This document shows, one piece after another, positions 1-64,000 of a stretch of 64,000 nucleotides of DNA. The first letter of the stretch is position 1; every line of letters starts with the position of its first letter. The notes beneath the pieces are model-generated. The model was not told the DNA's origin and ran no database searches. It saw only the letters and a list, made by a program, of their open reading frames with translations. The translations under genes were made by a program, and so were the position numbers. Origin of the DNA: an uncultured Flavobacteriaceae bacterium (GTDB lineage: Bacteria > Bacteroidota > Bacteroidia > Flavobacteriales > Flavobacteriaceae); assembly GCA_947488435.1 (NCBI GenBank), contig CANKZG010000001.1:1170308-1234307 (forward strand). The letters are read 5' to 3'.

Positions 1-981
1 ATGACCCATAATAATGACCGGTCTTTTTGCCTTCTTTATTAAAGCGATGGCATTATCTGCCATTTCTTTTGGAGGAGCGATTTCCATTGGCGTTATTCGG
101 TTGGCAGGACCTTGCGCTTTTGCTCCTGTTTTGGCTTTACGTTCTTGCACTTCATCGGGAAAGGTCAGGTGAGAAACATCGCGTTTTAAAATAGCATGTT
201 TAACAGCCAAAGACATCAATTCCGCATGCTTACTATCACTTTGAACACGTTGGTTAAATTCTGACACGCTATCGAAAGCTTGAATTAAATCCACTTCCTG
301 AAAATTCCCGGTACCTACAACTTGGGTAGCTACCTGTCCAGTTAGCGCTAAAAAGGGCGCCCGATCTACTTTAGCATCCCACATACCGGTATATAGATTA
401 GTTGCACCAGGACCTGCAATGGTAAAGCAAGCTGCAGGTTTCCCGGTAAGTTTTCCATAAGCCGAGACTGCAAATGCTGCTGCACCCTCATGTCGTATGC
501 CATAAAAATTAAGATTTCCTTGCTGCTCCTGACGCTTCATAGCATCTGCAAAACCCAAATTGGAGTGCCCCACCATTCCAAAGACCTTGGTTACGCCCCA
601 ATTCACCATAGTTTCAACCATGATATCGGATATGGTAGTCTCATGAGTATCTTCAGCTTCAACTCCAACGTAAATAGCCTCATTTTCTTCTTTCACGGCA
701 AAGGTCTCAATACCGTCATCATAACCTCCGGGAGGTAATCCTGTGCAAGGGTGAAAATCCCAACCATGCCATGGACAGCGCAGCATACCATTTTCAATAG
801 AGCCTTCTCCAAGCGGTCCTCCTTGATGCGGGCAGCGATTGTCTAGAGCTGAAAATTTTCCTTCGAAATGGGTAAGGCAGATTCCTTTGTGCTCTGCCGT
901 TACAGTTTTTACTCTTCCTTCAGGGAGTTCTTTTTTGTTATTTAAGACTTTATGCCATACCAGTTTTTTTGTTGAAGCCAT
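1..981 (-). CDS. Rieske-ThDP fusion enzyme (pyruvate oxidase / acetolactate synthase-like), partial
   Basis: The gene begins at an ATG at 981 and runs off the window start, so only the first 327 codons are present. Residues 1-110 form a Rieske [2Fe-2S] domain with ligands C50, H52, C69 and H72 (CPH...CPWHGWDF). A ThDP-enzyme N-terminal pyrimidine-binding domain follows, with the catalytic glutamate E165 in RHEGAAAFAVSAYGK and the GPGATN segment typical of the acetolactate synthase/pyruvate oxidase superfamily. The family decarboxylates 2-oxo acids; the Rieske domain suggests electron transfer to or from the ThDP/flavin centre, which is inference. It is the last visible gene of the Crp-led operon, 17 nt after the DUF2721-like gene. 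The C-terminal cofactor domain lies outside the window, so substrate and FAD binding cannot be judged. Confidence 0.85.
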   Translation of the reverse strand, partial: MASTKKLVWHKVLNNKKELPEGRVKTVTAEHKGICLTHFEGKFSALDNRCPHQGGPLGEGSIENGMLRCPWHGWDFHPCTGLPPGGYDDGIETFAVKEENEAIYVGVEAEDTHETTISDIMVETMVNWGVTKVFGMVGHSNLGFADAMKRQEQQGNLNFYGIRHEGAAAFAVSAYGKLTGKPAACFTIAGPGATNLYTGMWDAKVDRAPFLALTGQVATQVVGTGNFQEVDLIQAFDSVSEFNQRVQSDSKHAELMSLAVKHAILKRDVSHLTFPDEVQERKAKTGAKAQGPANRITPMEIAPPKEMADNAIALIKKAKRPVIIMGH

Positions 982-998
982 AGGTGTATGTTTAATTT

Positions 999-1385
999 TT
1001 ATCTTGATTTGTGATATTGATCTTGTCTAATTTTTACTGCTTTAAAAGAATAGGTGATTAGTAATAGTAACCCAGCAAGTGCACTAATAATACCTGCAAT
1101 TGTTATGTACAATGAAATCCAAAAAAAATGAGTCTCTAAAGTTTCATCTAATCCCGATACTAGGCCAGCTACTACAAAAAAAGCTACAGAGAGGTATAGA
1201 AATACAGAAGCCAGATTAATGCGTTTTAGCTGATTTAATTTTCGTTGCATTAATTTTTCCCCATGATCTCCTTCGGCTATCATTGTTTTAATCTCACTGC
1301 TTAACGCGACCATAATATGGGAGGTGGACATAAGCAATAAGCCAATCCCCGGAACTATTGTAATGGGGACATACCAATTATCCAT
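999..1385 (-). CDS. DUF2721-like membrane protein
   Basis: A 128-residue protein with about three hydrophobic segments: near residues 8-28, 60-80 and 92-112. The charged loop between the first two (KTMIAEGD...RKLNQLKRIN) and the overall layout resemble DUF2721 small inner-membrane proteins, whose function is unknown. Its start overlaps the end of the upstream hypothetical gene by 8 bp, and the Rieske-ThDP gene follows 17 nt downstream, so translation is probably coupled within the operon. The family assignment is from memory of the layout and not from a search. Confidence 0.65.
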   Translation of the reverse strand: MDNWYVPITIVPGIGLLLMSTSHIMVALSSEIKTMIAEGDHGEKLMQRKLNQLKRINLASVFLYLSVAFFVVAGLVSGLDETLETHFFWISLYITIAGIISALAGLLLLITYSFKAVKIRQDQYHKSR

Positions 1386-2136
1386 TATGATCTGTTTTAT
1401 AAGCTAGGAAAGCTTCATTAAAAAAAGTTAAAACATGCTCTCTTGTAATATTGGTAACAGGCAAAATACCTCCCTTAAAACCTTCGTTATGCCATTCACC
1501 ATATGTTAAGGGTTTGAAAGAAGTCGTCGCCATACTATTGTGCCCTTCATATCCGGAAATGTAAAAATAGAAATCGTTATTTGTAGCATCTGGAATTGAA
1601 AGCCCTAAACCCAAACCAATTTTATCAGAAATCATAGCAAAAGCACCTGTATCGAAATGATGTGGCCACGTTCGTATTTCGGAATCCAGAGTTTGCTTTT
1701 TAAGAAAGGTCTCTAACGTCAATTGTGCTAAAATCCTATAGTGCATAAGTTCTTCAAGCCTTCCCATATTAAGCAAGGTATACTTAAAATCAGCTGTAAT
1801 GGAATACGGAAGTTCATAATGAAACTTGTACACATAGGGTTTTGCGATACCTGCATTAGTAGTCATTTGTGCTATCCATGCTAAAACCTCAGCATGCGTA
1901 CTTCCATCTAACCTAAAATCGGTTGTAGTTTGTTTTGTTATCCATTCCAAACTGAAGTTATTGTAATTTAAGGCTAACACCTGTCCCTCATTGTTTAAGG
2001 ATCTAGTCGTCATCCGACCGTTTTCTACAGAGAAGCCTAAATTTGAATGACTATCATCATCCTTTTTTTCTAGAAAACTAATTCCAGCCGCTGCTAAATA
2101 TTGAGCGGCGAAATGCAATTGCTTAACCATGTTCAT
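1378..2136 (-). CDS. hypothetical protein (possible DUF5996-like)
   Basis: A 252-residue, apparently cytoplasmic protein without a signal peptide or membrane segment. It has a WPHHFDTGA motif at mid-length and aromatic-rich C-terminal segments (FYFYISGYEG), which faintly recall DUF5996 proteins; this link is weak. It lies between the outer-membrane barrel gene (38 nt upstream) and the DUF2721-like gene (8-bp overlap), so it is very probably co-transcribed with the Rieske enzymes. No catalytic motif is recognised. Confidence 0.6.
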   Translation of the reverse strand: MNMVKQLHFAAQYLAAAGISFLEKKDDDSHSNLGFSVENGRMTTRSLNNEGQVLALNYNNFSLEWITKQTTTDFRLDGSTHAEVLAWIAQMTTNAGIAKPYVYKFHYELPYSITADFKYTLLNMGRLEELMHYRILAQLTLETFLKKQTLDSEIRTWPHHFDTGAFAMISDKIGLGLGLSIPDATNNDFYFYISGYEGHNSMATTSFKPLTYGEWHNEGFKGGILPVTNITREHVLTFFNEAFLAYKTDHNG

Positions 2137-2174
2137 ATGATGCTCATTTAGTATAATTTTTAAAATATATAAAC

Positions 2175-2699
2175 TTACTCGGCATGTTCTTCTTTTGCAT
2201 GAGATTTTAGAGAAAAAAGAACACCAACAGTTATAAACTCGTCGTTTAACTTACCTAGAATACCTTTGAATTCAGAAAAAACATAGAGCTTTCCAAAATT
2301 ATAATGTATTCCGATTCCATAATTAATTCCAAAGTCGCTCTCTTCTTCAACTTCATCGTCATTGGCAAGAAGACGTTCCTGCTCAATGGTAAAATTGACT
2401 CCAGTTAGCGGGTAAATTTCCAACTCCGGAGCAAGTTCAAAAAAATAGTGTGCATTAACATTAAGGTCTATGACCGAAAGTTCATTTTCTTCATCAATTT
2501 CCTGATATGGAAAATAGGTTACCTCAGGACCAAAACAAAATCGTTCATTTGGACCGTAAAAGAGGCGTCCATTAATTCCGTATAGGCTATTCTCAAGTTC
2601 AATAGAAGGGCCACCACCTACTACTAAAACCTCTTGTGCACTTGCAATTTCAAATGCGAAACACAAAAAAAGAAAACTATATTTAAGATACCCCTGCAT
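2175..2699 (-). CDS. small outer-membrane beta-barrel protein
   Basis: A 174-residue protein with a Sec signal peptide (hydrophobic core FLFLCFAFEIASA, cleavage near residue 21) followed by alternating hydrophobic/polar strands with glycine-rich turns and aromatic strand ends (LYGINGRLFYGPNE, INYGIGIHYNFGKLYVF). This is the pattern of 8-stranded porin/OmpX-like barrels. It overlaps the end of the Rieske-glutamate-synthase gene by 17 bp, indicating one transcript. Its role with cytoplasmic or periplasmic redox enzymes is unknown. Confidence 0.65.
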   Translation of the reverse strand: MQGYLKYSFLFLCFAFEIASAQEVLVVGGGPSIELENSLYGINGRLFYGPNERFCFGPEVTYFPYQEIDEENELSVIDLNVNAHYFFELAPELEIYPLTGVNFTIEQERLLANDDEVEEESDFGINYGIGIHYNFGKLYVFSEFKGILGKLNDEFITVGVLFSLKSHAKEEHAE

Positions 2700-4293
2700 A
2701 ATTAATTCCGGTTAGTTGATGCATATCGTGATTAAAGGTAGATAAGTCATCGTGATTAAATTTTGAAACATCGTCGTATCCACATGATCGTGCGATAACT
2801 TTGATAAGGTCATTGGTGGCTTCGAAATAATTATGAAGCTGCTTTGCCGAAGATTCAATTATAAGTCTGCTTCTTAGCGATTCTTTTTGTGTTGCAATTC
2901 CAACGGGGCAATTATTACTGCCACAAGCTCGCATTCCCAAACATCCTATGGCCTGTAAGGCCGAATTAGAAACTGCAATAGCATCTGCACCAAGCATCAT
3001 TGCTTTGGCAAAATCTTCGGCAATTCTTAGCCCTCCGGTAATAATGAGCGTAACATCGCTCGCTCCTACTTTATCGAGGTACTTACGTGCTCTCGCCAAA
3101 GCTGGAATTGTTGGGACATTAATATTATCACGAAGTATAGTTGGAGCAGATCCTGTTCCTCCTCCGCGACCATCTAAAATAATATAATCAACACCTACAT
3201 CTAAGGCAAATTGAATATCTTTCTCAATATGGCTAGCTGCAATTTTAAAACCTACAGGAATCCCCCCAGTTCTTTCCCGCACTTCCGAAGCAAAGGCTTT
3301 AAAATCTTCAACTCCATGGAAATCAGGAAAAGTTGCCGGAGAAATTGCGGTCTGACCTTGTTGCAAACCTCGCACTTCTGCAATCTCTTTACTGACTTTA
3401 TTTCCAGGAAGGTGTCCCCCTGTTCCTGTTTTTGCACCTTGCCCTCCTTTAAAATGAAAGGCTTGAACCTTATCTAGTTTATCCCAACTAAAACCAAATT
3501 GAGCGGAGGCAAGTTCGTAAAAGTATTTGGTATTATTTTCCTGTTCTTGAGGCAACATACCTCCTTCTCCTGAGCATATACCTGTTCCAGCACGCTCAGC
3601 ACCTTTGGATAATGCTATTTTGGCTTCACGAGAAAGTGCACCAAAACTCATATCACTAACAAATAAAGGAATATCTAACTGTAAAGGCTTTTTTGATTTT
3701 TTGCCTATTACAACTTTAGTGGCTACTTCTTCATGATCTAACAAGGGGCGACTGGCGAGTTGTGCTGGTAAAAATTGAATGTCGTTCCATTTAGGTAAAG
3801 TGTTTCGATCTACCCCCATTGATGCAGAGAAACCATGATGTCCTAAGTTTTTTAAACCATTTTTAGCTAGCTCTTTAATATAGCCTGTGTACGGCTCGGT
3901 ATCTTCAGGATGCGTATCAGCATAAGACCCTAAATATTCTTCTCGATTAAATGGTTGCGGATGTTCAATAAGATAGGCATCAACTTCTGCTTGATCAATA
4001 TAAAGATCATCTCCTTCCACTTTTGAGGTGAATTTATGCAATACCTCATTGTTGTTATATTCTGATACCCCAGTGTCATAACGGTAATCCCATCCATGCA
4101 CACCACAAATTAGATTATGACCTTCAACATGACCATCGGCCATTAGGGCACCTCTATGCAAGCATCGACCATACAATACTGAGATATCAGTATCATACTT
4201 TACAATAACCAAATCCAAACCATTTACCATTGCATGTGTAGGTTTTCGATTTTCTAAGGCGCTTACTTGAGTTAGTTTTATAGGTTGTTCCAT
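2683..4293 (-). CDS. Rieske domain fused to FMN-binding glutamate synthase-type oxidoreductase
   Basis: A 536-residue protein. Residues 1-105 are a Rieske domain with ligands C44, H46, C63 and H66 (CLH...CGVHGWDYR), with the same 16-residue spacing as in the Rieske-ThDP protein of this operon. From about residue 160 to 510 it is the FMN-binding TIM barrel of glutamate synthase: GGQGAKTGTGGHLPG, then ILDGRGGGTGSAPT, IITGGLR, and the C451-x5-C457-x4-C462 signature of the 3Fe-4S cluster. The amidotransferase domain and the GltB C-terminal domain are absent, so glutamine-dependent glutamate synthesis by this chain alone is unlikely. Stand-alone homologues include the alpha subunit of N-methylglutamate synthase. 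The electron path Rieske to 3Fe-4S to FMN is inference. Confidence 0.88.
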   Translation of the reverse strand: MEQPIKLTQVSALENRKPTHAMVNGLDLVIVKYDTDISVLYGRCLHRGALMADGHVEGHNLICGVHGWDYRYDTGVSEYNNNEVLHKFTSKVEGDDLYIDQAEVDAYLIEHPQPFNREEYLGSYADTHPEDTEPYTGYIKELAKNGLKNLGHHGFSASMGVDRNTLPKWNDIQFLPAQLASRPLLDHEEVATKVVIGKKSKKPLQLDIPLFVSDMSFGALSREAKIALSKGAERAGTGICSGEGGMLPQEQENNTKYFYELASAQFGFSWDKLDKVQAFHFKGGQGAKTGTGGHLPGNKVSKEIAEVRGLQQGQTAISPATFPDFHGVEDFKAFASEVRERTGGIPVGFKIAASHIEKDIQFALDVGVDYIILDGRGGGTGSAPTILRDNINVPTIPALARARKYLDKVGASDVTLIITGGLRIAEDFAKAMMLGADAIAVSNSALQAIGCLGMRACGSNNCPVGIATQKESLRSRLIIESSAKQLHNYFEATNDLIKVIARSCGYDDVSKFNHDDLSTFNHDMHQLTGINYAGVS

Positions 4294-4302
4294 AAATAAA
4301 TA

Positions 4303-4680
4303 TTACTTTTTGATTTTAAGTTGATATAGCTTTAGACCTATTAAGGTTGCAAAAATTAAAAACGAAAGATAACACATAGGAATAGAATTATCAGTCTTTG
4401 GACATTCACCGTTTCCTGTTAGTTGTAAAATCGAGGCAACTAATGCGATGATTACAGCGATACTTGTAAAGATAAAATAAAGTTTGGACCATTTTTTTAG
4501 TATATGAGATAGGGCAGGTATGATCAAACAAATGAGAATAATTAAGCAAGCAGGAATACTCCATATTTTTGGACAGCCATCACCACTTTCTAGCTCTTTT
4601 AACACAAGTCCACCGGCTCCATAAATTCCTATAAGAAGCAATAATGTAATACTAAAATCTATAATTTGTTCCTTTTGCAT
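4303..4680 (-). CDS. four-Cys integral membrane protein with duplicated motif
   Basis: A 125-residue protein with four predicted membrane helices (about 8-28, 44-62, 67-88 and 102-121). Two similar loops precede helices 2 and 4: C36-PK...SIPA-C45 and C93-PK...SIP-M-C103, so the protein looks like an internal duplication with paired cysteines. Such pairs could form disulfides or bind a metal or heme. No family is recognised. It sits 9 nt upstream of the Rieske-glutamate-synthase gene and 15 nt downstream of the DUF2062 gene, all in one direction. Confidence 0.7.
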   Translation of the reverse strand: MQKEQIIDFSITLLLLIGIYGAGGLVLKELESGDGCPKIWSIPACLIILICLIIPALSHILKKWSKLYFIFTSIAVIIALVASILQLTGNGECPKTDNSIPMCYLSFLIFATLIGLKLYQLKIKK

Positions 4681-4695
4681 TATATCAATTTAAAT

Positions 4696-5184
4696 TTATG
4701 ATTTAGTTGTATCATATTGTTCATAAGTTTCTTGTTGCTTGATCCGTAATTTTAAAACTCCATGTAATATGATATAAATTAGAAAAGCAATGGGAATCAC
4801 TGTGATAAACCAACCTGCAAAACCATAAAGTAATTCTTTCGCAAGGAATGGGATTGCACTAAAAACTCCCTCTTGAAAACTTGCTTTAATACCCTCAACA
4901 GTAAGTTGCGTATGCTCAGCTCCAAAAAGTGCTCCTCCGATATTTACAAAAGGAATAAATAATAAAATTTTCAAGGGCTCAATCAAATAACTTATAGCAA
5001 TCATTATAGCAAGATTAAAACGATATTTAACAGACATTGCCGTAAGTGCTGGGGTGGCGATACCGTAAAATGGCAAAAGAGAAATTACAAGAGAAATTAG
5101 AACACTCTGAAGCATTTCAATAGGAGTAAGCCCCTGTTTGAAAAGTGCAATAAATCGAAACCAGAGTCTTTTTATGAACTTCAT
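4696..5184 (-). CDS. DUF2062 domain membrane protein
   Basis: A 162-residue protein with the DUF2062 pattern: a basic N-terminus, KQGLTPIEMLQSV, then hydrophobic helices with a PFYGIATPA turn and conserved EPLK...FVNIGG segment, and a C-terminal amphipathic tail. About three or four membrane helices are visible. DUF2062 proteins have no established function but often accompany glycosyltransferases or redox genes. It lies 11 nt downstream of the Crp regulator and 15 nt upstream of the four-Cys membrane protein. Confidence 0.75.
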   Translation of the reverse strand: MKFIKRLWFRFIALFKQGLTPIEMLQSVLISLVISLLPFYGIATPALTAMSVKYRFNLAIMIAISYLIEPLKILLFIPFVNIGGALFGAEHTQLTVEGIKASFQEGVFSAIPFLAKELLYGFAGWFITVIPIAFLIYIILHGVLKLRIKQQETYEQYDTTKS

Positions 5185-5195
5185 GCCAATACCAT

Positions 5196-5852
5196 TTATG
5201 CTAACATAGATATTGTTTTGGTGTTGTAATCAATAATTCCGTTGGAACGAAGTGAACTTAATACGTTACTAACTGTTTGTCTAGAGGTATTTGTTAAGTT
5301 GGCAATATCCTTATGCGACAACAAATTGTCTGCAACTATTTTTCCTCCATCTTGTTCGCCAAAATCACAAATGTACGATTGAATAAATTCGGTAATACGA
5401 GTAGCACTATCCTTATATAACAGGTCTTGAAGCCTCCGTTCTAATCTTTTAATACGCATTCCATAAACTTTAAGAACTCCATTTTTTAGGGAATTATGCT
5501 TTGCCATTAAATCTTCCATAAGGTCATATTCAATAAAACATACAATGCAATCTTGTAGTGCAATAGCTTGTTCTTCCGCTGCTGCTTCTTTATCATAAAG
5601 TGCAAGTTCTCCAAAAATATTCCCCTTTTTTACGACATACTTAACGCTATTATTTTTAACATCAACAATTTTAACCGTACCTTTTTTTAAAAAGAAAATA
5701 CTTTTTTTATGTGGGCTTTGAAGTTTAATGACAGTGCCTTTGTCAATTTGATCCATTTCTAATATTCCGCAGATGCGCATCATGGTAATACGCCCTAGTT
5801 TGTTAAAAAGATTAAACCCTTCTAAAAACCAGTATTTAGTCAAAGTACTCAA
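5196..5852 (-). CDS. Crp/Fnr family transcriptional regulator
   Basis: A 218-residue protein with an N-terminal cyclic-nucleotide-binding-type beta roll (about 25-125, including GNIFGELALYD) and a C-terminal Crp winged helix (about 150-215: DNLLSHKDIANLTNTSRQTV, then LRSNGII). It lacks an Fnr-type N-terminal cysteine cluster, so oxygen sensing through 4Fe-4S is not indicated; the ligand is unknown. It is the first gene of the minus-strand operon that contains both Rieske fusion enzymes and is its most likely regulator. A TAAGTTTG element lies upstream. Confidence 0.88.
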   Translation of the reverse strand: MSTLTKYWFLEGFNLFNKLGRITMMRICGILEMDQIDKGTVIKLQSPHKKSIFFLKKGTVKIVDVKNNSVKYVVKKGNIFGELALYDKEAAAEEQAIALQDCIVCFIEYDLMEDLMAKHNSLKNGVLKVYGMRIKRLERRLQDLLYKDSATRITEFIQSYICDFGEQDGGKIVADNLLSHKDIANLTNTSRQTVSNVLSSLRSNGIIDYNTKTISMLA

Positions 5853-5922
5853 AATGTATATGATATAAGTTGGTAAGGTAAATGTAACAATAATTCAATT
5901 GTCCCGAATGGAGAGAGTTATC

Positions 5923-5930
5923 CAAACTTA
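5923..5930 (-). promoter_or_regulatory. possible -7 element of the Crp-led operon
   Basis: On the minus strand this reads TAAGTTTG, an exact match to the Bacteroidota -7 consensus TAnnTTTG, about 70 nt before the Crp start. No TTG is seen at the expected -33 distance, so either the promoter needs an activator, which would suit a Crp-type autoregulated unit, or the match is chance. Confidence 0.35.
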
Positions 5931-6109
5931 CTTCAAGCGACACTTTGTTTTTTTTGTTGAAGTACACTATTTGCAGTGCAGTTTCTATTTTAGTCTCTAG
6001 ACGTATACTTCAAAACGCTTTCTGTAGTTTTACGCTGTAATTTTTATAAAATATTATGATCAAAGTATAGATCATTTCGTCTGATATACAGAAAATAAAC
6101 AATTATACA

Positions 6110-8059
6110 TTAATCAATTTTCACAATAATAAATTCGGACCTTCTGTTGATATCATGGGCGTCGTTGGAGCATTTTACACCATTGCTACAATTGTTCAGT
6201 AATATTTTTTCTCCATAACCTATGGTGGTTTCTATTCTGTTAGCAGTAATACCTTGCGAAACAATATAATCTCCGGTAGCTTTTGCTCTTTTGTCTGAGA
6301 GTTTTTCGTTATAGGCATCACTACCTCTAGCATCGGTGTGTGCTTCAATTTTAATAATCATTCTAGGATACTCTTTCATCACGTCAACGATCTTATTTAA
6401 CTCCTGCGCAGCATCTGGTCTAATTTCTGCTTTATTCAGATCGAAGTAAATACGATTGATTTTGATTTTAAGAATACCATTTTCACGAACGATAAGTTTA
6501 TTCAATTCTTTCGTTATTTCAATAGACAGGGTATTCATATGATCCTCCTCCGTTGAGGTACTAAAACTTTTAGCATTGGACTGGTATCCTTCTTTTTCAA
6601 TAGCTATGCTATACTTTTTTTCACAAGTTAAGGAAGCGTCAAAACTGAATATTCCTTCGAGATTGGTTGTTGTGTTTTCTACAATCACTCCTTCTTCAGA
6701 CAATAAAGTCACCAATACCCCAGCCGTAGGCTGCGCATTAGACTTTCGCAATACAATTCCTGTTACTTTTTGAGCGCAGGTTTTTGCAATTCGTTGAAAC
6801 GCGTATATATCATCATCTCCTTTGCCACCCGTTCTATTTGAGGAGAAATAGCCGTTATTAGTCGCTTCTCGAACGATATAGGCAAAATCATCTCTATTAC
6901 TATTTATAGGTTTCCCAAGGTTTTGTGGTGTAGCATAACCGTTCTTGAATTGGCTTTCAAAAATGTCGAGCCCCCCAAGCCCTAAGTGTCCGTCAGATGC
7001 AAAGTAAAGTGTATTGTTGTCCGATATATATGGAAACATTTCTCGTCCACTAGTGTTTATAGTTGGCCCTAGATTTCGTGGTTTTGAATAGGAACCATCT
7101 TTATTAATATCCACAACAAAAATATCTGTACCTCCCATATTTCCCGGCATATCTGAAACAAAATAGAGTTTAGTGCCGTCGGGGCTTAAGGCAGGCTGCC
7201 CAACAGAATAGTTTTCACTATTAAAAGGCACTTCTTTTGGACTAGTCCAATACCCCCCTTGAAGTAAGGTGATATACAATTTTAGATGATTCGTTCCATT
7301 ATCATCTCTGCCCAAATACTTGTTCGAATAATTATTCCTTGTAAAATATAAAATAGTCCCCTCTGGATTAAAAGCAGCAGTAGCTTCATGATACTTAGTG
7401 TTAACATCCTTTGAAAAGGGCAATACAAACTTTAGATCAGCGCCTTTCAGCGTAGTATCCGCAGTATAAAAATCTAAATAGGGTTGCTTGTTCCAAGGAT
7501 ATAATCGTGTATGAAGTTTTGCCGTATCTCTGCTCGAGGAAAATAAAATCTTATCTTTAAAAAAGGCTGTACCAAAATCTGCTAGAGGAGTATTAATACT
7601 TAAATTGGAAATATAAAACTCAGGTTGCTTGTTTAATATGGCATCTAATCTTTCATCGTTATTCATTAGTTGTGCTACATCGAAGCTAGATTCATCTTGT
7701 TTTTGCGTATAAATCTTCATAAGACCTTTTGCCAATTTATAATTTCCAATACCTTGCAATGCATGGATATATTTAAACACATATGTGGGGGCTATATCAT
7801 TTTCATATTTAGCGAATAATACCCCGTACCATTTCGCTGCTTTTTCCATATCGGTATTAAAGAAATAGGCATCTCCAATACGTTGTAATACTTCTTTAGA
7901 ATCATCCCCATTTTGAATAATTCGTTCATATTGAGCTGCTGCTTTTACATAGAATAGATTTTCGAAATTACGATCGGCATCGTTATAATTTAGTTGTCCG
8001 AAAGCTATATATGCAATAAGCAGAAAAGCGACGATTATGTTATTTTTTATAGTTTTCAT
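6110..8059 (-). CDS. OmpA-family protein with TPR and PD40 repeats, T9SS type B partner
   Basis: The start at 8059 is chosen because it opens a Sec signal peptide (MKTIKNNIIVAFLLIAYIAFG); the longer reading adds 17 residues and overlaps the previous gene. The 649-residue product has N-terminal TPR-like helices (YEKI-type repeats, about 20-130), PD40/WD40-like beta-propeller repeats (LSPDGTKLYFVSD, PYISDNNTLYFASDG, SDMPGNMGGTDIF; about 150-420), a carboxypeptidase-regulatory-like domain (about 430-520) and a C-terminal OmpA peptidoglycan-binding domain (YFDLNKAEIRPDA, then RGSDAYNEKLSDKRA). It starts 1 nt after the PorP/SprF stop. The adhesin, PorP/SprF, OmpA order is common in Bacteroidota, where the OmpA protein is thought to anchor the surface complex to the cell wall. 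Confidence 0.9.
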   Translation of the reverse strand: MKTIKNNIIVAFLLIAYIAFGQLNYNDADRNFENLFYVKAAAQYERIIQNGDDSKEVLQRIGDAYFFNTDMEKAAKWYGVLFAKYENDIAPTYVFKYIHALQGIGNYKLAKGLMKIYTQKQDESSFDVAQLMNNDERLDAILNKQPEFYISNLSINTPLADFGTAFFKDKILFSSSRDTAKLHTRLYPWNKQPYLDFYTADTTLKGADLKFVLPFSKDVNTKYHEATAAFNPEGTILYFTRNNYSNKYLGRDDNGTNHLKLYITLLQGGYWTSPKEVPFNSENYSVGQPALSPDGTKLYFVSDMPGNMGGTDIFVVDINKDGSYSKPRNLGPTINTSGREMFPYISDNNTLYFASDGHLGLGGLDIFESQFKNGYATPQNLGKPINSNRDDFAYIVREATNNGYFSSNRTGGKGDDDIYAFQRIAKTCAQKVTGIVLRKSNAQPTAGVLVTLLSEEGVIVENTTTNLEGIFSFDASLTCEKKYSIAIEKEGYQSNAKSFSTSTEEDHMNTLSIEITKELNKLIVRENGILKIKINRIYFDLNKAEIRPDAAQELNKIVDVMKEYPRMIIKIEAHTDARGSDAYNEKLSDKRAKATGDYIVSQGITANRIETTIGYGEKILLNNCSNGVKCSNDAHDINRRSEFIIVKID

Positions 8060-8060
8060 A

Positions 8061-8978
8061 TTAATAGAATCTTGGGGATTTAAGTCTTTTTTCAATGGAT
8101 TTAAATTCAAATCTTAAGAATATCTCATGCGTGCCGCTATTAAAATTCCTTAAGTCAGAAGTAGTAAGGTCATAGGCATAACCAACATTAATTGCGGGAG
8201 AAACTTGCAGGCCTAGCAATCCGGAAAAAGAGTCGTCCCAGCGATATGCAATCCCAAAGTTGAAGGTTTCTTTGAATAGGATATTGGCCGAAACATCAGC
8301 AATAGCAGGAGCTCCTGGCACCCATTTTACAAAAAATGCTGGTTTGAATTTTAGATCTGCAGTTAGATCTATTATCTTACCTCCAATTAAAAAATAGTGC
8401 AATCGTTCCGTGGCAATTTCTTGTACGGCACCATCATAGTGTTCCTCCGAGAAAAAATTAGGAACTGCTAAACCAATATAGGATGAGGGGGAATGATAAT
8501 AAATACCAGCTCCTATAGTTGGAAAAAATTCATTTTCAATATTGTTTTGAAAGGCGACATCTGGATTTTCGAAAAGACCTCTAGAAAAATCTACATTAAA
8601 AATACGCCCCCCACCTTTTATTCCGAATGAAAGTTTTTTAGCCTCACTTAGCTGTATGGTATACGAGAAGTTAGCATCTATAAACACTTCGTTAGAAGGC
8701 CCCAATTCATCATTGGTTACTACGAGTCCTAAACCAACATTATTGCCAACTGGTCCCTCTACCGTGAGCACCTGCGAAGTGGGAGCACCATTAATTCCAA
8801 CCCATTGTGAACGATGCAAACCTAAAACCGATAAATGTCCTCGAGATCCGGCGTAAGCAGGGTTTACGGTGATAGTATTGTACATGTATTGGGTAAATTG
8901 TGGATCTTGCTGTCCATAACTGTTTAGGGTTATAAGCAATAGCGCTATGGATAGTATATGTTGAAATTGTTTTTTCAT
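8061..8978 (-). CDS. PorP/SprF family T9SS membrane protein
   Basis: A 305-residue outer-membrane protein with signal peptide MKKQFQHILSIALLLITLNS and the family hallmark QQDPQFTQYMYNTITVNPAYAGSRG-type start just after cleavage, followed by a predicted barrel with the SFGIKGGGRIFNVDF and PRFY C-terminal signature. The start at 8978 is preferred because it follows an A-rich stretch; an in-frame ATG at 9008 would add 10 basic residues. SprF is known to be needed for surface delivery of the type B adhesin SprB in Flavobacterium johnsoniae. Here the gene lies directly between the giant type B protein and the OmpA protein, so it is probably the dedicated partner. Confidence 0.9.
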   Translation of the reverse strand: MKKQFQHILSIALLLITLNSYGQQDPQFTQYMYNTITVNPAYAGSRGHLSVLGLHRSQWVGINGAPTSQVLTVEGPVGNNVGLGLVVTNDELGPSNEVFIDANFSYTIQLSEAKKLSFGIKGGGRIFNVDFSRGLFENPDVAFQNNIENEFFPTIGAGIYYHSPSSYIGLAVPNFFSEEHYDGAVQEIATERLHYFLIGGKIIDLTADLKFKPAFFVKWVPGAPAIADVSANILFKETFNFGIAYRWDDSFSGLLGLQVSPAINVGYAYDLTTSDLRNFNSGTHEIFLRFEFKSIEKRLKSPRFY

Positions 8979-9012
8979 CGATTTTATTTTTTTACGTATC
9001 GTTCTCATCTGC

Positions 9013-12000
9013 CTATCTATTTATGTATAACCAATCTGTTGTAGGCTCCGAACCATCTCCTAAATCAAGCACGTAATAATAGGTGCCCACTGGAAGTAAT
9101 TCTCCTTGTTGTACCGTTGCTCTTCCTGTAGAAACTCCGTTCCAATCATTATTGTATCCCCGCTGTTCAAATACCAGATTTCCCCATCTGTTATATACAC
9201 GAAGAATATTGTTTGGATAACGACTAATGCAGTCTATCCTGAAAACATCATTTACACCGTCATCATTTGGCGAAAACTCATTGAAAACTGTAAGACAAGT
9301 CGGAGTGACTGTTGCCTGCGCAACATCATTGGAACTATTAATATCTATTTGATCCACAAAGGAGAGGCTTGCAGTATTTAAATAATTGTTCGTCGCCAAT
9401 ACTTCAGCGGTAATTGTTAGTGTTGCTATTTCCCCAGAATTAAGACTTGATATCTCCCAAAAACCTGACTGTTCATCATAGGTGCCTATGGTAGTCTGCG
9501 CACTAATAAAAGTATATCCGTTTGGAAGTTGTTCTTCTACCCCAATATTGGTGGTATTTATACTTCCTTCATTGGTTGCTGTAATACTAAATATAACCTG
9601 ATCCCCAACCCTAGGAGTAGGGTTATCTACTGTTTTACCTATTGCGATATCTGAAGTTTGAGGTACAACAAATACCTCGGCCTCATCATCATCGGGGACA
9701 GCATCGGAGAAATCGTCAATATCAAAACCGTCACCAACCACACTATCAGGGTCTAGTTGATTTGCAGCCGTAATTTCAGCTCGATTGAGATATTCGTCCA
9801 CTGTTCCTGAAGGTGGATTCACGCTAGCCAATACAATGAGTGTTTCAGTGGTACCATTCGTAATAGTGGTATTCGTATTCCATATTCCTGTTGTCTCTTC
9901 ATAAATACCGGCAGTAGTGAAATGCGATTGATAGGTATATCCTTGTGGCAATAAATCTGTTACTACTACCCCCGTAGCATTACTATTTCCATTATTGGTA
10001 AGGTTTATGGTGAATTCAACAATATCACCAACATTAGGCGTTGCATTATCCACATTTTTAGTTAGTGAAAGATCGGCTAAACCGGTTGGAACGGGTGTTA
10101 CGGTATCTTGATCATCTTCAGAATTTAAATTATTATCTGGTGACGAATCAGGGTCAAAAGTATCTAAAGCAATGAGCTCCGCAATATTTGCATATTCTCC
10201 GTTGGCCAGTACTTCGGCAGTTACCGTTAATGTTTCCGTTATGCCTGAGGCAAGACTGGCAATATTCCAGGAACCAATGACTTCATCATATACTCCAACA
10301 GAAGTGTTGGAACTAATAAAATTATAGCCCGATGCCAAAACATCTTCAATAACGATCCCAGTTGCAATACTAGGCCCGTCATTTGTAACCGCTATGGTAA
10401 AAGTAATTTCGGAACCTACAGAGGGTGCCATATTACTAGCTGTTTTAACCAAAAAGATATCGGTAATTACTCGTGGCAATGTAATTTGTTCGTCCTGATC
10501 GTCTTCAGTTAATTCCCCATTATTTGGAGTAGAATCAGGATCCATCTGCGTAGCAGCAGTCACCTCTGCAGTATTTAGATAATCTCCAACCGTATTTATA
10601 TTTACGGTGATATTAAGGGTGTTTGTAGTGCCACTGGGAAGGCTTGCAATACTCCAAATTCCGGTGGTTGGGTTATAAGATCCTCCAGAATCGTCAGTGA
10701 TGTAATTATACCCCGAAGGTAAACGATCTGTAATCTCAATTCCAGTTCCTTCACTAGGGCCTTCATTGGTTACAGAAATTGTAAATGTGATAGTGTCCGA
10801 GACATCCGGAAACTCGTTGTCCACCGTTTTTATTAGCGATAAATCAGCTACGGGTATTGGAGTTGTTCCTGCTGTATCATAATCATTTTCAACTGTATCG
10901 CCATTATTTGGAATAGAATTGGGATCCAAATTATCCGATGCGATCACTTCCGCAATATTGAAATACTCGCCCTCCGGATTTACCAGAACAGTTAAATTTA
11001 AAGTTTCTGTAGTACCATCTGGAATACTGCCATTTAGATTCCAAACTCCGGTATTAGGATCATACACTCCGGCAGTTCTACTATTGGAGATATACGTATA
11101 GCCACTGGGAAGCATATCTAAAACCTGGACCCCAGTAACAGCACTTGGTCCCTCATTGGTTAAACTTATGGTGAACACCAATTCTTCCCCAACCAAAGGA
11201 GTTAAAATATCTACTGTTTTTCGCAAAATGAGATCGGAAACTAATATCGGTGTTGGGGTTATGGTTTCCTGATCGTCTTCGGTATCGTCATTATTTGCAG
11301 GCTCAGAATCAATATCAAATTCGGCCAAATCTGTAAGTTCAGCGGTATTTGTATAAATGCCATTTGGTAAAACATTCGCAGTAATTGTTAAAGTTTCTAG
11401 CGCTCCATTTGCTAAATCTCCTACGGTCCAGGAACCATTAGAAGGTTGATATGTTCCTATAGAAGTGGTAGCACTTACAAATTCATAACCTGAGGTTAAA
11501 AGATCGGTAACTACAACTTGAGAAGCATCACTCGGACCATCGTTTTGCACCGTTACGGTAAATAAAATACTTTCTCCAATATTAGGTGTAAGTGTGTTTG
11601 CTGTTTTAGTTACGCTAATATCCAATACCTGACGAGGTGTTGTAGTGGCCTCATCCTGATCATCTTCGCTTAAAATATTATTGTTAGGAGTGGAATCCAC
11701 GTCAGTCTGATCAAAAGCAGTGATAGCTGCACTATTGGTATAATTTCCAGAGGTGTTTACAGTAGACACAATGTTTAATACTTGGGTAGCACCAGCAGGT
11801 AAGACCCCAATATCCCAGATTCCATTTGTAGCATTGTAATCTCCCACGGCATCATCAGAAACAAAAGTATAACCCGAAGGGAGCATATCTGTAACCTGAA
11901 TGTTTGTTGCCAAACTTGGACCCTCATTCGTTACCGAAATGGTAAAAGTTACATTTTCGGTTACATTAGGCGTATCGTTATCAACTGTTTTCTGTAAAGA

Positions 12001-15000
12001 TAGGTCTGCAATGGCAATTGGCGTTACTGCAATTTCGTCCTGATCGTCTTCTAGTAAAATTGCGTTATTTGGGGTTGAATCCGGATCAAAAACGGCAGAG
12101 GCGGTCACTTCCGCAACATTGGTATAATCCCCACTTGCGTTTACCAATGCATCAATGAGAAGTGTTTGTGTACCTCCGCTATTAATTGTTCCTACTTGCC
12201 ATATACCTGTGTTTTCATTATATGTTCCTGAAGTTGAACTGAATAAAACAAAATCAAAACCATCAGGAAGTAAATCTGTTACAACAACACCAGTTGCAGT
12301 ATTTGGGCCATCATTACGTACAGTGATTTCAAATGAAATTTCTGTTCCTACTTGTGGACTTATATCATTATCTACAACAATTTTAGTCAAAGAAAGATCT
12401 CCAATTGCTGGAGCTGCGGTTAAACTTGCTTCATCATCATCTTCACCTTGTCCATTTCCATCTTCATCAATGGTAGCGTCAGAAGAAGGATCGCTATCAG
12501 GATCGAATTGGTCACTTGCCGTAATTTGTGCTGTATTTTCATATTCATTGGCGGTTCCAGTAGGAGCGTTAACGGTAGCAGTATAACTTAATACCAGTGT
12601 GCCATTATTGGCTAGGACGGTTAAACCTGACCAGGTTGCCCTATTCCCGCCAACAATAGACCCTCCATTATTTACGGTATTTAATGTGAACCCTATAGGT
12701 ACGATATCTTCGACAGCAACATTGGTAGCTATATCAGGTCCAATATTGGTTAATGTTAGTGTGAAAGTTATAAGATCTCCTACATTAGGCGTAGCGTTAT
12801 TTACAGCCTTTGCGATACTAATATCCGCAATTTGCGGAGTTACAAAAGCCCGATCTTCATCATCCTCGCTTTGATTTCCATCGTCATTATTTGGTGTGCT
12901 ATCGATATCAAATTCATTGGCATTAGTCACTTGAGTCTGATGCAAATATTCATCATCTGCCCCCGTTGGTGCTAATACTTCAGCAGTAAATGTTAATGTA
13001 GTGGTGTTACTTCCTAATGCCGCAGAAAGCCCAGACCAATTGATTAGATTCCCTGCAGCAATACCTCCATTACTTATATTGTCAATATTGCCAAAACCCG
13101 CCGGTATAATATGCTGTATCGAAACGCCTGTCGCAGGATCGTTTCCTAAATTACTTAAGTTGATTGTAAAAGTTATGATATCACCCACATTAGGAGTAGT
13201 ATCGCTAGTTAAAAGCTCTAGCTCTAGATCAATTGCTCGTGGACTAATTATAAAGAAATCTTCATCATCTTCGTCCTGATCTCCATCATCGTTGCCGGGT
13301 GTGCTGTTTGGATCGAATTGATCGCTCGTAGCAATTTCTGCTACATTAAGATATTCGTCCGATATTCCTGTAGGCGCGTTGACAACTACTTCATAGGAAA
13401 CCGTACTATTTCCTATGGGTAATGATGCAATATTCCATGTAATGAGTGCTCCAACAGCGGTACCCCCATTATTAATGGTATTTAGCGTATATCCACTAGG
13501 AAGCGTATCTTCAATACTTACGTTGGTTGCAGTAGCTGAACCTGCATTAGTAATGGTAATTTCAAAGGTTACAGCATCTCCAATATTAGGCGTTATGCTT
13601 GATCCGGCACTAATGCCTTTCGCAAGGCTTAAATCGGCAATTATAGGTGTAATGCTAGCACTATCTTCATCATCTTCGTCTTGATCACCATCATCATTAT
13701 TGGACGTACTATCGGGATCAAATTGATCACTTATCGTTATCTGTGCAATATTATTATATTCGTTTGCGGCGCCTGTTGGTGGGTTTACTACTGCTTCATA
13801 GGTGAGTGTAATTCCAGCAAGTGGAATACTAGCGATATCCCAAAGAATTTCAGCTCCCCCAAAATTGAATAACCCTCCATCTGAAACACTGCCACCGACA
13901 ATACTATAACCCTGTGGAACACTATCTTCGATGGAAACATTAGTAGCTGGATTGGTGCCGTTATTATCGATTTGAACTGTAAAAGTCACAATGTCTCCTA
14001 CATTTGGAGTGGTATTGTTAACAGATTTCGTTAGGGACAAATCTGAAGTCATCGGAATAATGGTAAGTTGTACTTCGTCATCATCCGAAATAGTATCACC
14101 TAAATCATCTGTGCTGAACCCTGAAGTTGGATCACTATTGGGATCAAATTGGTTGCTGGCTGTAATTTGCGCACTATTGGTATATTCTCCAACTGTGGCT
14201 GTGGGGGCATTTACTATTGCCGAATACGTTACAGAAATACTTCCATTATTAGGAATAGCTAAACCCGACCAGTTCGCTGTATTTGCCGCGGCATTACCAC
14301 CGCTATTTACAGCGGTAAGTGTAAACCCAATAGGTAAAATATCGCTTACCGAAACTCCACTGGCATCATCAGGTCCGGCATTGGAAATGGTAAGTTCAAA
14401 GGTAAGTTCGTCCCCAACATTGGGTGTAGTTGAACCATTTATAATTGTTTTGTTAATACTAAGATTAGCTTGTGAAGGGATTAACGCTAGCGCAGCTTCA
14501 TCATCTTCGCTTTGATCTCCATCATCGTTGTTTGTGGAACTATCAGGATCAAATTGATCACTGCTGTTGATTTGCGTGACATTTTTATATTCATCTGCGG
14601 CTCCTGTGGGGGCATTTACTGTGGCAGTATAGGTTAAAACTAATGTTCCATTATTAGCAGGAACACTTAATCCTGTCCAGAAGGCTGTATTTCCCGCCAT
14701 ATTCCCACCATTATTTACAGTAACTATGGTAAAACCTATTGGAACCAGATCTTCTACGGCCACATTTGTGGCAATGTCTGGCCCAGCATTGGTAAGCGTT
14801 AAAGTAAAAGTAACAGTATCACCTATGTTAATGGTTTCGCTATCTGCACTTTTCTCAATACTGAGATCTGCTACTTGAGGTACAACCAGCACATTATCTT
14901 CGTCATCTTCACTTTGATCCCCGTCATCATTATTAGGTGTGCTATCGATATCAAATTCATTGGCAGCTACTACCTGTATTTGATGTAAATATTCGTTTGC

Positions 15001-18000
15001 CGTTCCGGTAGGAGCCAGTACATCCGCTATAAAAGTTAATACCGTTGTATTATTACCAACGGGAACGGTGAGTCCAGACCAGTTAATCAGGTTTCCTGTG
15101 TTAACACCACCATTACTAATATTATCAATATTCCCAAATCCAATCGGAATAATATCTTGTATAAAAACGTCGGTAGCCGAATTGGAACCTTGATTGCTTA
15201 GGTTGATTGTAAAAGTAACGGTGTCGCCTACGTTTGGCGCACTATCGCTAACTAGAATTTCAATTTCTAGGTCAATAGCCTGGGGAGTTATGATGAAGAA
15301 GTCTTCATCATCTTCATCTTGATCGCCATCGTCATTGCCTGGTGTACTATCAGGATCGAATTGATCACTACTGGCAACTTCGGCAATGTTTAAATAAGCA
15401 TCGGGAGCACCTGAAGGGGCATTTACCGTAACCTCATAGGAGAGTGTTGTACTATTACCTGAAGTTAAGGATGCAATGTTCCAAGAAATAAGAGAACCGA
15501 TTGCTGTACCACTATTGTTAATGGTGCCAAGTGTATAACCCTCTGGAACTAAATCTTCAATCTGGATATTGGTGGCAGTATCTGGACCATCATTGGCAAT
15601 AGTAAGCTCAAAAATTACAGTGTCACCAATATTAGGACTGGCACTTGAAGTGACGCTAATACCTTTATTAAGATTAATATCTGCGCTCTCTAAGACAATA
15701 GCTGCGGAGTTTTCATCATCTTCACTTTGATCTCCATCATCATTGTTAGGAACACTATCCGGATCTTGTTGGTCACTGGCAGTAATTTGAGCAGTATTTC
15801 TATACTCGTTCAATGCTCCGGTAGGACTGTTCACTATAGCTTCAAAACTAACAGTATTTGTAGCTCCTGAAGCTACTGAGAGGCCATTCCAATTAATGGT
15901 GTTTGCTGAAAGCGCTAGAATACCACCATTATTAATACTGGTAATTGTATAGCCAGCAGGGACAATGTCTTGAAGGCTTACATTGGTAGCGGTATCAGGA
16001 CCATCATTAGCAATTGCTAAACTGAAAACAACGGTTTCTCCAACACTGGTTTGAGCAGGAGATACCGATTTATTTAAACTTAAATCTGCTTGAGGTATGG
16101 TTACCGTTGCACTATCCTGATCATCTTCTTCGGAAATATTATTTCCTTCCGAAGAATCTAAATCAAAAATATCATTGGCCGTAATTTCAGCAGAATTTTC
16201 ATATACTCCTGAAGCATTCACTATCGCATCAAAAGTTAAATCTAAAGTACCGCCATTTACGATCGTTATATCGGACCAGGTTATGGAAAGATCTCCACTA
16301 TTAAAAACCCCTCCGTTACTTACACTTCCAGCAACTAAACTATAACCACTAGGAATGATATCTTGAACGGAGACCCCGGTGGCGTTTGTAGTACTTGAAG
16401 CATCATTATTAAATACGGAAATCGTAAAAGTTACCGTTTCCCCGGGATTTGCTATGGTAGGAGCTACGGATTTGGTAAGTTCTAAATCTATTCCTACTAA
16501 TGCAATTTCAACAGTATCAGATACATCGGCGCAAATTCCATTAGAAACGGTCCATTCAAGAACATAAATTCCTGAAGTAGCACCAAATACTGCTGTTTGT
16601 GGATCTGTTTCATCTACGAAACCAACAGTTGTTGGTCCAGAGACCTGTGTCCACAAACCTGTTCCAATAGTTGGAGTAGTTGCTGTTAAAATAACATCGG
16701 CAAATTGGTCCAGTGTTTGGTCAAGTCCAGCATCTGCTGTTAAGGGTTGTGCATCAATAACTACTTCCATAGTATCTGTAAGCGTACATCCACCATTTTC
16801 TACCGTCCATGTAAATTCGTAAACTCCAGGTTCTAAATTTTCAATTAATGTTGTAGGGTCATTCGGGATATTAATAGTTGCTAGATTTCCAGGGGTGCCG
16901 CCAAAACCTGGGCCAGCAGTTTGTGTCCACGTTCCGATTCCGGTAACTATCGGTGATGCGTTTAAATTGGTTTGGGTCGCAGAACAAAATTCTTGATCAG
17001 GCCCTGCTTCTGCATTGGAAGGTGCATCATCAGTAAATGTTATACTAACGGTATCTGTAGAGGGAGCACATGCAGAACCACCTGTAAACGCGGTGCTTGT
17101 AGTCACGGTCCATGTGAAAATATAAGTACCAGTTGTGGTGATGTTTGATAAGGTTGAGGTTGGGGAATTTGGACTATCAATTACAAGTGCTCCGCCAGAA
17201 GGGTCTGTAGTTATTGTCCAAGTACCAATGCCTGCTGTTGGTATTGTGGCATTGAGTGTAGCGTCTAACTGACAGGCATCTGTTTGGTCCGTTCCAGCAT
17301 CTGCAATTGAAGGGGCTTCAAAAACTTCAATACGAACTACATCCGCAGCATCGGAGCAATTGCCCACCTCAAAATTCCATTCTAAAATATATACCCCAGG
17401 AACGGTTAAACCTGAAAGAGTCGTAGTAGGATCAATAGCGTCATCGATTACGGCAACACTTCCTGAAGGAACACTGGCAAAGCGCCAAGTAGCCACATCA
17501 ACATCGACAGGAGCGGTATTTCCTGCCAAAGTTGTGGTTCCGGCTATTGCCAAATCGTCGATACATAAAACTTGATCGGGTCCTGCATCCGGGTCTATCG
17601 AGGGCCCTGTGCTAGATACTACGGTAACTTGATCTGAAGTGTTCGTACATCCAGTAGCGAGCGTATCATAATTGGTGGTAAATTCAAATACATAGGTATT
17701 CCCTGCGGTGATTGAAACTTCTGCTACGTTGCTTCCTGCAGGAGTTTGCGTTATTGTTGCAGCTGGTCCAGACACTTGGCTCCACACCCCCGTAGAACCA
17801 AATGTCGCTTCCAGCAAAATATTCTCAGTTTCACATAATTGTAGGTCGGCTCCCGCATCTGCAGGAACAAAAACGTCTACTACTACATCATCGAAGGTAG
17901 TTGGACAATTTGGATCTCCATTAATGGTCCAACGGAATGTATAGGATCCCGACACTAAACCTGTAACAGTTGTATTCGGATCGTTCACATCGGTAATCGT

Positions 18001-20778
18001 TGGTGTATTTGGAGCTCCCGATAGTAATGTCCATACTCCATTTTCTATAGCGTTGTTAAAAGCATTTCCGGACAATACAACATCAGTGGCATTACAAATG
18101 GTTTGATCTGGCCCTACAGCGGCGACCGTAGGCGGGATACCCACATTAAGAGTTACCTGATCACTATCTGAAGAACAAGAGCCATTATTAACGGTCCACT
18201 CAAAAACGTATTGACCTGAAAAAGTAAAAGTAAATTGTGCTGTAGGACTTGTTTCATCATCTATGGTAAATCCACCTGGACCGGAAACTAAAGACCATAG
18301 TCCAGAGCCGGTCGATGATGTAGCTGCCATAGTAAAAGTGCTGGCACAATCACTTTGATCTACTCCGGCATCGGCAATAGCTAAATCTCCTATCGTTATT
18401 TCTACTTCATCTGAGCTAGGTTGACAGCCTGGAACTATATTGCTAAGTGTCCAAGTAAGAACATAACTTTGTTCCGTCGTTATGGTAATAGCTGTGTTGA
18501 AAAGGGTAGGGTCATCAAAACTGATTCCAATATTCGGACTTGCTGTCCATAGACCTTGCTCCCCTGAAATAGGTGCATTTCCATCTAGTGTTGCAGTTGT
18601 CGTTCCAGAGATCAAACATTGATCTGAACCTGCATCAGCAATACTCGGGCCTTGTACATTTCCTGTAGTGATGGTTACTGTGTCCGAACCTGTAGATGGG
18701 CAACTGTTGTCTAAAGGATTTTCAATGCTCCATCGAAGCACGTATGTGGTATTCGCAACTAAACCTGAAACAAAGGTAAAGGGGTCATTCGCATCTTCAA
18801 AAACTAACCCAGATGCAACTGGACTATCTACGGTCCATGTTCCAACTAAGTTTTCCGAAGGAGGCGTATTTCCAGCTAATTGTAAGGGAGTTCCAAAACA
18901 GGCATTTTGATCTGGTCCTGCCGCAGTTACAATTCCTGCATTGGAGGAAACCACTACTTGAACATCCGATTCCGCTGTTGGAGAACATACATTTCCTCCA
19001 GAAACCGTATATCGAAAGGTATAAATTCCCGGAATTAAATCCGTTAAATTGGTGGTTTGTTCAAATGGACTTGTGATTGTTGCTGCACTAGGGCCGCTTA
19101 CTTGAGACCATAAGGAAGAGCCGGTAGTAATGGCATTTCCAGTAACCGAGGTAGAAGTAACATTACAAGCCAAATTTTGACCAGTTCCAGCATTGGAAGC
19201 AGTGGGTGTAAGCGATATGGTTACATTAATTGCATCTGTACCTTCATTACATCCGGTTTGTACAGATCCTGAAACACTGCGACGTAAGGCAATGGTATAT
19301 GTTCCTTCCACGTCAAAATCTATAGTCAAGGGAGAACTTGTGTTTTGAAAACTTCCGGGGTTTACAATTCCCGAATCACTAGGACCACTAATAATGCTAA
19401 AAGCATTTGTTCCATTTCCAGTAGTTGTAAAAGGAATATCAACTTCGGTAACCCCACAAGCAGCCATAATATCGTTTCCGCCATTCGCAGTAATGGTAAT
19501 AGGATTGGTTGAATAACGTATCGTAACCGTTGCCGAGTCGTCACATAATGTAGCAGCGTTGGTAATCGTATAGGTAAATTCATAAGTGCTACTGCCATCT
19601 AAATTTGCTATTTGTGTAGTACTAGCGTTAGGAGTTAAGATACTTCCTACTGGAAGTGGAGGCCCGCTTGTTTGTTCCCATAAAACCGTTTCTCCTGTAA
19701 ATTGCGGGATAGAACCTACTAAGGTTGTTGTTGTAATACTAGGATCACAAAATCGAATATTAGGATCAGCAACCGAAGCATTACTAATATCTTGAGTGGC
19801 TTCCGCTACCGTAACGGTCATGGTATCTTCTCCGGTTACACAGGGTCCAGAAACAGACCAGCGAAACTCGTAGGTTCCCTCAATTAAATTACTCACCCCC
19901 GTATTGTTACTATTTGGATTTGCAATGGTAGGAGTATTTGGACCACTTACTAAAGACCAAGTTCCCTGTTGCCCATTAATATTATTTCCTCCAAAACTTC
20001 CATTTAGCGTAGTTGATTGAAATACGGTATAGCAGTTATCCAAATTTCGATCAGATCCAGCACTAACAGGAGATGCGCCTCCAAAATTGGTCACGTTGAT
20101 TTCTGAAAAAGATTCACAAAATTGACCAGGATTAAATTCTGCACCTGTGATGGTCCACCGCAGTGTTGTTGTACCAGCATTACCTTCTGACAATGTTAAT
20201 GTTGTTGTGGGAGAATTTGGAGTAGCTATGCTTACACCGGCATTATTACTGCCTTCAATGGTCCAAATTCCAGTTTCACCTGGATTTGCTGGTGCGTTTG
20301 CGGAGACACTTAGTGTCCCCGAATTGTCAGGGCATGAACTTAAATCTTCGCCAGCATCGGCAATGGTAATTGCGGCTACTGTAATGTTAACATCTTGAAA
20401 TTGGTTTGCGCCATCTTGACAAACTGCAGACAATCTAAAGGAGTACGTATTTCCTCCTATCATTCCTGTTATAGCAGTATTTAGGTTTGTAGGATCGTCT
20501 ATAATCACTGAAGGCCCTCCAATCTGCGACCAGGTGGGAATTGTTTCCAATAAGCCGGTAGCGGAACCTGAGAGATTAAAGACAGTAGCATTTTCGCAAA
20601 TGGTTTCATTAATACCAGCATTTACAGAACAGTTTTGCGCATTTGATGAAAGCACTCCTAGGAATAGTAGTACAAGAAGAAGTATAAAAGGCTTTTGATT
20701 GTTTGGTTTTTGCGATGGATATTGAAAATTGTAATGAACAAACTTGATGGGGGTTCGAAGTTTTATACGCTGTTTCAT
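9013..20778 (-). CDS. giant T9SS type B secreted adhesin with PKD-like and DUF11 repeats
   Basis: A 3921-residue surface protein. A long basic N-terminus leads into a signal peptide (hydrophobic core FILLLVLLFLGVLSS, cleavage near residue 47). Residues about 49-1425 hold around 15 PKD-like repeats of about 90 residues, most with an ADAGxDQxxC start and a WSQVSGP or similar strand. Residues about 1428-3825 hold 18 DUF11 repeats of about 130 residues (DLSLTKxV...PNVGDxVTF...LPxGYT), most ending in an acidic DPDSxPNNDDGDQ-type linker. Residues about 3826-3921 are the type B C-terminal sorting domain (FNEFSPNDDGVNDVF...YNRWGNLVFE...GTYYYVLDL). It heads an operon with PorP/SprF and OmpA. The likely role is adhesion or gliding-type surface contact, by analogy to SprB; the ligand is unknown. 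Confidence 0.93.
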   Translation of the reverse strand: MKQRIKLRTPIKFVHYNFQYPSQKPNNQKPFILLLVLLFLGVLSSNAQNCSVNAGINETICENATVFNLSGSATGLLETIPTWSQIGGPSVIIDDPTNLNTAITGMIGGNTYSFRLSAVCQDGANQFQDVNITVAAITIADAGEDLSSCPDNSGTLSVSANAPANPGETGIWTIEGSNNAGVSIATPNSPTTTLTLSEGNAGTTTLRWTITGAEFNPGQFCESFSEINVTNFGGASPVSAGSDRNLDNCYTVFQSTTLNGSFGGNNINGQQGTWSLVSGPNTPTIANPNSNNTGVSNLIEGTYEFRWSVSGPCVTGEDTMTVTVAEATQDISNASVADPNIRFCDPSITTTTLVGSIPQFTGETVLWEQTSGPPLPVGSILTPNASTTQIANLDGSSTYEFTYTITNAATLCDDSATVTIRYSTNPITITANGGNDIMAACGVTEVDIPFTTTGNGTNAFSIISGPSDSGIVNPGSFQNTSSPLTIDFDVEGTYTIALRRSVSGSVQTGCNEGTDAINVTISLTPTASNAGTGQNLACNVTSTSVTGNAITTGSSLWSQVSGPSAATITSPFEQTTNLTDLIPGIYTFRYTVSGGNVCSPTAESDVQVVVSSNAGIVTAAGPDQNACFGTPLQLAGNTPPSENLVGTWTVDSPVASGLVFEDANDPFTFVSGLVANTTYVLRWSIENPLDNSCPSTGSDTVTITTGNVQGPSIADAGSDQCLISGTTTATLDGNAPISGEQGLWTASPNIGISFDDPTLFNTAITITTEQSYVLTWTLSNIVPGCQPSSDEVEITIGDLAIADAGVDQSDCASTFTMAATSSTGSGLWSLVSGPGGFTIDDETSPTAQFTFTFSGQYVFEWTVNNGSCSSDSDQVTLNVGIPPTVAAVGPDQTICNATDVVLSGNAFNNAIENGVWTLLSGAPNTPTITDVNDPNTTVTGLVSGSYTFRWTINGDPNCPTTFDDVVVDVFVPADAGADLQLCETENILLEATFGSTGVWSQVSGPAATITQTPAGSNVAEVSITAGNTYVFEFTTNYDTLATGCTNTSDQVTVVSSTGPSIDPDAGPDQVLCIDDLAIAGTTTLAGNTAPVDVDVATWRFASVPSGSVAVIDDAIDPTTTLSGLTVPGVYILEWNFEVGNCSDAADVVRIEVFEAPSIADAGTDQTDACQLDATLNATIPTAGIGTWTITTDPSGGALVIDSPNSPTSTLSNITTTGTYIFTWTVTTSTAFTGGSACAPSTDTVSITFTDDAPSNAEAGPDQEFCSATQTNLNASPIVTGIGTWTQTAGPGFGGTPGNLATINIPNDPTTLIENLEPGVYEFTWTVENGGCTLTDTMEVVIDAQPLTADAGLDQTLDQFADVILTATTPTIGTGLWTQVSGPTTVGFVDETDPQTAVFGATSGIYVLEWTVSNGICADVSDTVEIALVGIDLELTKSVAPTIANPGETVTFTISVFNNDASSTTNATGVSVQDIIPSGYSLVAGSVSNGGVFNSGDLSITWSDITIVNGGTLDLTFDAIVNASGVYENSAEITANDIFDLDSSEGNNISEEDDQDSATVTIPQADLSLNKSVSPAQTSVGETVVFSLAIANDGPDTATNVSLQDIVPAGYTITSINNGGILALSANTINWNGLSVASGATNTVSFEAIVNSPTGALNEYRNTAQITASDQQDPDSVPNNDDGDQSEDDENSAAIVLESADINLNKGISVTSSASPNIGDTVIFELTIANDGPDTATNIQIEDLVPEGYTLGTINNSGTAIGSLISWNIASLTSGNSTTLSYEVTVNAPSGAPDAYLNIAEVASSDQFDPDSTPGNDDGDQDEDDEDFFIITPQAIDLEIEILVSDSAPNVGDTVTFTINLSNQGSNSATDVFIQDIIPIGFGNIDNISNGGVNTGNLINWSGLTVPVGNNTTVLTFIADVLAPTGTANEYLHQIQVVAANEFDIDSTPNNDDGDQSEDDEDNVLVVPQVADLSIEKSADSETINIGDTVTFTLTLTNAGPDIATNVAVEDLVPIGFTIVTVNNGGNMAGNTAFWTGLSVPANNGTLVLTYTATVNAPTGAADEYKNVTQINSSDQFDPDSSTNNDDGDQSEDDEAALALIPSQANLSINKTIINGSTTPNVGDELTFELTISNAGPDDASGVSVSDILPIGFTLTAVNSGGNAAANTANWSGLAIPNNGSISVTYSAIVNAPTATVGEYTNSAQITASNQFDPNSDPTSGFSTDDLGDTISDDDEVQLTIIPMTSDLSLTKSVNNTTPNVGDIVTFTVQIDNNGTNPATNVSIEDSVPQGYSIVGGSVSDGGLFNFGGAEILWDIASIPLAGITLTYEAVVNPPTGAANEYNNIAQITISDQFDPDSTSNNDDGDQDEDDEDSASITPIIADLSLAKGISAGSSITPNIGDAVTFEITITNAGSATATNVSIEDTLPSGYTLNTINNGGTAVGALITWNIASLPIGNSTVSYEVVVNAPTGISDEYLNVAEIATSDQFDPNSTPGNDDGDQDEDDEDFFIISPRAIDLELELLTSDTTPNVGDIITFTINLSNLGNDPATGVSIQHIIPAGFGNIDNISNGGIAAGNLINWSGLSAALGSNTTTLTFTAEVLAPTGADDEYLHQTQVTNANEFDIDSTPNNDDGNQSEDDEDRAFVTPQIADISIAKAVNNATPNVGDLITFTLTLTNIGPDIATNVAVEDIVPIGFTLNTVNNGGSIVGGNRATWSGLTVLANNGTLVLSYTATVNAPTGTANEYENTAQITASDQFDPDSDPSSDATIDEDGNGQGEDDDEASLTAAPAIGDLSLTKIVVDNDISPQVGTEISFEITVRNDGPNTATGVVVTDLLPDGFDFVLFSSTSGTYNENTGIWQVGTINSGGTQTLLIDALVNASGDYTNVAEVTASAVFDPDSTPNNAILLEDDQDEIAVTPIAIADLSLQKTVDNDTPNVTENVTFTISVTNEGPSLATNIQVTDMLPSGYTFVSDDAVGDYNATNGIWDIGVLPAGATQVLNIVSTVNTSGNYTNSAAITAFDQTDVDSTPNNNILSEDDQDEATTTPRQVLDISVTKTANTLTPNIGESILFTVTVQNDGPSDASQVVVTDLLTSGYEFVSATTSIGTYQPSNGSWTVGDLANGALETLTITANVLPNGIYTNTAELTDLAEFDIDSEPANNDDTEDDQETITPTPILVSDLILRKTVDILTPLVGEELVFTISLTNEGPSAVTGVQVLDMLPSGYTYISNSRTAGVYDPNTGVWNLNGSIPDGTTETLNLTVLVNPEGEYFNIAEVIASDNLDPNSIPNNGDTVENDYDTAGTTPIPVADLSLIKTVDNEFPDVSDTITFTISVTNEGPSEGTGIEITDRLPSGYNYITDDSGGSYNPTTGIWSIASLPSGTTNTLNITVNINTVGDYLNTAEVTAATQMDPDSTPNNGELTEDDQDEQITLPRVITDIFLVKTASNMAPSVGSEITFTIAVTNDGPSIATGIVIEDVLASGYNFISSNTSVGVYDEVIGSWNIASLASGITETLTVTAEVLANGEYANIAELIALDTFDPDSSPDNNLNSEDDQDTVTPVPTGLADLSLTKNVDNATPNVGDIVEFTINLTNNGNSNATGVVVTDLLPQGYTYQSHFTTAGIYEETTGIWNTNTTITNGTTETLIVLASVNPPSGTVDEYLNRAEITAANQLDPDSVVGDGFDIDDFSDAVPDDDEAEVFVVPQTSDIAIGKTVDNPTPRVGDQVIFSITATNEGSINTTNIGVEEQLPNGYTFISAQTTIGTYDEQSGFWEISSLNSGEIATLTITAEVLATNNYLNTASLSFVDQIDINSSNDVAQATVTPTCLTVFNEFSPNDDGVNDVFRIDCISRYPNNILRVYNRWGNLVFEQRGYNNDWNGVSTGRATVQQGELLPVGTYYYVLDLGDGSEPTTDWLYINR
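12412..13641 (-). repeat. adhesin higher-order repeat, copy A (DUF11 repeats 8-10)
   Basis: Three consecutive DUF11 repeats here match repeats 3-5 (copy B, 14471-15687) one for one, including rare features: an AKG/NKG start in the first unit, an AIDLELEL/AIDLEIEI start in the second, and GFGNIDNISNGG shared only by the second units. The offset is about 2.04 kb, equal to five DUF11 repeats. Confidence 0.8.
14471..15687 (-). repeat. adhesin higher-order repeat, copy B (DUF11 repeats 3-5)
   Basis: Partner of the 12412-13641 block. The two blocks are more alike to each other, unit by unit, than to their neighbours, which points to duplication of a five-repeat segment inside the gene followed by divergence. 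Confidence 0.8.
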
Positions 20779-20837
20779 GTTCGAATGGTTAAATTAATGT
20801 TATTACTTTACATACAATATTTGTAAGTAATACCTTT

Positions 20838-20866
20838 CAAATCTAAAAAAGATCCTCTCCTGGCAA
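20838..20866 (-). promoter_or_regulatory. Bacteroidota-type promoter of the adhesin operon
   Basis: On the minus strand a TTG (20866-20864) is followed after exactly 18 nt by TAGATTTG (20845-20838), matching the -33 TTG / -7 TAnnTTTG consensus. Transcription would begin near 20832, giving a leader of about 54 nt before the adhesin ATG at 20778. Confidence 0.65.
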
Positions 20867-21015
20867 CTATAAATGTTGCAGTTCGTCGATGAAGTGCTGT
20901 AAAAACAGTAGTTTTTGTGGTTTAGCAGATAAAATAAGACTTGTTTTGATACGAAGACGGCATTGGTTTTACTGCCGTTAATGTGAGAAATTTTGCTACA
21001 TTTAGCCTTGCTTTT

Positions 21016-21087
21016 GGCCCCGTAGTTCAATGGATAGAATAGAAGTTTCCTAAACTTTAGATGCAAGTTCGATTCTTGCCGGGGTCA
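21016..21087 (+). tRNA. tRNA-Arg (anticodon CCT)
   Basis: A full cloverleaf of 72 nt can be drawn. The acceptor stem GGCCCCG pairs with CGGGGTC and has discriminator A. The D arm is GTTC...GAAT. The anticodon stem GAAGT/ACTTT encloses the loop TTCCTAA with anticodon CCT. The T arm is GCAAG-TTCGATT-CTTGC. CCA is not encoded. It reads AGG codons. It lies 150 nt upstream of the adhesin promoter on the opposite strand. Confidence 0.95.
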
Positions 21088-21184
21088 CTTTACGCAGATT
21101 CATAAGAATACTAAAACAATAGGATGAAAGTTAGGTAAAAGCTATAGCTAGCTATTAATTATGGGTATTGTTACCGTACGGTTT

Positions 21185-22207
21185 TTAATTGTTTTTAAGC
21201 CACTTATCAAATTCGTTTAAAGCAATAGTATTTTCTTCAAGCCATTTTTTAGAATTCTCATTGTCAATTTGTGTAATGTACTTGCAGTATGTTTCTATAT
21301 GTTCGCTTTTAGCCAAGTCATAGAAAAATGTAGTGTAAAAAGTCCACCAGATTTCTTTGTTCTTTTTCTTTTTTAATTCTCCAAGAACTTTAAAAAACTT
21401 CTCGGTATTTTCAACGAACATCTCATCGTCACTTTTTCCTTCATTTTCTTCCAGAGCTTTTGAAGCTTCAAGCATGGAAACCATTAATTCTGCTGCTCCA
21501 AATTGACTATCGTTATTTGATGAAAGCAAAATATTTATGGTATTGGGCTTTTCATTGTCTTTTGTGACATTTCCACCGAAGTTTTGCTGTAGCATTGAAT
21601 AAGCATCTAATGACCTTTGCGAGTTTGGTTCCAAAAAGAGAAAGAAATGTGAGGAAAGTAATGTTTGAACTGTATTTCCTTTTTTATTATGGATGTTGGC
21701 TAATATTAAATGACTACTTGAATGATTAGGGTTTAGTTCAATTGCCTTTATGATATTCTCCTCTGCATTTTCCAAATTGCTTATTTTGTAGTAATTCAGT
21801 CCTAAATTGTAATAGAGCAAGTAATGTCCTTCAGTTTTCTTAATTGCTTTATTAAAGAGCTTTATTGATTCTTTTGTTTTACCCAGCATATCTAAAGCCG
21901 AACCTTTTGTCATATATGCTTGAAGCAATAAATCTTTGTCTTGCTTTAAAACAACATCTGAATACTTTACAGCTTCTTTATAGTCTCCCTTTGAAAAATA
22001 GCTTAGAGCAATCTCATAGTTTACTAAAGTAGAGTTGGGGTTTATTTTCAAAGCTTTTTCATAAGTTTCGATTGCCTTATCATATTCTTTATTGTCGTGA
22101 TATTGAATTCCTTCTTTTACAAGATTTTCAATTTCAGATTGAGAAAAGCTATTAATAGATAATAATAGTAATAGTATAAATCCGAATAATCTTTTTTTCA
22201 TTATCAT
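21185..22207 (-). CDS. secreted TPR repeat protein
   Basis: A 340-residue protein. The signal peptide (KKRLFGFILLLLLSINSFS) is followed by at least five TPR units between about residues 25 and 200, seen as YDKAIETYEKALKINPNS, YKEAVKYSDVVLK, TKESIKLFNKAIKK, LENAEENIIKAIELNPNH. The C-terminal 130 residues are helical, lysine-rich and unassigned. TPRs mediate protein contacts; the partner is unknown. The gene stands alone, 97 nt past the tRNA-Arg on the opposite strand, and is more AT-rich than the adhesin operon. Confidence 0.8.
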   Translation of the reverse strand: MIMKKRLFGFILLLLLSINSFSQSEIENLVKEGIQYHDNKEYDKAIETYEKALKINPNSTLVNYEIALSYFSKGDYKEAVKYSDVVLKQDKDLLLQAYMTKGSALDMLGKTKESIKLFNKAIKKTEGHYLLYYNLGLNYYKISNLENAEENIIKAIELNPNHSSSHLILANIHNKKGNTVQTLLSSHFFLFLEPNSQRSLDAYSMLQQNFGGNVTKDNEKPNTINILLSSNNDSQFGAAELMVSMLEASKALEENEGKSDDEMFVENTEKFFKVLGELKKKKNKEIWWTFYTTFFYDLAKSEHIETYCKYITQIDNENSKKWLEENTIALNEFDKWLKNN

Positions 22208-22458
22208 TTGTTTAAATGGTATGCAACGGTTTGGCTATAATTTTGCAGCAAAAAATTCGTTAGAAATTCGAACTGTAGAAATCAAGCATTTTTAAAGGTA
22301 AGAAAAGTTCTTTTATCGTTTTATAACCTAAACTGGAATGTGTTCTTCGTCCGAAAGATTGATAACTCAACTTCTGATCTAAAGCCATAGTTGTGCTCAT
22401 AAAACTATTCCATCTTTAAACTTTAAAAAAAAGACTGAGCTCTGTTGAAATCTTTGAG

Positions 22459-23310
22459 TTATAAATTTGATTTGAATTCTTCTACTAGTTCTTGAGGGTT
22501 TTTGTGCGGTCGTCCCAAAATCTTTTCTATATCAGAAATTCCTGTATGAAGCCCAAGGTTGATACCTTCATAGATACCTCCCACAATATTTCCAAAAAAC
22601 TCGCCATATGCCGTTATTTTTTGTTTATAAAATTCTGCTGGTGACATTGCTTTATATTCTAGGTTAGTACCAAAATTACGATTGATTAAATCAGTTAATT
22701 CTGACTGTGAAATGGGGGTTCCAATGAGCTGATATACCTGATTATTAAATTGATCGTTTGTTAACAATTTTGAGTAGGCCCTCGCCAATTCAGGATAACT
22801 TGTATAGGCACTTTTTCCTTCGCTTGCAGAATTAGAAATATACCCCTCTTGCTCGTAAGCAGAAACATAAGATAAATCTGCTTCGATATACATTCCATTG
22901 CGACCAACAATCCAATTGATGCCAGAACTTTTTACATCCTCCTTAGTCTGTCTCATGCTCTTAACCACCGGAGCAAAGCCTGTCTTTTCAGGATTTCCCA
23001 GAATTCCAGTGTAAACAATTTTTTTAATATTATTTTTCTTAGCTGCACGAATAATCTTTCGATGTTGGTCTACTCGCGTATTAGGGTCAGCCAATCCAGA
23101 TATCATCAATAAACTATCCACACCTTCCAGAGCGGTATCAAAATCCGTTTCCAGATCGTAATCTCCTTTTCGAATTTCTATACCCAAATGTTCCGCTTTC
23201 TCTGGAGTGCGTGCGATACCAATTATATTTTCTGCGCCTACATCTAGGATTAGTTGTTTAATAACTGCTGACCCAAGCTTGCCGTTAGCTGCTGTTACTG
23301 CTATTTTCAT
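22459..23310 (-). CDS. NmrA/QorB-like SDR NAD(P)-binding oxidoreductase
   Basis: A 283-residue atypical short-chain dehydrogenase. The N-terminal VTAANGKLGSAVIKQL is the Rossmann GxxGxxG region, and the layout (MISGLADPNTRVDQHRKII, then IKKIVYTGIL and WIVGRNGMYIEADL) follows the E. coli YtfG/QorB quinone reductase pattern. The canonical SDR YxxxK pair is not evident, as in that subfamily. It is the last gene of the AraC-associated cluster, 21 nt after the MOSC gene. Likely NAD(P)H-dependent quinone or carbonyl reduction. Confidence 0.8.
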   Translation of the reverse strand: MKIAVTAANGKLGSAVIKQLILDVGAENIIGIARTPEKAEHLGIEIRKGDYDLETDFDTALEGVDSLLMISGLADPNTRVDQHRKIIRAAKKNNIKKIVYTGILGNPEKTGFAPVVKSMRQTKEDVKSSGINWIVGRNGMYIEADLSYVSAYEQEGYISNSASEGKSAYTSYPELARAYSKLLTNDQFNNQVYQLIGTPISQSELTDLINRNFGTNLEYKAMSPAEFYKQKITAYGEFFGNIVGGIYEGINLGLHTGISDIEKILGRPHKNPQELVEEFKSNL

Positions 23311-23331
23311 ATCTAAAATTATTGTTCATTT

Positions 23332-24174
23332 TTACTTTTCTATGAGCTGAACTTTGTCTCCAATCTTTACGCTACCTTTTTTTAAAATTATACTATAGAC
23401 TCCCAATGTTCCTTTTAATATTTCTCCTGGGAAAAATCTATATCTTTTTGCAGAACTATTCTGAGCAATAGCTCTTAGAATTTTCCTATCTTTTTTCAAT
23501 TCACCCTGTTTCAAAGTAGTTGTAACACACCTTGGAGTAGGTTCAATTATTTTTATTTCCAAATCATTCCCAATCTTTATTTCTTTCCCAATCCATTCGT
23601 TTTCCTCAAACTTGTTTGAGTTCATAGTCTTTATGAATAAATTTGGTCGAAATCGTTGAACATTGAAATCTCCTTTGCTATAAAACGTATTAATATAATC
23701 TAAACTTGAACTGGTAATTAAGTGCAAAGGGGCAAAATCAAAAAAATGAGTTTCATTACCTACTACTGATAAGGGTTCCTGTTTTATAATTGTGCCAACT
23801 TCGTCGACATTACTTCTATCAGCTTCCCTATACTGTCTTTCAAGGTTATCCTTTACAGCTATTAACTCCACTTTTCTTGAGGTCAATTCTCTGATTTTTG
23901 ATTCAATTTCTTCCTTTCCTATGATTACTTCCTTGCCAATGTCTTGGACAGCAATTGAATTGCCTTGGTTTAAAGTTGCTGAAAGTTCAATTATTTTTTC
24001 CCATTTTATGGGATGCTTACAGCTAACTATAAAACCAGATTCACAATCTTTAAGTGCAAAAATTCTATCCCCTTCAACGCCATTTTCATCTATTGTAGCG
24101 TCTAATAGTTTTTCACCTCCTAAGGACTTAATAGGATATCTAAATATTGATTCTATTGTTCCAATCTCAGTCAT
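23332..24174 (-). CDS. MOSC domain protein
   Basis: Start taken at 24174 (MTEIGTIESIFRYPIKSLGG), which matches the usual MOSC N-terminal beta-barrel opening; an upstream ATG would overlap the DoxX gene. The 280-residue product has the N-terminal barrel (residues 1-130) and a C-terminal MOSC domain with FRPNLFI and EPTPRCVTTTL, where the cysteine of PRC is the expected molybdenum-cofactor ligand. Such proteins (YcbX/mARC-like) reduce N-hydroxylated compounds or act in Moco-dependent detoxification. The Moco genes moaE and moaC lie 5 kb away. Part of the AraC-associated cluster. Confidence 0.82.
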   Translation of the reverse strand: MTEIGTIESIFRYPIKSLGGEKLLDATIDENGVEGDRIFALKDCESGFIVSCKHPIKWEKIIELSATLNQGNSIAVQDIGKEVIIGKEEIESKIRELTSRKVELIAVKDNLERQYREADRSNVDEVGTIIKQEPLSVVGNETHFFDFAPLHLITSSSLDYINTFYSKGDFNVQRFRPNLFIKTMNSNKFEENEWIGKEIKIGNDLEIKIIEPTPRCVTTTLKQGELKKDRKILRAIAQNSSAKRYRFFPGEILKGTLGVYSIILKKGSVKIGDKVQLIEK

Positions 24175-24178
24175 TGCT

Positions 24179-24565
24179 TTATTTTGTCGGTAAATAAGTT
24201 TGTGTATAATTTCCAAATACTTTTCTGTCGAAAAACCAGGAGGTTGTTGTGAACAGTATTGCTAAAACTGCTGCCATATGTTCTCCATCCGAAACTACTA
24301 AATGAGCTGCAAGAGCAAGTATAGCGTCAAATAAAAACCCAGCATAAGCCAATTCTTTTAGGAACTTAGACCTCTTGCTTAGTACAGCTACAACACCTAA
24401 AATTTTAAGAATCGCCAATGGGTAAATAAGCCAGGTAGGAAATTCTAGATTTATAAAAAAACCACTTACCTGTTCATAAGTAAACAAGTACATGCTTGCG
24501 GAAAACAAGAAAATGGCACTCATTAAACCTGTTGCTATCCAATAAATTATTCTATTTTTTTTCAT
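24179..24565 (-). CDS. DoxX-like membrane protein
   Basis: A 128-residue protein with four membrane helices and the DoxX-type layout (SASMYLFTYEQVSGFFINL, LAILKILGVVAVLS, AYAGFLFDAILALAAHL). DoxX-family proteins act in redox or thiol stress at the inner membrane in several bacteria, but no activity can be read from this sequence. It lies 6 nt after the alpha/beta hydrolase and 4 nt before the MOSC start, so it is co-transcribed. Confidence 0.8.
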   Translation of the reverse strand: MKKNRIIYWIATGLMSAIFLFSASMYLFTYEQVSGFFINLEFPTWLIYPLAILKILGVVAVLSKRSKFLKELAYAGFLFDAILALAAHLVVSDGEHMAAVLAILFTTTSWFFDRKVFGNYTQTYLPTK

Positions 24566-24571
24566 GATGAT

Positions 24572-25417
24572 TTAGTTTATAAAGTTTGTAATTAATTTTG
24601 CTGCTTCTTTAGCATATTCTTCTAGCATAAAATGCCCTCCCTCAAAAAAATGCGTTTCAATATTTTCAAGATCCTTACTGTATGCTTTTGCACCTTCAGG
24701 ACTAAAGTATCTGTCATTCTTGCCCCAAAGTACAAGCGTTTTTGGTTGACGAATTCTAAAATATTCTTGCCATTCAGGATATTTTGGAAAATTACTGCCG
24801 TAATCTGAGAATAATGCTGTTTGAATCTCTCTGGCGTGCGGCCTGTTTAGAAAGGCATAATCTGTTAAATACGAGCTAGCTTCTATTTTATCAACGTCAG
24901 ACGCTTCATTTAAATATTGATCTTTTAGCCCTTCAATAGAAAGTAAATAATCTTTAAATGCCAATAACCCTTGCATATCGTTATTTTTCTTGAAGGTGCC
25001 TATTTTCATTCCCCATTCACCCATCCCTTCCATATAGGCATTGGCATTTTGAATAATTAAACCTTTGATAGCACTAGGTTTAGCCGTTGCGATTCTAAAT
25101 CCAACAGGGCCACCATAATCTTGTACCAGTAAGTAAAAAGAATCTAGTTTAAGTGTTTTGATGAAATCTGATATGAACTGTGTAGTGTTTTCAAATGTGT
25201 AATCATACTCAGAGACTTCTGGCATATCACTCAAACCAAAACCTAAGTAATCAGGAGCTATGAGATGATAATTGTCCGATAATTCATTAATAATATCTCT
25301 GTACATATGTGAAGATGATGGAAAACCATGCAATAAAAGAATGGTTTCATTTTCTGGATTACCAGCTTCTCTGTAAAAGATAGAATGATTGTTAATCTTA
25401 ATTGTTTTACTTTTCAT
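24572..25417 (-). CDS. alpha/beta hydrolase, haloalkane dehalogenase-like
   Basis: A 281-residue alpha/beta hydrolase. The oxyanion segment is LLLHGFPSSS (residues 27-36). The nucleophile elbow reads VQDYGG with Asp100 in place of serine, as in haloalkane dehalogenases and soluble epoxide hydrolases. The acid is in LVLWGKNDRYF and the base in EGGHFMLEE near the C-terminus. The Asp nucleophile argues for C-halogen or epoxide hydrolysis and against ester hydrolysis. Its start overlaps the peroxiredoxin-like gene by 11 bp. Confidence 0.85.
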   Translation of the reverse strand: MKSKTIKINNHSIFYREAGNPENETILLLHGFPSSSHMYRDIINELSDNYHLIAPDYLGFGLSDMPEVSEYDYTFENTTQFISDFIKTLKLDSFYLLVQDYGGPVGFRIATAKPSAIKGLIIQNANAYMEGMGEWGMKIGTFKKNNDMQGLLAFKDYLLSIEGLKDQYLNEASDVDKIEASSYLTDYAFLNRPHAREIQTALFSDYGSNFPKYPEWQEYFRIRQPKTLVLWGKNDRYFSPEGAKAYSKDLENIETHFFEGGHFMLEEYAKEAAKLITNFIN

Positions 25418-26084
25418 GGTAGTATAGTTTGTCTGTTGATAATCTATTTTTAATAAACGCTAATAGTGTAGAAGGTTCTAATCTTGTCATATAATCTTCT
25501 TCTATATGAGTATATACAATTTCCTTGTTCCTATTTATAATGTAAACAGCAGGCAAAGGCAGTTTGAAACTGTTATTTCCGTGAAGCTTATCTAGGTGTA
25601 TTCCGAAATTGACGTATTCTTCTTTTGAAGCTTCATCTAACTGAAAGACAATTCCAAGTGCTTCCATTAACTGCGCATCTACATCTGTCAGCAATGGAAA
25701 AGACAAAGTGTTTTTATCAGAGGTCTGAGTGGTAAATTCTATTTTCTCTGCACTGATTCCTATTACATCCGTATTCAATTGATTAAAGTCATTCCTTAAC
25801 TTTTCATATGCTCTAAGTTCCATATTACAATAGGGGCACCATCCACCTCTATAAAAGTTAAGAATTAGATAATCTGTTTTTTGTAATTCACCTAAGGAAA
25901 TAGCTTCTTCATTACTATTTGTTAATGGTACATCTGGAATATAATTACCTACTTGAAGCGCCTTTTCTTTTAACCCACTCTTTCTAACTTCATTAATACC
26001 ATTTTCAAATACCTGCATTATAGATGTCGGCATTCGTTCAATGGTAGTCTCTTTCATTTGTTTTAATTGTTCTTCAAGTATCAT
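25407..26084 (-). CDS. peroxiredoxin-like AhpC/TSA family protein
   Basis: Start set at 26084 (MILEEQLKQMKETTI); eight further upstream residues are possible. The product has a helical N-terminal extension and then a thioredoxin-fold domain with GGWCPYCNMELRAYEKL, a CxxC form of the peroxidatic motif, followed by DVIGISAE and FPLLTD typical of AhpC/TSA proteins. The role is thiol-dependent peroxide or oxidant reduction. It is the first gene of a five-gene cluster downstream of the AraC regulator, and candidate operator half-sites lie in the 98-nt gap before it. Confidence 0.85.
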   Translation of the reverse strand: MILEEQLKQMKETTIERMPTSIMQVFENGINEVRKSGLKEKALQVGNYIPDVPLTNSNEEAISLGELQKTDYLILNFYRGGWCPYCNMELRAYEKLRNDFNQLNTDVIGISAEKIEFTTQTSDKNTLSFPLLTDVDAQLMEALGIVFQLDEASKEEYVNFGIHLDKLHGNNSFKLPLPAVYIINRNKEIVYTHIEEDYMTRLEPSTLLAFIKNRLSTDKLYYHEK

Positions 26085-26136
26085 TCTTATCAATTTTATA
26101 TGATGCAAAGATTCTAAAGAACAAGTATTAATTAAT

Positions 26137-26158
26137 TATCCATCTGAAATTTTGGATA
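26137..26158. promoter_or_regulatory. candidate AraC operator before the peroxiredoxin-hydrolase operon
   Basis: TATCCA (26137-26142) and TGGATA (26153-26158) form an inverted pair in the gap between the AraC gene and its downstream cluster. The same half-site, as TATCCAAA/TTTGGATA, occurs inverted upstream of the AraC gene itself (27058-27100). Confidence 0.4.
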
Positions 26159-26181
26159 GTCAATATCTAACCAGACCTATC

Positions 26182-27045
26182 TTATTTAATTTTTTGAAAT
26201 TGATTTGGTGTAATACCCATAAACTTTTTGAAGAAACGAATAAAGTTTGAAGGTTCATTAAATCCCATTTTATAGGCAATCTCTTGGGAAGTATATTTGT
26301 TTTCGGAAATATTTCTTTTTATTTCCAATAATAACCAACTATCTAAGAATTCTTTGGCAGTTTTTTTACTTATTTCTTTGCAGATATCATTTAGGTATTT
26401 GTATGAAATAGCCAATTTATGAGCATAATCTTTCACGTTATGTGTCTCATGATAATGTTGTGTAATTAATTGCTGGAAATGAGTAAAATCTTTAAATCGC
26501 TGGCTTTTAAAAATTTTATGTTGGTAAATGGATAGACGTTTAATGTTAAATAACAAAGCCATAAAAGTTGAATTAACAAGTTCAGCTTTTAGATTAGTGT
26601 TGGGGTCAATTTGCAGATTAATAAGAATTTGTAAAAAAGGATTTAATTGTAAAAGGTTTTCCTTGCCAACTATGATACTAGGAGTATGATAAATATGTAA
26701 AAAGTGAAATAAGTTTTTTTCATTTAAATATTGGGTAATAAAACTTTCTTCAAATGAAATCACATAACCTTTTACAGTAGGTTCTTTGCTAAATGCATGT
26801 ACTTGATTTTTTATTAAGGGAAGAACAATACCAGGAGAAAGAATTTCTTTCTTAAAATCTACCTCATGTATACTTTCTCCTTCTATTATTATAATAAGTG
26901 CATGGAATTCAATTCTATGTGGTTTTGATAAGTCAAAAAGTGTTTGATCAAATTTTTTATAAAATTTTTCAATTGAAAGAATTTCAAAAGGTATAGGTTG
27001 GTTAACAAATCGTGAAAAGATGATATTCTCTATTTCGTTTTTCAT
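26182..27045 (-). CDS. AraC family transcriptional regulator
   Basis: A 287-residue protein with an N-terminal cupin-like sensor half (about 20-160) and a C-terminal double helix-turn-helix (about 188-285: VKDYAHKLAISYKYLNDICK, SQEIAYKMGFNEPSNFIRFFKK, then GITPNQFQ). It lies just upstream of, and on the same strand as, the peroxiredoxin, hydrolase, DoxX, MOSC and SDR genes, and shared inverted half-sites flank it. It is therefore the probable regulator of that cluster; the inducer is unknown. Confidence 0.88.
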   Translation of the reverse strand: MKNEIENIIFSRFVNQPIPFEILSIEKFYKKFDQTLFDLSKPHRIEFHALIIIIEGESIHEVDFKKEILSPGIVLPLIKNQVHAFSKEPTVKGYVISFEESFITQYLNEKNLFHFLHIYHTPSIIVGKENLLQLNPFLQILINLQIDPNTNLKAELVNSTFMALLFNIKRLSIYQHKIFKSQRFKDFTHFQQLITQHYHETHNVKDYAHKLAISYKYLNDICKEISKKTAKEFLDSWLLLEIKRNISENKYTSQEIAYKMGFNEPSNFIRFFKKFMGITPNQFQKIK

Positions 27046-27310
27046 TGATATGATTGTTATCCAAATTAACTACCACGACCCGCTAAGCGCAGTTTGGATA
27101 TTTCTGCGGAAATATAGTAAAATCTATCAAAGAATGAGTATCTGCTTTCTTTTAGGATATGATTTAACAAGGAGTCCTCGCAGCGAACGTTATGATATTG
27201 GGCGTATAAAATTCGGAATGAAATTGCTTTTAGCTATTGTTATGGCACGTTAGCCTCTTAAGGGGATAGTTAGGAGCTGCTTGTGGTAAATAGGACTTTG
27301 GCGATTTGGT
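27046..27310. other. intergenic stretch upstream of the AraC gene
   Basis: No credible gene. It carries the 27058-27100 inverted half-sites and a 12-bp segment (27075-27086, ACGACCCGCTAA) whose exact reverse complement recurs at 27311-27322. A 77-codon open frame here has no coding character and is discounted. Confidence 0.6.
27058..27100. promoter_or_regulatory. candidate AraC autoregulatory operator
   Basis: TATCCAAA (27058-27065) and TTTGGATA (27093-27100) are exact reverse complements placed 13-55 nt before the AraC start codon. The matching pair before the downstream operon makes this a plausible binding site for the AraC protein. Confidence 0.42.
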
Positions 27311-27531
27311 TTAGCGGGTCGTTGGAGGACATTTCTTTTTGTACGGGAGTACCTTGGCACGGAGTAAAAAAAGTCTGCTTCAGCTGAATGTGCTCCAACG
27401 TGTTTGTGTATGGTTTCGTTGCGTGTTTCAGCAACTAAATTAGCAAATACAAACCGAATAGAAAATCCGAGAGGATTTTCGTAAGTAGGCGAGTACTAAC
27501 AATGAATTATACACGTTGTTAGCAAACGTTT
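27311..27531. repeat. structured intergenic repeat block
   Basis: About 220 bp dense in inverted repeats: CGTTGGAGGACATT (27320-27333) with AATGTGCTCCAACG (27387-27400), 13 of 14 pairing; GAAAATCC-GAGA-GGATTTTC (27461-27480), a perfect hairpin; CTAACAA (27496-27502) with TTGTTAG (27516-27522); and a right edge GTTAGCAAACGTTT (27518-27531) mirrored at 28296-28309. No coding frame. It resembles dispersed intergenic elements seen in flavobacteria, which is recollection and not a search. Confidence 0.6.
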
Positions 27532-28272
27532 TTATTCAGTCAATTCGTAATATTTAAATCGACTTTCTTTTTTGTTTTCTCTTTTAAACCCTTTTGCATC
27601 TTTATGTTTAGGGATTTCAAAAACACTATTTTTAATTTCTTTATTTCTTATTTCAACTAATCTGTATTCTTCGTACAATTCAGCATTCTTAACTTCTAAT
27701 TTGTAATAATAAAGTATTGCATTATTCAATTCAGTCGCTATTTCTTTTGGATGGATTTGTTCTCCGATATTTCTCAATATATTCCTGTTGTCAGTAAACT
27801 TGAAACTGTCAGAATCTGAATAAACATAAGTTTCGTTTCCATATTCTCTTTCTACGAAAAGCTTTTTTAATTCAAGATTTTTTTTGTCGAAATTTAGAAT
27901 TGTGTCTGATTTTGATAATGAAATTATTTTTCCAAAATGCGAATTTTCTCGATTGTAAAGTTTTCCAAAATTCAGATTGTCCTCATTCATTGAGAGTTTT
28001 TTTGATTTACTCAAGTTGTCTTTATAGATAACATAAATTTTTCTCAGAGAATCAATAAAAAGTATTTTTTCGTAGCTCTTTTTGTTTGTCAGTTTTATGT
28101 AATTCTTATCCTTGTATCTTATTGTTAGAGTATCGTAAAATTTTCTTGATTTGGAATACTTTTTAGAATTCATTTTCATATCGTGATGATAAATCAACTC
28201 ACCTTCAAATACTTTTTCAGTTGAAGGTTTAGCTATGAATAATGCACAAAAAATTAATATTAATATTCTCAT
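27532..28272 (-). CDS. hypothetical secreted protein
   Basis: A 246-residue lysine- and tyrosine-rich protein with an N-terminal hydrophobic signal (ILILIFCALFIA). Residues 22-120 look like beta strands (FEGELIYHHDMKM, IKLTNKKSYEKILFIDS), as in secreted GLPGLI-like proteins, but no diagnostic motif is present. The gene is very AT-rich, stands alone, and is flanked by inverted copies of a 14-bp sequence (27518-27531 and 28296-28309). No function can be proposed. Confidence 0.6.
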   Translation of the reverse strand: MRILILIFCALFIAKPSTEKVFEGELIYHHDMKMNSKKYSKSRKFYDTLTIRYKDKNYIKLTNKKSYEKILFIDSLRKIYVIYKDNLSKSKKLSMNEDNLNFGKLYNRENSHFGKIISLSKSDTILNFDKKNLELKKLFVEREYGNETYVYSDSDSFKFTDNRNILRNIGEQIHPKEIATELNNAILYYYKLEVKNAELYEEYRLVEIRNKEIKNSVFEIPKHKDAKGFKRENKKESRFKYYELTE

Positions 28273-28295
28273 TTTTTAAATGTGTGTTGTTTCTC

Positions 28296-28309
28296 AAATG
28301 TTTGCTAAC
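28296..28309. repeat. inverted partner of the 27518-27531 sequence
   Basis: AAATGTTTGCTAAC pairs at 13 of 14 positions with the reverse complement of 27518-27531, so the single hypothetical gene between them sits inside an inverted pair. Confidence 0.5.
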
Positions 28310-28567
28310 TTGTTTATATAGCTGTAAAATAAACCTTTATACAACCATATTTGCATAAAAACGATTAAAATGTAGTTTTTTATAGTAAATCGCAAAGTGG
28401 TGAAAAAGTTGGCAAATCGTTAGTATAAACCAGAATTTTTCGAAAAACATCCTGGTAAGTTGATTAGAGAAATGGATAAGCTTATAAAACCCTTAATAGC
28501 ATCATAAATCCAATCTTTTGCTGAAATAATTATAGTATTTTAGTGGTTTCGATGTGGAAGTAATGTT

Positions 28568-29155
28568 ATGGAAAGAAACAATTTATATCCCGTTTTTTTA
28601 AAAGTTGCCAACCTGAAAATATTGATTGTAGGGGGAGGGAATGTAGGTTTGGAAAAACTTGGGTTTTTATTAAAATCCAGCCCAGATGCAGAAGTGCAAA
28701 TGGTTGCGTTGGACTTTTTGGAAGCTACAACAAACCTTGCTAAGTCTCATAAAGTTACACTCATAGAGGCTGCATATGACAAGAAGTATTTGGAAGGAAA
28801 GCATATGGTTATTGCCGCTACCGATAATATTCCCGTAAATGAGCAAGTGTATCATGATTGTAGGGCAAAAAATATTTTGGTAAATGTAGCCGATAACCCT
28901 CCTTTTTGTGATTTTTATATGGGCGGCATTGTTACTAAGGGTAATGTAAAAGTGGCAATCTCCACCAATGGAAAATCGCCAACCACAGCCAAACGTCTAC
29001 GCCAATTTTTTGAAGATGTGATTCCTGAAAACATTGATGATATGGTAAAAAACCTGAATCAATATCGCAAAACTATTAAAGGAGATTTTGAAACCAAAGT
29101 AGAAACCTTAAATGAATTTACAAAAGGCTTGGTGGCAAAAAATAAGAAAGACTAA
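28568..29155 (+). CDS. precorrin-2 dehydrogenase / sirohydrochlorin ferrochelatase (CysG N-terminal / Met8 type)
   Basis: A 195-residue protein: YPVFLKVANLKILIVGGGNV is the Rossmann NAD-binding start of siroheme synthase, followed by AATDNIPVN and the catalytic-region NVADNPPFCDFYMGGIV and ISTNGKSPTTAKRLRQ. The methyltransferase half of CysG is absent, as in stand-alone enzymes. It oxidises precorrin-2 and inserts iron to give siroheme for sulfite or nitrite reductases. It is followed at 28 nt by moaE and then moaC, so heme-type and molybdenum cofactors for assimilatory reductases may be co-expressed. Confidence 0.92.
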   Translation: MERNNLYPVFLKVANLKILIVGGGNVGLEKLGFLLKSSPDAEVQMVALDFLEATTNLAKSHKVTLIEAAYDKKYLEGKHMVIAATDNIPVNEQVYHDCRAKNILVNVADNPPFCDFYMGGIVTKGNVKVAISTNGKSPTTAKRLRQFFEDVIPENIDDMVKNLNQYRKTIKGDFETKVETLNEFTKGLVAKNKKD

Positions 29156-29183
29156 GATTTTGTAGTATCAGAAATAAATAAAT

Positions 29184-29627
29184 ATGGAAAAGAAGGCAAT
29201 AAAAAATGTATTTGTAGCGGGTCCAATTGCGCCGCAATTTATTGGGGATGCTATCGCCAAGCATCAATCTAAAACGCATATTGGCGCACATGATATTTTT
29301 TTAGGTCAGGTGCGGGCCGATGTTATTGATGGAAAAGAGGTAAAAGCTATCGATTACAGTGCCTATGAAGAAATGGCAAATCAAAAATTTCATGAAATAA
29401 GAGAAGCTGCTTTTGAACGTTTTGATTTGAGTTGTATGCATATCTACCATAGTAAAGGGGTTGTTGGCGTAGGTGAGATTTGTTTATTTGTTTTTGTTTC
29501 TTCCCCACACCGCAAGGAAGTTTTTGAAGCCTTACATTATATTGTTGAGGAGATAAAAGTGCAAGTGCCTGTTTTTGGCAAAGAACTTTTTGAAGATGAT
29601 TCCTACCAATGGAAAGTAAATAGATAA
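29184..29627 (+). CDS. moaE: molybdopterin synthase catalytic subunit MoaE
   Basis: A 147-residue protein with the MoaE core: HDIFLGQVRAD, IDYSAYEEMANQKF, HSKGVVGVGEICLFV, SPHRKEVFEALHYIVEEIK and the catalytic-lysine segment VPVFGKELF near the C-terminus. With the thiocarboxylated MoaD subunit it converts cPMP into molybdopterin. No moaD is present in the window. Only 2 nt separate it from moaC. Confidence 0.95.
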   Translation: MEKKAIKNVFVAGPIAPQFIGDAIAKHQSKTHIGAHDIFLGQVRADVIDGKEVKAIDYSAYEEMANQKFHEIREAAFERFDLSCMHIYHSKGVVGVGEICLFVFVSSPHRKEVFEALHYIVEEIKVQVPVFGKELFEDDSYQWKVNR

Positions 29628-29629
29628 AC

Positions 29630-30058
29630 ATGGTCGATATTACACATAAGTCTGCAACATTACGAACAGCTATTGCGCAAGCCATAGTAGAAGTTAGTTC
29701 TGTGGATACGATAGAAGCCATACATACTAAAACTGTACCGAAAGGGGATGTTTTTGCTATGAGTAAAGCTGCAGGGCTATTGGGGGTTAAAAAAACTGCG
29801 GATCTTCTTCCAGATTGCCATCCACTTCCTGTGGAATTTACCGATATATCCTATGAAATCAAGGGCTTGCAAATCACAGTTTTGATTACGGTAAAAACGA
29901 TTTATAAAACCGGCGTAGAAGTGGAAGCCATGCACGGTGCCAGTGTGGTAGCTCTAAATATGTACGATATGCTAAAACCTATCGATAAGGGAATTACGAT
30001 TCGAGAAATTAAACTATTGGAAAAGACAGGAGGAAAGTCCGATATTAAAAATCTGTAG
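29630..30058 (+). CDS. moaC: cyclic pyranopterin monophosphate synthase MoaC
   Basis: A 142-residue protein that begins MVDITHKSATLR and carries KGDVFAMSKAAGLLGVKKT, the LPDCHPL active-site segment, KTGVEVEAMHGASVVALNMYDM and KLLEKTGGKSD, all hallmarks of MoaC. It is slightly shorter than the E. coli enzyme. It makes cPMP from the MoaA product; moaA is not in the window. Confidence 0.95.
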   Translation: MVDITHKSATLRTAIAQAIVEVSSVDTIEAIHTKTVPKGDVFAMSKAAGLLGVKKTADLLPDCHPLPVEFTDISYEIKGLQITVLITVKTIYKTGVEVEAMHGASVVALNMYDMLKPIDKGITIREIKLLEKTGGKSDIKNL

Positions 30059-30073
30059 CTTTCAATCCTAGAT

Positions 30074-31012
30074 TTATTTTAATTGTCGCAGCATTTCGGC
30101 GGTAGTTTTTTCAAGATCAAATTCGGGTTTCCATCCCCAATCTAGCTGAGCTTTGGAATCATCTATACTTCCGGGCCAGGAATCTGCAATATCCTGTCTG
30201 AAATCAGGATTGTAAGTCATTGAGAAATCTGGAATATGTTTTTGAATGCTTTCTGCAATTTGTGCAGGCGTAAAACTCATTGCAGCTAAATTATAGGAGG
30301 AGCGGATTTTGATAGTTTCTGGCGGCATCTCCATAATTTGTAGCGTAGCCCGAATGGCATCGTCCATAAACATCATGGGTAATACGGTCTGCTCTGCTAA
30401 AAAACAGCTGTATGTTCCTTCTTCAATTGCTTTATGATATATTTCAACCGCGTAATCTGTAGTACCACCTCCAGGTAGTGTTTTCCAGCTAATAAGTCCG
30501 GGATAACGCACGCTTCTAACATCTACGCCATATTTTTCATGATAATACGAACACCATCGCTCACCCGATTGTTTACTGATCCCATAAACTGTGGTGGGTT
30601 CCATAATGGTATGTTGTGGAGTTAATTCTCTTGGCGTATTCGGACCAAATACAGCAATGCTTGAGGGCCAAAATACGCGATTTACTTTTTTCTCTTTCGC
30701 AAGGTCTAAAACATTAAAGAGCGAATTCATGTTTAAATTCCAGGCTCTAGATGGAAATTTTTCGGCTGTAGCACTCAGCATGGCAGCCATAAGATACACT
30801 TCTTCAATCTCGTAGTACATAATAACATCTTCAAGTGCCTCATAGTTAGTAGCATCTAAAAGTTCAAAAGGTCCCGCTTCAACAAGTTCTTTACTACCTT
30901 CTCTAATGTCGCTTGCCACAACACAATCATTACCATATTTAGCGCGTAGCGCTAATGTAAGTTCTGTGCCAATTTGACCACAAGCCCCTAAAATGAGAAT
31001 AGATTTCTGCAT
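30074..31012 (-). CDS. L-threonine 3-dehydrogenase, SDR/epimerase type
   Basis: The start at 31012 (MQKSILILGACGQIGTEL) places the Rossmann loop at the expected distance; eight upstream residues are possible. The product of 312 residues has GACGQIG, the catalytic YGISK and the PGGGTTDYAVEIY segment that distinguishes the epimerase-like threonine dehydrogenases. It oxidises L-threonine to 2-amino-3-ketobutyrate with NAD+. Convergent with moaC, 15 nt away. Confidence 0.92.
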   Translation of the reverse strand: MQKSILILGACGQIGTELTLALRAKYGNDCVVASDIREGSKELVEAGPFELLDATNYEALEDVIMYYEIEEVYLMAAMLSATAEKFPSRAWNLNMNSLFNVLDLAKEKKVNRVFWPSSIAVFGPNTPRELTPQHTIMEPTTVYGISKQSGERWCSYYHEKYGVDVRSVRYPGLISWKTLPGGGTTDYAVEIYHKAIEEGTYSCFLAEQTVLPMMFMDDAIRATLQIMEMPPETIKIRSSYNLAAMSFTPAQIAESIQKHIPDFSMTYNPDFRQDIADSWPGSIDDSKAQLDWGWKPEFDLEKTTAEMLRQLK

Positions 31013-31077
31013 AAAATCGAAGTTAAATGAATTCAAAAGGTAAAGATAGCTTTTATTAAAATTTGTACATTCGTCCT

Positions 31078-31575
31078 ATGAAAAAAATAGTGCTCGCCGG
31101 TATTTTTATTATAGTTCTATTCGGGTCATGTGACTCCAATAAAAAACAGGCGATTGCTGAAGAGGTTGCGGAGGACACCATTACTATTTCTGGACTTCCT
31201 AAAAAAACAAACCCCAATGCGGCGGCTGCCAAAATTTTAGAAGAATGGCCAGAGTATAATGCCCTCTCTAATAGTTTTGAACAAGTTTACGCCATCAAAA
31301 CTGCTGAGGATTTAACGTTGGCGGTTGATGATGTATTCGAAAAAATAAAGCTATTGGATGAATCGAAGTTTCCTAAGAAATTTAGCACCCCACAAATCCG
31401 AAGTCGGCAAAAGGTTCTGGAAACGTTTACCCTAAAGTTAAAAGCGGCGATATTAGATAAAACAGATACGCAAACGCCACTCGTAGAAATGGTAGAGGCC
31501 TATAATTCGTTAAAGAATCAATTTAATATTACCGTGAATAACACGCTGGACACCAATTTAATTTTCGATGAATAA
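31078..31575 (+). CDS. small lipoprotein of unknown function
   Basis: Start taken at 31078 because MKKIVLAGIFIIVLFGSC forms a lipoprotein signal with lipobox FGSC; the longer reading adds five residues. The mature part of about 148 residues is helical and charged, with no recognised domain. Its last 8 bp overlap the following SnoaL-like gene, suggesting a two-gene unit. Confidence 0.75.
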   Translation: MKKIVLAGIFIIVLFGSCDSNKKQAIAEEVAEDTITISGLPKKTNPNAAAAKILEEWPEYNALSNSFEQVYAIKTAEDLTLAVDDVFEKIKLLDESKFPKKFSTPQIRSRQKVLETFTLKLKAAILDKTDTQTPLVEMVEAYNSLKNQFNITVNNTLDTNLIFDE

Positions 31576-32077
31576 GACTGTCTTTTTACTGCTTTCCCTA
31601 CTTTTTTTTAGTGCTGGAATACGAGCACAAGCGTCGGATGAAAAAAATAAAATAAATAGCGTTTTGGAGGTGTGGCACAAGGCAGCTGCCAATGCCAATT
31701 TTGAACTGTATTTTGATCAAATGACCTCCGATGGCGTTTTTATAGGGACAGATGCTACTGAAAATTGGCAAAACAAAGCCTTTAGAATATTTTCAAAACC
31801 TTATTTTGACCGCGGTAAAGCCTGGAGTTTTTCTGCACTAGAACGTAATATTTATCTTAATGAAGCTAAAGATTTTGGATGGTTCGACGAACTTTTAGAT
31901 ACCCAAATGAAACTCTGTAGAGGTTCAGGTGTATTAAAAAAAGTTGACGGCCAATGGAAAATCGCGCATTACGTCTTATCCATTGCTATTCCCAATGAAA
32001 ATGTTACTGCAGTTGTGCAGCTGAAACAGGAAAAAGATAGTGTACTTACTTCAGCCTTGCGAAAACAAAAACAGTAG
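31568..32077 (+). CDS. secreted SnoaL/NTF2-like protein
   Basis: A 169-residue protein with signal peptide (FLLLSLLFFSAGIRA) and a SnoaL_3-type cone fold: INSVLEVWHKAAANANFELYF, MTSDGVFIGTDATENWQNKA, and the closing VDGQWKIAHYVLSIAIPNE. Such proteins are ligand-binding or uncharacterised secreted factors. The stop codon lies inside a perfect hairpin shared with the opposing gene's stop. Confidence 0.82.
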   Translation: MNKTVFLLLSLLFFSAGIRAQASDEKNKINSVLEVWHKAAANANFELYFDQMTSDGVFIGTDATENWQNKAFRIFSKPYFDRGKAWSFSALERNIYLNEAKDFGWFDELLDTQMKLCRGSGVLKKVDGQWKIAHYVLSIAIPNENVTAVVQLKQEKDSVLTSALRKQKQ

Positions 32078-32088
32078 TAAAACTACTG
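32072..32088. terminator. bidirectional hairpin containing both stop codons
   Basis: CAGTAGT-AAA-ACTACTG is a perfect 7-bp stem with a 3-nt loop. The plus-strand gene's TAG is at 32075-32077 and the minus-strand gene's TAG at 32085-32083, so both stops are encoded by the stem. It is short for a strong terminator, but its place between convergent ends fits. Confidence 0.5.
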
Positions 32089-32787
32089 CTTTGGCTGTTC
32101 TCCTTCAGGGGTATTTTTTCTAGTTTCTAACGCTTGCTTGCTAAGACTTGCAAGATTGAAATTAGGGTCTATTTTTAACGCCTCATCAATGGTAGCAATC
32201 GCAGTATCGATGTTTGTTCTATCCGTATTGTATTGTACGAGTCCTTTAAGGTGAATAAGGGCGGCTTTTAAAGGGACTTCGTAAGGCTGTTGACGCTCAT
32301 AGAAAGCATATTTCATATCGTCTTTAACGTTGGCAATTCCGTACTCTATCTTAGACATTGCATCCGCATTATCACCCACTTGAATTTTTAAATCTGCTAA
32401 CTCATAAGCAATATAGGCAGAAGGGGTTCTGCTAAAAAGAATTTCAAATTGTTCTGCGGCACGTTTGGGTTGACTTAAAGCTTTTAAGCTTATTGCTTTT
32501 ACCTGCACGGCTAAATCTGAATCGGTATCATTCTTTTCGATTCCAATGGTATTAAGTGCCTGAAGATGCTGATTGTTGTTTGCATAAACATAAGCTAAGG
32601 TATCTCTACGCTCCTTATTGGGCGCAAGTACATTTAAGTGTGTAAGTGCATGTACAATACCATTAACGTCTCCCTGCAAACGCATTTCATTGTAAAAAGC
32701 TTCGTAATGCTTTTGCATTTCGCTTTTGGTTTGCGCACTGCTGAAAAAACCAATTGAAAATAGTAGAACAAATAATATCCGTCTCAT
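32083..32787 (-). CDS. secreted TPR-like protein
   Basis: A 234-residue protein with signal peptide (MRRILFVLLFSIGFFSSA) and helical repeats resembling degenerate TPRs (QPKRAAEQFEILFSRTPSA, TAIATIDEALKIDPNFNLAS). No enzymatic motif. It is convergent with the SnoaL-like gene. Likely a periplasmic scaffold; partner unknown. Confidence 0.75.
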   Translation of the reverse strand: MRRILFVLLFSIGFFSSAQTKSEMQKHYEAFYNEMRLQGDVNGIVHALTHLNVLAPNKERRDTLAYVYANNNQHLQALNTIGIEKNDTDSDLAVQVKAISLKALSQPKRAAEQFEILFSRTPSAYIAYELADLKIQVGDNADAMSKIEYGIANVKDDMKYAFYERQQPYEVPLKAALIHLKGLVQYNTDRTNIDTAIATIDEALKIDPNFNLASLSKQALETRKNTPEGEQPKQ

Positions 32788-32859
32788 TTTTAGTGTTTTT
32801 GGACGGCAAAACTATTAAAATTATTTTTAGGAAGTTGTTAAAGAAGTGTATAAACTATC

Positions 32860-33672
32860 TTAATCTATAGAAACCGGTTTACGAAAACTATAATTTTTAC
32901 CCTGAGTTAACCGTTCCGACGCAATAATCTTTCCATTGGTTGCTTGACTTTCAATATAGTTGGGCATTGCAAGGCCTCGTTTTTTTGCTTCTCTTGTATA
33001 GTGGTGCATTTTTGTAGGGTGGTCTGGATAAACTGCATTGAAAAGTTCGCCCCAATAACGCTCCGTTACAATTGTGGTTAAAATGGAAATACAATCTTCC
33101 AGGTGAATTAGGTTGATCGGATCCCCACCATTGGTAAGCTGGTTTTTCTTCACCAACATGGTAATTGGGTTTCTATCAGGTCCGATAAGACCGCCAAAAC
33201 GTACAATGGTCGTTTGAAAAACGGGGTCGTTTTTAAACAGATTTTCCGATTGTAATAGTTGTTCTCCAGATGCTGTGCTGGGTTTAGGAATGGTATCTTC
33301 TGTGACTAGTCCTTCAATCTTACCGTAGACAGCGGTGCTACTTACAAAAATAATTTTGGCAAGCTTAGATTTTTTGACTTCCTCATACAGAAGTTCCATT
33401 TTCGCTACAAAACTTTCCGTATTGATGCCACGTAATCTTGGCGGAACATTAATGATAAGAATATCAAGAGCTACTAAAAATGCTTTTATTTCACCCTCAA
33501 TTGAAGTAGCGCTTAGCCCAATTTGAAAAGGAATGATGCCATCACCTTTAAGCGTTTCTAATTTTTCTTTGGATGTCGTCGTCCCTTTTACCGTATACCC
33601 TAGATCGATAAAAGCTTTTGCTAGCGGCAAACCCAACCAGCCACAGCCCATAATACCAATAGTTTCTTTCAA
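32860..33672 (-). CDS. NAD(P)-binding SDR-family protein (YeeZ-like)
   Basis: A 270-residue protein with Rossmann start IGIMGCGWLGLPLAKAF, VSSTAVYG in the middle and RFGGLIGPDRNP, the layout of extended-SDR-like YeeZ/YwnB epimerase relatives. The SDR YxxxK lysine is not evident, so catalysis is doubtful. Its start overlaps the stop of the M28 peptidase gene by 4 bp (ATGA type), so the two genes are translationally coupled. Confidence 0.78.
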   Translation of the reverse strand: MKETIGIMGCGWLGLPLAKAFIDLGYTVKGTTTSKEKLETLKGDGIIPFQIGLSATSIEGEIKAFLVALDILIINVPPRLRGINTESFVAKMELLYEEVKKSKLAKIIFVSSTAVYGKIEGLVTEDTIPKPSTASGEQLLQSENLFKNDPVFQTTIVRFGGLIGPDRNPITMLVKKNQLTNGGDPINLIHLEDCISILTTIVTERYWGELFNAVYPDHPTKMHHYTREAKKRGLAMPNYIESQATNGKIIASERLTQGKNYSFRKPVSID

Positions 33673-35951
33673 AATTGTACAGTTTTGGTGACTAAGATAG
33701 CATCATTTAGTACAAAAGGCATGGGAATACTGTTTTTAGGACGTTGTGGAACGGAAAAGTTTTGATTACTGAGTAAGTCGTTCGAAGCTTCATACAAGGT
33801 AAGTTCAAAAGGCTCATCTGGAGATAAGGAAAGCGTTAATTTTGTACTTTCATTATTACTGATATAATGAGTAAGTAACTTAGTTCGTGTTCTGTTTTCT
33901 AAATAATAAGAAGACAATGGAATACCATTAATTTGAGCTGTTTTTATGGGTGATGTCGTATATAATTCTAAGCGCCTTACTTGACGTTGATGTGTAATTT
34001 GAATTGCTAAAGTTCTAGTGTTTCCAACAATGGTGTCTTTAATTTTTTCGACCAAAGGCGCTTGAATATTTTTTAAAGGCGCCTTCGCCATATGGGTAAA
34101 TCCTGTGCCGTATTTGCTGCTAATGGTATTGGAGGAAACCGGATCGGCGTCGATTTTTTCTTGGTTAATAAATTGTTTGTTCCAATCAATTAATACGTTA
34201 TCGTAAGTAGCCCAATGTGCTGTTTTATCATCTGTATTTAGCACATATAGAAGACTACTTGGCTTGGCATTTTCCTCCGAGAACCCTGAGTTAAAATGTG
34301 CTGAAATTACACATATAAAAAAACAAAAAGTAGCTAGGACTATCCATCGGGTTTTTCGATGATAACGACCCAAAATTGGCAGTAATAAAAAGAATATCAG
34401 GGATGTAAATAGCGTACTAGCGATAATCAGCTTTAATCCTAATCCCACAGGAAACATCTTTACAAAAGGTGCAAAAATAAATAAGGCAGGTAATGCCATA
34501 AACACCAGAAGATAGGCACTAGGGTATTTTTGATTGATGCTTATGAGAAACATCCCTAGAAAAGCAAAAACGGGAATAATAAAAAAGCTAGCCCCAGGCA
34601 GTTGTTGCGCAACAAGACCGCAAATAACAAGCCATATTACAAGAGGAGCAACTAAGAGATCAGGGATCGAAGTTTCCCTAAATTTATGATATGCCCAGAA
34701 GCAAACTGCGATCGAGAATAGGGTAAATGCGGCAATATAAGTATGTCCGTTATAGGTAAAACCATGGAGCATATCTTGATATTGTGGATACAACATTTTA
34801 AGAAGTGTCCACCCGTAATATCCTGCTAAACCATTAATTAATAAGATAATGAGTACGGGTAAGAATCCCATTCCAACTCCTTTTAAGGTTAAAGACTTCT
34901 TTCGAAAACCATAAACTAGTAGGCCAATAAATAACAGAATGGAAAGTCCGAACATGGGCCAGATCCATTCAAAAGGATAGGAAACTAATCTGAAAAAGGG
35001 AACATTAAAATAGATATAGTCATTTAGGCTTTTTAGATTAGAGAGATCGGCTTGAGTAAAGTGCGTTAATAAAGGCATTAAGTAACTGCCTTGATGCTTT
35101 AGCGTCTTACGATCAAGTCGAGAGGGATTATCCCGAACCGTATGGTAATCGAAATGATCATCGATAAAAGCAAAATTGAATCCTTCGATGTCTCCATCTT
35201 CTCGGAAAACCGTGAGATCGGTATCATTTGGGAGCATCTTATAAATACTATAGGCCAAGGAATTTGCCACTGGATATTTAGGATGTGCTTTGGTAAATTC
35301 TTTAATAAGCTTTCCATTTCCCCTATTGGTTTCGATAAGCATGTAACCAGGTCCTCCGCTGCCGCGAGCTTCGAAATTAAGAACTAATCCAACTTCTTTG
35401 GCCCAAGGATGGTTGTTAACAAATAAGTCGGCCCCATTAAGTCCTAATTCTTCTGCATCGGTGATGAGGATAATGATATCATTTTTTGAAGCTTCTTTTG
35501 TTGCCAGAAAAGCACGTACACCTTCCAGAATTGTTGCGACACCACTTGCCGCGTCACTAGCTCCCAAAGAAGAGTGTGGACTGCTATCGTAATGACTTAA
35601 TAAGAGCAATGCTTTTCCTGAAGAATCTGTTCCTTTAATGCGAGCAAGAATATTGGAAGCCTTGCTAAAATTTGCCCAATCTCCGGCAGTATATCCTTCT
35701 TGAATTGTAGTTTCAAGGCCTAAGGCATTCAATGCTGAAACAATATAATCTCTGGTTTTTGCATGCCCAGGAAAACCTACACCATGGGGTTGTATCGCTA
35801 TTTTTTCTACATGCTCCATAGCCCGGTCTACAGAGAAAGTAGTTGCATCTGCATTTAGATCTTTGGAATACGAAGGCATCGTTGAACGAAAACTCCAATA
35901 GATAGCCAAAATAATAAGGAGAAAAGTGAGTACAGAAGGAAATTTATTCAT
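33669..35951 (-). CDS. M28 family metallopeptidase with C-terminal membrane domain
   Basis: A 760-residue protein. An N-terminal membrane anchor (VLTFLLIILAIYWSF) precedes an M28 zinc aminopeptidase domain at about 45-300 with all ligands visible: the histidine of LLSHYDSSP, the aspartate of GASDAASG, the glutamates of DAEELG and NFEARG, and the histidine of DYHTVRDNP. About eight membrane helices follow (320-560), then a soluble C-terminal domain of about 190 residues. The layout is that of large membrane-bound M28 peptidases found in Bacteroidota. It probably trims peptides outside the cytoplasmic membrane. Confidence 0.88.
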   Translation of the reverse strand: MNKFPSVLTFLLIILAIYWSFRSTMPSYSKDLNADATTFSVDRAMEHVEKIAIQPHGVGFPGHAKTRDYIVSALNALGLETTIQEGYTAGDWANFSKASNILARIKGTDSSGKALLLLSHYDSSPHSSLGASDAASGVATILEGVRAFLATKEASKNDIIILITDAEELGLNGADLFVNNHPWAKEVGLVLNFEARGSGGPGYMLIETNRGNGKLIKEFTKAHPKYPVANSLAYSIYKMLPNDTDLTVFREDGDIEGFNFAFIDDHFDYHTVRDNPSRLDRKTLKHQGSYLMPLLTHFTQADLSNLKSLNDYIYFNVPFFRLVSYPFEWIWPMFGLSILLFIGLLVYGFRKKSLTLKGVGMGFLPVLIILLINGLAGYYGWTLLKMLYPQYQDMLHGFTYNGHTYIAAFTLFSIAVCFWAYHKFRETSIPDLLVAPLVIWLVICGLVAQQLPGASFFIIPVFAFLGMFLISINQKYPSAYLLVFMALPALFIFAPFVKMFPVGLGLKLIIASTLFTSLIFFLLLPILGRYHRKTRWIVLATFCFFICVISAHFNSGFSEENAKPSSLLYVLNTDDKTAHWATYDNVLIDWNKQFINQEKIDADPVSSNTISSKYGTGFTHMAKAPLKNIQAPLVEKIKDTIVGNTRTLAIQITHQRQVRRLELYTTSPIKTAQINGIPLSSYYLENRTRTKLLTHYISNNESTKLTLSLSPDEPFELTLYEASNDLLSNQNFSVPQRPKNSIPMPFVLNDAILVTKTVQF

Positions 35952-36059
35952 AAAGCTTGGTTGTGGCTTAAAAGTATGAAATTCTTAAGTTTTTGGCATA
36001 ATAATTAAGAAATTCATTAAAATTTACTAACTTTAGTAATTAACCTAAAAGCAAACGAT

Positions 36060-36530
36060 ATGGGAATAAAGAGTTTTAGAGGAGCAAGAGCGAAGGAGGT
36101 TAGTAAAAAAGAATACGATGCGCCAATCCTTGTTGAAGACTACATGACTAGGAAATTAATAACGTTTACTCCGGAGCAATCTATTTTAGAAGTTATGGAA
36201 AAATTTGCGCAATTGCATATTTCCGGAGGACCAGTACTAGATTCAAATGGATTTTTAGTAGGAATTATTTCGGAAGCTGATTGTATGAAGCAAATCTCGG
36301 AGAGTCGTTATTTCAATATGCCCATTCTGGATAAAAGTGTGGAGCGTTATATGACCAAAAATGTGGAAACTATTCCGCATGACATTAGTATTTTTGATGC
36401 AGCAGGTGTTTTTCACAGAGGGAATCGTCGACGACTTCCCGTATTAAAAAATGGAATCCTAGTAGGTCAAATTAGCAGAAAAGATGTTGTAGTTGCTGCC
36501 TTAAAATTAAGTGCTCAGAACTGGAAATAA
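36060..36530 (+). CDS. tandem CBS domain protein
   Basis: A 156-residue protein with two CBS domains: about 25-85 (VEDYMTRKLITFTPEQSI, then ISGGPVLDSNGFLVGIISE) and 95-150 (VERYMTKNVETIPHDISI, RRRLPVLKNGILVGQISRKD). CBS pairs bind adenine nucleotides and usually regulate a partner; none is fused or adjacent here. It is convergent with the zinc-ribbon gene and ends at a hairpin. Confidence 0.88.
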   Translation: MGIKSFRGARAKEVSKKEYDAPILVEDYMTRKLITFTPEQSILEVMEKFAQLHISGGPVLDSNGFLVGIISEADCMKQISESRYFNMPILDKSVERYMTKNVETIPHDISIFDAAGVFHRGNRRRLPVLKNGILVGQISRKDVVVAALKLSAQNWK

Positions 36531-36549
36531 TAACTTTGTTTTAAAACCT

Positions 36550-36584
36550 ATAAGGCATTATCATAAGTAATGGCAATGCCTTAT
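36550..36584. terminator. bidirectional hairpin between convergent genes
   Basis: ATAAGGCATT (36550-36559) and AATGCCTTAT (36575-36584) form a perfect 10-bp stem with a 15-nt loop, 20 nt after the CBS stop and overlapping the last codons of the opposing gene. There is no long T-run on either side, so the strength is uncertain. Confidence 0.5.
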
Positions 36585-36931
36585 TCACGTTTTACAATCA
36601 TATAGTAATCGTTGTCTAAGGGAAGATACCCCAGATCATAAAGAAAGAAATAGGTTGTCCCTTTCTTTGTGGTGTATAAATTGGTAATATACTCGAAATC
36701 GAACCCTTTGTCTAGAAGTCTTGTTTTGGTGGTTTTGGTTTTTCCATCGGTTAAATTAAAACTATCTAAAATGCGGTAATTTTTGCGAAGTCGATTGTTA
36801 ATATTACGCACCAAATTTTTACTATCCTTATTAATTTTATTATTGTAGGAATTGCGACAGTAATCGGAACAGAATTTTTTGTCTACACGTCCAACAATAG
36901 GGTCATTACATTCCAAACAGGCTTTTTCCAT
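36581..36931 (-). CDS. small zinc-ribbon protein (DUF2116-like)
   Basis: A 116-residue protein with an N-terminal four-cysteine ribbon: C5 and C8 (ACLECNDPI), then KKFCSDYCRNSYNN, the pattern of DUF2116-type Zn-ribbons. The remaining 85 residues are basic and aromatic and unassigned. Possibly nucleic-acid or protein binding. It stands alone between the GloA2 operon and the CBS gene. Confidence 0.72.
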   Translation of the reverse strand: MEKACLECNDPIVGRVDKKFCSDYCRNSYNNKINKDSKNLVRNINNRLRKNYRILDSFNLTDGKTKTTKTRLLDKGFDFEYITNLYTTKKGTTYFFLYDLGYLPLDNDYYMIVKRE

Positions 36932-36973
36932 AATAGTATTTTGCTTTTATCTTTTCAAGAAACACCTCGGTCA

Positions 36974-37363
36974 TTAGTTTTCATAAAATTCAATAGGTAA
37001 ATCATCAGGATCAGCGATAAAGGTAAATCGTTTTTTGGTCAGCTCATCTACTCGAATGGGTTCAGCCTCAATTCCAAATTGCTGTAAATGCGCTATGGTT
37101 TCTTCAATATCATCTATTGCAAATGCTAGATGTCGTAAACCACAGGCTTCGGGATGGGATACGCGTTGAGGTGTATCTGGAAATGAGAATAATTCAATAG
37201 TATAATTGTCATTTATAGATAAGTCTAATTTATATGATTTTCGAGCTGCTCGGTAGGTTTCTTTAATCGGAGTAAATCCTAAAATGTGTGTATAAAAATG
37301 CTTGGATTTTTTATAATCCGAACAAATAATTGCAATATGATGTACGCTGCTAATTCTTATCAT
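36974..37363 (-). CDS. gloA2: glyoxalase-like VOC metalloprotein (GloA2 / YaeR)
   Basis: A 129-residue protein that matches the E. coli YaeR pattern across its length: VHHIAIICSDYKKSKHFYTH, YRAARKSYKLDL, YTIELFSFPDTPQRVSHPEA, CGLRHLAFAIDDIEE, KRFTFIADPDDLPIEFYE. This is a VOC-fold metal-binding protein related to glyoxalase I, with metal ligands expected at H9, E57, H79 and E127. Its start overlaps the pentapeptide gene by 4 bp. Confidence 0.88.
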   Translation of the reverse strand: MIRISSVHHIAIICSDYKKSKHFYTHILGFTPIKETYRAARKSYKLDLSINDNYTIELFSFPDTPQRVSHPEACGLRHLAFAIDDIEETIAHLQQFGIEAEPIRVDELTKKRFTFIADPDDLPIEFYEN

Positions 37364-37935
37364 GTCACAATTTGGATTTGATATTCTTGCAGCAACCCAG
37401 ATAGACCAAACATTGAAAATTTAGCATGCTTTAAATGGTTTTCCCCTGGATTAATTTTATAATTAGTAGCCGTTGAAAAATCTGCTTTTTCCAAATTTGT
37501 ATTTTTGAAAATAGCTCGGTTAAGATCGCTACCGTTAAAACTAGCTTCGCAGGCATCTGCTGCAGCGAAATCTACCGCTTCTAAAATACAATTTTTAAAA
37601 AGTGTTTTTCGCAACTTCAGTTGATAAAAAGATGAAAAGTTAAGCACGCAATCGCTAAAGTTGACGGAGAATAAGAAGGTGTCACAATCAAAAAATGAGA
37701 GTCCTAATAGTTTCGACTTACTAAAAAGAGTCTCTTTAAAAATCGTATTTTTCAGGTTGGCATTACTGAGGTTACATTCAATAAACCGGCATTCTAAAAA
37801 CTGCTGATCGGCTAACATACCGTTTTCGAAATTACAGGTGTTAAAAATGCAATTCTCATAGGTAGCCAAAGGTAATTTGATCTCCTTGTAGTTTTTATTT
37901 TCAAATGTTTTATCGGCTATAAATTCTTTATTCAT
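37360..37935 (-). CDS. pentapeptide repeat protein
   Basis: A 191-residue protein made of A(D/N)LxX-type five-residue repeats through most of its length (NANLKNTIFKETLFSKS, KTLFKNCILEAVDFAA, SDLNRAIFKNTNLEKADFS). It should fold as a quadrilateral beta helix. Size and layout resemble Qnr/McbG-type proteins, some of which mimic DNA and protect gyrase, but nothing here proves that. It overlaps the BNR gene by 8 bp and the gloA2 gene by 4 bp, so the three form one operon. Confidence 0.85.
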   Translation of the reverse strand: MNKEFIADKTFENKNYKEIKLPLATYENCIFNTCNFENGMLADQQFLECRFIECNLSNANLKNTIFKETLFSKSKLLGLSFFDCDTFLFSVNFSDCVLNFSSFYQLKLRKTLFKNCILEAVDFAAADACEASFNGSDLNRAIFKNTNLEKADFSTATNYKINPGENHLKHAKFSMFGLSGLLQEYQIQIVT

Positions 37936-40900
37936 CGGTTAAAATTAATGCCGGTAAATTTAAACTTTTATACAGCTCATTATAGGCCTTCATTTCGGTA
38001 TTAATTATTGCATTTCGCTCGTTTTCATAGACGTTCCAATCGGCTAAAAGATCCGCAAAACGATCCTTTGCTCCTTGCGTTAATTTAGGCTCAGCAGTAT
38101 CTATAAAACCCTTTAGATAAAGCAGCTGTGCATTTAACTGATTGTTAAAGTTAATCACATCCTGAAAAGTTTTTTGCTCGGTCTGAATCAGGTTTTCTTC
38201 CCAGCTTGTAATGCGTTTTATCAATGTCGTTCCTTTTTCCAGCAAATCACTTGCAGCATTATTATCCTGAAGTAATTTTCCGTAGGTTTTTAGTTGAGTT
38301 CTAGCCGAACGCATCTGATTTACGGATTGGTGAATATCTTTAACGATGTTTTCCAATTGTTGCAATACTGCCTGCTGAGCACTAAAATCTTCAGATGTTC
38401 CAGCGATTAGAGGATCTTGTACAATAACCGCTTCGGTAGAAACAACATCATCTTCTAAACGTAATTGTAAAGTGTAGGTGCCTGGTCCTACCCTGGAGCC
38501 TCTATAATCGCCAAAAACAAATACTTTATCAATTGCAGGAAGGGAAGTTCTTCTATAGTCCCATGTAAAACGATGATACCCTTTTTTAGAAGGAAGCACA
38601 GCCGGTTTAGCTGGACCTCCAGGCCATGATTTGAATTTTTTTGGTTTGGTATTGGAAATGGTTCTAATAACAGTATCGCCATCTAAAACCTCTAATGTTA
38701 ACGATAAACTATCTACATCTTTCGCTAAGTAGTAATCAAAAGTCACTCCTTGTTTTGGATTTTGTCCCAATCCCGGAACAGGTTTTTCGGAGCTTCCTCC
38801 AAAAATACGATAGGTGTTTTTAGGCGTAAATAACTGCAATTTATCCTGAGGTTCTGGACCATGCTGTATTGCTGCAATATCATCAAGAATCCAAAAAGAA
38901 CGCCCAGCTGTTGCTACTACCAAATCATTATCCCAAATAGTAAGATCATTTATAGGAACTACAGGAAGATTTAACTGAAAGGGTTGCCAATTTTGTCCAT
39001 CGTTCCATGAAACAAACAAGCCTGTTTCGGTACCAGCATAAAGAAGCCCTTTTCGCTTTGGATCTTCTCGAACAACACGCACAAAAGTATGTGCTCCGGT
39101 AATACCATTGGTAATACTTATCCAAGTAGCACCATAGTCTGACGTTTTAAAAATATAAGGCTTTAGATCCATGCTTTTATACCGCATCACAGCGATATAG
39201 GCGGTTGCCGGATCGTGAGGAGAAACTTCGATACTATTAATGATTCCTTCTGGTAAATTTGTTGGGGTTACATTGGTCCAATTTTCACCCCCATTTTTTG
39301 TAATATGTACCAAACCGTCGTCACTACCTGCCCAAAGCACCCCTTCTTCATGAGGAGATTCCGTGAGATACATCAGGGTGTGATAGTTTTCTCCACCAGC
39401 TGCTTCATTAGTGAAAGGTCCTCCACCTGGGCCTTGTTGTGTTTTAATATTCCGCGTTAAATCTGGGCTTATTACCTCCCAATTTTCACCCCCATCAGTT
39501 GTTTTAAATACCACATTTCCGGCATGATAAATTGTTTTGCGGTTGTGCGGAGAACTGATGATAGGCGCATTCCAGTTGTAGCGAAATTTAAAATTTTCAG
39601 GAGCATTTCCGAGAGAAAGCTCAGGGTATTCATTGATAATTTTTTCGGTACGGGAAGCTTTCATCCATCGTTCAATAATACCTTGATAACAACCTCCATA
39701 AACGACCTCCGGATTATCAGGATCAAAGGCTAAGTACGCGCTTTCACAGCCAGCAACAGAATGCCAATCTTTCCAATCAATACCTTGATCGTTCGTTCTA
39801 CTTGCGATCGCAATTGCAGAATTATCTTGCTGTCCCCCATAAACATTATAGGGCACAAGGTGATCCGTAATTACACGGTAAAATTGCGATGTGGGTTGGT
39901 TTCTTTGCGTGCTCCAGCTTTTTCCACGATTGTTCGAAATATTAGCCCCCCCATCATTGGAGTTGATCATTTTGGTGTTATCATGCGGATTAATCCATAA
40001 GTGATGATTATCTCCATGTGGTGTTGCAAGCGGACTGAAAGACTTTCCACCATCTATAGATTTTAACATGGGTGCATTCAATACATATACTAAATTTTCA
40101 TCCTGAGGATCGGCAAATATTTCCATATAATACCAGGAACGGGCGATTGCAATTCTATTTCCATTGACCTGTTTCCAAGTTTTTCCTGCATTGTCCGATC
40201 GATAAACCCCTCCTTTTTTTCCTTTAGCCTCAATGACGGCAAAAACACGTTCCGAATTTGCTCGAGAAACTGAAATCCCTGCTTTTCCGAAAGTATCAGG
40301 AAGACCATCTTTCATGGGTTTCCATGTTGTCCCACCATCTGTAGATTTGTACAAAGCAGAATGCTTTCCTCCTGACTCTATTTTCCAAGGAAATCTTTGG
40401 TGTTGCCATAGGGCAGCGTACAAAATCTGTGGATTATTCATGTCCATTGAAAGCGATGAAGCTCCCGTAATGTCATTTACGTACAGTACTTTTGTCCAAT
40501 TAAGACCTCCATCCGTTGATCGGTAAATGCCACGATCTGAGGAAGGACCATATTGTGCTCCCTGAGCTGCAACAAAAATGATTTCTGGATTGGTAGGATC
40601 AATGATAACATCCGAAATATGACGGGTGTAATCCAATCCCATATGTTTCCAGGTTTTTCCCGCATCGGTAGATTTATAAACACCGTCGCCCATCGAAGTC
40701 ATAACTCCACGTGCGGCATGTTCTCCCATTCCTGCGATCACAATGTTTGGATTACTCTCCGAAACAGCTAAGGCGCCTACTGTACCGGTTTTTAAAAACC
40801 CATCGGAAATATTTTTCCACTGAATACCGTCATCTGTCGTTTTCCAAATACCTCCTCCGGTAGAACCCATATAGTAGGTCATAGGTTGGCCTACTGCCCC

Positions 40901-41077
40901 TGTAGAAGCTACACTTCTGCCGCCTCGGAAAGGACCGATATTACGCCATTTTAATTCATGAAACAGCGAATCCTGAAGTATAACAAGATCATTTTTAACA
41001 CTTTTTTTCCTTCGTTGAGCTATACTATCTAGAGGAATAAAGATTAACGCAAGAAATACATAATAAAGAGGTTTCAT
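37928..41077 (-). CDS. secreted VPS10/BNR beta-propeller protein
   Basis: A 1049-residue protein with signal peptide (YYVFLALIFIPLDSIA) and at least ten BNR/sortilin-type Asp-box units (STDGGLNWTKV, STDAGKTWKHM, SDNAGKTWKQV, TTDGGENWEVI, KNGGENWTNVTP), giving two large propellers. After about residue 760 come Ig-like and helical segments (QQAVLQQLENIVKDIHQ). Similar large secreted proteins are common in Bacteroidota and are annotated as glycosyl-hydrolase-like without proven catalysis. It is the first gene of a three-gene overlapping operon. Confidence 0.87.
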   Translation of the reverse strand: MKPLYYVFLALIFIPLDSIAQRRKKSVKNDLVILQDSLFHELKWRNIGPFRGGRSVASTGAVGQPMTYYMGSTGGGIWKTTDDGIQWKNISDGFLKTGTVGALAVSESNPNIVIAGMGEHAARGVMTSMGDGVYKSTDAGKTWKHMGLDYTRHISDVIIDPTNPEIIFVAAQGAQYGPSSDRGIYRSTDGGLNWTKVLYVNDITGASSLSMDMNNPQILYAALWQHQRFPWKIESGGKHSALYKSTDGGTTWKPMKDGLPDTFGKAGISVSRANSERVFAVIEAKGKKGGVYRSDNAGKTWKQVNGNRIAIARSWYYMEIFADPQDENLVYVLNAPMLKSIDGGKSFSPLATPHGDNHHLWINPHDNTKMINSNDGGANISNNRGKSWSTQRNQPTSQFYRVITDHLVPYNVYGGQQDNSAIAIASRTNDQGIDWKDWHSVAGCESAYLAFDPDNPEVVYGGCYQGIIERWMKASRTEKIINEYPELSLGNAPENFKFRYNWNAPIISSPHNRKTIYHAGNVVFKTTDGGENWEVISPDLTRNIKTQQGPGGGPFTNEAAGGENYHTLMYLTESPHEEGVLWAGSDDGLVHITKNGGENWTNVTPTNLPEGIINSIEVSPHDPATAYIAVMRYKSMDLKPYIFKTSDYGATWISITNGITGAHTFVRVVREDPKRKGLLYAGTETGLFVSWNDGQNWQPFQLNLPVVPINDLTIWDNDLVVATAGRSFWILDDIAAIQHGPEPQDKLQLFTPKNTYRIFGGSSEKPVPGLGQNPKQGVTFDYYLAKDVDSLSLTLEVLDGDTVIRTISNTKPKKFKSWPGGPAKPAVLPSKKGYHRFTWDYRRTSLPAIDKVFVFGDYRGSRVGPGTYTLQLRLEDDVVSTEAVIVQDPLIAGTSEDFSAQQAVLQQLENIVKDIHQSVNQMRSARTQLKTYGKLLQDNNAASDLLEKGTTLIKRITSWEENLIQTEQKTFQDVINFNNQLNAQLLYLKGFIDTAEPKLTQGAKDRFADLLADWNVYENERNAIINTEMKAYNELYKSLNLPALILTDE

Positions 41078-41212
41078 AGGATGGTTATTTTATGAATAGG
41101 TAAGGTAAGGATAAATATGAAAATGATACTAATAAGGAAATATGAGAAAATAGAGAAGAAATAAAAAGATCTATTTATATTTAAAACGTAAAACCCCCTG
41201 ACTAACTAAATA

Positions 41213-41446
41213 ATGACAATCTATATTGCAACGTATAAGGCCAAGCATAAAATTATTCAAATCGAAGAGCATTCCTGTTTCACTTGGAAACAAGAAAGTG
41301 GAGAAGTCGATGTAGAAATGGTAAAAGGAAAGATAGTTCGCGAGTCTTCGGTTCATTTTTTTAGACTAGTGGCTGGAACTAATTATGTGGTTGATTTGAA
41401 TGACATCACCGTAGAAATTCTCAAAACAGAACCTTTTAAAGGCTAA
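41213..41446 (+). CDS. small hypothetical protein
   Basis: A 77-residue protein of beta character (IYIATYKAKHKIIQIEEHSC, HFFRLVAGTNYVVDLNDITV) with no signal or membrane segment. It lies 52 nt upstream of and in line with the DoxX gene. Overlapping reverse-strand frames look worse. The function is unknown. Confidence 0.5.
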   Translation: MTIYIATYKAKHKIIQIEEHSCFTWKQESGEVDVEMVKGKIVRESSVHFFRLVAGTNYVVDLNDITVEILKTEPFKG

Positions 41447-41498
41447 TTTAAAAAATAACAATTCTGGATTAACACTATAAAAATCTAAATAAAGATCA

Positions 41499-41921
41499 AT
41501 GGAAGTATCTAAAAACAGAATAGCTGCAGTTTTAATTTTACGTTTGGTTTTAGGTTTTATTTTTTTAATGCAAGGGTACGGGAAAGTGTTTACCATGGGC
41601 GTGGAAAACGTATATAACTCTTCATTTTTTCTAGAAACTTATCAGGACTTACTTCCGAACTTTATTACATATGCGACTGCGTATTTCACCTCATATGTAG
41701 AATTGGTAGGGGGACTTTTATTGGTTTTAGGTTTTAAACGAGATTATGCCTTATATGGTTTAGGACTTGTTTTGGTAGTAGTAACATTTGGTCACGGATT
41801 AGCATCCCCAATTTGGGATTTATCGCATGTCCTTTTTCGGTTAATACCAATGGCTACCCTATTAATACTTCCCCAACAATGGGATCGTATTTCGTTAGAC
41901 GCCTTGCTATCTAAAAATTGA
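41499..41921 (+). CDS. DoxX family membrane protein
   Basis: A 140-residue protein with four membrane helices and the DoxX signature LILRLVLGFIFLMQGYGKVF, then SYVELVGGLLLVLGF. DoxX proteins are quinone- or thiol-linked inner-membrane proteins. It is convergent with the DUF1080 gene, 16 nt away. Confidence 0.88.
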   Translation: MEVSKNRIAAVLILRLVLGFIFLMQGYGKVFTMGVENVYNSSFFLETYQDLLPNFITYATAYFTSYVELVGGLLLVLGFKRDYALYGLGLVLVVVTFGHGLASPIWDLSHVLFRLIPMATLLILPQQWDRISLDALLSKN

Positions 41922-41937
41922 TAAAACCGAGTAATAA

Positions 41938-42870
41938 TTATTTTTTTGCAGGAGTTACAGTGATATTCCGAAATGCTATTGGGCCGTGATCTCCTTGAAT
42001 TAAAAAAGGCCCAGGTTCTCCTTCTCTACTGTTGATGGCTCCTCCCGTAATTCCAGGGATTATTTGATCGCTAATGATTTTCTTTCCATTAGCAACAATA
42101 GTAACTCTGCTCCCGATAAGAGTAATATCATAGGTTTGCCATTCTCCAGCCTTTTTAGCGGCCATTTCATTTGGCGTAAGAAAGCCATAAACACCTCCAA
42201 AAAGTACACTAGATGGTTCCTCTCCAAAATTATCAAGAATTTGAACTTCGTACCTCCCTCTTAGATAAATACCACTATTGCTTCCTTTGGGGTATCGGAA
42301 TTCTATATGAAGTTTAAAATTGTCAAAAGCAGCATCACTCAGTAGGTTAGCACCTGATTTAGGACTTGTTAAAATACCATTTTCTACAATCCACTGATTG
42401 TCTCCTGTAGCATGCCATCCAGTTAAATCTTTTCCGTTAAATAAGGAAATTGGTTCACCCCATGTAATATTTTCGGAATGCGGTAATTTTGGAGCACGAG
42501 TAGCGACCCAAGAATGCGTTTTTCCATCGGTATACACCATAGTACCTTCCAAACGATTGCCTACCATTCCTCCTTCAAAAACCATATCTTGTCCTTCTGG
42601 CTCCCATTGTCGGGGAATGGAAAAGTTAAACCTACCATCCTTAAGTTTCACTTCACTAATAGGACGTGCACTTCCAAAGGCATAGACAAATCTGCCAATA
42701 AGTGTATTGTACCCTGAATGACTAATTTCTAACCAAGACGGAAGTTCTTCCCCTGACTGAGAAATTACCATATCCCAACGTCCTTCAATTGGATTTTTTT
42801 CTTGACTATAACTTATACCGAAGAAAAGAATAGTAAAAAGTGCACTGTAGATTTTGAATTGAATTTTCAT
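41938..42870 (-). CDS. secreted DUF1080 (3-keto-disaccharide hydrolase-type) protein
   Basis: A 310-residue protein with signal peptide (FKIYSALFTILFFGISYS), an N-terminal lipocalin-like beta region (about 25-125) and a C-terminal DUF1080 concanavalin-like domain (about 140-308: ISLFNGKDLTGWHATG, FRYPKGSNSGIYLRGRYEVQ, then EWQTYDITLIG). DUF1080 members include hydrolases of 3-keto-glucosides. A 20-bp palindrome lies just upstream of the start. Confidence 0.88.
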   Translation of the reverse strand: MKIQFKIYSALFTILFFGISYSQEKNPIEGRWDMVISQSGEELPSWLEISHSGYNTLIGRFVYAFGSARPISEVKLKDGRFNFSIPRQWEPEGQDMVFEGGMVGNRLEGTMVYTDGKTHSWVATRAPKLPHSENITWGEPISLFNGKDLTGWHATGDNQWIVENGILTSPKSGANLLSDAAFDNFKLHIEFRYPKGSNSGIYLRGRYEVQILDNFGEEPSSVLFGGVYGFLTPNEMAAKKAGEWQTYDITLIGSRVTIVANGKKIISDQIIPGITGGAINSREGEPGPFLIQGDHGPIAFRNITVTPAKK

Positions 42871-42880
42871 GCTTCGAAGA

Positions 42881-42900
42881 ATTTATTGCAAGCAATAAAT
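42881..42900. promoter_or_regulatory. 20-bp palindrome upstream of the DUF1080 gene
   Basis: ATTTATTGCAAGCAATAAAT has 9-bp perfect arms around a central AA, 11-30 nt before the DUF1080 start codon, inside the divergent gap shared with the FAD monooxygenase. Its form suits a LacI- or GntR-type operator, but the regulator is unknown. Confidence 0.4.
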
Positions 42901-43156
42901 ATAAGAAAATTGTTGGTTTCTTCTTTAAAGAGGTCATGCAGTTTTAGCACATGAACATACCGATTTGTTATACGAATTTAAAAATATTGGGATTGCGGTT
43001 ATTTGAATTTGTATCACGGTAAAAAGTGCAAGTTTTGATGTTCTTTTTATACACAAAAATTGCTTTTTTATGCTGAAATTTGAGCTATAAAACCATAAGT
43101 TATAGCAGAACGATAGTAGTATCGAAGATTTTTATTGGGTTAGTAAGACAAATATT

Positions 43157-44287
43157 ATGTATTCTATTGTTGGTGGGGGTATTGGAGGATTAACAACGGC
43201 CTTAACTTTTGAGAAGTTGGGGATACCCTATCAGTTATATGAAAAAGCTCCAGAGCTAAAGCCGGTAGGAGCTGGGATTCTACTAACACCCAATGCCTTG
43301 AAAGTATTTGAGTGGTTGGGCATATTAAACGATTTGTTGCAAAGCGGGAATTCGATGCAACGAATTACACTTACAAATCCAAGTTTATCGCCATTATTTG
43401 ATTACCAACAAGATGATGTAAAGAAAAAATTCGGGTATCATTCCATTTCAATTCACCGTTGGGAACTGCAACGAATATTACTTGAAAATTTGCCTAAGGA
43501 AAAAATACATTTAAATAAATCTTTTGATCGTTATACTGCTGATAAGGAGGAGTTAAAAATTTATTTTGAGGATGGGAGTATGGTTAGAACCAATTTTTTG
43601 ATTGGCGCTGACGGAATTCATTCGAAGATAAGAAAACAACTTTTCCCTAAAAGTACGATTAGATATTCGGGGCAAACATGTTGGAGAGGAGTCTGTCAAC
43701 TTAAAGATGGTTTTGAAACCTACCAACACCGTGGCATTGAAATGTGGGGAGAACAGCTAAGGTTTGGAATTTCTAAAATTGAAAAAGATAAGTTTTACTG
43801 GTTCGCTGTTGTATTGAGTCCTCCTGATATAAAAGACATTCCCGGAACAACACAAAGAATTTTACTGGAACAGTTTAAAAATTTTCATCAGATTGTAAAA
43901 GAGTTAATAATTGCAACATCAGAAGACAATATGATCCGAAGTGATTTATACGATGTTCAACCTATGACAAATTGGTTTCAAGAGCAGGTATGTTTATTGG
44001 GAGATGCGGCGCATGCGACTACTCCAAATATGGGGCAGGGAGGAGCACAGGCAATTGAGGATGCCTATTTTTTAGCCAATGCGATCAAAAAAAATCAGCC
44101 GATAACAGCGTTTCAACAATTTCAAAAACAACGAAAGAAAAAGGTGAATACTATTGTGAAGCAATCGTGGATGATGGGAAAAATAGGGCATTGGAAGTAT
44201 TTTACGGGGCTACGAAATTTTGTGTTACGGTATACGCCATGGACATTATTTAAAGTAAGCTGGCGATCAATTTACAGGTTGGAGTAG
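43157..44287 (+). CDS. FAD-dependent monooxygenase (PHBH/UbiH-like)
   Basis: A 376-residue flavoprotein with the dinucleotide-binding start YSIVGGGIGGLTTALTFEKL, the NAD(P)H/FAD motif LIGADGIHSKIR near residue 155, and the second FAD motif CLLGDAAHATTPNMGQGGAQ near residue 285. This is the class A aromatic hydroxylase pattern. The substrate is unknown; relatives act on aromatic acids, ubiquinone precursors and tetracyclines. It is transcribed away from the DUF1080 gene. Confidence 0.9.
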   Translation: MYSIVGGGIGGLTTALTFEKLGIPYQLYEKAPELKPVGAGILLTPNALKVFEWLGILNDLLQSGNSMQRITLTNPSLSPLFDYQQDDVKKKFGYHSISIHRWELQRILLENLPKEKIHLNKSFDRYTADKEELKIYFEDGSMVRTNFLIGADGIHSKIRKQLFPKSTIRYSGQTCWRGVCQLKDGFETYQHRGIEMWGEQLRFGISKIEKDKFYWFAVVLSPPDIKDIPGTTQRILLEQFKNFHQIVKELIIATSEDNMIRSDLYDVQPMTNWFQEQVCLLGDAAHATTPNMGQGGAQAIEDAYFLANAIKKNQPITAFQQFQKQRKKKVNTIVKQSWMMGKIGHWKYFTGLRNFVLRYTPWTLFKVSWRSIYRLE

Positions 44288-44349
44288 CCATTTTACTTCG
44301 AAAAGTACTTAGATCTAAAATAAAAATAAACGAATTAAAATTTATAAAA

Positions 44350-44517
44350 ATGAAAACAACTTTAATTGAGAATCAGAGCAAAGAAGTTATAGGAGAATTA
44401 ATATTAAAAATCCCACCTCGAGATAAAGAATGGATAGAATTTAGCAACAAAATGTATGCTGTTCATAGAGTGATTCATACGGAAAATGGTCTTAAGCTGA
44501 TGGTTATTGGTATATAA
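44350..44517 (+). CDS. 55-residue small protein
   Basis: An ATG at 44350 after an A-rich leader (AAATTTATAAAA) opens a 55-codon frame, MKTTLIENQSKEVIGELILK... ending VIGI. The predicted fold is beta-helix-beta and the protein is soluble. It lies between the FAD monooxygenase and the DUF1295 gene, on the same strand, in a gap of 373 nt. No family is recognised, but composition and start context look like a real gene. Confidence 0.45.
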   Translation: MKTTLIENQSKEVIGELILKIPPRDKEWIEFSNKMYAVHRVIHTENGLKLMVIGI

Positions 44518-44660
44518 TCTTGTTTAGGACTAAACGGAGAATGCATACAGCGCATATGGGTGCTAAGAAAACGTATCTTTCTTGACTTTTTACACTTTGA
44601 AAATCTATTTAGATGAATTTGATGTATATTTCATGGATATATTGAACATCTAGATCCCCT

Positions 44661-45521
44661 ATGAAAACCCGAACCAACCACCTCATTCAAATTACATTGA
44701 TTTATGTTGTAATAGCACTTAGTGGGTTTTTAACATGGAAGTATGTTCCTGTAGCGAATGAGATTTACGCTTTTTTGGCAGCAGACCTTGTGATGACAGT
44801 AGTTTGTTTTATTTTTTCTGTCTTCAAAAAAAATAGCTCCACTTACGATCCCTATTGGAGTGTTATTCCATTTTACTTTATTTTGCAATGGGGGTTTATT
44901 TATTTTCCAGAACTCACCATATTTCACTACCTCACTTTTTTACTGATAACGATTTGGTCATGGCGACTTACCTTAAATTGGGTGCGATCCTGGTTTGGTT
45001 TTTCACATGAAGACTGGCGTTATATTAATTTGGCTAAACAAACGGGATCCTTTTATCCGATTGTCAATTTTTTAGGGATACACTTATTTCCGACCTTATT
45101 AGTTTTTGTAGGACTATGGCCGTTGTTTTATCTGTTTGCAAATACAATGCAAAGTGCAATATTTTTCAGTTTTGGTATGGCTATAGGATTGTTGGGCACT
45201 ACACTGGAATTTTTTGCAGATAATCAGTTGGCACGATTTCGAAGAAGAGCCAATCCTAAAACCGAAGATCTACTGGATACCGGGATATGGGGATGGTGCA
45301 GAAACCCTAATTATTTGGGGGAAATTCTATTTTGGATCGGACTTTTTTTAATAGGATGGTCTTTTGGAGCCCCAAGCTATACGGTAGTAGGGGCAATAGT
45401 AATGCTGGGCCTATTTGTTTTTATTTCCATTCCAATGAAAGAGAAACGCATGATAGAAAAACGACCAGCTTTTGATGCTTATAAAAAACGAGTAGGCATG
45501 TTGTTTCCCAAGTTTAGCTAG
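44661..45521 (+). CDS. DUF1295 / steroid 5-alpha-reductase-like membrane protein
   Basis: A 286-residue protein with six or seven membrane helices and the DUF1295 C-terminal signature DLLDTGIWGWCRNPNYLGEI, then EKRMIEKRPAFDAYKKRV. This family is related to isoprenylcysteine methyltransferases and steroid 5-alpha reductases, and uses the RNPNYLGE region to bind its cofactor. The substrate is likely a lipid. Convergent with the malic enzyme gene. Confidence 0.87.
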   Translation: MKTRTNHLIQITLIYVVIALSGFLTWKYVPVANEIYAFLAADLVMTVVCFIFSVFKKNSSTYDPYWSVIPFYFILQWGFIYFPELTIFHYLTFLLITIWSWRLTLNWVRSWFGFSHEDWRYINLAKQTGSFYPIVNFLGIHLFPTLLVFVGLWPLFYLFANTMQSAIFFSFGMAIGLLGTTLEFFADNQLARFRRRANPKTEDLLDTGIWGWCRNPNYLGEILFWIGLFLIGWSFGAPSYTVVGAIVMLGLFVFISIPMKEKRMIEKRPAFDAYKKRVGMLFPKFS

Positions 45522-45541
45522 GAATTGTCTACTACTTACGA

Positions 45542-47167
45542 TTAGTAATGGGGCTGATACATATAGGCTTTTATAAATTGTTCTAAATCTTCTGGCCGGT
45601 CGTCCCGAGCAATGCCCAATGCATACGCTTTTTCAGCAACCGCAATCGCAATGGCTAAGGATAGTTCTCGAATTTCAGTTAACGCCGGATAAAGTGAACC
45701 TTGATCTATATTTTTTTGATTGACTTGGGTCGCTAAGGTTTTCGCTGCTACTAAAAATAAAGCATCAGGAATACAACTGGCATTGGCTATTATCGCACCC
45801 AAACCAATTCCAGGGAAAACATAGGCATTATTTCCTTGCCCTGGATGGAATTTTTCTCCCTTAAAAGTAACAGGGTCGAAGGGACTTCCACTAGCAAAAA
45901 TTGCTTTTCCATTACTCCAAGTATAGGCTTGTTCGGCAGTACATTCTGCTTTTGATGTTGGATTAGATAGGGCAAATATTACGGGACGTTCATTTATAGC
46001 GGTCATACTTTCTATGACTTCCTTTGTAAAAGTTCCTGGTGCTCCGGTAGCTCCAATTAAAACGTGTGGCTTTATCGTTGCAATAGCATCACTAAAGTTT
46101 AATTGCGAATGTTGATGTGCATAAGGGAGGTTGTGTTCCATGAGATCATCCCTGTCAGCAACAACCAATCCGTTTAAATCTACAAACCATAAACGTTGGC
46201 GAGCTTCTTCTTCTGTAAGTCCTTCATCTTCAAAAGCGGCTACCATTAAATCGGCAATTCCGGTGGCGGCAGAACCTGCTCCTAAAAACATAATTCTTAA
46301 ATCGGAAAAAGGAATATTAGTAATTCGCGTAGAAGCAAAAACTCCAGATAATGCCACGGCTGCAGTACCTTGAATATCATCATTAAAACAAAGGACCTGA
46401 TGCTTATACTTATTTAGTAAGGTATAGGCATTAGGCGTTAAAAAGTCTTCAAATTGTATCAACGCTTTGGGGTATTTTTCTTGGATAGCCTGGACGAACT
46501 CATCTACCAACTCAAAATATGCTTCTCCTTCCAAACGCTTTTTAGGGTAACCTAAATAAAGTAAATCGTCAAGAATTTCTTGGTTGTTGGTACCCACATC
46601 TAACATTACAGGTAAGCATTGGTGCGGTTTTATTCCCGCTCCCGCACTATACAATGCTAACTTTCCTATAGGAATTCCCATGCCATTCGCGCCGAGATCC
46701 CCAAGACCCAAGATGCGTTGTCCATCGGTAACTACAATTACTCGAATGTCTTTTTCGGGCCAGTTGTCAAGTATTGTCCGTATTTCACCTTTATCTTCCG
46801 GGGTGATATAAAAACCTTTTGATCTTCTAAAAATATGCGAAAACTCCTTACACGCCTGTCCAACTGTTGGGGTATAAATTAAAGGCATTATCTCTTCAAT
46901 ATGGTCAATTACCACACGGTAAAATAGCTTTTCATTTCGATCTTGTAATGCCGATAAAAGTATATACCTTTCAATATCGTAAGCCTTGCGCCTTAAACTT
47001 TCCATTACACGAGACACCTGAATTTCCTGATCGGTTATGGCATACGGTAAAAGCCCTCTGAGACCCAATTGTGTTCTTTCTTCTTTGGTAAAACCGACAG
47101 ATTTATTTAAAGTTCCGTCATGCAGTACGTCAAAATTTCTTTTTTCTGTAGTTATGCGCTTCTTCAT
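45542..47167 (-). CDS. NAD-type malic enzyme
   Basis: A 541-residue protein with the full malic enzyme pattern: PLIYTPTVGQACKEFS, VTDGQRILGLGDLGANGMGI, the metal site FEDF, CFNDDIQGTAAVAL, FLGAGSAATGIADL and FALSNPTSKAECT. Length matches the large single-domain NAD malic enzymes. It converts malate to pyruvate and CO2. Stand-alone gene. Confidence 0.95.
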   Translation of the reverse strand: MKKRITTEKRNFDVLHDGTLNKSVGFTKEERTQLGLRGLLPYAITDQEIQVSRVMESLRRKAYDIERYILLSALQDRNEKLFYRVVIDHIEEIMPLIYTPTVGQACKEFSHIFRRSKGFYITPEDKGEIRTILDNWPEKDIRVIVVTDGQRILGLGDLGANGMGIPIGKLALYSAGAGIKPHQCLPVMLDVGTNNQEILDDLLYLGYPKKRLEGEAYFELVDEFVQAIQEKYPKALIQFEDFLTPNAYTLLNKYKHQVLCFNDDIQGTAAVALSGVFASTRITNIPFSDLRIMFLGAGSAATGIADLMVAAFEDEGLTEEEARQRLWFVDLNGLVVADRDDLMEHNLPYAHQHSQLNFSDAIATIKPHVLIGATGAPGTFTKEVIESMTAINERPVIFALSNPTSKAECTAEQAYTWSNGKAIFASGSPFDPVTFKGEKFHPGQGNNAYVFPGIGLGAIIANASCIPDALFLVAAKTLATQVNQKNIDQGSLYPALTEIRELSLAIAIAVAEKAYALGIARDDRPEDLEQFIKAYMYQPHY

Positions 47168-47364
47168 GATCCATAAATTAATGAATACCTCCTTAGTGTA
47201 GAAGGGAGTAAAAACAACTAAGATACAATAACAATAAAAACAATAAAGTTCTGCGTGTTGATATTCTACAATTTTGTCGTATTAAGGAAATAATGGAAAT
47301 CGCTCTATTGAGAAAAGTTTCATTTTCTAGAGTTGATTATCTTTAACCGAGAATCTCATTTTAT

Positions 47365-47715
47365 ATGCCCAAAGTACAATATCGCGTTTATGTTGTAGAG
47401 TTATCCAAACGGGTATTTTCTGAAAACACAAAATTTCGAATGGCCAATCCTCAATTTAATGGGGTATTGCAATGTTTGTATGTGGGGATGACCAGTAAAA
47501 CCCCCAAAGAAAGGTTGGAGCAACACAAAACGGGGTATCGAAACAAGAAAGGCTATAAACTCTCTTCAGCAATTGTAGAAAAGTATGGCATGTATTTAAG
47601 ATCTAGTCTTTACCAACATATAGCACCGATGCCTAGTAGAGCTGAAGGACTTAAAATGGAGGAACAGCTTGCTCTAGCATTGCGAAGACAAGGCTATGCG
47701 GTTTGGTATAATTAA
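47365..47715 (+). CDS. GIY-YIG nuclease-like small protein
   Basis: A 116-residue protein with a GIY-YIG-like core: VYVVELS (GIY position), LYVGMTSKTPKERLEQHKTG (YIG position and following arginine), and a glutamate in EEQLALALRRQGYAVW. It is small and lacks extra DNA-binding domains. Relatives act in repair or as homing-type endonucleases; the role here is unknown. Confidence 0.72.
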   Translation: MPKVQYRVYVVELSKRVFSENTKFRMANPQFNGVLQCLYVGMTSKTPKERLEQHKTGYRNKKGYKLSSAIVEKYGMYLRSSLYQHIAPMPSRAEGLKMEEQLALALRRQGYAVWYN

Positions 47716-47789
47716 ATTTGAAACATAACAATCTATAAATTGAAAGGACGGAGCATTATTTCCTGAACTTTATCTAAAGAATAGTGCTA

Positions 47790-49841
47790 TTAAATCAATC
47801 CTTTTTCCTCTAGAGAACTTTTCAATTGTGTTTGATTTTCCCAGAATCGATCTTTTATTCTTTGCATAATACCCTCAAACTCTGAGTGGCTTTTTAATCG
47901 TTTTATCAAGGGTTCATCTTCAATCAATAAAAACCAGTAAAGATAGTTTTCGGTTTCCGAAAATAGTTTGAGTTCTTCCACAGCCTTATCAATCTTCCCC
48001 TCATAGGCATATTTCCATGCTAAATTCACATTCCTATATGTAGAGTGATCCGCTTCGCAGTATTCAGAAAACTCTTCAAAAAAAACCTCGGCTTCCTCTT
48101 CTAAACCCATCTTTGAATATACCATTGCAATTTTAATATTTTCCTGTACATAAATATCCAGACCACCACGCTCTCTCTCCTTAACAAATTTTTTAAAATA
48201 GAAATAAGCGGTGTCATAATCTTCTTGGATATAGTACAACTTAGCGATATCCTGCAAAATGTCGAGACGTGTTGTGTCCTTATACCATTCTTTAAGAAGC
48301 AAATTTTGGGTTCGCTCAATATTTCCATCTATTGCGAATAATATGAATGCCTTTAAATGGGGTGCAAAATAATCTTCTGAATTGTAATCCAATGATTTGT
48401 TGATGTATTTTAATGCCTCATCTGGAAAACCTGATGATACCAGCGCATTACTCAGCTGTAAACAGGTATAGCTCTGGGTAACGGAATCACTTGAAACATT
48501 GAGCTGAAACCCTTTTAAGGCGTACTGCAAGTATTTATCGGTATTAGGAACCAAACGAAAATGAAAATCCGCAAGCATTTGTACCGCCAAGGATGAATTA
48601 GGGTTGTACTCTAAAGCTTTTTCAAGATGTGGTAAGGCAAGTTGGTATTCCTTTGTTTGTATGTAATAAAACGCTTTTGCATTAAGGCTTTGGGCAGATT
48701 TTGAATCATAGAGCAAAGCCTTATCTGCATAATTATTAATCTTTTCGGTATACTGTTTGTCCGTTTTAGACATTTCAAGAAGATAGTATGAGATGGCGAT
48801 ATTGGCATAAGCCAGGGCGAACTCCGAATCTTCTTCGATAGCTTTTTCAAACAATTCAATGGCTTGCTTAAGACTTTCATCTGTTCTGGTATAAAAAAAA
48901 TCAAGCCCTTGTAAGTAGAGATCATAAGCGATTAGGTTATCCGTTGGTTTTTTGGCAATCTGTTCCAACTCTGCTGGGGTCACCGTTGCTTCAATAGCAT
49001 CTGCAATTTTTTTAGCAACTTCGTTTTGCAATGCGAATATATCATCTACTTTACGACTGTATTGTTCCACCCAAATAGGTCTATCCGTAGCAACTTCAAT
49101 CAATTGAATGTTCAGTAACACCTGATCTCCAACACGTTGTCCACTGCCTTCAACGAGATAACTCACGTTAAGTTCTTGCGCTATTTCAGGAATACCTTTT
49201 TTGGAATTTCGATATTTCTCTACGGAAGTTCTACTAATAACACGTAAGGCTTCAATCTTTTGAAGATTGTTTAAAGCGGACTCCATAAGACCATTCACAA
49301 AATAAAGATTCGTGATATCGTTACTTTCATTTTTGAAAGGTAAAACCGCAATTGATTTTTCAAGTTTCAAACTTTGGACAGTATCTTTTTTGCTAAGAAT
49401 GAAGAAGGAAACAACTAGAAGTATAACGAATGCGGCTGCAATAAGGGGCCATCGGTATAATTTCGAGTAATTTAACCTAAGTTGTTCGCCTTCTACTTCT
49501 ATTGTACCTTTGCCAACCTCCCCAGGGGGATATCCATATTGTTCCCGAAAGCACTTGATGAAATAGGAAGTACTTCCAAAGCCTACTCGATATGAAACTT
49601 CTGAAACCGTCATTGAAGTTTGCTGCAACATTTCCATCCCTTTTTGAAGACGGACCTGACGAATAAACTGACTTGCAGACAATTCGGTGTTTTTTTTGAT
49701 ATTTCGAAGTAAAGTGGAACGACTCATGCTCATGGCGGCTGCCAGCTCAGAAACTCCAAATTGCTCATCAGCAATATGCTCCAGAATAATGCCCTCAGCT
49801 TTCGTAATAAATGTTACTCCCACGATTGATGTATCCGACAT
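47790..49841 (-). CDS. AraC-type HTH / transmembrane / TPR hybrid regulator
   Basis: A 683-residue protein. Residues about 10-113 are an AraC HTH domain (GVSELAAAMSMSRSTLLRNI, VSEVSYRVGFGSTSYFIKCF); one membrane helix follows (about 134-152); residues about 163-275 are the FlgO/adenylate-cyclase-associated domain (IAVLPFKNES, VSYLVEGSGQRVGDQVLLNI); TPR units then run to the C-terminus. The HTH is cytoplasmic and the TPRs probably periplasmic, so it may be a one-component transmembrane sensor. It diverges from the ankyrin and acyltransferase genes, which are candidate targets. Confidence 0.88.
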   Translation of the reverse strand: MSDTSIVGVTFITKAEGIILEHIADEQFGVSELAAAMSMSRSTLLRNIKKNTELSASQFIRQVRLQKGMEMLQQTSMTVSEVSYRVGFGSTSYFIKCFREQYGYPPGEVGKGTIEVEGEQLRLNYSKLYRWPLIAAAFVILLVVSFFILSKKDTVQSLKLEKSIAVLPFKNESNDITNLYFVNGLMESALNNLQKIEALRVISRTSVEKYRNSKKGIPEIAQELNVSYLVEGSGQRVGDQVLLNIQLIEVATDRPIWVEQYSRKVDDIFALQNEVAKKIADAIEATVTPAELEQIAKKPTDNLIAYDLYLQGLDFFYTRTDESLKQAIELFEKAIEEDSEFALAYANIAISYYLLEMSKTDKQYTEKINNYADKALLYDSKSAQSLNAKAFYYIQTKEYQLALPHLEKALEYNPNSSLAVQMLADFHFRLVPNTDKYLQYALKGFQLNVSSDSVTQSYTCLQLSNALVSSGFPDEALKYINKSLDYNSEDYFAPHLKAFILFAIDGNIERTQNLLLKEWYKDTTRLDILQDIAKLYYIQEDYDTAYFYFKKFVKERERGGLDIYVQENIKIAMVYSKMGLEEEAEVFFEEFSEYCEADHSTYRNVNLAWKYAYEGKIDKAVEELKLFSETENYLYWFLLIEDEPLIKRLKSHSEFEGIMQRIKDRFWENQTQLKSSLEEKGLI

Positions 49842-50073
49842 GCGGTTTTGTAAAGACTAAATTAGAAAAATAGCGGCAAATAGCTACTATTTGGCGAAGA
49901 ACATGAGCAGAAGAAAATTTCCGATTTGCATCATAATTGATATCGCTGCGTCATATTTTTTATGCATTCTACAAACTTAACACACTTGGCTGCATAGTTC
50001 ATTAGTAGCGCCATTGTTGTTGTCTCACCTTTGTACCAATAAAAAGTTGAAGTCAAATTTTAAAATTAAAAAA

Positions 50074-50655
50074 ATGAAAACACTAAAGATTTATTCGTTC
50101 AAAACCCTAGCAAATGTTCTGTTGCTCATTGTATTACTAACAAGCGCTTGTGCACAATCTGGGGATAAAACAAAAACAAAAATAGAGACAGCAGTAGCTG
50201 CCCCAGAAATTAGTATCGAGGAAGCGGTTATTTCTGGAAACTTAGAAGTGGTTAAACAACATATTAAAGCGGGAACTGACATTAATGCAAAAGACGCATT
50301 GACTGGTTCTACCCCTTTGATTTCAGCGGTGAGCTTTGGAAAAAAGGATATAGCAAAGGCACTGATTAATGCTAAAGCGAACCTAAGTATTAAAAACAAC
50401 GATGGATCTACAGCCTTGCATGCTGCCGCGTTCTTTTGCCGTGTGGAAATTGTACAGATGCTCATCGATGCTAAAGCCGATAAGAGTGTGCGAAATAATT
50501 TTGGAGCTACCCCTCGAGAGAGTGTCATGGGGCCTTTTGAACCGGTAAAACCGATTTACGAAATGTTGCAGCTACAATTAGGGCCAATTGGCTTGGAGCT
50601 AGATTTGAATGAGGTAGAAAAAACACGCCCAATAATTGCAATGATGCTACAATAA
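50074..50655 (+). CDS. exported ankyrin repeat protein
   Basis: The start at 50074 is chosen for its A-rich leader and because MKTLKIYSFKTLANVLLLIV opens a signal peptide that ends at SACAQ, possibly a lipoprotein; an earlier start adds 20 residues. The 193-residue product holds three or four ankyrin repeats (GSTPLISAVSFGKKDIAKALI, GSTALHAAAFFCRVEIVQ, ADKSVRNNFGATPRES). It is 13 nt upstream of the acyltransferase, forming a two-gene unit. Confidence 0.85.
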   Translation: MKTLKIYSFKTLANVLLLIVLLTSACAQSGDKTKTKIETAVAAPEISIEEAVISGNLEVVKQHIKAGTDINAKDALTGSTPLISAVSFGKKDIAKALINAKANLSIKNNDGSTALHAAAFFCRVEIVQMLIDAKADKSVRNNFGATPRESVMGPFEPVKPIYEMLQLQLGPIGLELDLNEVEKTRPIIAMMLQ

Positions 50656-50668
50656 TTCAATAAAGATT

Positions 50669-51766
50669 ATGATACAATCAACCACAGAAAGGAGATATGA
50701 CATTGATTGGCTTCGGGTTATAGCCATAGGGTTACTCCTTATATACCATATTGCTATTATTTTTCAACCATGGGCTATGCTCATCGGTTTTATGCGAAGT
50801 GAAGCGGTTTTAGAAACGTTATGGAAACCTATGACTATGCTCAATGTCTGGAGAATTCCATTGCTGTTTTACGTTTCAGGAATGGGGCTCTATTTTGCTA
50901 TTCGAAAAAGAAACTGGCAGCAGCTGCTAATGGAGCGAACGAAGCGAATTTTGGTTCCCTTTGTATTTGGTATTGTATTCATAGCACCTTTGCATATGTT
51001 TATTTTTCAAGACTATTACAAGATGACCTTAAGTTATTATCCGCATATGGGGCATTTGTGGTTCCTGGGAAATATTTTTGTTTATGTACTCTTGTTGTTA
51101 CCGCTTTTTTTCTACCTCAAGAAAAAAGAAGAAGGAAGATTCCGAAAAGGACTGTCTGCTTTTATGAACAACCCAATAGCCCCTTTATTATTAACAGTTT
51201 TTTTTGTTGTAGAAGTAATTCTTGTAAAACCACAGTTATTTGAGTTATATGCACAAACATGGCATGGTTTTTTTGTTGGGTTTCTTGCTTTTTTCTTTGG
51301 GTTTCTTTTAGTGTATAGTGGAAAAACCTTTTGGCAAACGGTGCGTAAATGGAAGTGGTTGTATGTTGGCTTAGCCGCGGTTTTATATACAATTCGATTA
51401 GGGGTATTCGATATTCAACTCCCGGGTTTTTTCGTAGCCATAGAATCGAACTGCTGGATTTTTGCTGTTTTTGGTTTTGGTTACACGTATTTGAATAAAA
51501 CAAGCCCACTCTTAAGTTATTTAAGTCAGGCTGCTTATCCCGTATATATTATTCACATGTTTGTGCTGTATTTGGGAGCTAAACTTATTTTACCTCTAGG
51601 GATACCGCCGATGATGCAGTTTATAGGAATTACCATGTTTACTGCAGTTGGGTGTTATGTAATTTATGAGTTGATCATCAAAAGAATAGGTTTTTTAAGA
51701 CCCTTGTTTGGGCTAAAATGGAAATTTAATACAAGAATAGGTCGTAAAACGAAAAAGGTAGTTTAA
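50669..51766 (+). CDS. acyltransferase family 3 membrane protein
   Basis: A 365-residue protein with about ten membrane helices and the acyltransferase-3 opening RRYDIDWLRVIAIGLLLIYH, the histidine of that segment being the expected catalytic base, then WRIPLLFYVSGMGLYFAIRK and MGHLWFLGN. Such enzymes O-acetylate sugars or other surface molecules. It is co-transcribed with the ankyrin gene and divergent from the AraC-TPR regulator. Confidence 0.87.
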   Translation: MIQSTTERRYDIDWLRVIAIGLLLIYHIAIIFQPWAMLIGFMRSEAVLETLWKPMTMLNVWRIPLLFYVSGMGLYFAIRKRNWQQLLMERTKRILVPFVFGIVFIAPLHMFIFQDYYKMTLSYYPHMGHLWFLGNIFVYVLLLLPLFFYLKKKEEGRFRKGLSAFMNNPIAPLLLTVFFVVEVILVKPQLFELYAQTWHGFFVGFLAFFFGFLLVYSGKTFWQTVRKWKWLYVGLAAVLYTIRLGVFDIQLPGFFVAIESNCWIFAVFGFGYTYLNKTSPLLSYLSQAAYPVYIIHMFVLYLGAKLILPLGIPPMMQFIGITMFTAVGCYVIYELIIKRIGFLRPLFGLKWKFNTRIGRKTKKVV

Positions 51767-51855
51767 TAAGATTGTGGTATTCTAGACTGGAATGGAGGAG
51801 AGGCAGCTCATAAAAACGGTAATAGTCATCTTTTTTAATAAATTAGAGGACTATA

Positions 51856-52794
51856 ATGGACGATAAAGAATATTATTCGCATTTATATGAAATTGCCAGC
51901 CATCTGAACAAAGAATTTTCTTTGCCTTCGGCGCTCCGTAAATCCTTGGAAAAGACGGTAGAAATTCTTGAACTCGAAACGGGTTGGTTTTGGCTTACCG
52001 AGGCGGACAATAAATCTGTTTACTTGGCTGCTTCTTATAATTTGCCTCCTGCATTACGTAATCATCCGGAGCGTTTATCGGGTTGGTGCTATTGTATAAA
52101 ACAATATTTATCGGACGATATAGATCATGCAATGAATATTAGTGAGATTGCTTGCAGCAGACTCAAAGACATAAGTCCCAATACCGATGTGTTGAAATTT
52201 CATGCCACCATTCCCATTACCATCAATGGAGAAAAAGTAGGACTTATGAATTTGCTGAGTAATGAAACCCGACAACTTAGTGAAAAGGAATTAACCATTC
52301 TCAATACTATTAGTGAATTGATAGGCACTGCCATTCAGCGCACTCGATTACAACAATCTCAAGAGGGGCGATCCAACAGTGCTGTTACCAATGTACATGG
52401 CATACTAGAACGCGTTTTTCAACCTCAAATGGAGGCTATAATTGCATGTTTAGAAGATCCAAAATGTACTAAAAGCACAAGGAATGAGGCTTTGAATAAA
52501 GCAAGAGATCTTAATGCACAGTTGGGTTTACTTCGCAAAGAAACGGAAGACCATCAAAAAAATAAAACGGACAAAAAAGAACTACACTACCCCGAATCCC
52601 CACTTACAAAACGAGAATTGGAAGTGCTTACCTTGATAAAGCAGGGGCTAACCAATCATCAAATAGGGGAACATCTGTTTATAACCGAGCGTACCGTAAA
52701 ATTTCATGTTACCGCAATTCTTTCCAAACTCAATGCAAATACCCGAACAAAAGCAGTTGCTGTTGCCATGCATCGAGGCTTGCTCTATGCTTAA
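51856..52794 (+). CDS. GAF-domain LuxR-type transcriptional regulator
   Basis: A 312-residue protein. Residues about 15-165 are a GAF sensor (LRKSLEKTVEILELETGWFW, VGLMNLLSNETRQLSEKELT); a helical linker follows; residues about 248-310 are the LuxR/FixJ HTH (LTKRELEVLTLIKQGLTNHQ, FITERTVKFHVTAILSKLNA). There is no acyl-homoserine-lactone domain or receiver domain. The ligand is unknown. A 16-bp palindrome resembling a lux box lies 19 nt past its stop and 78 nt before the next gene. Confidence 0.88.
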   Translation: MDDKEYYSHLYEIASHLNKEFSLPSALRKSLEKTVEILELETGWFWLTEADNKSVYLAASYNLPPALRNHPERLSGWCYCIKQYLSDDIDHAMNISEIACSRLKDISPNTDVLKFHATIPITINGEKVGLMNLLSNETRQLSEKELTILNTISELIGTAIQRTRLQQSQEGRSNSAVTNVHGILERVFQPQMEAIIACLEDPKCTKSTRNEALNKARDLNAQLGLLRKETEDHQKNKTDKKELHYPESPLTKRELEVLTLIKQGLTNHQIGEHLFITERTVKFHVTAILSKLNANTRTKAVAVAMHRGLLYA

Positions 52795-52810
52795 TAGATT
52801 TCCTATTTTA

Positions 52811-52830
52811 ACCTGTACCATAGTACAGTG
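52811..52830. promoter_or_regulatory. lux-box-like palindrome
   Basis: ACCTGTACCATAGTACAGTG contains the perfect 6+6 arms CTGTAC-CATA-GTACAG (52813-52828). It matches the Vibrio fischeri lux box ACCTGTAGGATCGTACAGGT at 15 of 20 positions, counted by eye. A weaker half-copy (CTGTACCTAAGTCTG) follows near 52837. It lies between a LuxR-HTH regulator and the VOC gene. Confidence 0.5.
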
Positions 52831-52905
52831 AGTTTTCTGTACCTAAGTCTGTTTTAAAAATCCTTTTTACATGGGACATTTGTAGGGAACCAAAAATAAA
52901 GGAAC

Positions 52906-53328
52906 ATGAAAACACAGAAAATATATTTGGAGCATGCCAACATTACCGTGAGTGATCTTCAAGAGGGAATTCGATTTTTCCAAACTGCTTTCCCACATTT
53001 CAAAGTAAGAGGAGGTGGAAAGGATAGCAGAGAATGGATTCACTTGGGGGATGATACTACCTATATTGCTATTAATCAAGCCCTAGAAAAAGATGATAAA
53101 ACAAAAAACAGCTATGATCGTATTGGAATTAACCATCTGGGTTTTGTAGTGCAAGATGTGGAAGCGATAGCACATAATTTACTCAGCAATGGGTATCAAA
53201 GAGATTATCCAAAACAGGTTGAACAATATAGAATCCGAGACTATTTTGCCGATGCTGATGGCAATCAATACGAATTTGTGCAGTACTTAAGTGAGGTGGT
53301 GTCAGAAAAAAATAGTTATAAAAATTGA
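52906..53328 (+). CDS. VOC family (glyoxalase/dioxygenase-like) protein
   Basis: A 140-residue VOC protein with paired beta-alpha-beta-beta-beta units: IYLEHANITVSDLQEGIRFF with H11 as a likely metal ligand, then GINHLGFVVQDVEAIAHNLL with a second histidine, and the closing ADADGNQYEFVQYL with a glutamate. The reaction is unknown. It is the first gene after the lux-box-like palindrome and is followed after 145 nt by the aminotransferase. Confidence 0.83.
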   Translation: MKTQKIYLEHANITVSDLQEGIRFFQTAFPHFKVRGGGKDSREWIHLGDDTTYIAINQALEKDDKTKNSYDRIGINHLGFVVQDVEAIAHNLLSNGYQRDYPKQVEQYRIRDYFADADGNQYEFVQYLSEVVSEKNSYKN

Positions 53329-53473
53329 GGAATATGTATTAAAAAAGTGGAATGGAGCGGCGAATGGGAAAACAGCAATAATAAATTTCATAATAGCTAA
53401 GGTATCGTGAATAATCTGAGGACTTAATTGTACATTTAATATAGCGTTAGCAAAAATTAAACTACCAAAGACT

Positions 53474-54793
53474 ATGACCATTCCAAGTTTATCGAAAAGA
53501 GGAAATGCTTTAGCTGCCAACCCCGCCCGAATTGATATTGAAATCTTTATGGAGGCCATGCAAAATCTTTTTTGTCCGGATACAAATCCTGATGGTGCTT
53601 TTCCGCTCAATGTTGCCGAAAATCAATTGATGACCTCAGAAATTAAAGCGCGCTTAAGTTTGATCCTCCAAGAAAGCGAAGTTCCTGATTGGGTACTGAA
53701 CTATACGGATTTATTAGGGAATACAGATGTAAGAGTAGCAATAGCCAAGTTTATGGAACGGTATCTTTGTAAATGTCCTATTCCCGAAGACACCATAGGT
53801 CTTTCGGCAGGAGCTTCCGCAATTATTGAAACCAGTTCGTTTGTGCTGGCTAACCCCGGAGATGTAGTTGTGATTCCTGCTCCTTCATACCCCATGTATA
53901 CCAATGATTTAGGCATAAAAAGTGGAATAGAGCGCTATGATCTTCAAACACATTACCATTTGGGGGAACTAGGTGCTAAAGCTCCGGTAACAACAACTTT
54001 GTTGGAGGGAGTTTTACGCGAATTACAAGAACAAGGAAAGTGTTTTAAGATACTATTGATTACCTCTCCCGATAATCCTACAGGATGCCGATATACCGAA
54101 AAAGAGTTAAGAACCTTAGCGCGATGGTGTGTTGAACATGAAATTCACATGATTGTCAATGAAATTTATGGGCTTTCTTTAATCGATACCGAAGACGAAT
54201 TCCTTAAAGCTGATTATCCTTCAGCATCAAGCTTTGTCTCATTTGCAAAAATAATGCAGGAATTAGCAAGTAATTATTTACACTTATGGTATGCCTTTTC
54301 CAAAGATTTTGCGATGTCTGGTCTTCGAGTAGGCGTGGTACATTCATTGAATGAAAACTTCATTCGAGGTTTTGCCAATGTTAATGTTCCCCATTTGGTC
54401 TCTAATTTAACCCAATGGGCGCTAGCGGAGTTAGTAAAAGACACCAATTTCATTGACAGTTATGTTCTGAAAAATAAAAAACGAATCACCCAAAGTTATG
54501 CGTTGGTGGTGAAACATTTTAGAACGCATAAAATTCCATATATCCCCAGCAGGGGTAGTTTTTTTGTTTGGGTAGATTTCTCAGAATACCTTGTTGAAGA
54601 CACAACTAGCGAACAAGAAAAACTATGGTTAGAAATATATAAAAACACAGGGGTTTTATTAACCCCAGGGGAAGGTTTCGGGCATCAGAAAAAAGGACTC
54701 TTTAGGCTTGTTTTTACAGCAGTACCTTTGGGTCATTTAAAAGTGGCCATGGATCGAATGATGATGTACTTACGCCATAGGAAGAGGACATAG
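53474..54793 (+). CDS. PLP-dependent aminotransferase, ACC-synthase-like
   Basis: A 439-residue fold type I PLP enzyme. It shows LNVAENQLM near the N-terminus, an AENQL element characteristic of 1-aminocyclopropane-1-carboxylate synthases, then APSYPMY, ITSPDNPTGCRYTEKEL, VNEIYGLS, the PLP-lysine segment YAFSKDFAMSGLRVG and FRLVFTA with the substrate-binding arginine. It is probably an aminotransferase or ACC-synthase-type lyase; the motif set cannot tell which. It follows the VOC gene and may share its regulation. Confidence 0.85.
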   Translation: MTIPSLSKRGNALAANPARIDIEIFMEAMQNLFCPDTNPDGAFPLNVAENQLMTSEIKARLSLILQESEVPDWVLNYTDLLGNTDVRVAIAKFMERYLCKCPIPEDTIGLSAGASAIIETSSFVLANPGDVVVIPAPSYPMYTNDLGIKSGIERYDLQTHYHLGELGAKAPVTTTLLEGVLRELQEQGKCFKILLITSPDNPTGCRYTEKELRTLARWCVEHEIHMIVNEIYGLSLIDTEDEFLKADYPSASSFVSFAKIMQELASNYLHLWYAFSKDFAMSGLRVGVVHSLNENFIRGFANVNVPHLVSNLTQWALAELVKDTNFIDSYVLKNKKRITQSYALVVKHFRTHKIPYIPSRGSFFVWVDFSEYLVEDTTSEQEKLWLEIYKNTGVLLTPGEGFGHQKKGLFRLVFTAVPLGHLKVAMDRMMMYLRHRKRT

Positions 54794-54808
54794 GTGTGCA
54801 ATCGTTTT

Positions 54809-55240
54809 TTAATTTGCCGTTTGAAGATAATTTACCATCCATTGCACTCCGAATTTATCTGTAAATGCCCCAAAGTATGCACCCCAAAATGTATCCTCTA
54901 ACGGCGATCTTACCGTTCCTCCTGCTGAAAGGCCATTAAATAGTTTAATAGCTTCTTCTTTACTCTCTGGACTAATAGATATGTGATAATTATTTCCGAA
55001 TGTTAACGATTGTCCCATGGATTCAAGTGCATCTGTCCCCAAAAGGAAATTCCCTGGCCCTATTGGTAAACCAACATGCATTACTTTTCGCTTGTCCGCT
55101 TCCGACATTAATGCATTATCAGGCATATCCCCAAAGCGTCTTATTCCACCCACGAATTCACCACCAAATACTGATTTGTAAAAATTAAATGCTTTTTCAG
55201 TGTTACCCATAAAGCTTAAATAAGTATTGATTGTTGCCAT
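54809..55240 (-). CDS. PhnB-like VOC protein
   Basis: A 143-residue protein of the PhnB/3-demethylubiquinone-methyltransferase-like VOC group: TINTYLSFMGNTEKAFNFYK, FGGEFVGGIRRFGDMPD, SISPESKEEAIKLFNGLSAG and the closing WGAYFGAFTDKFGVQWMVNY. The function of this group is unknown. Convergent with the aminotransferase gene. Confidence 0.87.
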   Translation of the reverse strand: MATINTYLSFMGNTEKAFNFYKSVFGGEFVGGIRRFGDMPDNALMSEADKRKVMHVGLPIGPGNFLLGTDALESMGQSLTFGNNYHISISPESKEEAIKLFNGLSAGGTVRSPLEDTFWGAYFGAFTDKFGVQWMVNYLQTAN

Positions 55241-55392
55241 ATTTTATTTTTTCAGAAATTAATTACTCTTAATTTTTTTTATCAATGAAGTACAGCAGTC
55301 TCGTGTATGAGTAGAAGTGCATTTCCGTGCATTAAGTTTTCAATTTAAACAAAGATAAAAGAAAGAATAAAATCCTAAGTAGAACTCCTAGA

Positions 55393-55415
55393 TGCTATTT
55401 TTATATAGGTCATTG
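55393..55415 (+). repeat. 23-bp direct repeat, left copy
   Basis: This 23-bp sequence, beginning TGCTATTTTTATATA and ending GTCATTG, recurs at 58021-58043 with a single g/a difference. The two copies bracket the rsgA, GNAT and tetR genes and are 2628 bp apart. Confidence 0.75.
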
Positions 55416-55418
55416 TGT

Positions 55419-56483
55419 TTAGTACTTGTCTTTTTTTCGTTGTTTGACAACCTTTTTAATTAATTTTCCTAAATTCTTATCTTTCTTTTTTCTCTCCTCA
55501 ACACTTGAAGTAAAAAACATTCTTTCGCGTTCCATTTTTTGAAAATTCGTATATAGGTTATTATCCAACTCTCCGTTTTCTATAGCTTCTATAATTGCAC
55601 ATCCTTTTTCGTTGGTATGGGAACAATCATTGAACTTGCAGTTGTAAGATAAATTGGTAATTTCATCAAATGTCATTTTCAACCCTTCCGAATCATTGGC
55701 AATTCCGACTTCTCTCATTCCAGGATTATCAATTAAAATTCCATCTTCAGTTACGATCAATTCTCTATGTGTTGTAACGTGCTTCCCTCTATCAATACTC
55801 TTACTGATTTCTCCAATATTCATAAAATGGATACCCGTTAGCGTATTAATTAATGTTGATTTTCCAACACCAGAAGAGCCTAACAAACAATATGTATTTC
55901 CTTTTACAAGCTCTACTTTTATTTCATCAATTCCTTGTTGAGTTTGGTTGCTTACTGCAATAATTGAAACATCTTTAATTCGCTCCTTAATTTTAGTCAA
56001 CAATTGATCTAATTCAAACTTTTGAATTAGATCAATTTTACTAATTATAACTATAGGTTTGATTTTCGCAGAATTGCAAATCGTTAAATAGCGTTCTATT
56101 CGATTGATGTTAAAATCTCTGTTAACAGATTGAACAATTAATCCATAATTAATATTTGCTGCAATTATTTGTGTTTTACTACCCTCCCCAATTGCCTTTC
56201 TCTCTAATATAGATGTTCTAGGATATACCGAATGAATTAAGGCTTTATTCTTATCATATTCATTAATAGCCACCCAATCTCCAACGGCAGGTAAATCATA
56301 TTTGGATTGAGCTGTAAATCTTAAATTGCCAATAAGTTCAGCTTCCAACTCATTAAATTCTGTTCTAACTATATATCTGTCTTTATGTTCTGAAATTACG
56401 CGTGCAATCCCAAAAGATTCTAGATGTTGTTCTTTTCTATACTTATTCAACTGTTCATTAAACCCTAAATCATTAAGTGTCAT
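55419..56483 (-). CDS. rsgA: RsgA-type circularly permuted GTPase
   Basis: A 354-residue protein: N-terminal OB-fold (about 20-95), then the permuted GTPase with G4 SKID at 148-151, G1 GSSGVGKST at 202-210 and G3 DNPGMREVG near 253, and a C-terminal zinc site CKFNDCSHTNEKGC. RsgA matures the 30S subunit. Its partner genes (GNAT, TetR) and bracketing repeats suggest this may be an accessory second copy and not the housekeeping one, which cannot be checked in this window. It is 9 nt downstream of the GNAT gene. Confidence 0.88.
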   Translation of the reverse strand: MTLNDLGFNEQLNKYRKEQHLESFGIARVISEHKDRYIVRTEFNELEAELIGNLRFTAQSKYDLPAVGDWVAINEYDKNKALIHSVYPRTSILERKAIGEGSKTQIIAANINYGLIVQSVNRDFNINRIERYLTICNSAKIKPIVIISKIDLIQKFELDQLLTKIKERIKDVSIIAVSNQTQQGIDEIKVELVKGNTYCLLGSSGVGKSTLINTLTGIHFMNIGEISKSIDRGKHVTTHRELIVTEDGILIDNPGMREVGIANDSEGLKMTFDEITNLSYNCKFNDCSHTNEKGCAIIEAIENGELDNNLYTNFQKMERERMFFTSSVEERKKKDKNLGKLIKKVVKQRKKDKY

Positions 56484-56492
56484 AGTTTTGGT

Positions 56493-57278
56493 TTATTGGA
56501 ATTGAATATCATAAATGATGTTTGAACAATAAAAACCCGCCTTTTCAATTGCTTTTTGTGAAGCAATATTATCTATAGTAGTCGAACAAATTGGTTTTCT
56601 TTTAGCTTTTAGAACTCTATTGGCTTGTAATTGTAATACTTGAGTAGCAATACCTTTTCCTTGATTTTTTTTATTTACAATGATTCCTATATCAGCTATT
56701 TCAGGCTGCGTGTCACTCCATCTACATTCACTTGTAGCAACAATTTCATTATCCTCTCTTATAAAAAAAAGCTCTTTTCTGTTTACTAAGTTTTCAGTAT
56801 ATCCAAAAGTATCATCCATACCAATTTGTTCTTTTAAAAAGGATTTAATTTCTGGAATATCTGTTTCTGAGACTAGTTCAATATTTAAAGTTGAATTGGT
56901 TTCAACTTTTGAATTGACATGCTGAAAACAAAAAGTGTTTGGTTTCATCGATTTTGAATACAATAAACACGTATTAAAAGCTATGGGTTCGTTTGAGCTT
57001 AAACTTGCAGAAACAATGAGTCTTTCATCAATTAATGATTGAATAACTGAATTCATTTTAGAGTTAAATTCTTTAAAAAGAAATATCTGTAAAAGGCTTC
57101 TGTTTGCGTCAATACAACAATAACCAATGTTTTTATTTTGACTATTAATTAAATAATGTTTGGAAGAAGCTATATAAAGTAGCTCCCACATGGCATCTAT
57201 TGGTGATGTTAATTGCGAATATAGTTGTGTTCTAAATTCGTTTATTGTGTCTATATCGTGTGTTAACTTAAATTCCAT
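56493..57278 (-). CDS. GNAT family N-acetyltransferase
   Basis: A 261-residue protein. The C-terminal half (about 130-260) is a GNAT domain with DIGIIVNKKNQGKGIATQVL, the acetyl-CoA-binding loop, and CSTTIDNIASQKAIEKAGFY. The N-terminal half is a degenerate GNAT-like module. The substrate is unknown; GNATs include antibiotic- and protein-acetylating enzymes. It overlaps the tetR end by 11 bp. Confidence 0.85.
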   Translation of the reverse strand: MEFKLTHDIDTINEFRTQLYSQLTSPIDAMWELLYIASSKHYLINSQNKNIGYCCIDANRSLLQIFLFKEFNSKMNSVIQSLIDERLIVSASLSSNEPIAFNTCLLYSKSMKPNTFCFQHVNSKVETNSTLNIELVSETDIPEIKSFLKEQIGMDDTFGYTENLVNRKELFFIREDNEIVATSECRWSDTQPEIADIGIIVNKKNQGKGIATQVLQLQANRVLKAKRKPICSTTIDNIASQKAIEKAGFYCSNIIYDIQFQ

Positions 57279-57816
57279 TATTCGTATATTTTTTTATCAA
57301 CTGCATTTTAATCTGTTCTAAAGGATATTCATTAAAAATGCCTAAATAATTTAGCGCGATTCCATCTAATTCTGCAATAAATAAGTAACTATTTACTTCA
57401 GCATTTTTGACATCAATTTGGTTAAAAATTTGTTTTACTGAATTCAAAATAAAGGCACTTCTATTATTAATTAAATCATTTAATAATTCTCTTGTCTTTG
57501 GTTGAGTCATTACATTTAGGTTCAACTGGAAAAACAATTTGTCTGATTTTATTTGAGTAAAGAATGAGTTTATTAGATCCAATAATCTTTCTAATGGTCT
57601 TTGTTCGAGATTAATAGATTCATTCATCGCTATGATCTTCTCAGTCGTTGTCGAAAATATTTCTCTTAATAAACCATCTTTTGATTTAAAATGATGAAAA
57701 ACAAGCCCTTTTGAAACATTACTTACTTCGCAAACCTTGGATATTGAAGTGTTTTCAAATCCATTTTCAGAAAACAGTTTGGTTGCTACGTTTATTATTT
57801 GAGTTTTTTTATCCAT
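57268..57816 (-). CDS. TetR/AcrR family transcriptional regulator
   Basis: Start at 57816 (MDKKTQIINVATKLFSENGF); a longer frame upstream would run through the operator palindrome and is rejected. The 182-residue product has the TetR HTH (TSISKVCEVSNVSKGLVFHH, then FKSKDGLLREIF) and a helical ligand domain. It is the first gene of the tetR-GNAT-rsgA unit and is probably autoregulated through the 57829-57846 palindrome. Confidence 0.9.
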   Translation of the reverse strand: MDKKTQIINVATKLFSENGFENTSISKVCEVSNVSKGLVFHHFKSKDGLLREIFSTTTEKIIAMNESINLEQRPLERLLDLINSFFTQIKSDKLFFQLNLNVMTQPKTRELLNDLINNRSAFILNSVKQIFNQIDVKNAEVNSYLFIAELDGIALNYLGIFNEYPLEQIKMQLIKKYTNNGI

Positions 57817-57828
57817 ATTTACATATTG

Positions 57829-57846
57829 ACTGACCGTATAGTCAGT
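57829..57846. promoter_or_regulatory. TetR operator palindrome
   Basis: ACTGAC-CGTATA-GTCAGT is a perfect inverted repeat 13 nt upstream of the TetR start codon. ACTGAC/GTCAGT arms are common in operators of TetR-family regulators, so autorepression of the cassette is likely. Confidence 0.6.
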
Positions 57847-58020
57847 ACAAATATAAAAATTAAAAATCAACCTGCAAGTGAATTATGGCCTTCAAATTAT
57901 TTCTGTTTTGGATTGGGTGTTTTGATGTATTAAATACAATGGTCTCTGCTATGATTAGTAGGATTCGGAACTCGAACGGATTTTCAGTATCGCGTTAACC
58001 AAATTGGTTTACACTAATTC

Positions 58021-58043
58021 TGCTATTTTTATATAAGTCATTG
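58021..58043 (+). repeat. 23-bp direct repeat, right copy
   Basis: Matches 55393-55415 at 22 of 23 positions. It lies 175 nt beyond the tetR operator, outside the cassette's coding region. Confidence 0.75.
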
Positions 58044-58097
58044 GGCATCTATATATAAAGTGGGACAAGCAACGAACTATTTTTTTTGATCATTAAA

Positions 58098-58373
58098 ATG
58101 TATATTTTTAATGAAGTGTCCAGAAACCGCAAAATTTTAGATAGAATAATTGGGATATTACTAATTCTGATTAGCATTGCAATTGCTATTTTCCTTATTC
58201 CAAGTTTGATACCCTTAATAAAAAGGACACCTTATCAAATACTTGAACCTGATGCATTTATAAGACATAAATTGGGCGTTGATTGGATTATGCAATCAAT
58301 TGGTTGGATTTGTGCTTATTATACATATAGAGGTGGTAGAGATTTTTTAAGAGATAGCAAAAACCCTTCCTGA
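58098..58373 (+). CDS. small membrane protein
   Basis: Starts at ATG 58098, preferred over an in-frame TTG at 58086. The 91-residue product has a strong membrane helix (ILLILISIAIAIFLIPSLIP) and a second weaker one (WIMQSIGWICAYYTY). No family is recognised. It lies just outside the right copy of the 23-bp repeat. Confidence 0.5.
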   Translation: MYIFNEVSRNRKILDRIIGILLILISIAIAIFLIPSLIPLIKRTPYQILEPDAFIRHKLGVDWIMQSIGWICAYYTYRGGRDFLRDSKNPS

Positions 58374-58416
58374 ACCGGAAAAGAATGCATTAAAGGATTT
58401 TTACTAACTTTAACTT

Positions 58417-58560
58417 ATGGACGACTACCAAATTCGCAGCGAAATTACGGCGATATTAACAAGTGTGATTTTAACAGTATTACTTTTTGTAGGTCTCCTC
58501 ATTTACAGATTGTACAGGTCTTCTAAGAAGACGAAATGTTTGAAGAAAACAGACGGATAA
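58417..58560 (+). CDS. 47-residue single-helix membrane protein
   Basis: ATG at 58417 opens a 47-codon frame: MDDYQIRSEITAILTSVILT, then a helix VLLFVGLLIY and a basic tail YRSSKKTKCLKKTDG. The positive-inside tail and good hydrophobic core suit a small type I-oriented membrane protein. It follows the 91-residue membrane protein after 43 nt. Confidence 0.4.
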   Translation: MDDYQIRSEITAILTSVILTVLLFVGLLIYRLYRSSKKTKCLKKTDG

Positions 58561-58767
58561 AAAAATTTTTCTTTAGAGGGACAACAAACCTCATAGTAGT
58601 ACATATCTTCCATTCTGGCATTCATATACAACAACAAACGACTACAAACGTTTACAACCGAAAACAAATAGTTCCCAACCGAGTACACAATATTTCGCAT
58701 TCTAGATTTGCAGTGTCAAGTCAAAGTGGCTTGATAGTCTTAACTGTTAATATTAAAATTTAAAAAG

Positions 58768-59103
58768 ATGAACGCACTACGAAACAAAGTACAGTTGATT
58801 GGGAATTTAGGAAATGATCCAGAAGTTATTATGCTCGACAATGGCAGTAAATTAGCCAAGTTTTCGGTAGCAACTAACGAAACCTATAAAAATGCCAAGG
58901 GTGAAAAGATTACCGATACCCAATGGCACAATATTGTTGCCTGGGGAAAAACGGCAGATATTGTAGAACAGTATTTAACCAAAGGCAACGAAATAGCTTT
59001 GGAAGGCAAATTAACCTCTAGATCTTACGAAACTCAGGAAGGTGAAAAACGATATATCACCGAAATTCGTTGTAACGAGCTATTGATGCTCGGCGGAAAG
59101 TAA
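58768..59103 (+). CDS. ssb: single-stranded DNA-binding protein, short form
   Basis: A 111-residue protein with the SSB OB-fold: NALRNKVQLIGNLGNDPEV, KLAKFSVATNETYKN, TQWHNIVAWGKTADIVEQYL, KGNEIALEGKLTSRSYETQE. It ends NELLMLGGK directly after the OB-fold, so the linker and the acidic C-terminal tip that recruits repair proteins are missing. It is probably an accessory SSB and not the essential replication SSB. A strong terminator follows. Confidence 0.92.
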   Translation: MNALRNKVQLIGNLGNDPEVIMLDNGSKLAKFSVATNETYKNAKGEKITDTQWHNIVAWGKTADIVEQYLTKGNEIALEGKLTSRSYETQEGEKRYITEIRCNELLMLGGK

Positions 59104-59118
59104 GAAATGATAGCCTAG

Positions 59119-59171
59119 AAAGCGCCTTATTCTATTAGTTTAAACATACGATAGGAGCGGGCGTTTTTTTT
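59119..59171 (+). terminator. rho-independent terminator after ssb
   Basis: AAAGCGCCT (59119-59127) pairs with GGGCGTTTT (59159-59167), with two G-T pairs, followed by a T-run to 59171. It lies 15 nt after the ssb stop, between convergent genes. Confidence 0.65.
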
Positions 59172-59191
59172 GTAGTATGATATAGCTTATT

Positions 59192-59896
59192 TCAAAGGTC
59201 AATCAAAGCTAAGGTCTTGAAAAAAGGTTTGCGAATAACCTTAAATTGCTTTAGACCACTATTACCGATTAACTGTTTCAATTCGGTAGGCGTGAAAGTC
59301 CTTTGTATGGCCAGAAGACCATATTTTTTAGCAGCTTTATTTAGCGGTACAATTAGGGTAGTAAATCGAAACAACCAATGTGCCAATTTACTACGTTGCA
59401 ATTCACTAAAAATAATGTGATGTACCCCATTTGTTTGCAAATGATTTAAAAAATGTACCAGCTCCCGATGCTTGAAATGACCAATAAAATGACTGCTTAT
59501 TAAAATATCACAGGATGGAATTTCAAAATCAGGTTTTAAAAGAGCTGCATGGACAAAAGTGACATTTTCCGTTGTGCGACTCTGTTTAAAGGCGTAAGCA
59601 ATACTCTTAGGATTACTGTCTACACCTACTAAAGTGGCTTTGATGCGATGTTGCGCTAATTTTTTTGCAAGATAAAGTGTGCCATCTCCGCTACCACATC
59701 CCAAATCAACAATACGTATATGACTACCTTCGGGTAATGATTTGCAGTGATCAAGTACTGCGTGCCCAAGGAGCTTAAGGTTTCCAAAGAGTGCATTTAC
59801 ATACCGAAAACCTAAAAACTTTGCACCCAACTCCTTAACGGATAGTGAAGCGTTAACTGGGATTTCAGATATATGTTGCGATGGTACGTATTGCAA
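59192..59896 (-). CDS. class I SAM-dependent methyltransferase
   Basis: A 234-residue protein with the SAM-binding motif RIVDLGCGSGDGTLYLAKK (about 80-98), GVDSNPKSIAYAFKQ, and a carboxy half with HFIGHFKHRELVHFLNHLQ. Relatives near type III polyketide synthases methylate phenolic lipids, but no such gene is adjacent here. Convergent with ssb. Confidence 0.83.
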   Translation of the reverse strand: MQYVPSQHISEIPVNASLSVKELGAKFLGFRYVNALFGNLKLLGHAVLDHCKSLPEGSHIRIVDLGCGSGDGTLYLAKKLAQHRIKATLVGVDSNPKSIAYAFKQSRTTENVTFVHAALLKPDFEIPSCDILISSHFIGHFKHRELVHFLNHLQTNGVHHIIFSELQRSKLAHWLFRFTTLIVPLNKAAKKYGLLAIQRTFTPTELKQLIGNSGLKQFKVIRKPFFKTLALIDL

Positions 59897-60010
59897 GAAG
59901 CGTAATTATGTATCCTCTAGTCGTGAAGGGAAGTCAAACTTTACGAGAATGAGCATCTTTTTGGCTAAAAGACACGTTTTATCATTGAAATGCGGATAGG
60001 GACGAACGAA

Positions 60011-60184
60011 CTATGCTACTTGTTGAATAAGATCAAAGCAAGGGCAACGTTTACAACGCTTGGATTCTTTTTTCTGATACTTCATGCAACATTTCGTTTT
60101 GCAACCAGAAGGAACAAATTGTTTTAGCAATGCTTTCGCAGCTTTCTTTTCTTTTTTTGCAGCCTTCTTCTCTTTTTTACCCAA
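60011..60184 (-). CDS. 57-residue Lys-rich, six-Cys small protein (TTG start)
   Basis: The frame opens at TTG 60184, with an in-frame TAG 27 nt upstream and no ATG between, and ends at TAG 60011. Residues 2-22 are a Lys/Ala-rich segment (GKKEKKAAKKEKKAAKALLK). The C-terminal half has cysteines at 28, 32, 33, 44, 47 and 49 in a GCKTKCC...RCKRCPCFD arrangement, which suggests metal binding. The reading frame is intact and strongly biased, so it looks like a real gene below common length cut-offs. Function unknown. Confidence 0.6.
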   Translation of the reverse strand: MGKKEKKAAKKEKKAAKALLKQFVPSGCKTKCCMKYQKKESKRCKRCPCFDLIQQVA

Positions 60185-60360
60185 GGTGTGATTGTTCTGG
60201 CGACAAATATACTATTTTAATTAAATCTAAATAAGATTAAATTAAAAAATTTAGATTTTTAAACCTGCTCAAGTTTTAAGTAAAAAATCAACTAAGCTTT
60301 TTTTTGTAATATTACAGTTCCGAGATTATGAAAATAAGAATACTCCACCAATAGTTTTTT

Positions 60361-61374
60361 ATGACGTTATTTGATAAGATCAGGGATCTTCAGCAAGTGA
60401 ATACGCTGTCTAAACATGAACAATTAGTGCATGGAATTTTAGAGTCTATTGATGTAGGTATTTTAGCTATTGGAGATCAGCTGCCTTCGATCAATAATAT
60501 GGTAGGGGAATTAGGATACGCACGAAAGACCATTGTTAAGGCTTACGAAGAACTTAAAGAACGTGGACTTGTCGAGTCTAAAAAGCTCAAAGGGTATTTT
60601 ATTATTAGTCAAGAGACAAAGGTTACCTTAAAAATAGCTTTATTGCTTTTTTCTTTTCGACGTTTTCAAGAAGATTTTTACAACACTTTTCGGGAAGAGC
60701 TTGGAAAGCGTTTTCAAATAGATGTTTTCTTTCATCATAATAACACGGCCATTTTTGATACGATTATTGCGAATGTTCGTGGTAAGTACGGCATGTATGT
60801 AGTAGCTCCAATTCCAGATCCCGTAATTAGACCCGGTTTGGAAAGTATCGATCCTTCTAAATTGTTAATCATAGATCGCTACATCCAACTTAAAAGAGAG
60901 TACTCCTACATTTGTCAGGAATTTGAGGAAGCTACGTATAAGAAATTGGAGCAACTCCTTCCTGCAATTCGAAATTTTGAGCATTTTGTATTGTTTTTTT
61001 ACGAAGACCAGGATGTGCCTATGGGGATTAAAAAAGCCTTCAATAAGTTTTTAACGGATTATAATATCTCCGGATCGATCAAAAAAAACTACAAGATGGG
61101 ATCGGTTAAAAAGAAGCACCTTTACTTTTTTGGCAATGATACACATTTGTGGGATGTGCTTAAAGATTGCAGAAATAAAGAATATTTAATAGGTCGCGAT
61201 GTGGGGGTTATTTCACATAATGACGATGTAGTAAAGCAACTTGTTTTTGGAGGGATTACCACGATTTCTACAGACTTTAAAGATTTGGCAAAACAAGCTG
61301 CTGATCATATTAAAAATGGCACAAAAACTCAAGTGATCGTTCCATTAAACCTCATAAAAAGGAACTCTCTCTAG
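60361..61374 (+). CDS. GntR-type regulator with LacI-like sensor domain
   Basis: A 337-residue protein. Residues about 15-85 are a GntR winged helix (LAIGDQLPSINNMVGELGYA, then KAYEELKERGLVESKKLKGY). Residues about 95-330 resemble a LacI-type periplasmic-binding fold (IALLLFSFRRFQEDFYNTF, VGVISHNDDVVKQLVFGGIT). The sensor probably binds a sugar. It sits 181 nt upstream of, and on the same strand as, the SusC gene, so it is the likely regulator of that uptake locus. Confidence 0.88.
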   Translation: MTLFDKIRDLQQVNTLSKHEQLVHGILESIDVGILAIGDQLPSINNMVGELGYARKTIVKAYEELKERGLVESKKLKGYFIISQETKVTLKIALLLFSFRRFQEDFYNTFREELGKRFQIDVFFHHNNTAIFDTIIANVRGKYGMYVVAPIPDPVIRPGLESIDPSKLLIIDRYIQLKREYSYICQEFEEATYKKLEQLLPAIRNFEHFVLFFYEDQDVPMGIKKAFNKFLTDYNISGSIKKNYKMGSVKKKHLYFFGNDTHLWDVLKDCRNKEYLIGRDVGVISHNDDVVKQLVFGGITTISTDFKDLAKQAADHIKNGTKTQVIVPLNLIKRNSL

Positions 61375-61471
61375 CCTTAGCCTATTTCTTACAGAAAAGG
61401 AGCACAATTGAATTTTAAGCACATTTAGGCCCTTCGAATTATCGATTATATGTTTTTTTTACGTTTATTTT

Positions 61472-61500
61472 TTGATTTCTTAATTTTTATACTACATTTG
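61472..61500 (+). promoter_or_regulatory. Bacteroidota-type promoter of susC
   Basis: TTG (61472-61474), 18 nt, then TACATTTG (61493-61500) matches the -33/-7 consensus with the same spacing as the adhesin promoter. Transcription would start near 61506, giving a leader of about 50 nt. Confidence 0.65.
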
Positions 61501-61555
61501 TTTAGTAGCATAGTATATCATAGCACAAAACAAATCAATTATTAATACCAATTTT

Positions 61556-64000
61556 ATGAACACAAAATTATTGAAGCTGCTTATGGGTTTTGCAATGATG
61601 CTGGGAAGCGTGACGCTTTCGGCGCAAGACTTAGAAGTGTCCGGAACAGTTTCGGATGCGGATGGACCTTTACCTGGCGTGAATATCGTTGTACAAGGAA
61701 CCACCAATGGGGTTACTACCGACTTTGATGGGAACTATACAATTAGAAACGTAGCTAGCGATGCTACCTTGGTATTTAGTTATATCGGGTACGCAACACA
61801 AGAAATTGCCGTTAATGGCCAAACCACTATCAATGTAATTCTGGAGATAGACTCTGCCGTACTTGATGAAGTGGTTATTGTTGGTTTTGGATCACAAGCC
61901 AAAGTAGATGTGACCGGAGCTATCTCCCAAATCAAACAACGTGAAATCAAACAAATTGTAAGTGCAGATCCTACAAATGCACTGCAAGGTAGGTTAGCCG
62001 GGGTGCAAATTGAAAGCTCTGGAGGTGAACCTGCAGCAGGAACCAATGTAATCGTTAGGGGAATTAGTTCTCTAACCAATACTTTCCCGCTATATGTAGT
62101 GGATGGTACTGTAGTGGACGATATTACTTTTCTGAATCCCAAAGACATTATTGACATCCAAGTTCTTAAAGATGCCACTTCTTCGGCAATTTATGGTACA
62201 AGAGCTGCCAATGGGGTAATTATTGTTTCAACAAATAGGGGCTCGGTAAATACAGCTCCTAAAGTTTCGGTAGATATTCGAACTGGAGTAAATACCGTTG
62301 GAAATACGATAGATTTATTGAATGGACCAGAATTCATTGCTTTTTTAAACCAACGTAGTGCCAATGAAGGACTTCCAGGAAATATTGCAGACCCTGGTAT
62401 AAATACAGATTTTCAAGACTTATCCCTTGACACCGGAATAATTCAAGACTATGGATTTAACATTTCTGGTGGTGGAGAAAATTCATCCTACTTTTTCTCA
62501 GCGAACTATTATGATGAAGATGCTATTGTCATTAGTAGTGATTTTCAACGTATCAATGTGCGTTTAAATAGTCGCTTTAATTTTGGAAAGTTCGTGGTGG
62601 AAGAATCATTTACGTACAATCAGCGTGATTTTACTCAGAATCCCTTTTTTGGGAACAACACATTTACGGCTCCAATTGTTAATGCAACTAACCCTAACCG
62701 ACTTGGTGGCTTTGAAGCAATAGATTCTAATTTATTTGACGGTTCCGGAGGTACCAATAATTTTGCATTGGCACAATTAATAGATGATGAAACCACACAG
62801 CGAAATGTGCTTGGAAACATCAACGTTAAGTATGAGGTTGTAGAAGGATTAACACTAGGACTAAACTATGGATTGGATTATAGAAATACTTATGGAAATT
62901 TTTTCAGACCTACATTTGATCTTAGTCCAACAGATCAACAAGTCAATCTTAATGAATTGAACGACTTAACAGAAGTTCGTGGTGAAATACAATCCACCAA
63001 TATTGAACCAACGCTTAATTATAAAAATAAGTTTGGTAAACATGATATTGACATCTTAATTGGTGGTGCTCGCCAACAAATTGACAATAATTCACTTGCG
63101 GTTCAGGTAGAGGGATTGCCCTCTAATAACATTACAAATGTTGCCGGATTTGCAGATCTAGTGCTAAACACTGGTGGAGGTAGATTTCTTTCTCGTTTGT
63201 TCTCAGCGTTTGGAAGAGTCAATTATAAGTTTGATGATAAGTATCTTTTCACAGGGATAATTCGTAGGGATGCAACCTCTAGATTCTCATCGGAAGATGG
63301 CCTTAACACTGGTGTTTTTCCTTCGTTTTCTGCAGGTTGGATAACAAGTAATGAAGATTGGTGGCCAGAAGATGGTATTGTTAATACACTGAAGTTTAGA
63401 GGTGGATATGGAGAACTTGGGTCTCAGAATATTGGAGATTTTGTTTTTCAATCGGTTTTAAACGTCTCTTCAAATGTAAGTTTCAATAATACCGAAGCTG
63501 GAGGGTTTGCCATAACCTCTTTGGTGGATGAAAATATAAGCTTTGAAACAGCACGATCTTTAAGTTTTGGAGCAGATGCAAGCTTGTTTAATAACAATTT
63601 AACGGTAAGCGCAGATTATTTTGTCAGAGATAACGATGATGTATTGGCAGCAGTTTCTGTACCTTCTACAACAGGTTCAGCAACACCGGTAATTCAAAAT
63701 GCGGCATCTATTAGAAATACAGGATTCGAATTACAAGCCAATTACAATCACAATTCGGATGGAGATTTTGATTTTAATGTTGGATTTGCGTTTGCTACCA
63801 TAAGCAATGAGCTTACCGATCTTCCGAACCCTCTAGTAGGCCCTTCCATAGATGAAGAAGGAAATACACCAAATAGATTTGAGGTGGGAGAACCTGTTGG
63901 ATTCTTTTTCGGATTTAGAAACGATGGTATTTATCGCAGCCAAGCAGAAATTGATAGCGACCCAGGGGTAGCAAACGATCCAGATAGAAGAGCCATTTTG
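61556..64000 (+). CDS. SusC/RagA TonB-dependent outer-membrane receptor, partial
   Basis: The first 815 codons are present and the gene runs off the window end. Signal peptide MNTKLLKLLMGFAMMLGSVT is followed by the carboxypeptidase-like domain (VSGTVSDADGPLPGVNIVVQ, GNYTIRNV), a TonB-box-like DEVVIVGFG near residue 103, the plug (ALQGRLAGVQIESSGGEPAA, VLKDATSSAIYGTRAANGVI) and much of the 22-strand barrel. It imports oligosaccharides or peptides with a SusD partner expected just past the window. The upstream GntR-LacI regulator points to a carbohydrate. Confidence 0.95.
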   Translation, partial: MNTKLLKLLMGFAMMLGSVTLSAQDLEVSGTVSDADGPLPGVNIVVQGTTNGVTTDFDGNYTIRNVASDATLVFSYIGYATQEIAVNGQTTINVILEIDSAVLDEVVIVGFGSQAKVDVTGAISQIKQREIKQIVSADPTNALQGRLAGVQIESSGGEPAAGTNVIVRGISSLTNTFPLYVVDGTVVDDITFLNPKDIIDIQVLKDATSSAIYGTRAANGVIIVSTNRGSVNTAPKVSVDIRTGVNTVGNTIDLLNGPEFIAFLNQRSANEGLPGNIADPGINTDFQDLSLDTGIIQDYGFNISGGGENSSYFFSANYYDEDAIVISSDFQRINVRLNSRFNFGKFVVEESFTYNQRDFTQNPFFGNNTFTAPIVNATNPNRLGGFEAIDSNLFDGSGGTNNFALAQLIDDETTQRNVLGNINVKYEVVEGLTLGLNYGLDYRNTYGNFFRPTFDLSPTDQQVNLNELNDLTEVRGEIQSTNIEPTLNYKNKFGKHDIDILIGGARQQIDNNSLAVQVEGLPSNNITNVAGFADLVLNTGGGRFLSRLFSAFGRVNYKFDDKYLFTGIIRRDATSRFSSEDGLNTGVFPSFSAGWITSNEDWWPEDGIVNTLKFRGGYGELGSQNIGDFVFQSVLNVSSNVSFNNTEAGGFAITSLVDENISFETARSLSFGADASLFNNNLTVSADYFVRDNDDVLAAVSVPSTTGSATPVIQNAASIRNTGFELQANYNHNSDGDFDFNVGFAFATISNELTDLPNPLVGPSIDEEGNTPNRFEVGEPVGFFFGFRNDGIYRSQAEIDSDPGVANDPDRRAIL

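Follow-up and report, generated by a model that had tools for sequence, protein, structure and literature searches.

Linked enzymes with Rieske heads in Bacteroidota and haloarchaea suggest an undescribed electron-wiring system

We report that two unrelated metabolic enzymes, each bearing a Rieske iron-sulfur domain at its N-terminus, are kept side by side in the genomes of marine Bacteroidota and some salt-loving archaea, often together with a membrane protein carrying a third such domain. The first, which we term RPOX, is a PoxB-like ThDP enzyme of 651 aa, and the second, termed RgltS, is an FMN/3Fe-4S glutamate-synthase core of 536 aa. The third fusion, FerR, combines a YedZ-type haem-b membrane protein with a Rieske tail and sits beside either or both enzymes in many genomes. 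The starting point was a 64,000-nucleotide window, the whole stretch of DNA analysed, from an uncultured Flavobacteriaceae bacterium (GCA_947488435.1, contig CANKZG010000001.1, positions 1,170,308 to 1,234,307, forward strand). The genome of this bacterium has exactly three matches to the Rieske profile PF00355, and these are RPOX, RgltS and FerR. These observations suggest an undescribed system for moving electrons out of, or into, central metabolism, although substrates, electron direction and physical contacts are not shown and FerR is missing from many genomes.

An earlier note, made from the sequence alone, had described a Crp-led minus-strand run of eight genes with gaps of at most about 40 nt and three overlaps, containing both enzymes with identical Rieske ligand spacing; this description is borne out by our analysis. 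The intergenic gaps are 11, 15, 9, 38 and 17 nt, and with the longest-ORF starts there are two overlaps within the window (17 and 8 nt) and a third of 1 nt just outside it, between RPOX and the K+ channel gene. The RPOX gene is cut by the window edge, but the entire gene and three further genes of the run were read from the genome, giving eleven same-strand genes in all (Table 1). The Rieske ligands, C50/H52...C69/H72 in RPOX and C44/H46...C63/H66 in RgltS, are both separated by 16 residues between H and C, a spacing that is common in Rieske ferredoxins and proves no kinship; the Rieske Pfam match is over its cut-off. The note's claim that the remaining genes code for small membrane or outer-membrane proteins of unknown role needs correction, as some of them have family matches: DUF2062 and DUF2721 are recovered over their cut-offs, an outer-membrane beta-barrel match is recovered below its cut-off, and 5 of 34 relatives of the 252-aa protein (h252) match DUF5996 (best E 3.6e-7), even though the window's own copy matches nothing. 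No match to a Bacteroidota-type promoter consensus was found in the sequence around the run (locus L004; 0.95 matches expected by chance), and counts of sigma-70-like and terminator-like elements were at chance. The run is taken as an operon from gene spacing only, and the presence of a single transcript, which the note had named as a test, was not examined.

Table 1. Genes of the run and the distant FerR gene (window coordinates unless another record is given; counts refer to the 80 closest RPOX loci)
Coordinates	Strand	Gene product	Supporting observations
5196..5852	-	Crp/Fnr-type regulator, first gene of the run	Start codon uncertain (TTG gives the longest ORF); PF00027 and PF13545 over their cut-offs; same-strand Crp relative within 5 kb upstream in 13 of 80 loci
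4696..5184	-	DUF2062 membrane protein, rarely conserved with the module	PF09835 32.9 bits; match in 1 of 80 loci
4303..4680	-	125-aa membrane protein, rarely conserved with the module	About four TM segments from hydropathy; match in 5 of 80 loci
2683..4293	-	RgltS, N-terminal Rieske domain plus glutamate-synthase FMN domain with C-x5-C-x4-C motif (C451, C457, C462)	PF00355 44.4 bits; PF01645 296.9 bits
2175..2699	-	Outer-membrane beta-barrel-like protein	PF13505 E=1e-5, 26.3 bits (cut-off 28.7); match in 16 of 80 loci
1378..2136	-	252-aa protein (h252), distant DUF5996 relative	No TM segment predicted; match in 43 of 80 loci
999..1385	-	DUF2721 membrane protein	PF11026 33.5 bits; match in 30 of 80 loci
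1..981 (whole gene L004:7334-9289)	-	RPOX, first 327 of 651 aa in the window	
Outside the window, downstream of RPOX	-	Ion_trans_2 K+ channel	
Outside the window, downstream of RPOX	-	CPA1 (Na+/H+) antiporter	
Outside the window, downstream of RPOX	-	PycTM protein	
G000:C1:821822-822847 (G000, the window's genome)		FerR (Ferric_reduct-Rieske)	About 350 kb away

The note had proposed that its reading would fall if the two Rieske enzymes were not found side by side in other genomes; on the contrary, we find them to be a conserved pair across genera, phyla and two domains of life. In a sample of 149 genomes of the family, 11 (the window's own included) have both enzymes, and in all 11 they lie within 2.5 kb of each other on one strand. 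Among 395 genomes of the phylum, 10 of the 11 with RPOX have full-length RgltS, against 1.3 expected. In the 80 closest RPOX loci, which are the best-scoring of at least 549, RgltS lies within 5 kb upstream in 52, always on the same strand. RPOX was recovered in marine Bacteroidota, a Pyrinomonadaceae and a Chlorobiota MAG, Shewanella hanedai and haloarchaeal plasmids. RgltS is on the same plasmid in 3 of 4 haloarchaeal records, and two haloarchaeal plasmids carry both about 4 kb or less apart. As a control, none of 17 other ThDP loci has RgltS, FerR or h252 and one has a CPA1 match, but this comparison is weak because the flanks were shorter (1.5 kb). FerR is within 5 kb of RPOX in 28 of the 80 loci, on the same strand in all 28, and stands beside RgltS in four genomes with no RPOX match (G192, G271, G282 and G333). 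Of 13 phylum genomes with FerR, 12 have RgltS (expected 1.6) and 6 have RPOX (expected 0.4), with the caveat that all these expected numbers ignore kinship among genomes.

This linkage is nevertheless not universal. Of the 80 RPOX loci, 23 have neither RgltS nor FerR within 5 kb (9 of the 53 with full flanks). Universal presence of FerR was rejected: it was found in only 8 of 40 searched genomes that have an RPOX locus without adjacent FerR, and in one of these 8 (genome G555) only because it also holds a further locus, L088; of the 52 loci without adjacent FerR, 10 were left out of this search and 2 had no genome in our set. Similarly, of 26 genomes searched because their RPOX locus lacks RgltS, 9 had a match, one of them to the core only and one again in G555. 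RgltS is far commoner than FerR or RPOX (48, 13 and 11 of 395 genomes), and it must hence also work without them. In 9 of the 80 loci an FMN-reductase-like flavoprotein stands where RgltS would be. At the level of loci RgltS is present in 0 of these 9 against 52 of the other 71 (p 3e-5), and 8 of 8 searched genomes from the nine loci have no RgltS at E<=1e-100, the genome of the ninth not being searched. However, strict mutual exclusion was rejected, as 9 of 50 genomes searched in the other direction, all nine of them with RgltS, have a 48-55% relative of that flavoprotein; we claim only that it stands in the place of RgltS at the locus.

RPOX has the same three ThDP domains as the pyruvate oxidase/dehydrogenase PoxB of E. 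coli (3EYA, 3EY9) and its relatives, which is its best solved-structure match over residues 116-646. The Rieske ligands are intact in 101 of 102 RPOX sequences, the other being incomplete at a contig end, and the catalytic Glu (E165) and the ThDP-site Asp (D552) are present in 102 of 102; N579 is conserved in 98 of 102 and is Asp in the four haloarchaea, and the FQ pair is kept. RPOX differs from PoxB in its added Rieske domain and in lacking the C-terminal tail, which in PoxB binds the membrane: 3EY9 has 45 residues beyond the aligned part whereas RPOX has 5. Further, the Phe of the LGF motif of PoxB is Lys584 in RPOX, invariant in 102 of 102, and its place in the substrate pocket makes pyruvate uncertain as the substrate. 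RPOX also scores far under the NCBIfam pyruvate oxidase equivalog cut-offs (414 of 742 bits for PRK08611 and 302 of 792 for PRK09124). Neither FAD binding nor turnover of pyruvate was assayed.

RgltS shares with the glutamate synthase large subunit (GltB, Fd-GltS) the FMN domain PF01645 and the three motif cysteines, which are present in 89 of 89 relatives. There is no glutaminase family among its four Pfam matches at E<=0.01, the N-terminus being occupied by the Rieske head instead, and the ISPPPHHDIYSIED stretch of canonical glutamate synthase reads ISPATFPDFHGVED here; this motif difference is the only indication on substrate, as use of 2-oxoglutarate and glutamate was not measured. The genome also has a canonical GltB on another contig (C4). 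All four Rieske ligands are found in 86 of the 89 relatives, the other three being a paralogue in genome G001 with a degenerate head (L073), a protein with a CDGSH head (L074) and one with a rubredoxin-like head (L169). Indeed, the GltS core also occurs with two CDGSH domains (2 loci) or with one to two rubredoxin-like domains (10 of 10 fetched core-only genomes); hence, the head is probably an exchangeable electron-transfer domain. RgltS embodies the same idea as the described type 5 CISD, a CDGSH-GltS fusion (PMC3174974), namely an Fe-S head on a GltS FMN core, but with a different head. The CDGSH-headed relatives are 65% identical to RgltS in the core, and no RPOX or FerR was seen at the one CDGSH-headed locus mapped (L074).

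FerR belongs with YedZ/MsrQ and other ferric-reductase-domain (FRD) proteins, among whose domain extensions Rieske has already been listed (PMC3591440). The PF01794 match is 52.1 bits for one copy (L055); the copy of the window's genome, 63% identical, was not scanned. As in the signature described in that work, Arg replaces the first canonical haem His and the other His are at matching spacing, with R84, H98, H168 and H181, as well as the Rieske ligands, in 37 of 37 sequences. It differs in its C-terminal Rieske tail and in its neighbours, which are the proteins labelled u1, u2 and u3 and the Rieske enzymes; an MsrP partner was not sought. The model of u2 (pLDDT 85) gets only low-TM matches, mainly to OB-fold proteins, among the 50 matches examined, and Pfam scans of u2 relatives gave only scattered weak matches. 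The AlphaFold model of h252 (mean pLDDT 96) has no Foldseek match at E<=0.001, and a second structural comparison gave a best Z of 8.5 over 107 residues to a secretion-chaperone fold with unrelated folds just behind, so that no function is drawn from it.

Whether the two enzyme heads are each other's closest relatives, a point that the note had singled out for checking, was addressed with a tree of 80 Rieske domains (98 columns). RPOX heads and RgltS heads are each one clade (96/97 and 100/99), whereas FerR tails group loosely with soluble Rieske proteins; a sister relation of the heads is not shown. The program warned of few columns and of long branches meeting, RgltS heads among them. AU tests reject neither RPOX+RgltS (p 0.35) nor RPOX+FerR (0.41) nor all three together (0.285), leaving a common origin possible. 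Excluded from the tree were L169, L171 (outside our spacing pattern), L189 (a FerR already in the set) and L190 (no ORF found by our pattern), and only a chosen part of the collected RPOX, RgltS and FerR sequences entered it.

We posit, with about even confidence, that these proteins form a Rieske-wired redox module. In this view, RPOX is a cytosolic ThDP enzyme of the PoxB lineage, most likely a 2-oxo-acid oxidase, that passes electrons from a flavin to its fused Rieske cluster, while RgltS would be wired through its own head to the same small electron pool. Where present, FerR, with its Rieske tail on the cytosolic side, would be the membrane end of the wire, exchanging electrons with the heads and passing them to quinone or to the u1/u2 proteins, and the antiporter and K+ channel suggest use under pH, salt or redox stress. 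The domain make-up, the intact ligands, the genomic linkage and the occurrence of the GltS core with other electron-carrier heads are demonstrated here; the cofactors actually bound, the substrates, the electron direction, the topology and the contacts are inferences, the coupling resting on neighbourhood alone, as no Rieske EPR signal or electron exchange was measured and neither a complex of the FerR tail with the enzymes nor the cluster-to-flavin distance in RPOX was modelled. The interpretation in the note, a shared electron donor feeding a 2-oxo-acid enzyme and an FMN/3Fe-4S enzyme as a new redox module, is thus partly supported: the pair is conserved and FerR is a plausible shared redox partner, but a donor feeding both fixes a direction that nothing here shows, and for a PoxB-like enzyme electrons should leave rather than enter.

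Alternatively, though we consider it unlikely, the two enzymes, the antiporter, the K+ channel and the small membrane proteins could constitute a regulon for acid, salt or redox stress without direct wiring, each enzyme using its own generic partners. A CPA1-like antiporter is within 5 kb in 42 of 80 RPOX loci (any blastp match at E<=1e-5, so that some may be distant paralogues) and a K+ channel in 11, both also stand beside RPOX in Halorarius, a cation:proton antiporter is found in the Mycobacteroides plasmid, and Crp, PycTM, DUF427 and other unrelated neighbours come and go. However, this does not explain why three proteins sharing only a Rieske domain cluster, why FerR stands beside RgltS when RPOX is absent, or why the GltS head is replaced by other electron carriers. 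Less likely still is an inward flow, with FerR taking electrons from quinol and its tail reducing RgltS for a reductive amination or another FMN-dependent reduction, while RPOX uses its head for control or for a non-oxidative 2-oxo-acid reaction. In known glutamate synthase reduced FMN does reduce 2-iminoglutarate (PMC8097209), and RgltS-FerR neighbours exist without RPOX, but the best structural match of RPOX is PoxB, an electron-releasing enzyme, and its head is intact in 101 of 101 complete sequences, which argues against a purely structural role. We regard as similarly doubtful the possibility that the heads are redox or iron sensors regulating two otherwise independent enzymes. The paralogue L073 keeps a head of similar length but has lost three of the four ligands, so that the core can persist without a cluster; yet it is one case among the 18 family sequences aligned and may be decaying, and what the CDGSH and rubredoxin-like replacements have in common is electron transfer, not one sensing chemistry.

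The combination of Rieske domains with these two enzymes appears not to have been described: literature searches on Rieske with pyruvate oxidase/ThDP or with glutamate synthase, judged from titles and the beginnings of abstracts and with most subscription papers out of reach, revealed no Rieske-ThDP or Rieske-GltS fusion, and few papers mention both 'Rieske' and 'pyruvate oxidase' (rubredoxin-GltS fusions were not searched for). The haloarchaeal records call the proteins only 'thiamine pyrophosphate-binding protein' and 'glutamate synthase-related protein'. A bolder proposal, which we advance only tentatively, is that of a previously undescribed, cross-domain electron-wiring system in which Rieske domains act as standard plugs: unrelated soluble enzymes, a 2-oxo-acid oxidase with an unusual lysine in its substrate pocket and a headed GltS core acting on an unknown substrate, were each fitted with a Rieske head, and a Rieske-tailed haem-b membrane protein is, where present, the common socket linking them to the respiratory chain. 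Rieske clusters are best known from complex III/b6f and from oxygenase systems. A conserved pair of Rieske-headed central-metabolism enzymes, plus a Rieske-tailed membrane cytochrome, would be a new route between 2-oxo-acid or amino-acid metabolism and the membrane. Moreover, the occurrence of Rieske, CDGSH and rubredoxin-like heads on one enzyme core gives a natural experiment on how electron carriers are recruited.

The minus-strand run of genes extending from position 5852 down to the window start is as the earlier note had described it, and its observation holds. Reading on in the genome of origin (G000, contig C1, locus L004), we found that the gene for the Rieske-headed ThDP enzyme (RPOX) is 651 codons long and is followed, with a 1-nt overlap, a 3-nt gap and a 23-nt gap, by genes coding for a K+ channel (PF07885), a CPA1-type Na+/H+ antiporter (PF00999, 204.5 bits) and a PycTM protein (PF18967, 86.7 bits), after which comes a convergent M20 peptidase gene. 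That makes eleven genes in a single run with a largest gap of 38 nt, to which searches for promoters and terminators added no evidence. The PycTM protein, of the Pycsar effector type, stands at the end of a Crp-led metabolic run and also occurs in 11 of 80 RPOX loci; no cyclase was looked for, and its role outside defence is not settled. M20-type peptidase genes lie near the module both here and in two haloarchaeal plasmids, which may be chance.

RPOX combines a Rieske domain (PF00355, 55.8 bits) with the three ThDP domains; its best solved relative is E. coli PoxB (3EYA, E 3.7e-66 over residues 116-646), and its best NCBIfam model is the pyruvate oxidase PRK08611, at 414 bits, below the 742-bit cut-off of that model. 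The second enzyme, RgltS, combines a Rieske domain (44.4 bits) with a Glu_synthase domain (296.9 bits), and its best solved relatives are glutamate synthase large subunits. In wider alignments, in which at least five genomes are represented twice, once through each collection, the four RPOX Rieske ligands are kept in 101 of 102 sequences (the other being incomplete at a contig end), and Glu165, Asp552 and Lys584 are each kept in 102 of 102. Lys584 stands where PoxB has Phe in its LGF motif; by our count from the GDG motif this is standard position 476 of ThDP decarboxylases, described as contributing to the S-pocket or its entrance and most often Met or Ile (PMC3534367). Hence, pyruvate is only the default guess as the substrate. 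RgltS keeps its three motif cysteines in 89 of 89 sequences; no glutaminase domain was found in it, and the genome codes for a canonical GltB elsewhere. A second stand-alone match to the GltS FMN domain in the same genome (268 bits, in a 524-aa frame) was not examined.

The earlier note had made the fate of its proposal depend in part on whether the two enzymes are found side by side in other genomes, and they are. In 149 family genomes (counts here and below include the window's own genome) RPOX occurs in 13 and full-length RgltS in 17; 11 have both, in every case within 2.5 kb on one strand. In 395 phylum genomes RPOX occurs in 11 and full-length RgltS in 48, with both in 10 against an expected 1.3; in five of these they are close together on one contig and in five on different contigs. 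A scan of GTDB genomes recovered at least 549 relatives of RPOX, of which the best 80 loci were kept, so that counts on them lean towards close relatives; 53 of the 80 have at least 5 kb on both sides. Two of the 80, L088 and L125, come from one Croceitalea genome (G555), in which one RPOX locus has RgltS and FerR (the third Rieske protein discussed below) and the other lacks them. Within 5 kb of RPOX lie RgltS in 52 loci (all upstream and on the same strand; 41 of the 53), CPA1 matches in 42, the 252-aa protein h252 in 34, DUF2721 in 26, FerR and the recurrent neighbor proteins u2 and u3 in 28 each, Crp in 13, the K+ channel in 11 and PycTM in 8, whereas 23 loci have neither RgltS nor FerR. 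Of 17 other ThDP-enzyme loci, with only 1.5-kb flanks, none has RgltS, FerR or h252 and one has a CPA1 match. A protein of about 1180 aa without a Pfam match lies near RPOX in 17 of the 80 loci. Carriers of RPOX include Flavobacteriaceae, Cyclobacteriaceae, Roseivirga, Saprospiraceae, a Pyrinomonadaceae MAG, a Chlorobiota MAG and Shewanella hanedai. One RPOX gene has an in-frame TAA and two ORFs (447 and 167 aligned residues), indicating either a broken gene or an assembly error.

RPOX is also found on plasmids of four haloarchaea (56-57% identity, full length) and on one Mycobacteroides abscessus plasmid (51%). The Rieske domain was confirmed by Pfam in the two proteins scanned, those of Halorarius and Mycobacteroides, and its ligands in all five. 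In Halorarius and Salinirubellus a Rieske-GltS protein (Rieske confirmed in both; that of Halorarius 58% identical to the window's) is encoded about 4.0 and 1.4 kb downstream of RPOX, respectively, on the same strand, and in Halorarius a Na+/H+ antiporter and a K+ channel gene stand between. In Halorubrum a GltS relative aligned over residues 4-535 is on the same plasmid about 17 kb away, while on the Haloferax and Mycobacteroides plasmids none reached 1e-100. The Mycobacteroides plasmid carries a cation:proton antiporter and a flavodoxin-family protein 57% identical to the FMN-reductase-like neighbor seen in Bacteroidota loci without RgltS.

We further observed a third Rieske protein, FerR, with a Ferric_reduct domain and a C-terminal Rieske domain (as scanned in the copy from locus L055). 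In 22 of the 80 loci a block with u3, FerR and u2 follows RPOX, and in 6 it precedes it. The window's genome has exactly three Rieske matches (E<=0.001, all over the Pfam cut-off), namely RPOX, RgltS and FerR, the last about 350 kb away beside its own u3, u1 and u2. Around this FerR lie relatives of a further recurrent set (u11-u14 and a YHS protein) also seen near FerR/u2 in several Flavobacteriaceae. Hydropathy gives about six TM segments, and we infer that the positively charged loops would place the N terminus and the Rieske tail in the cytosol. Arg84, His98, His168, His181 and the Rieske ligands are kept in 37 of 37 sequences; Arg in place of the first haem His is the YedZ/STEAP mark, and Rieske extensions of this superfamily have already been mentioned (PMC3591440). 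FerR with u3 and u2 stands beside RgltS and h252 without RPOX in four loci (L156-L159), with both enzymes in L160, and with RPOX but not RgltS in L162, whose genome has RgltS on another contig. In the 395 phylum genomes, 12 of 13 FerR genomes have RgltS and 6 have RPOX. In the genome of L111, a locus where RPOX stands alone, FerR and RgltS lie 0.4 kb apart elsewhere; in that of L123 they lie 5.5 kb apart on one strand, the stretch between not having been read. Against a universal role of FerR, only 8 of 40 genomes without adjacent FerR have it at all.

Coordinates of the gene run and of further features discussed in the text
Location	Feature
Window position 5852 down to the window start (on G000:C1; window base 1 is L004 base 8309), minus strand	Part of the run within the window
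L004:4750-5415	PycTM protein
L004:3531-4739	M20-type peptidase gene, convergent
L222:15175; L223:12887	M20-type peptidase genes, haloarchaeal plasmids
L075:4828-10851	Surroundings of the own-genome FerR
G000:C2:229219-230175	Second stand-alone GltS FMN-domain match
L061:9748-11700 (genome G086)	RPOX gene with in-frame TAA
L073:5105-6739 (genome G001)	Second RgltS paralogue with lost Rieske ligands
L112:3049-6591 and relatives	Protein of about 1180 aa

The head of the GltS core is probably exchangeable. The core carries two CDGSH domains in two loci (L052/L074 and L054; by Pfam on L074 and by motif on both), and one or two rubredoxin-like domains, by motif reading rather than Pfam, in 10 of 10 genomes retrieved from the phylum scan in which only the core aligned. 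Such cores with one or two rubredoxin-like N-terminal domains (loci L209-L218 and L169) are found in ten genomes of one Bacteroidota genus group (g201 of family f18). CDGSH-GltS is a previously described class, the type 5 CISD (PMC3174974). A second RgltS paralogue, 66% identical (L073), has lost three of the four Rieske ligands while the GltS cysteines remain. As to the ancestry of the heads, which the earlier note had suggested examining, the RPOX and FerR Rieske domains are the more alike pair (37% over 102 residues, against 28% over 72 for RPOX-RgltS and 27% over 94 for RgltS-FerR), but the tree and the associated tests leave their order undecided. Two separate fusions are the simpler reading, albeit not one that has been demonstrated.

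Taken together, the association is real, conserved and, as far as the literature searched reaches, undescribed as a system, although its parts belong to known families. The earlier note's interpretation, a redox module in which a shared electron donor feeds both enzymes, is only partly supported: the linkage is what the analysis demonstrates, whereas the wiring is a proposal. PoxB-type enzymes release electrons from the substrate to a flavin. In glutamate synthase reduced FMN reduces 2-iminoglutarate (PMC8097209); electrons reach this FMN through the 3Fe-4S cluster. By inference, we posit that RPOX sends electrons to its head, that the heads exchange electrons with FerR where it is present, with quinone or u1/u2 as the end, and that RgltS joins the same pool in either direction. 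The nine loci in which a flavoprotein stands in place of RgltS fit a redox counterpart of RPOX at that place.
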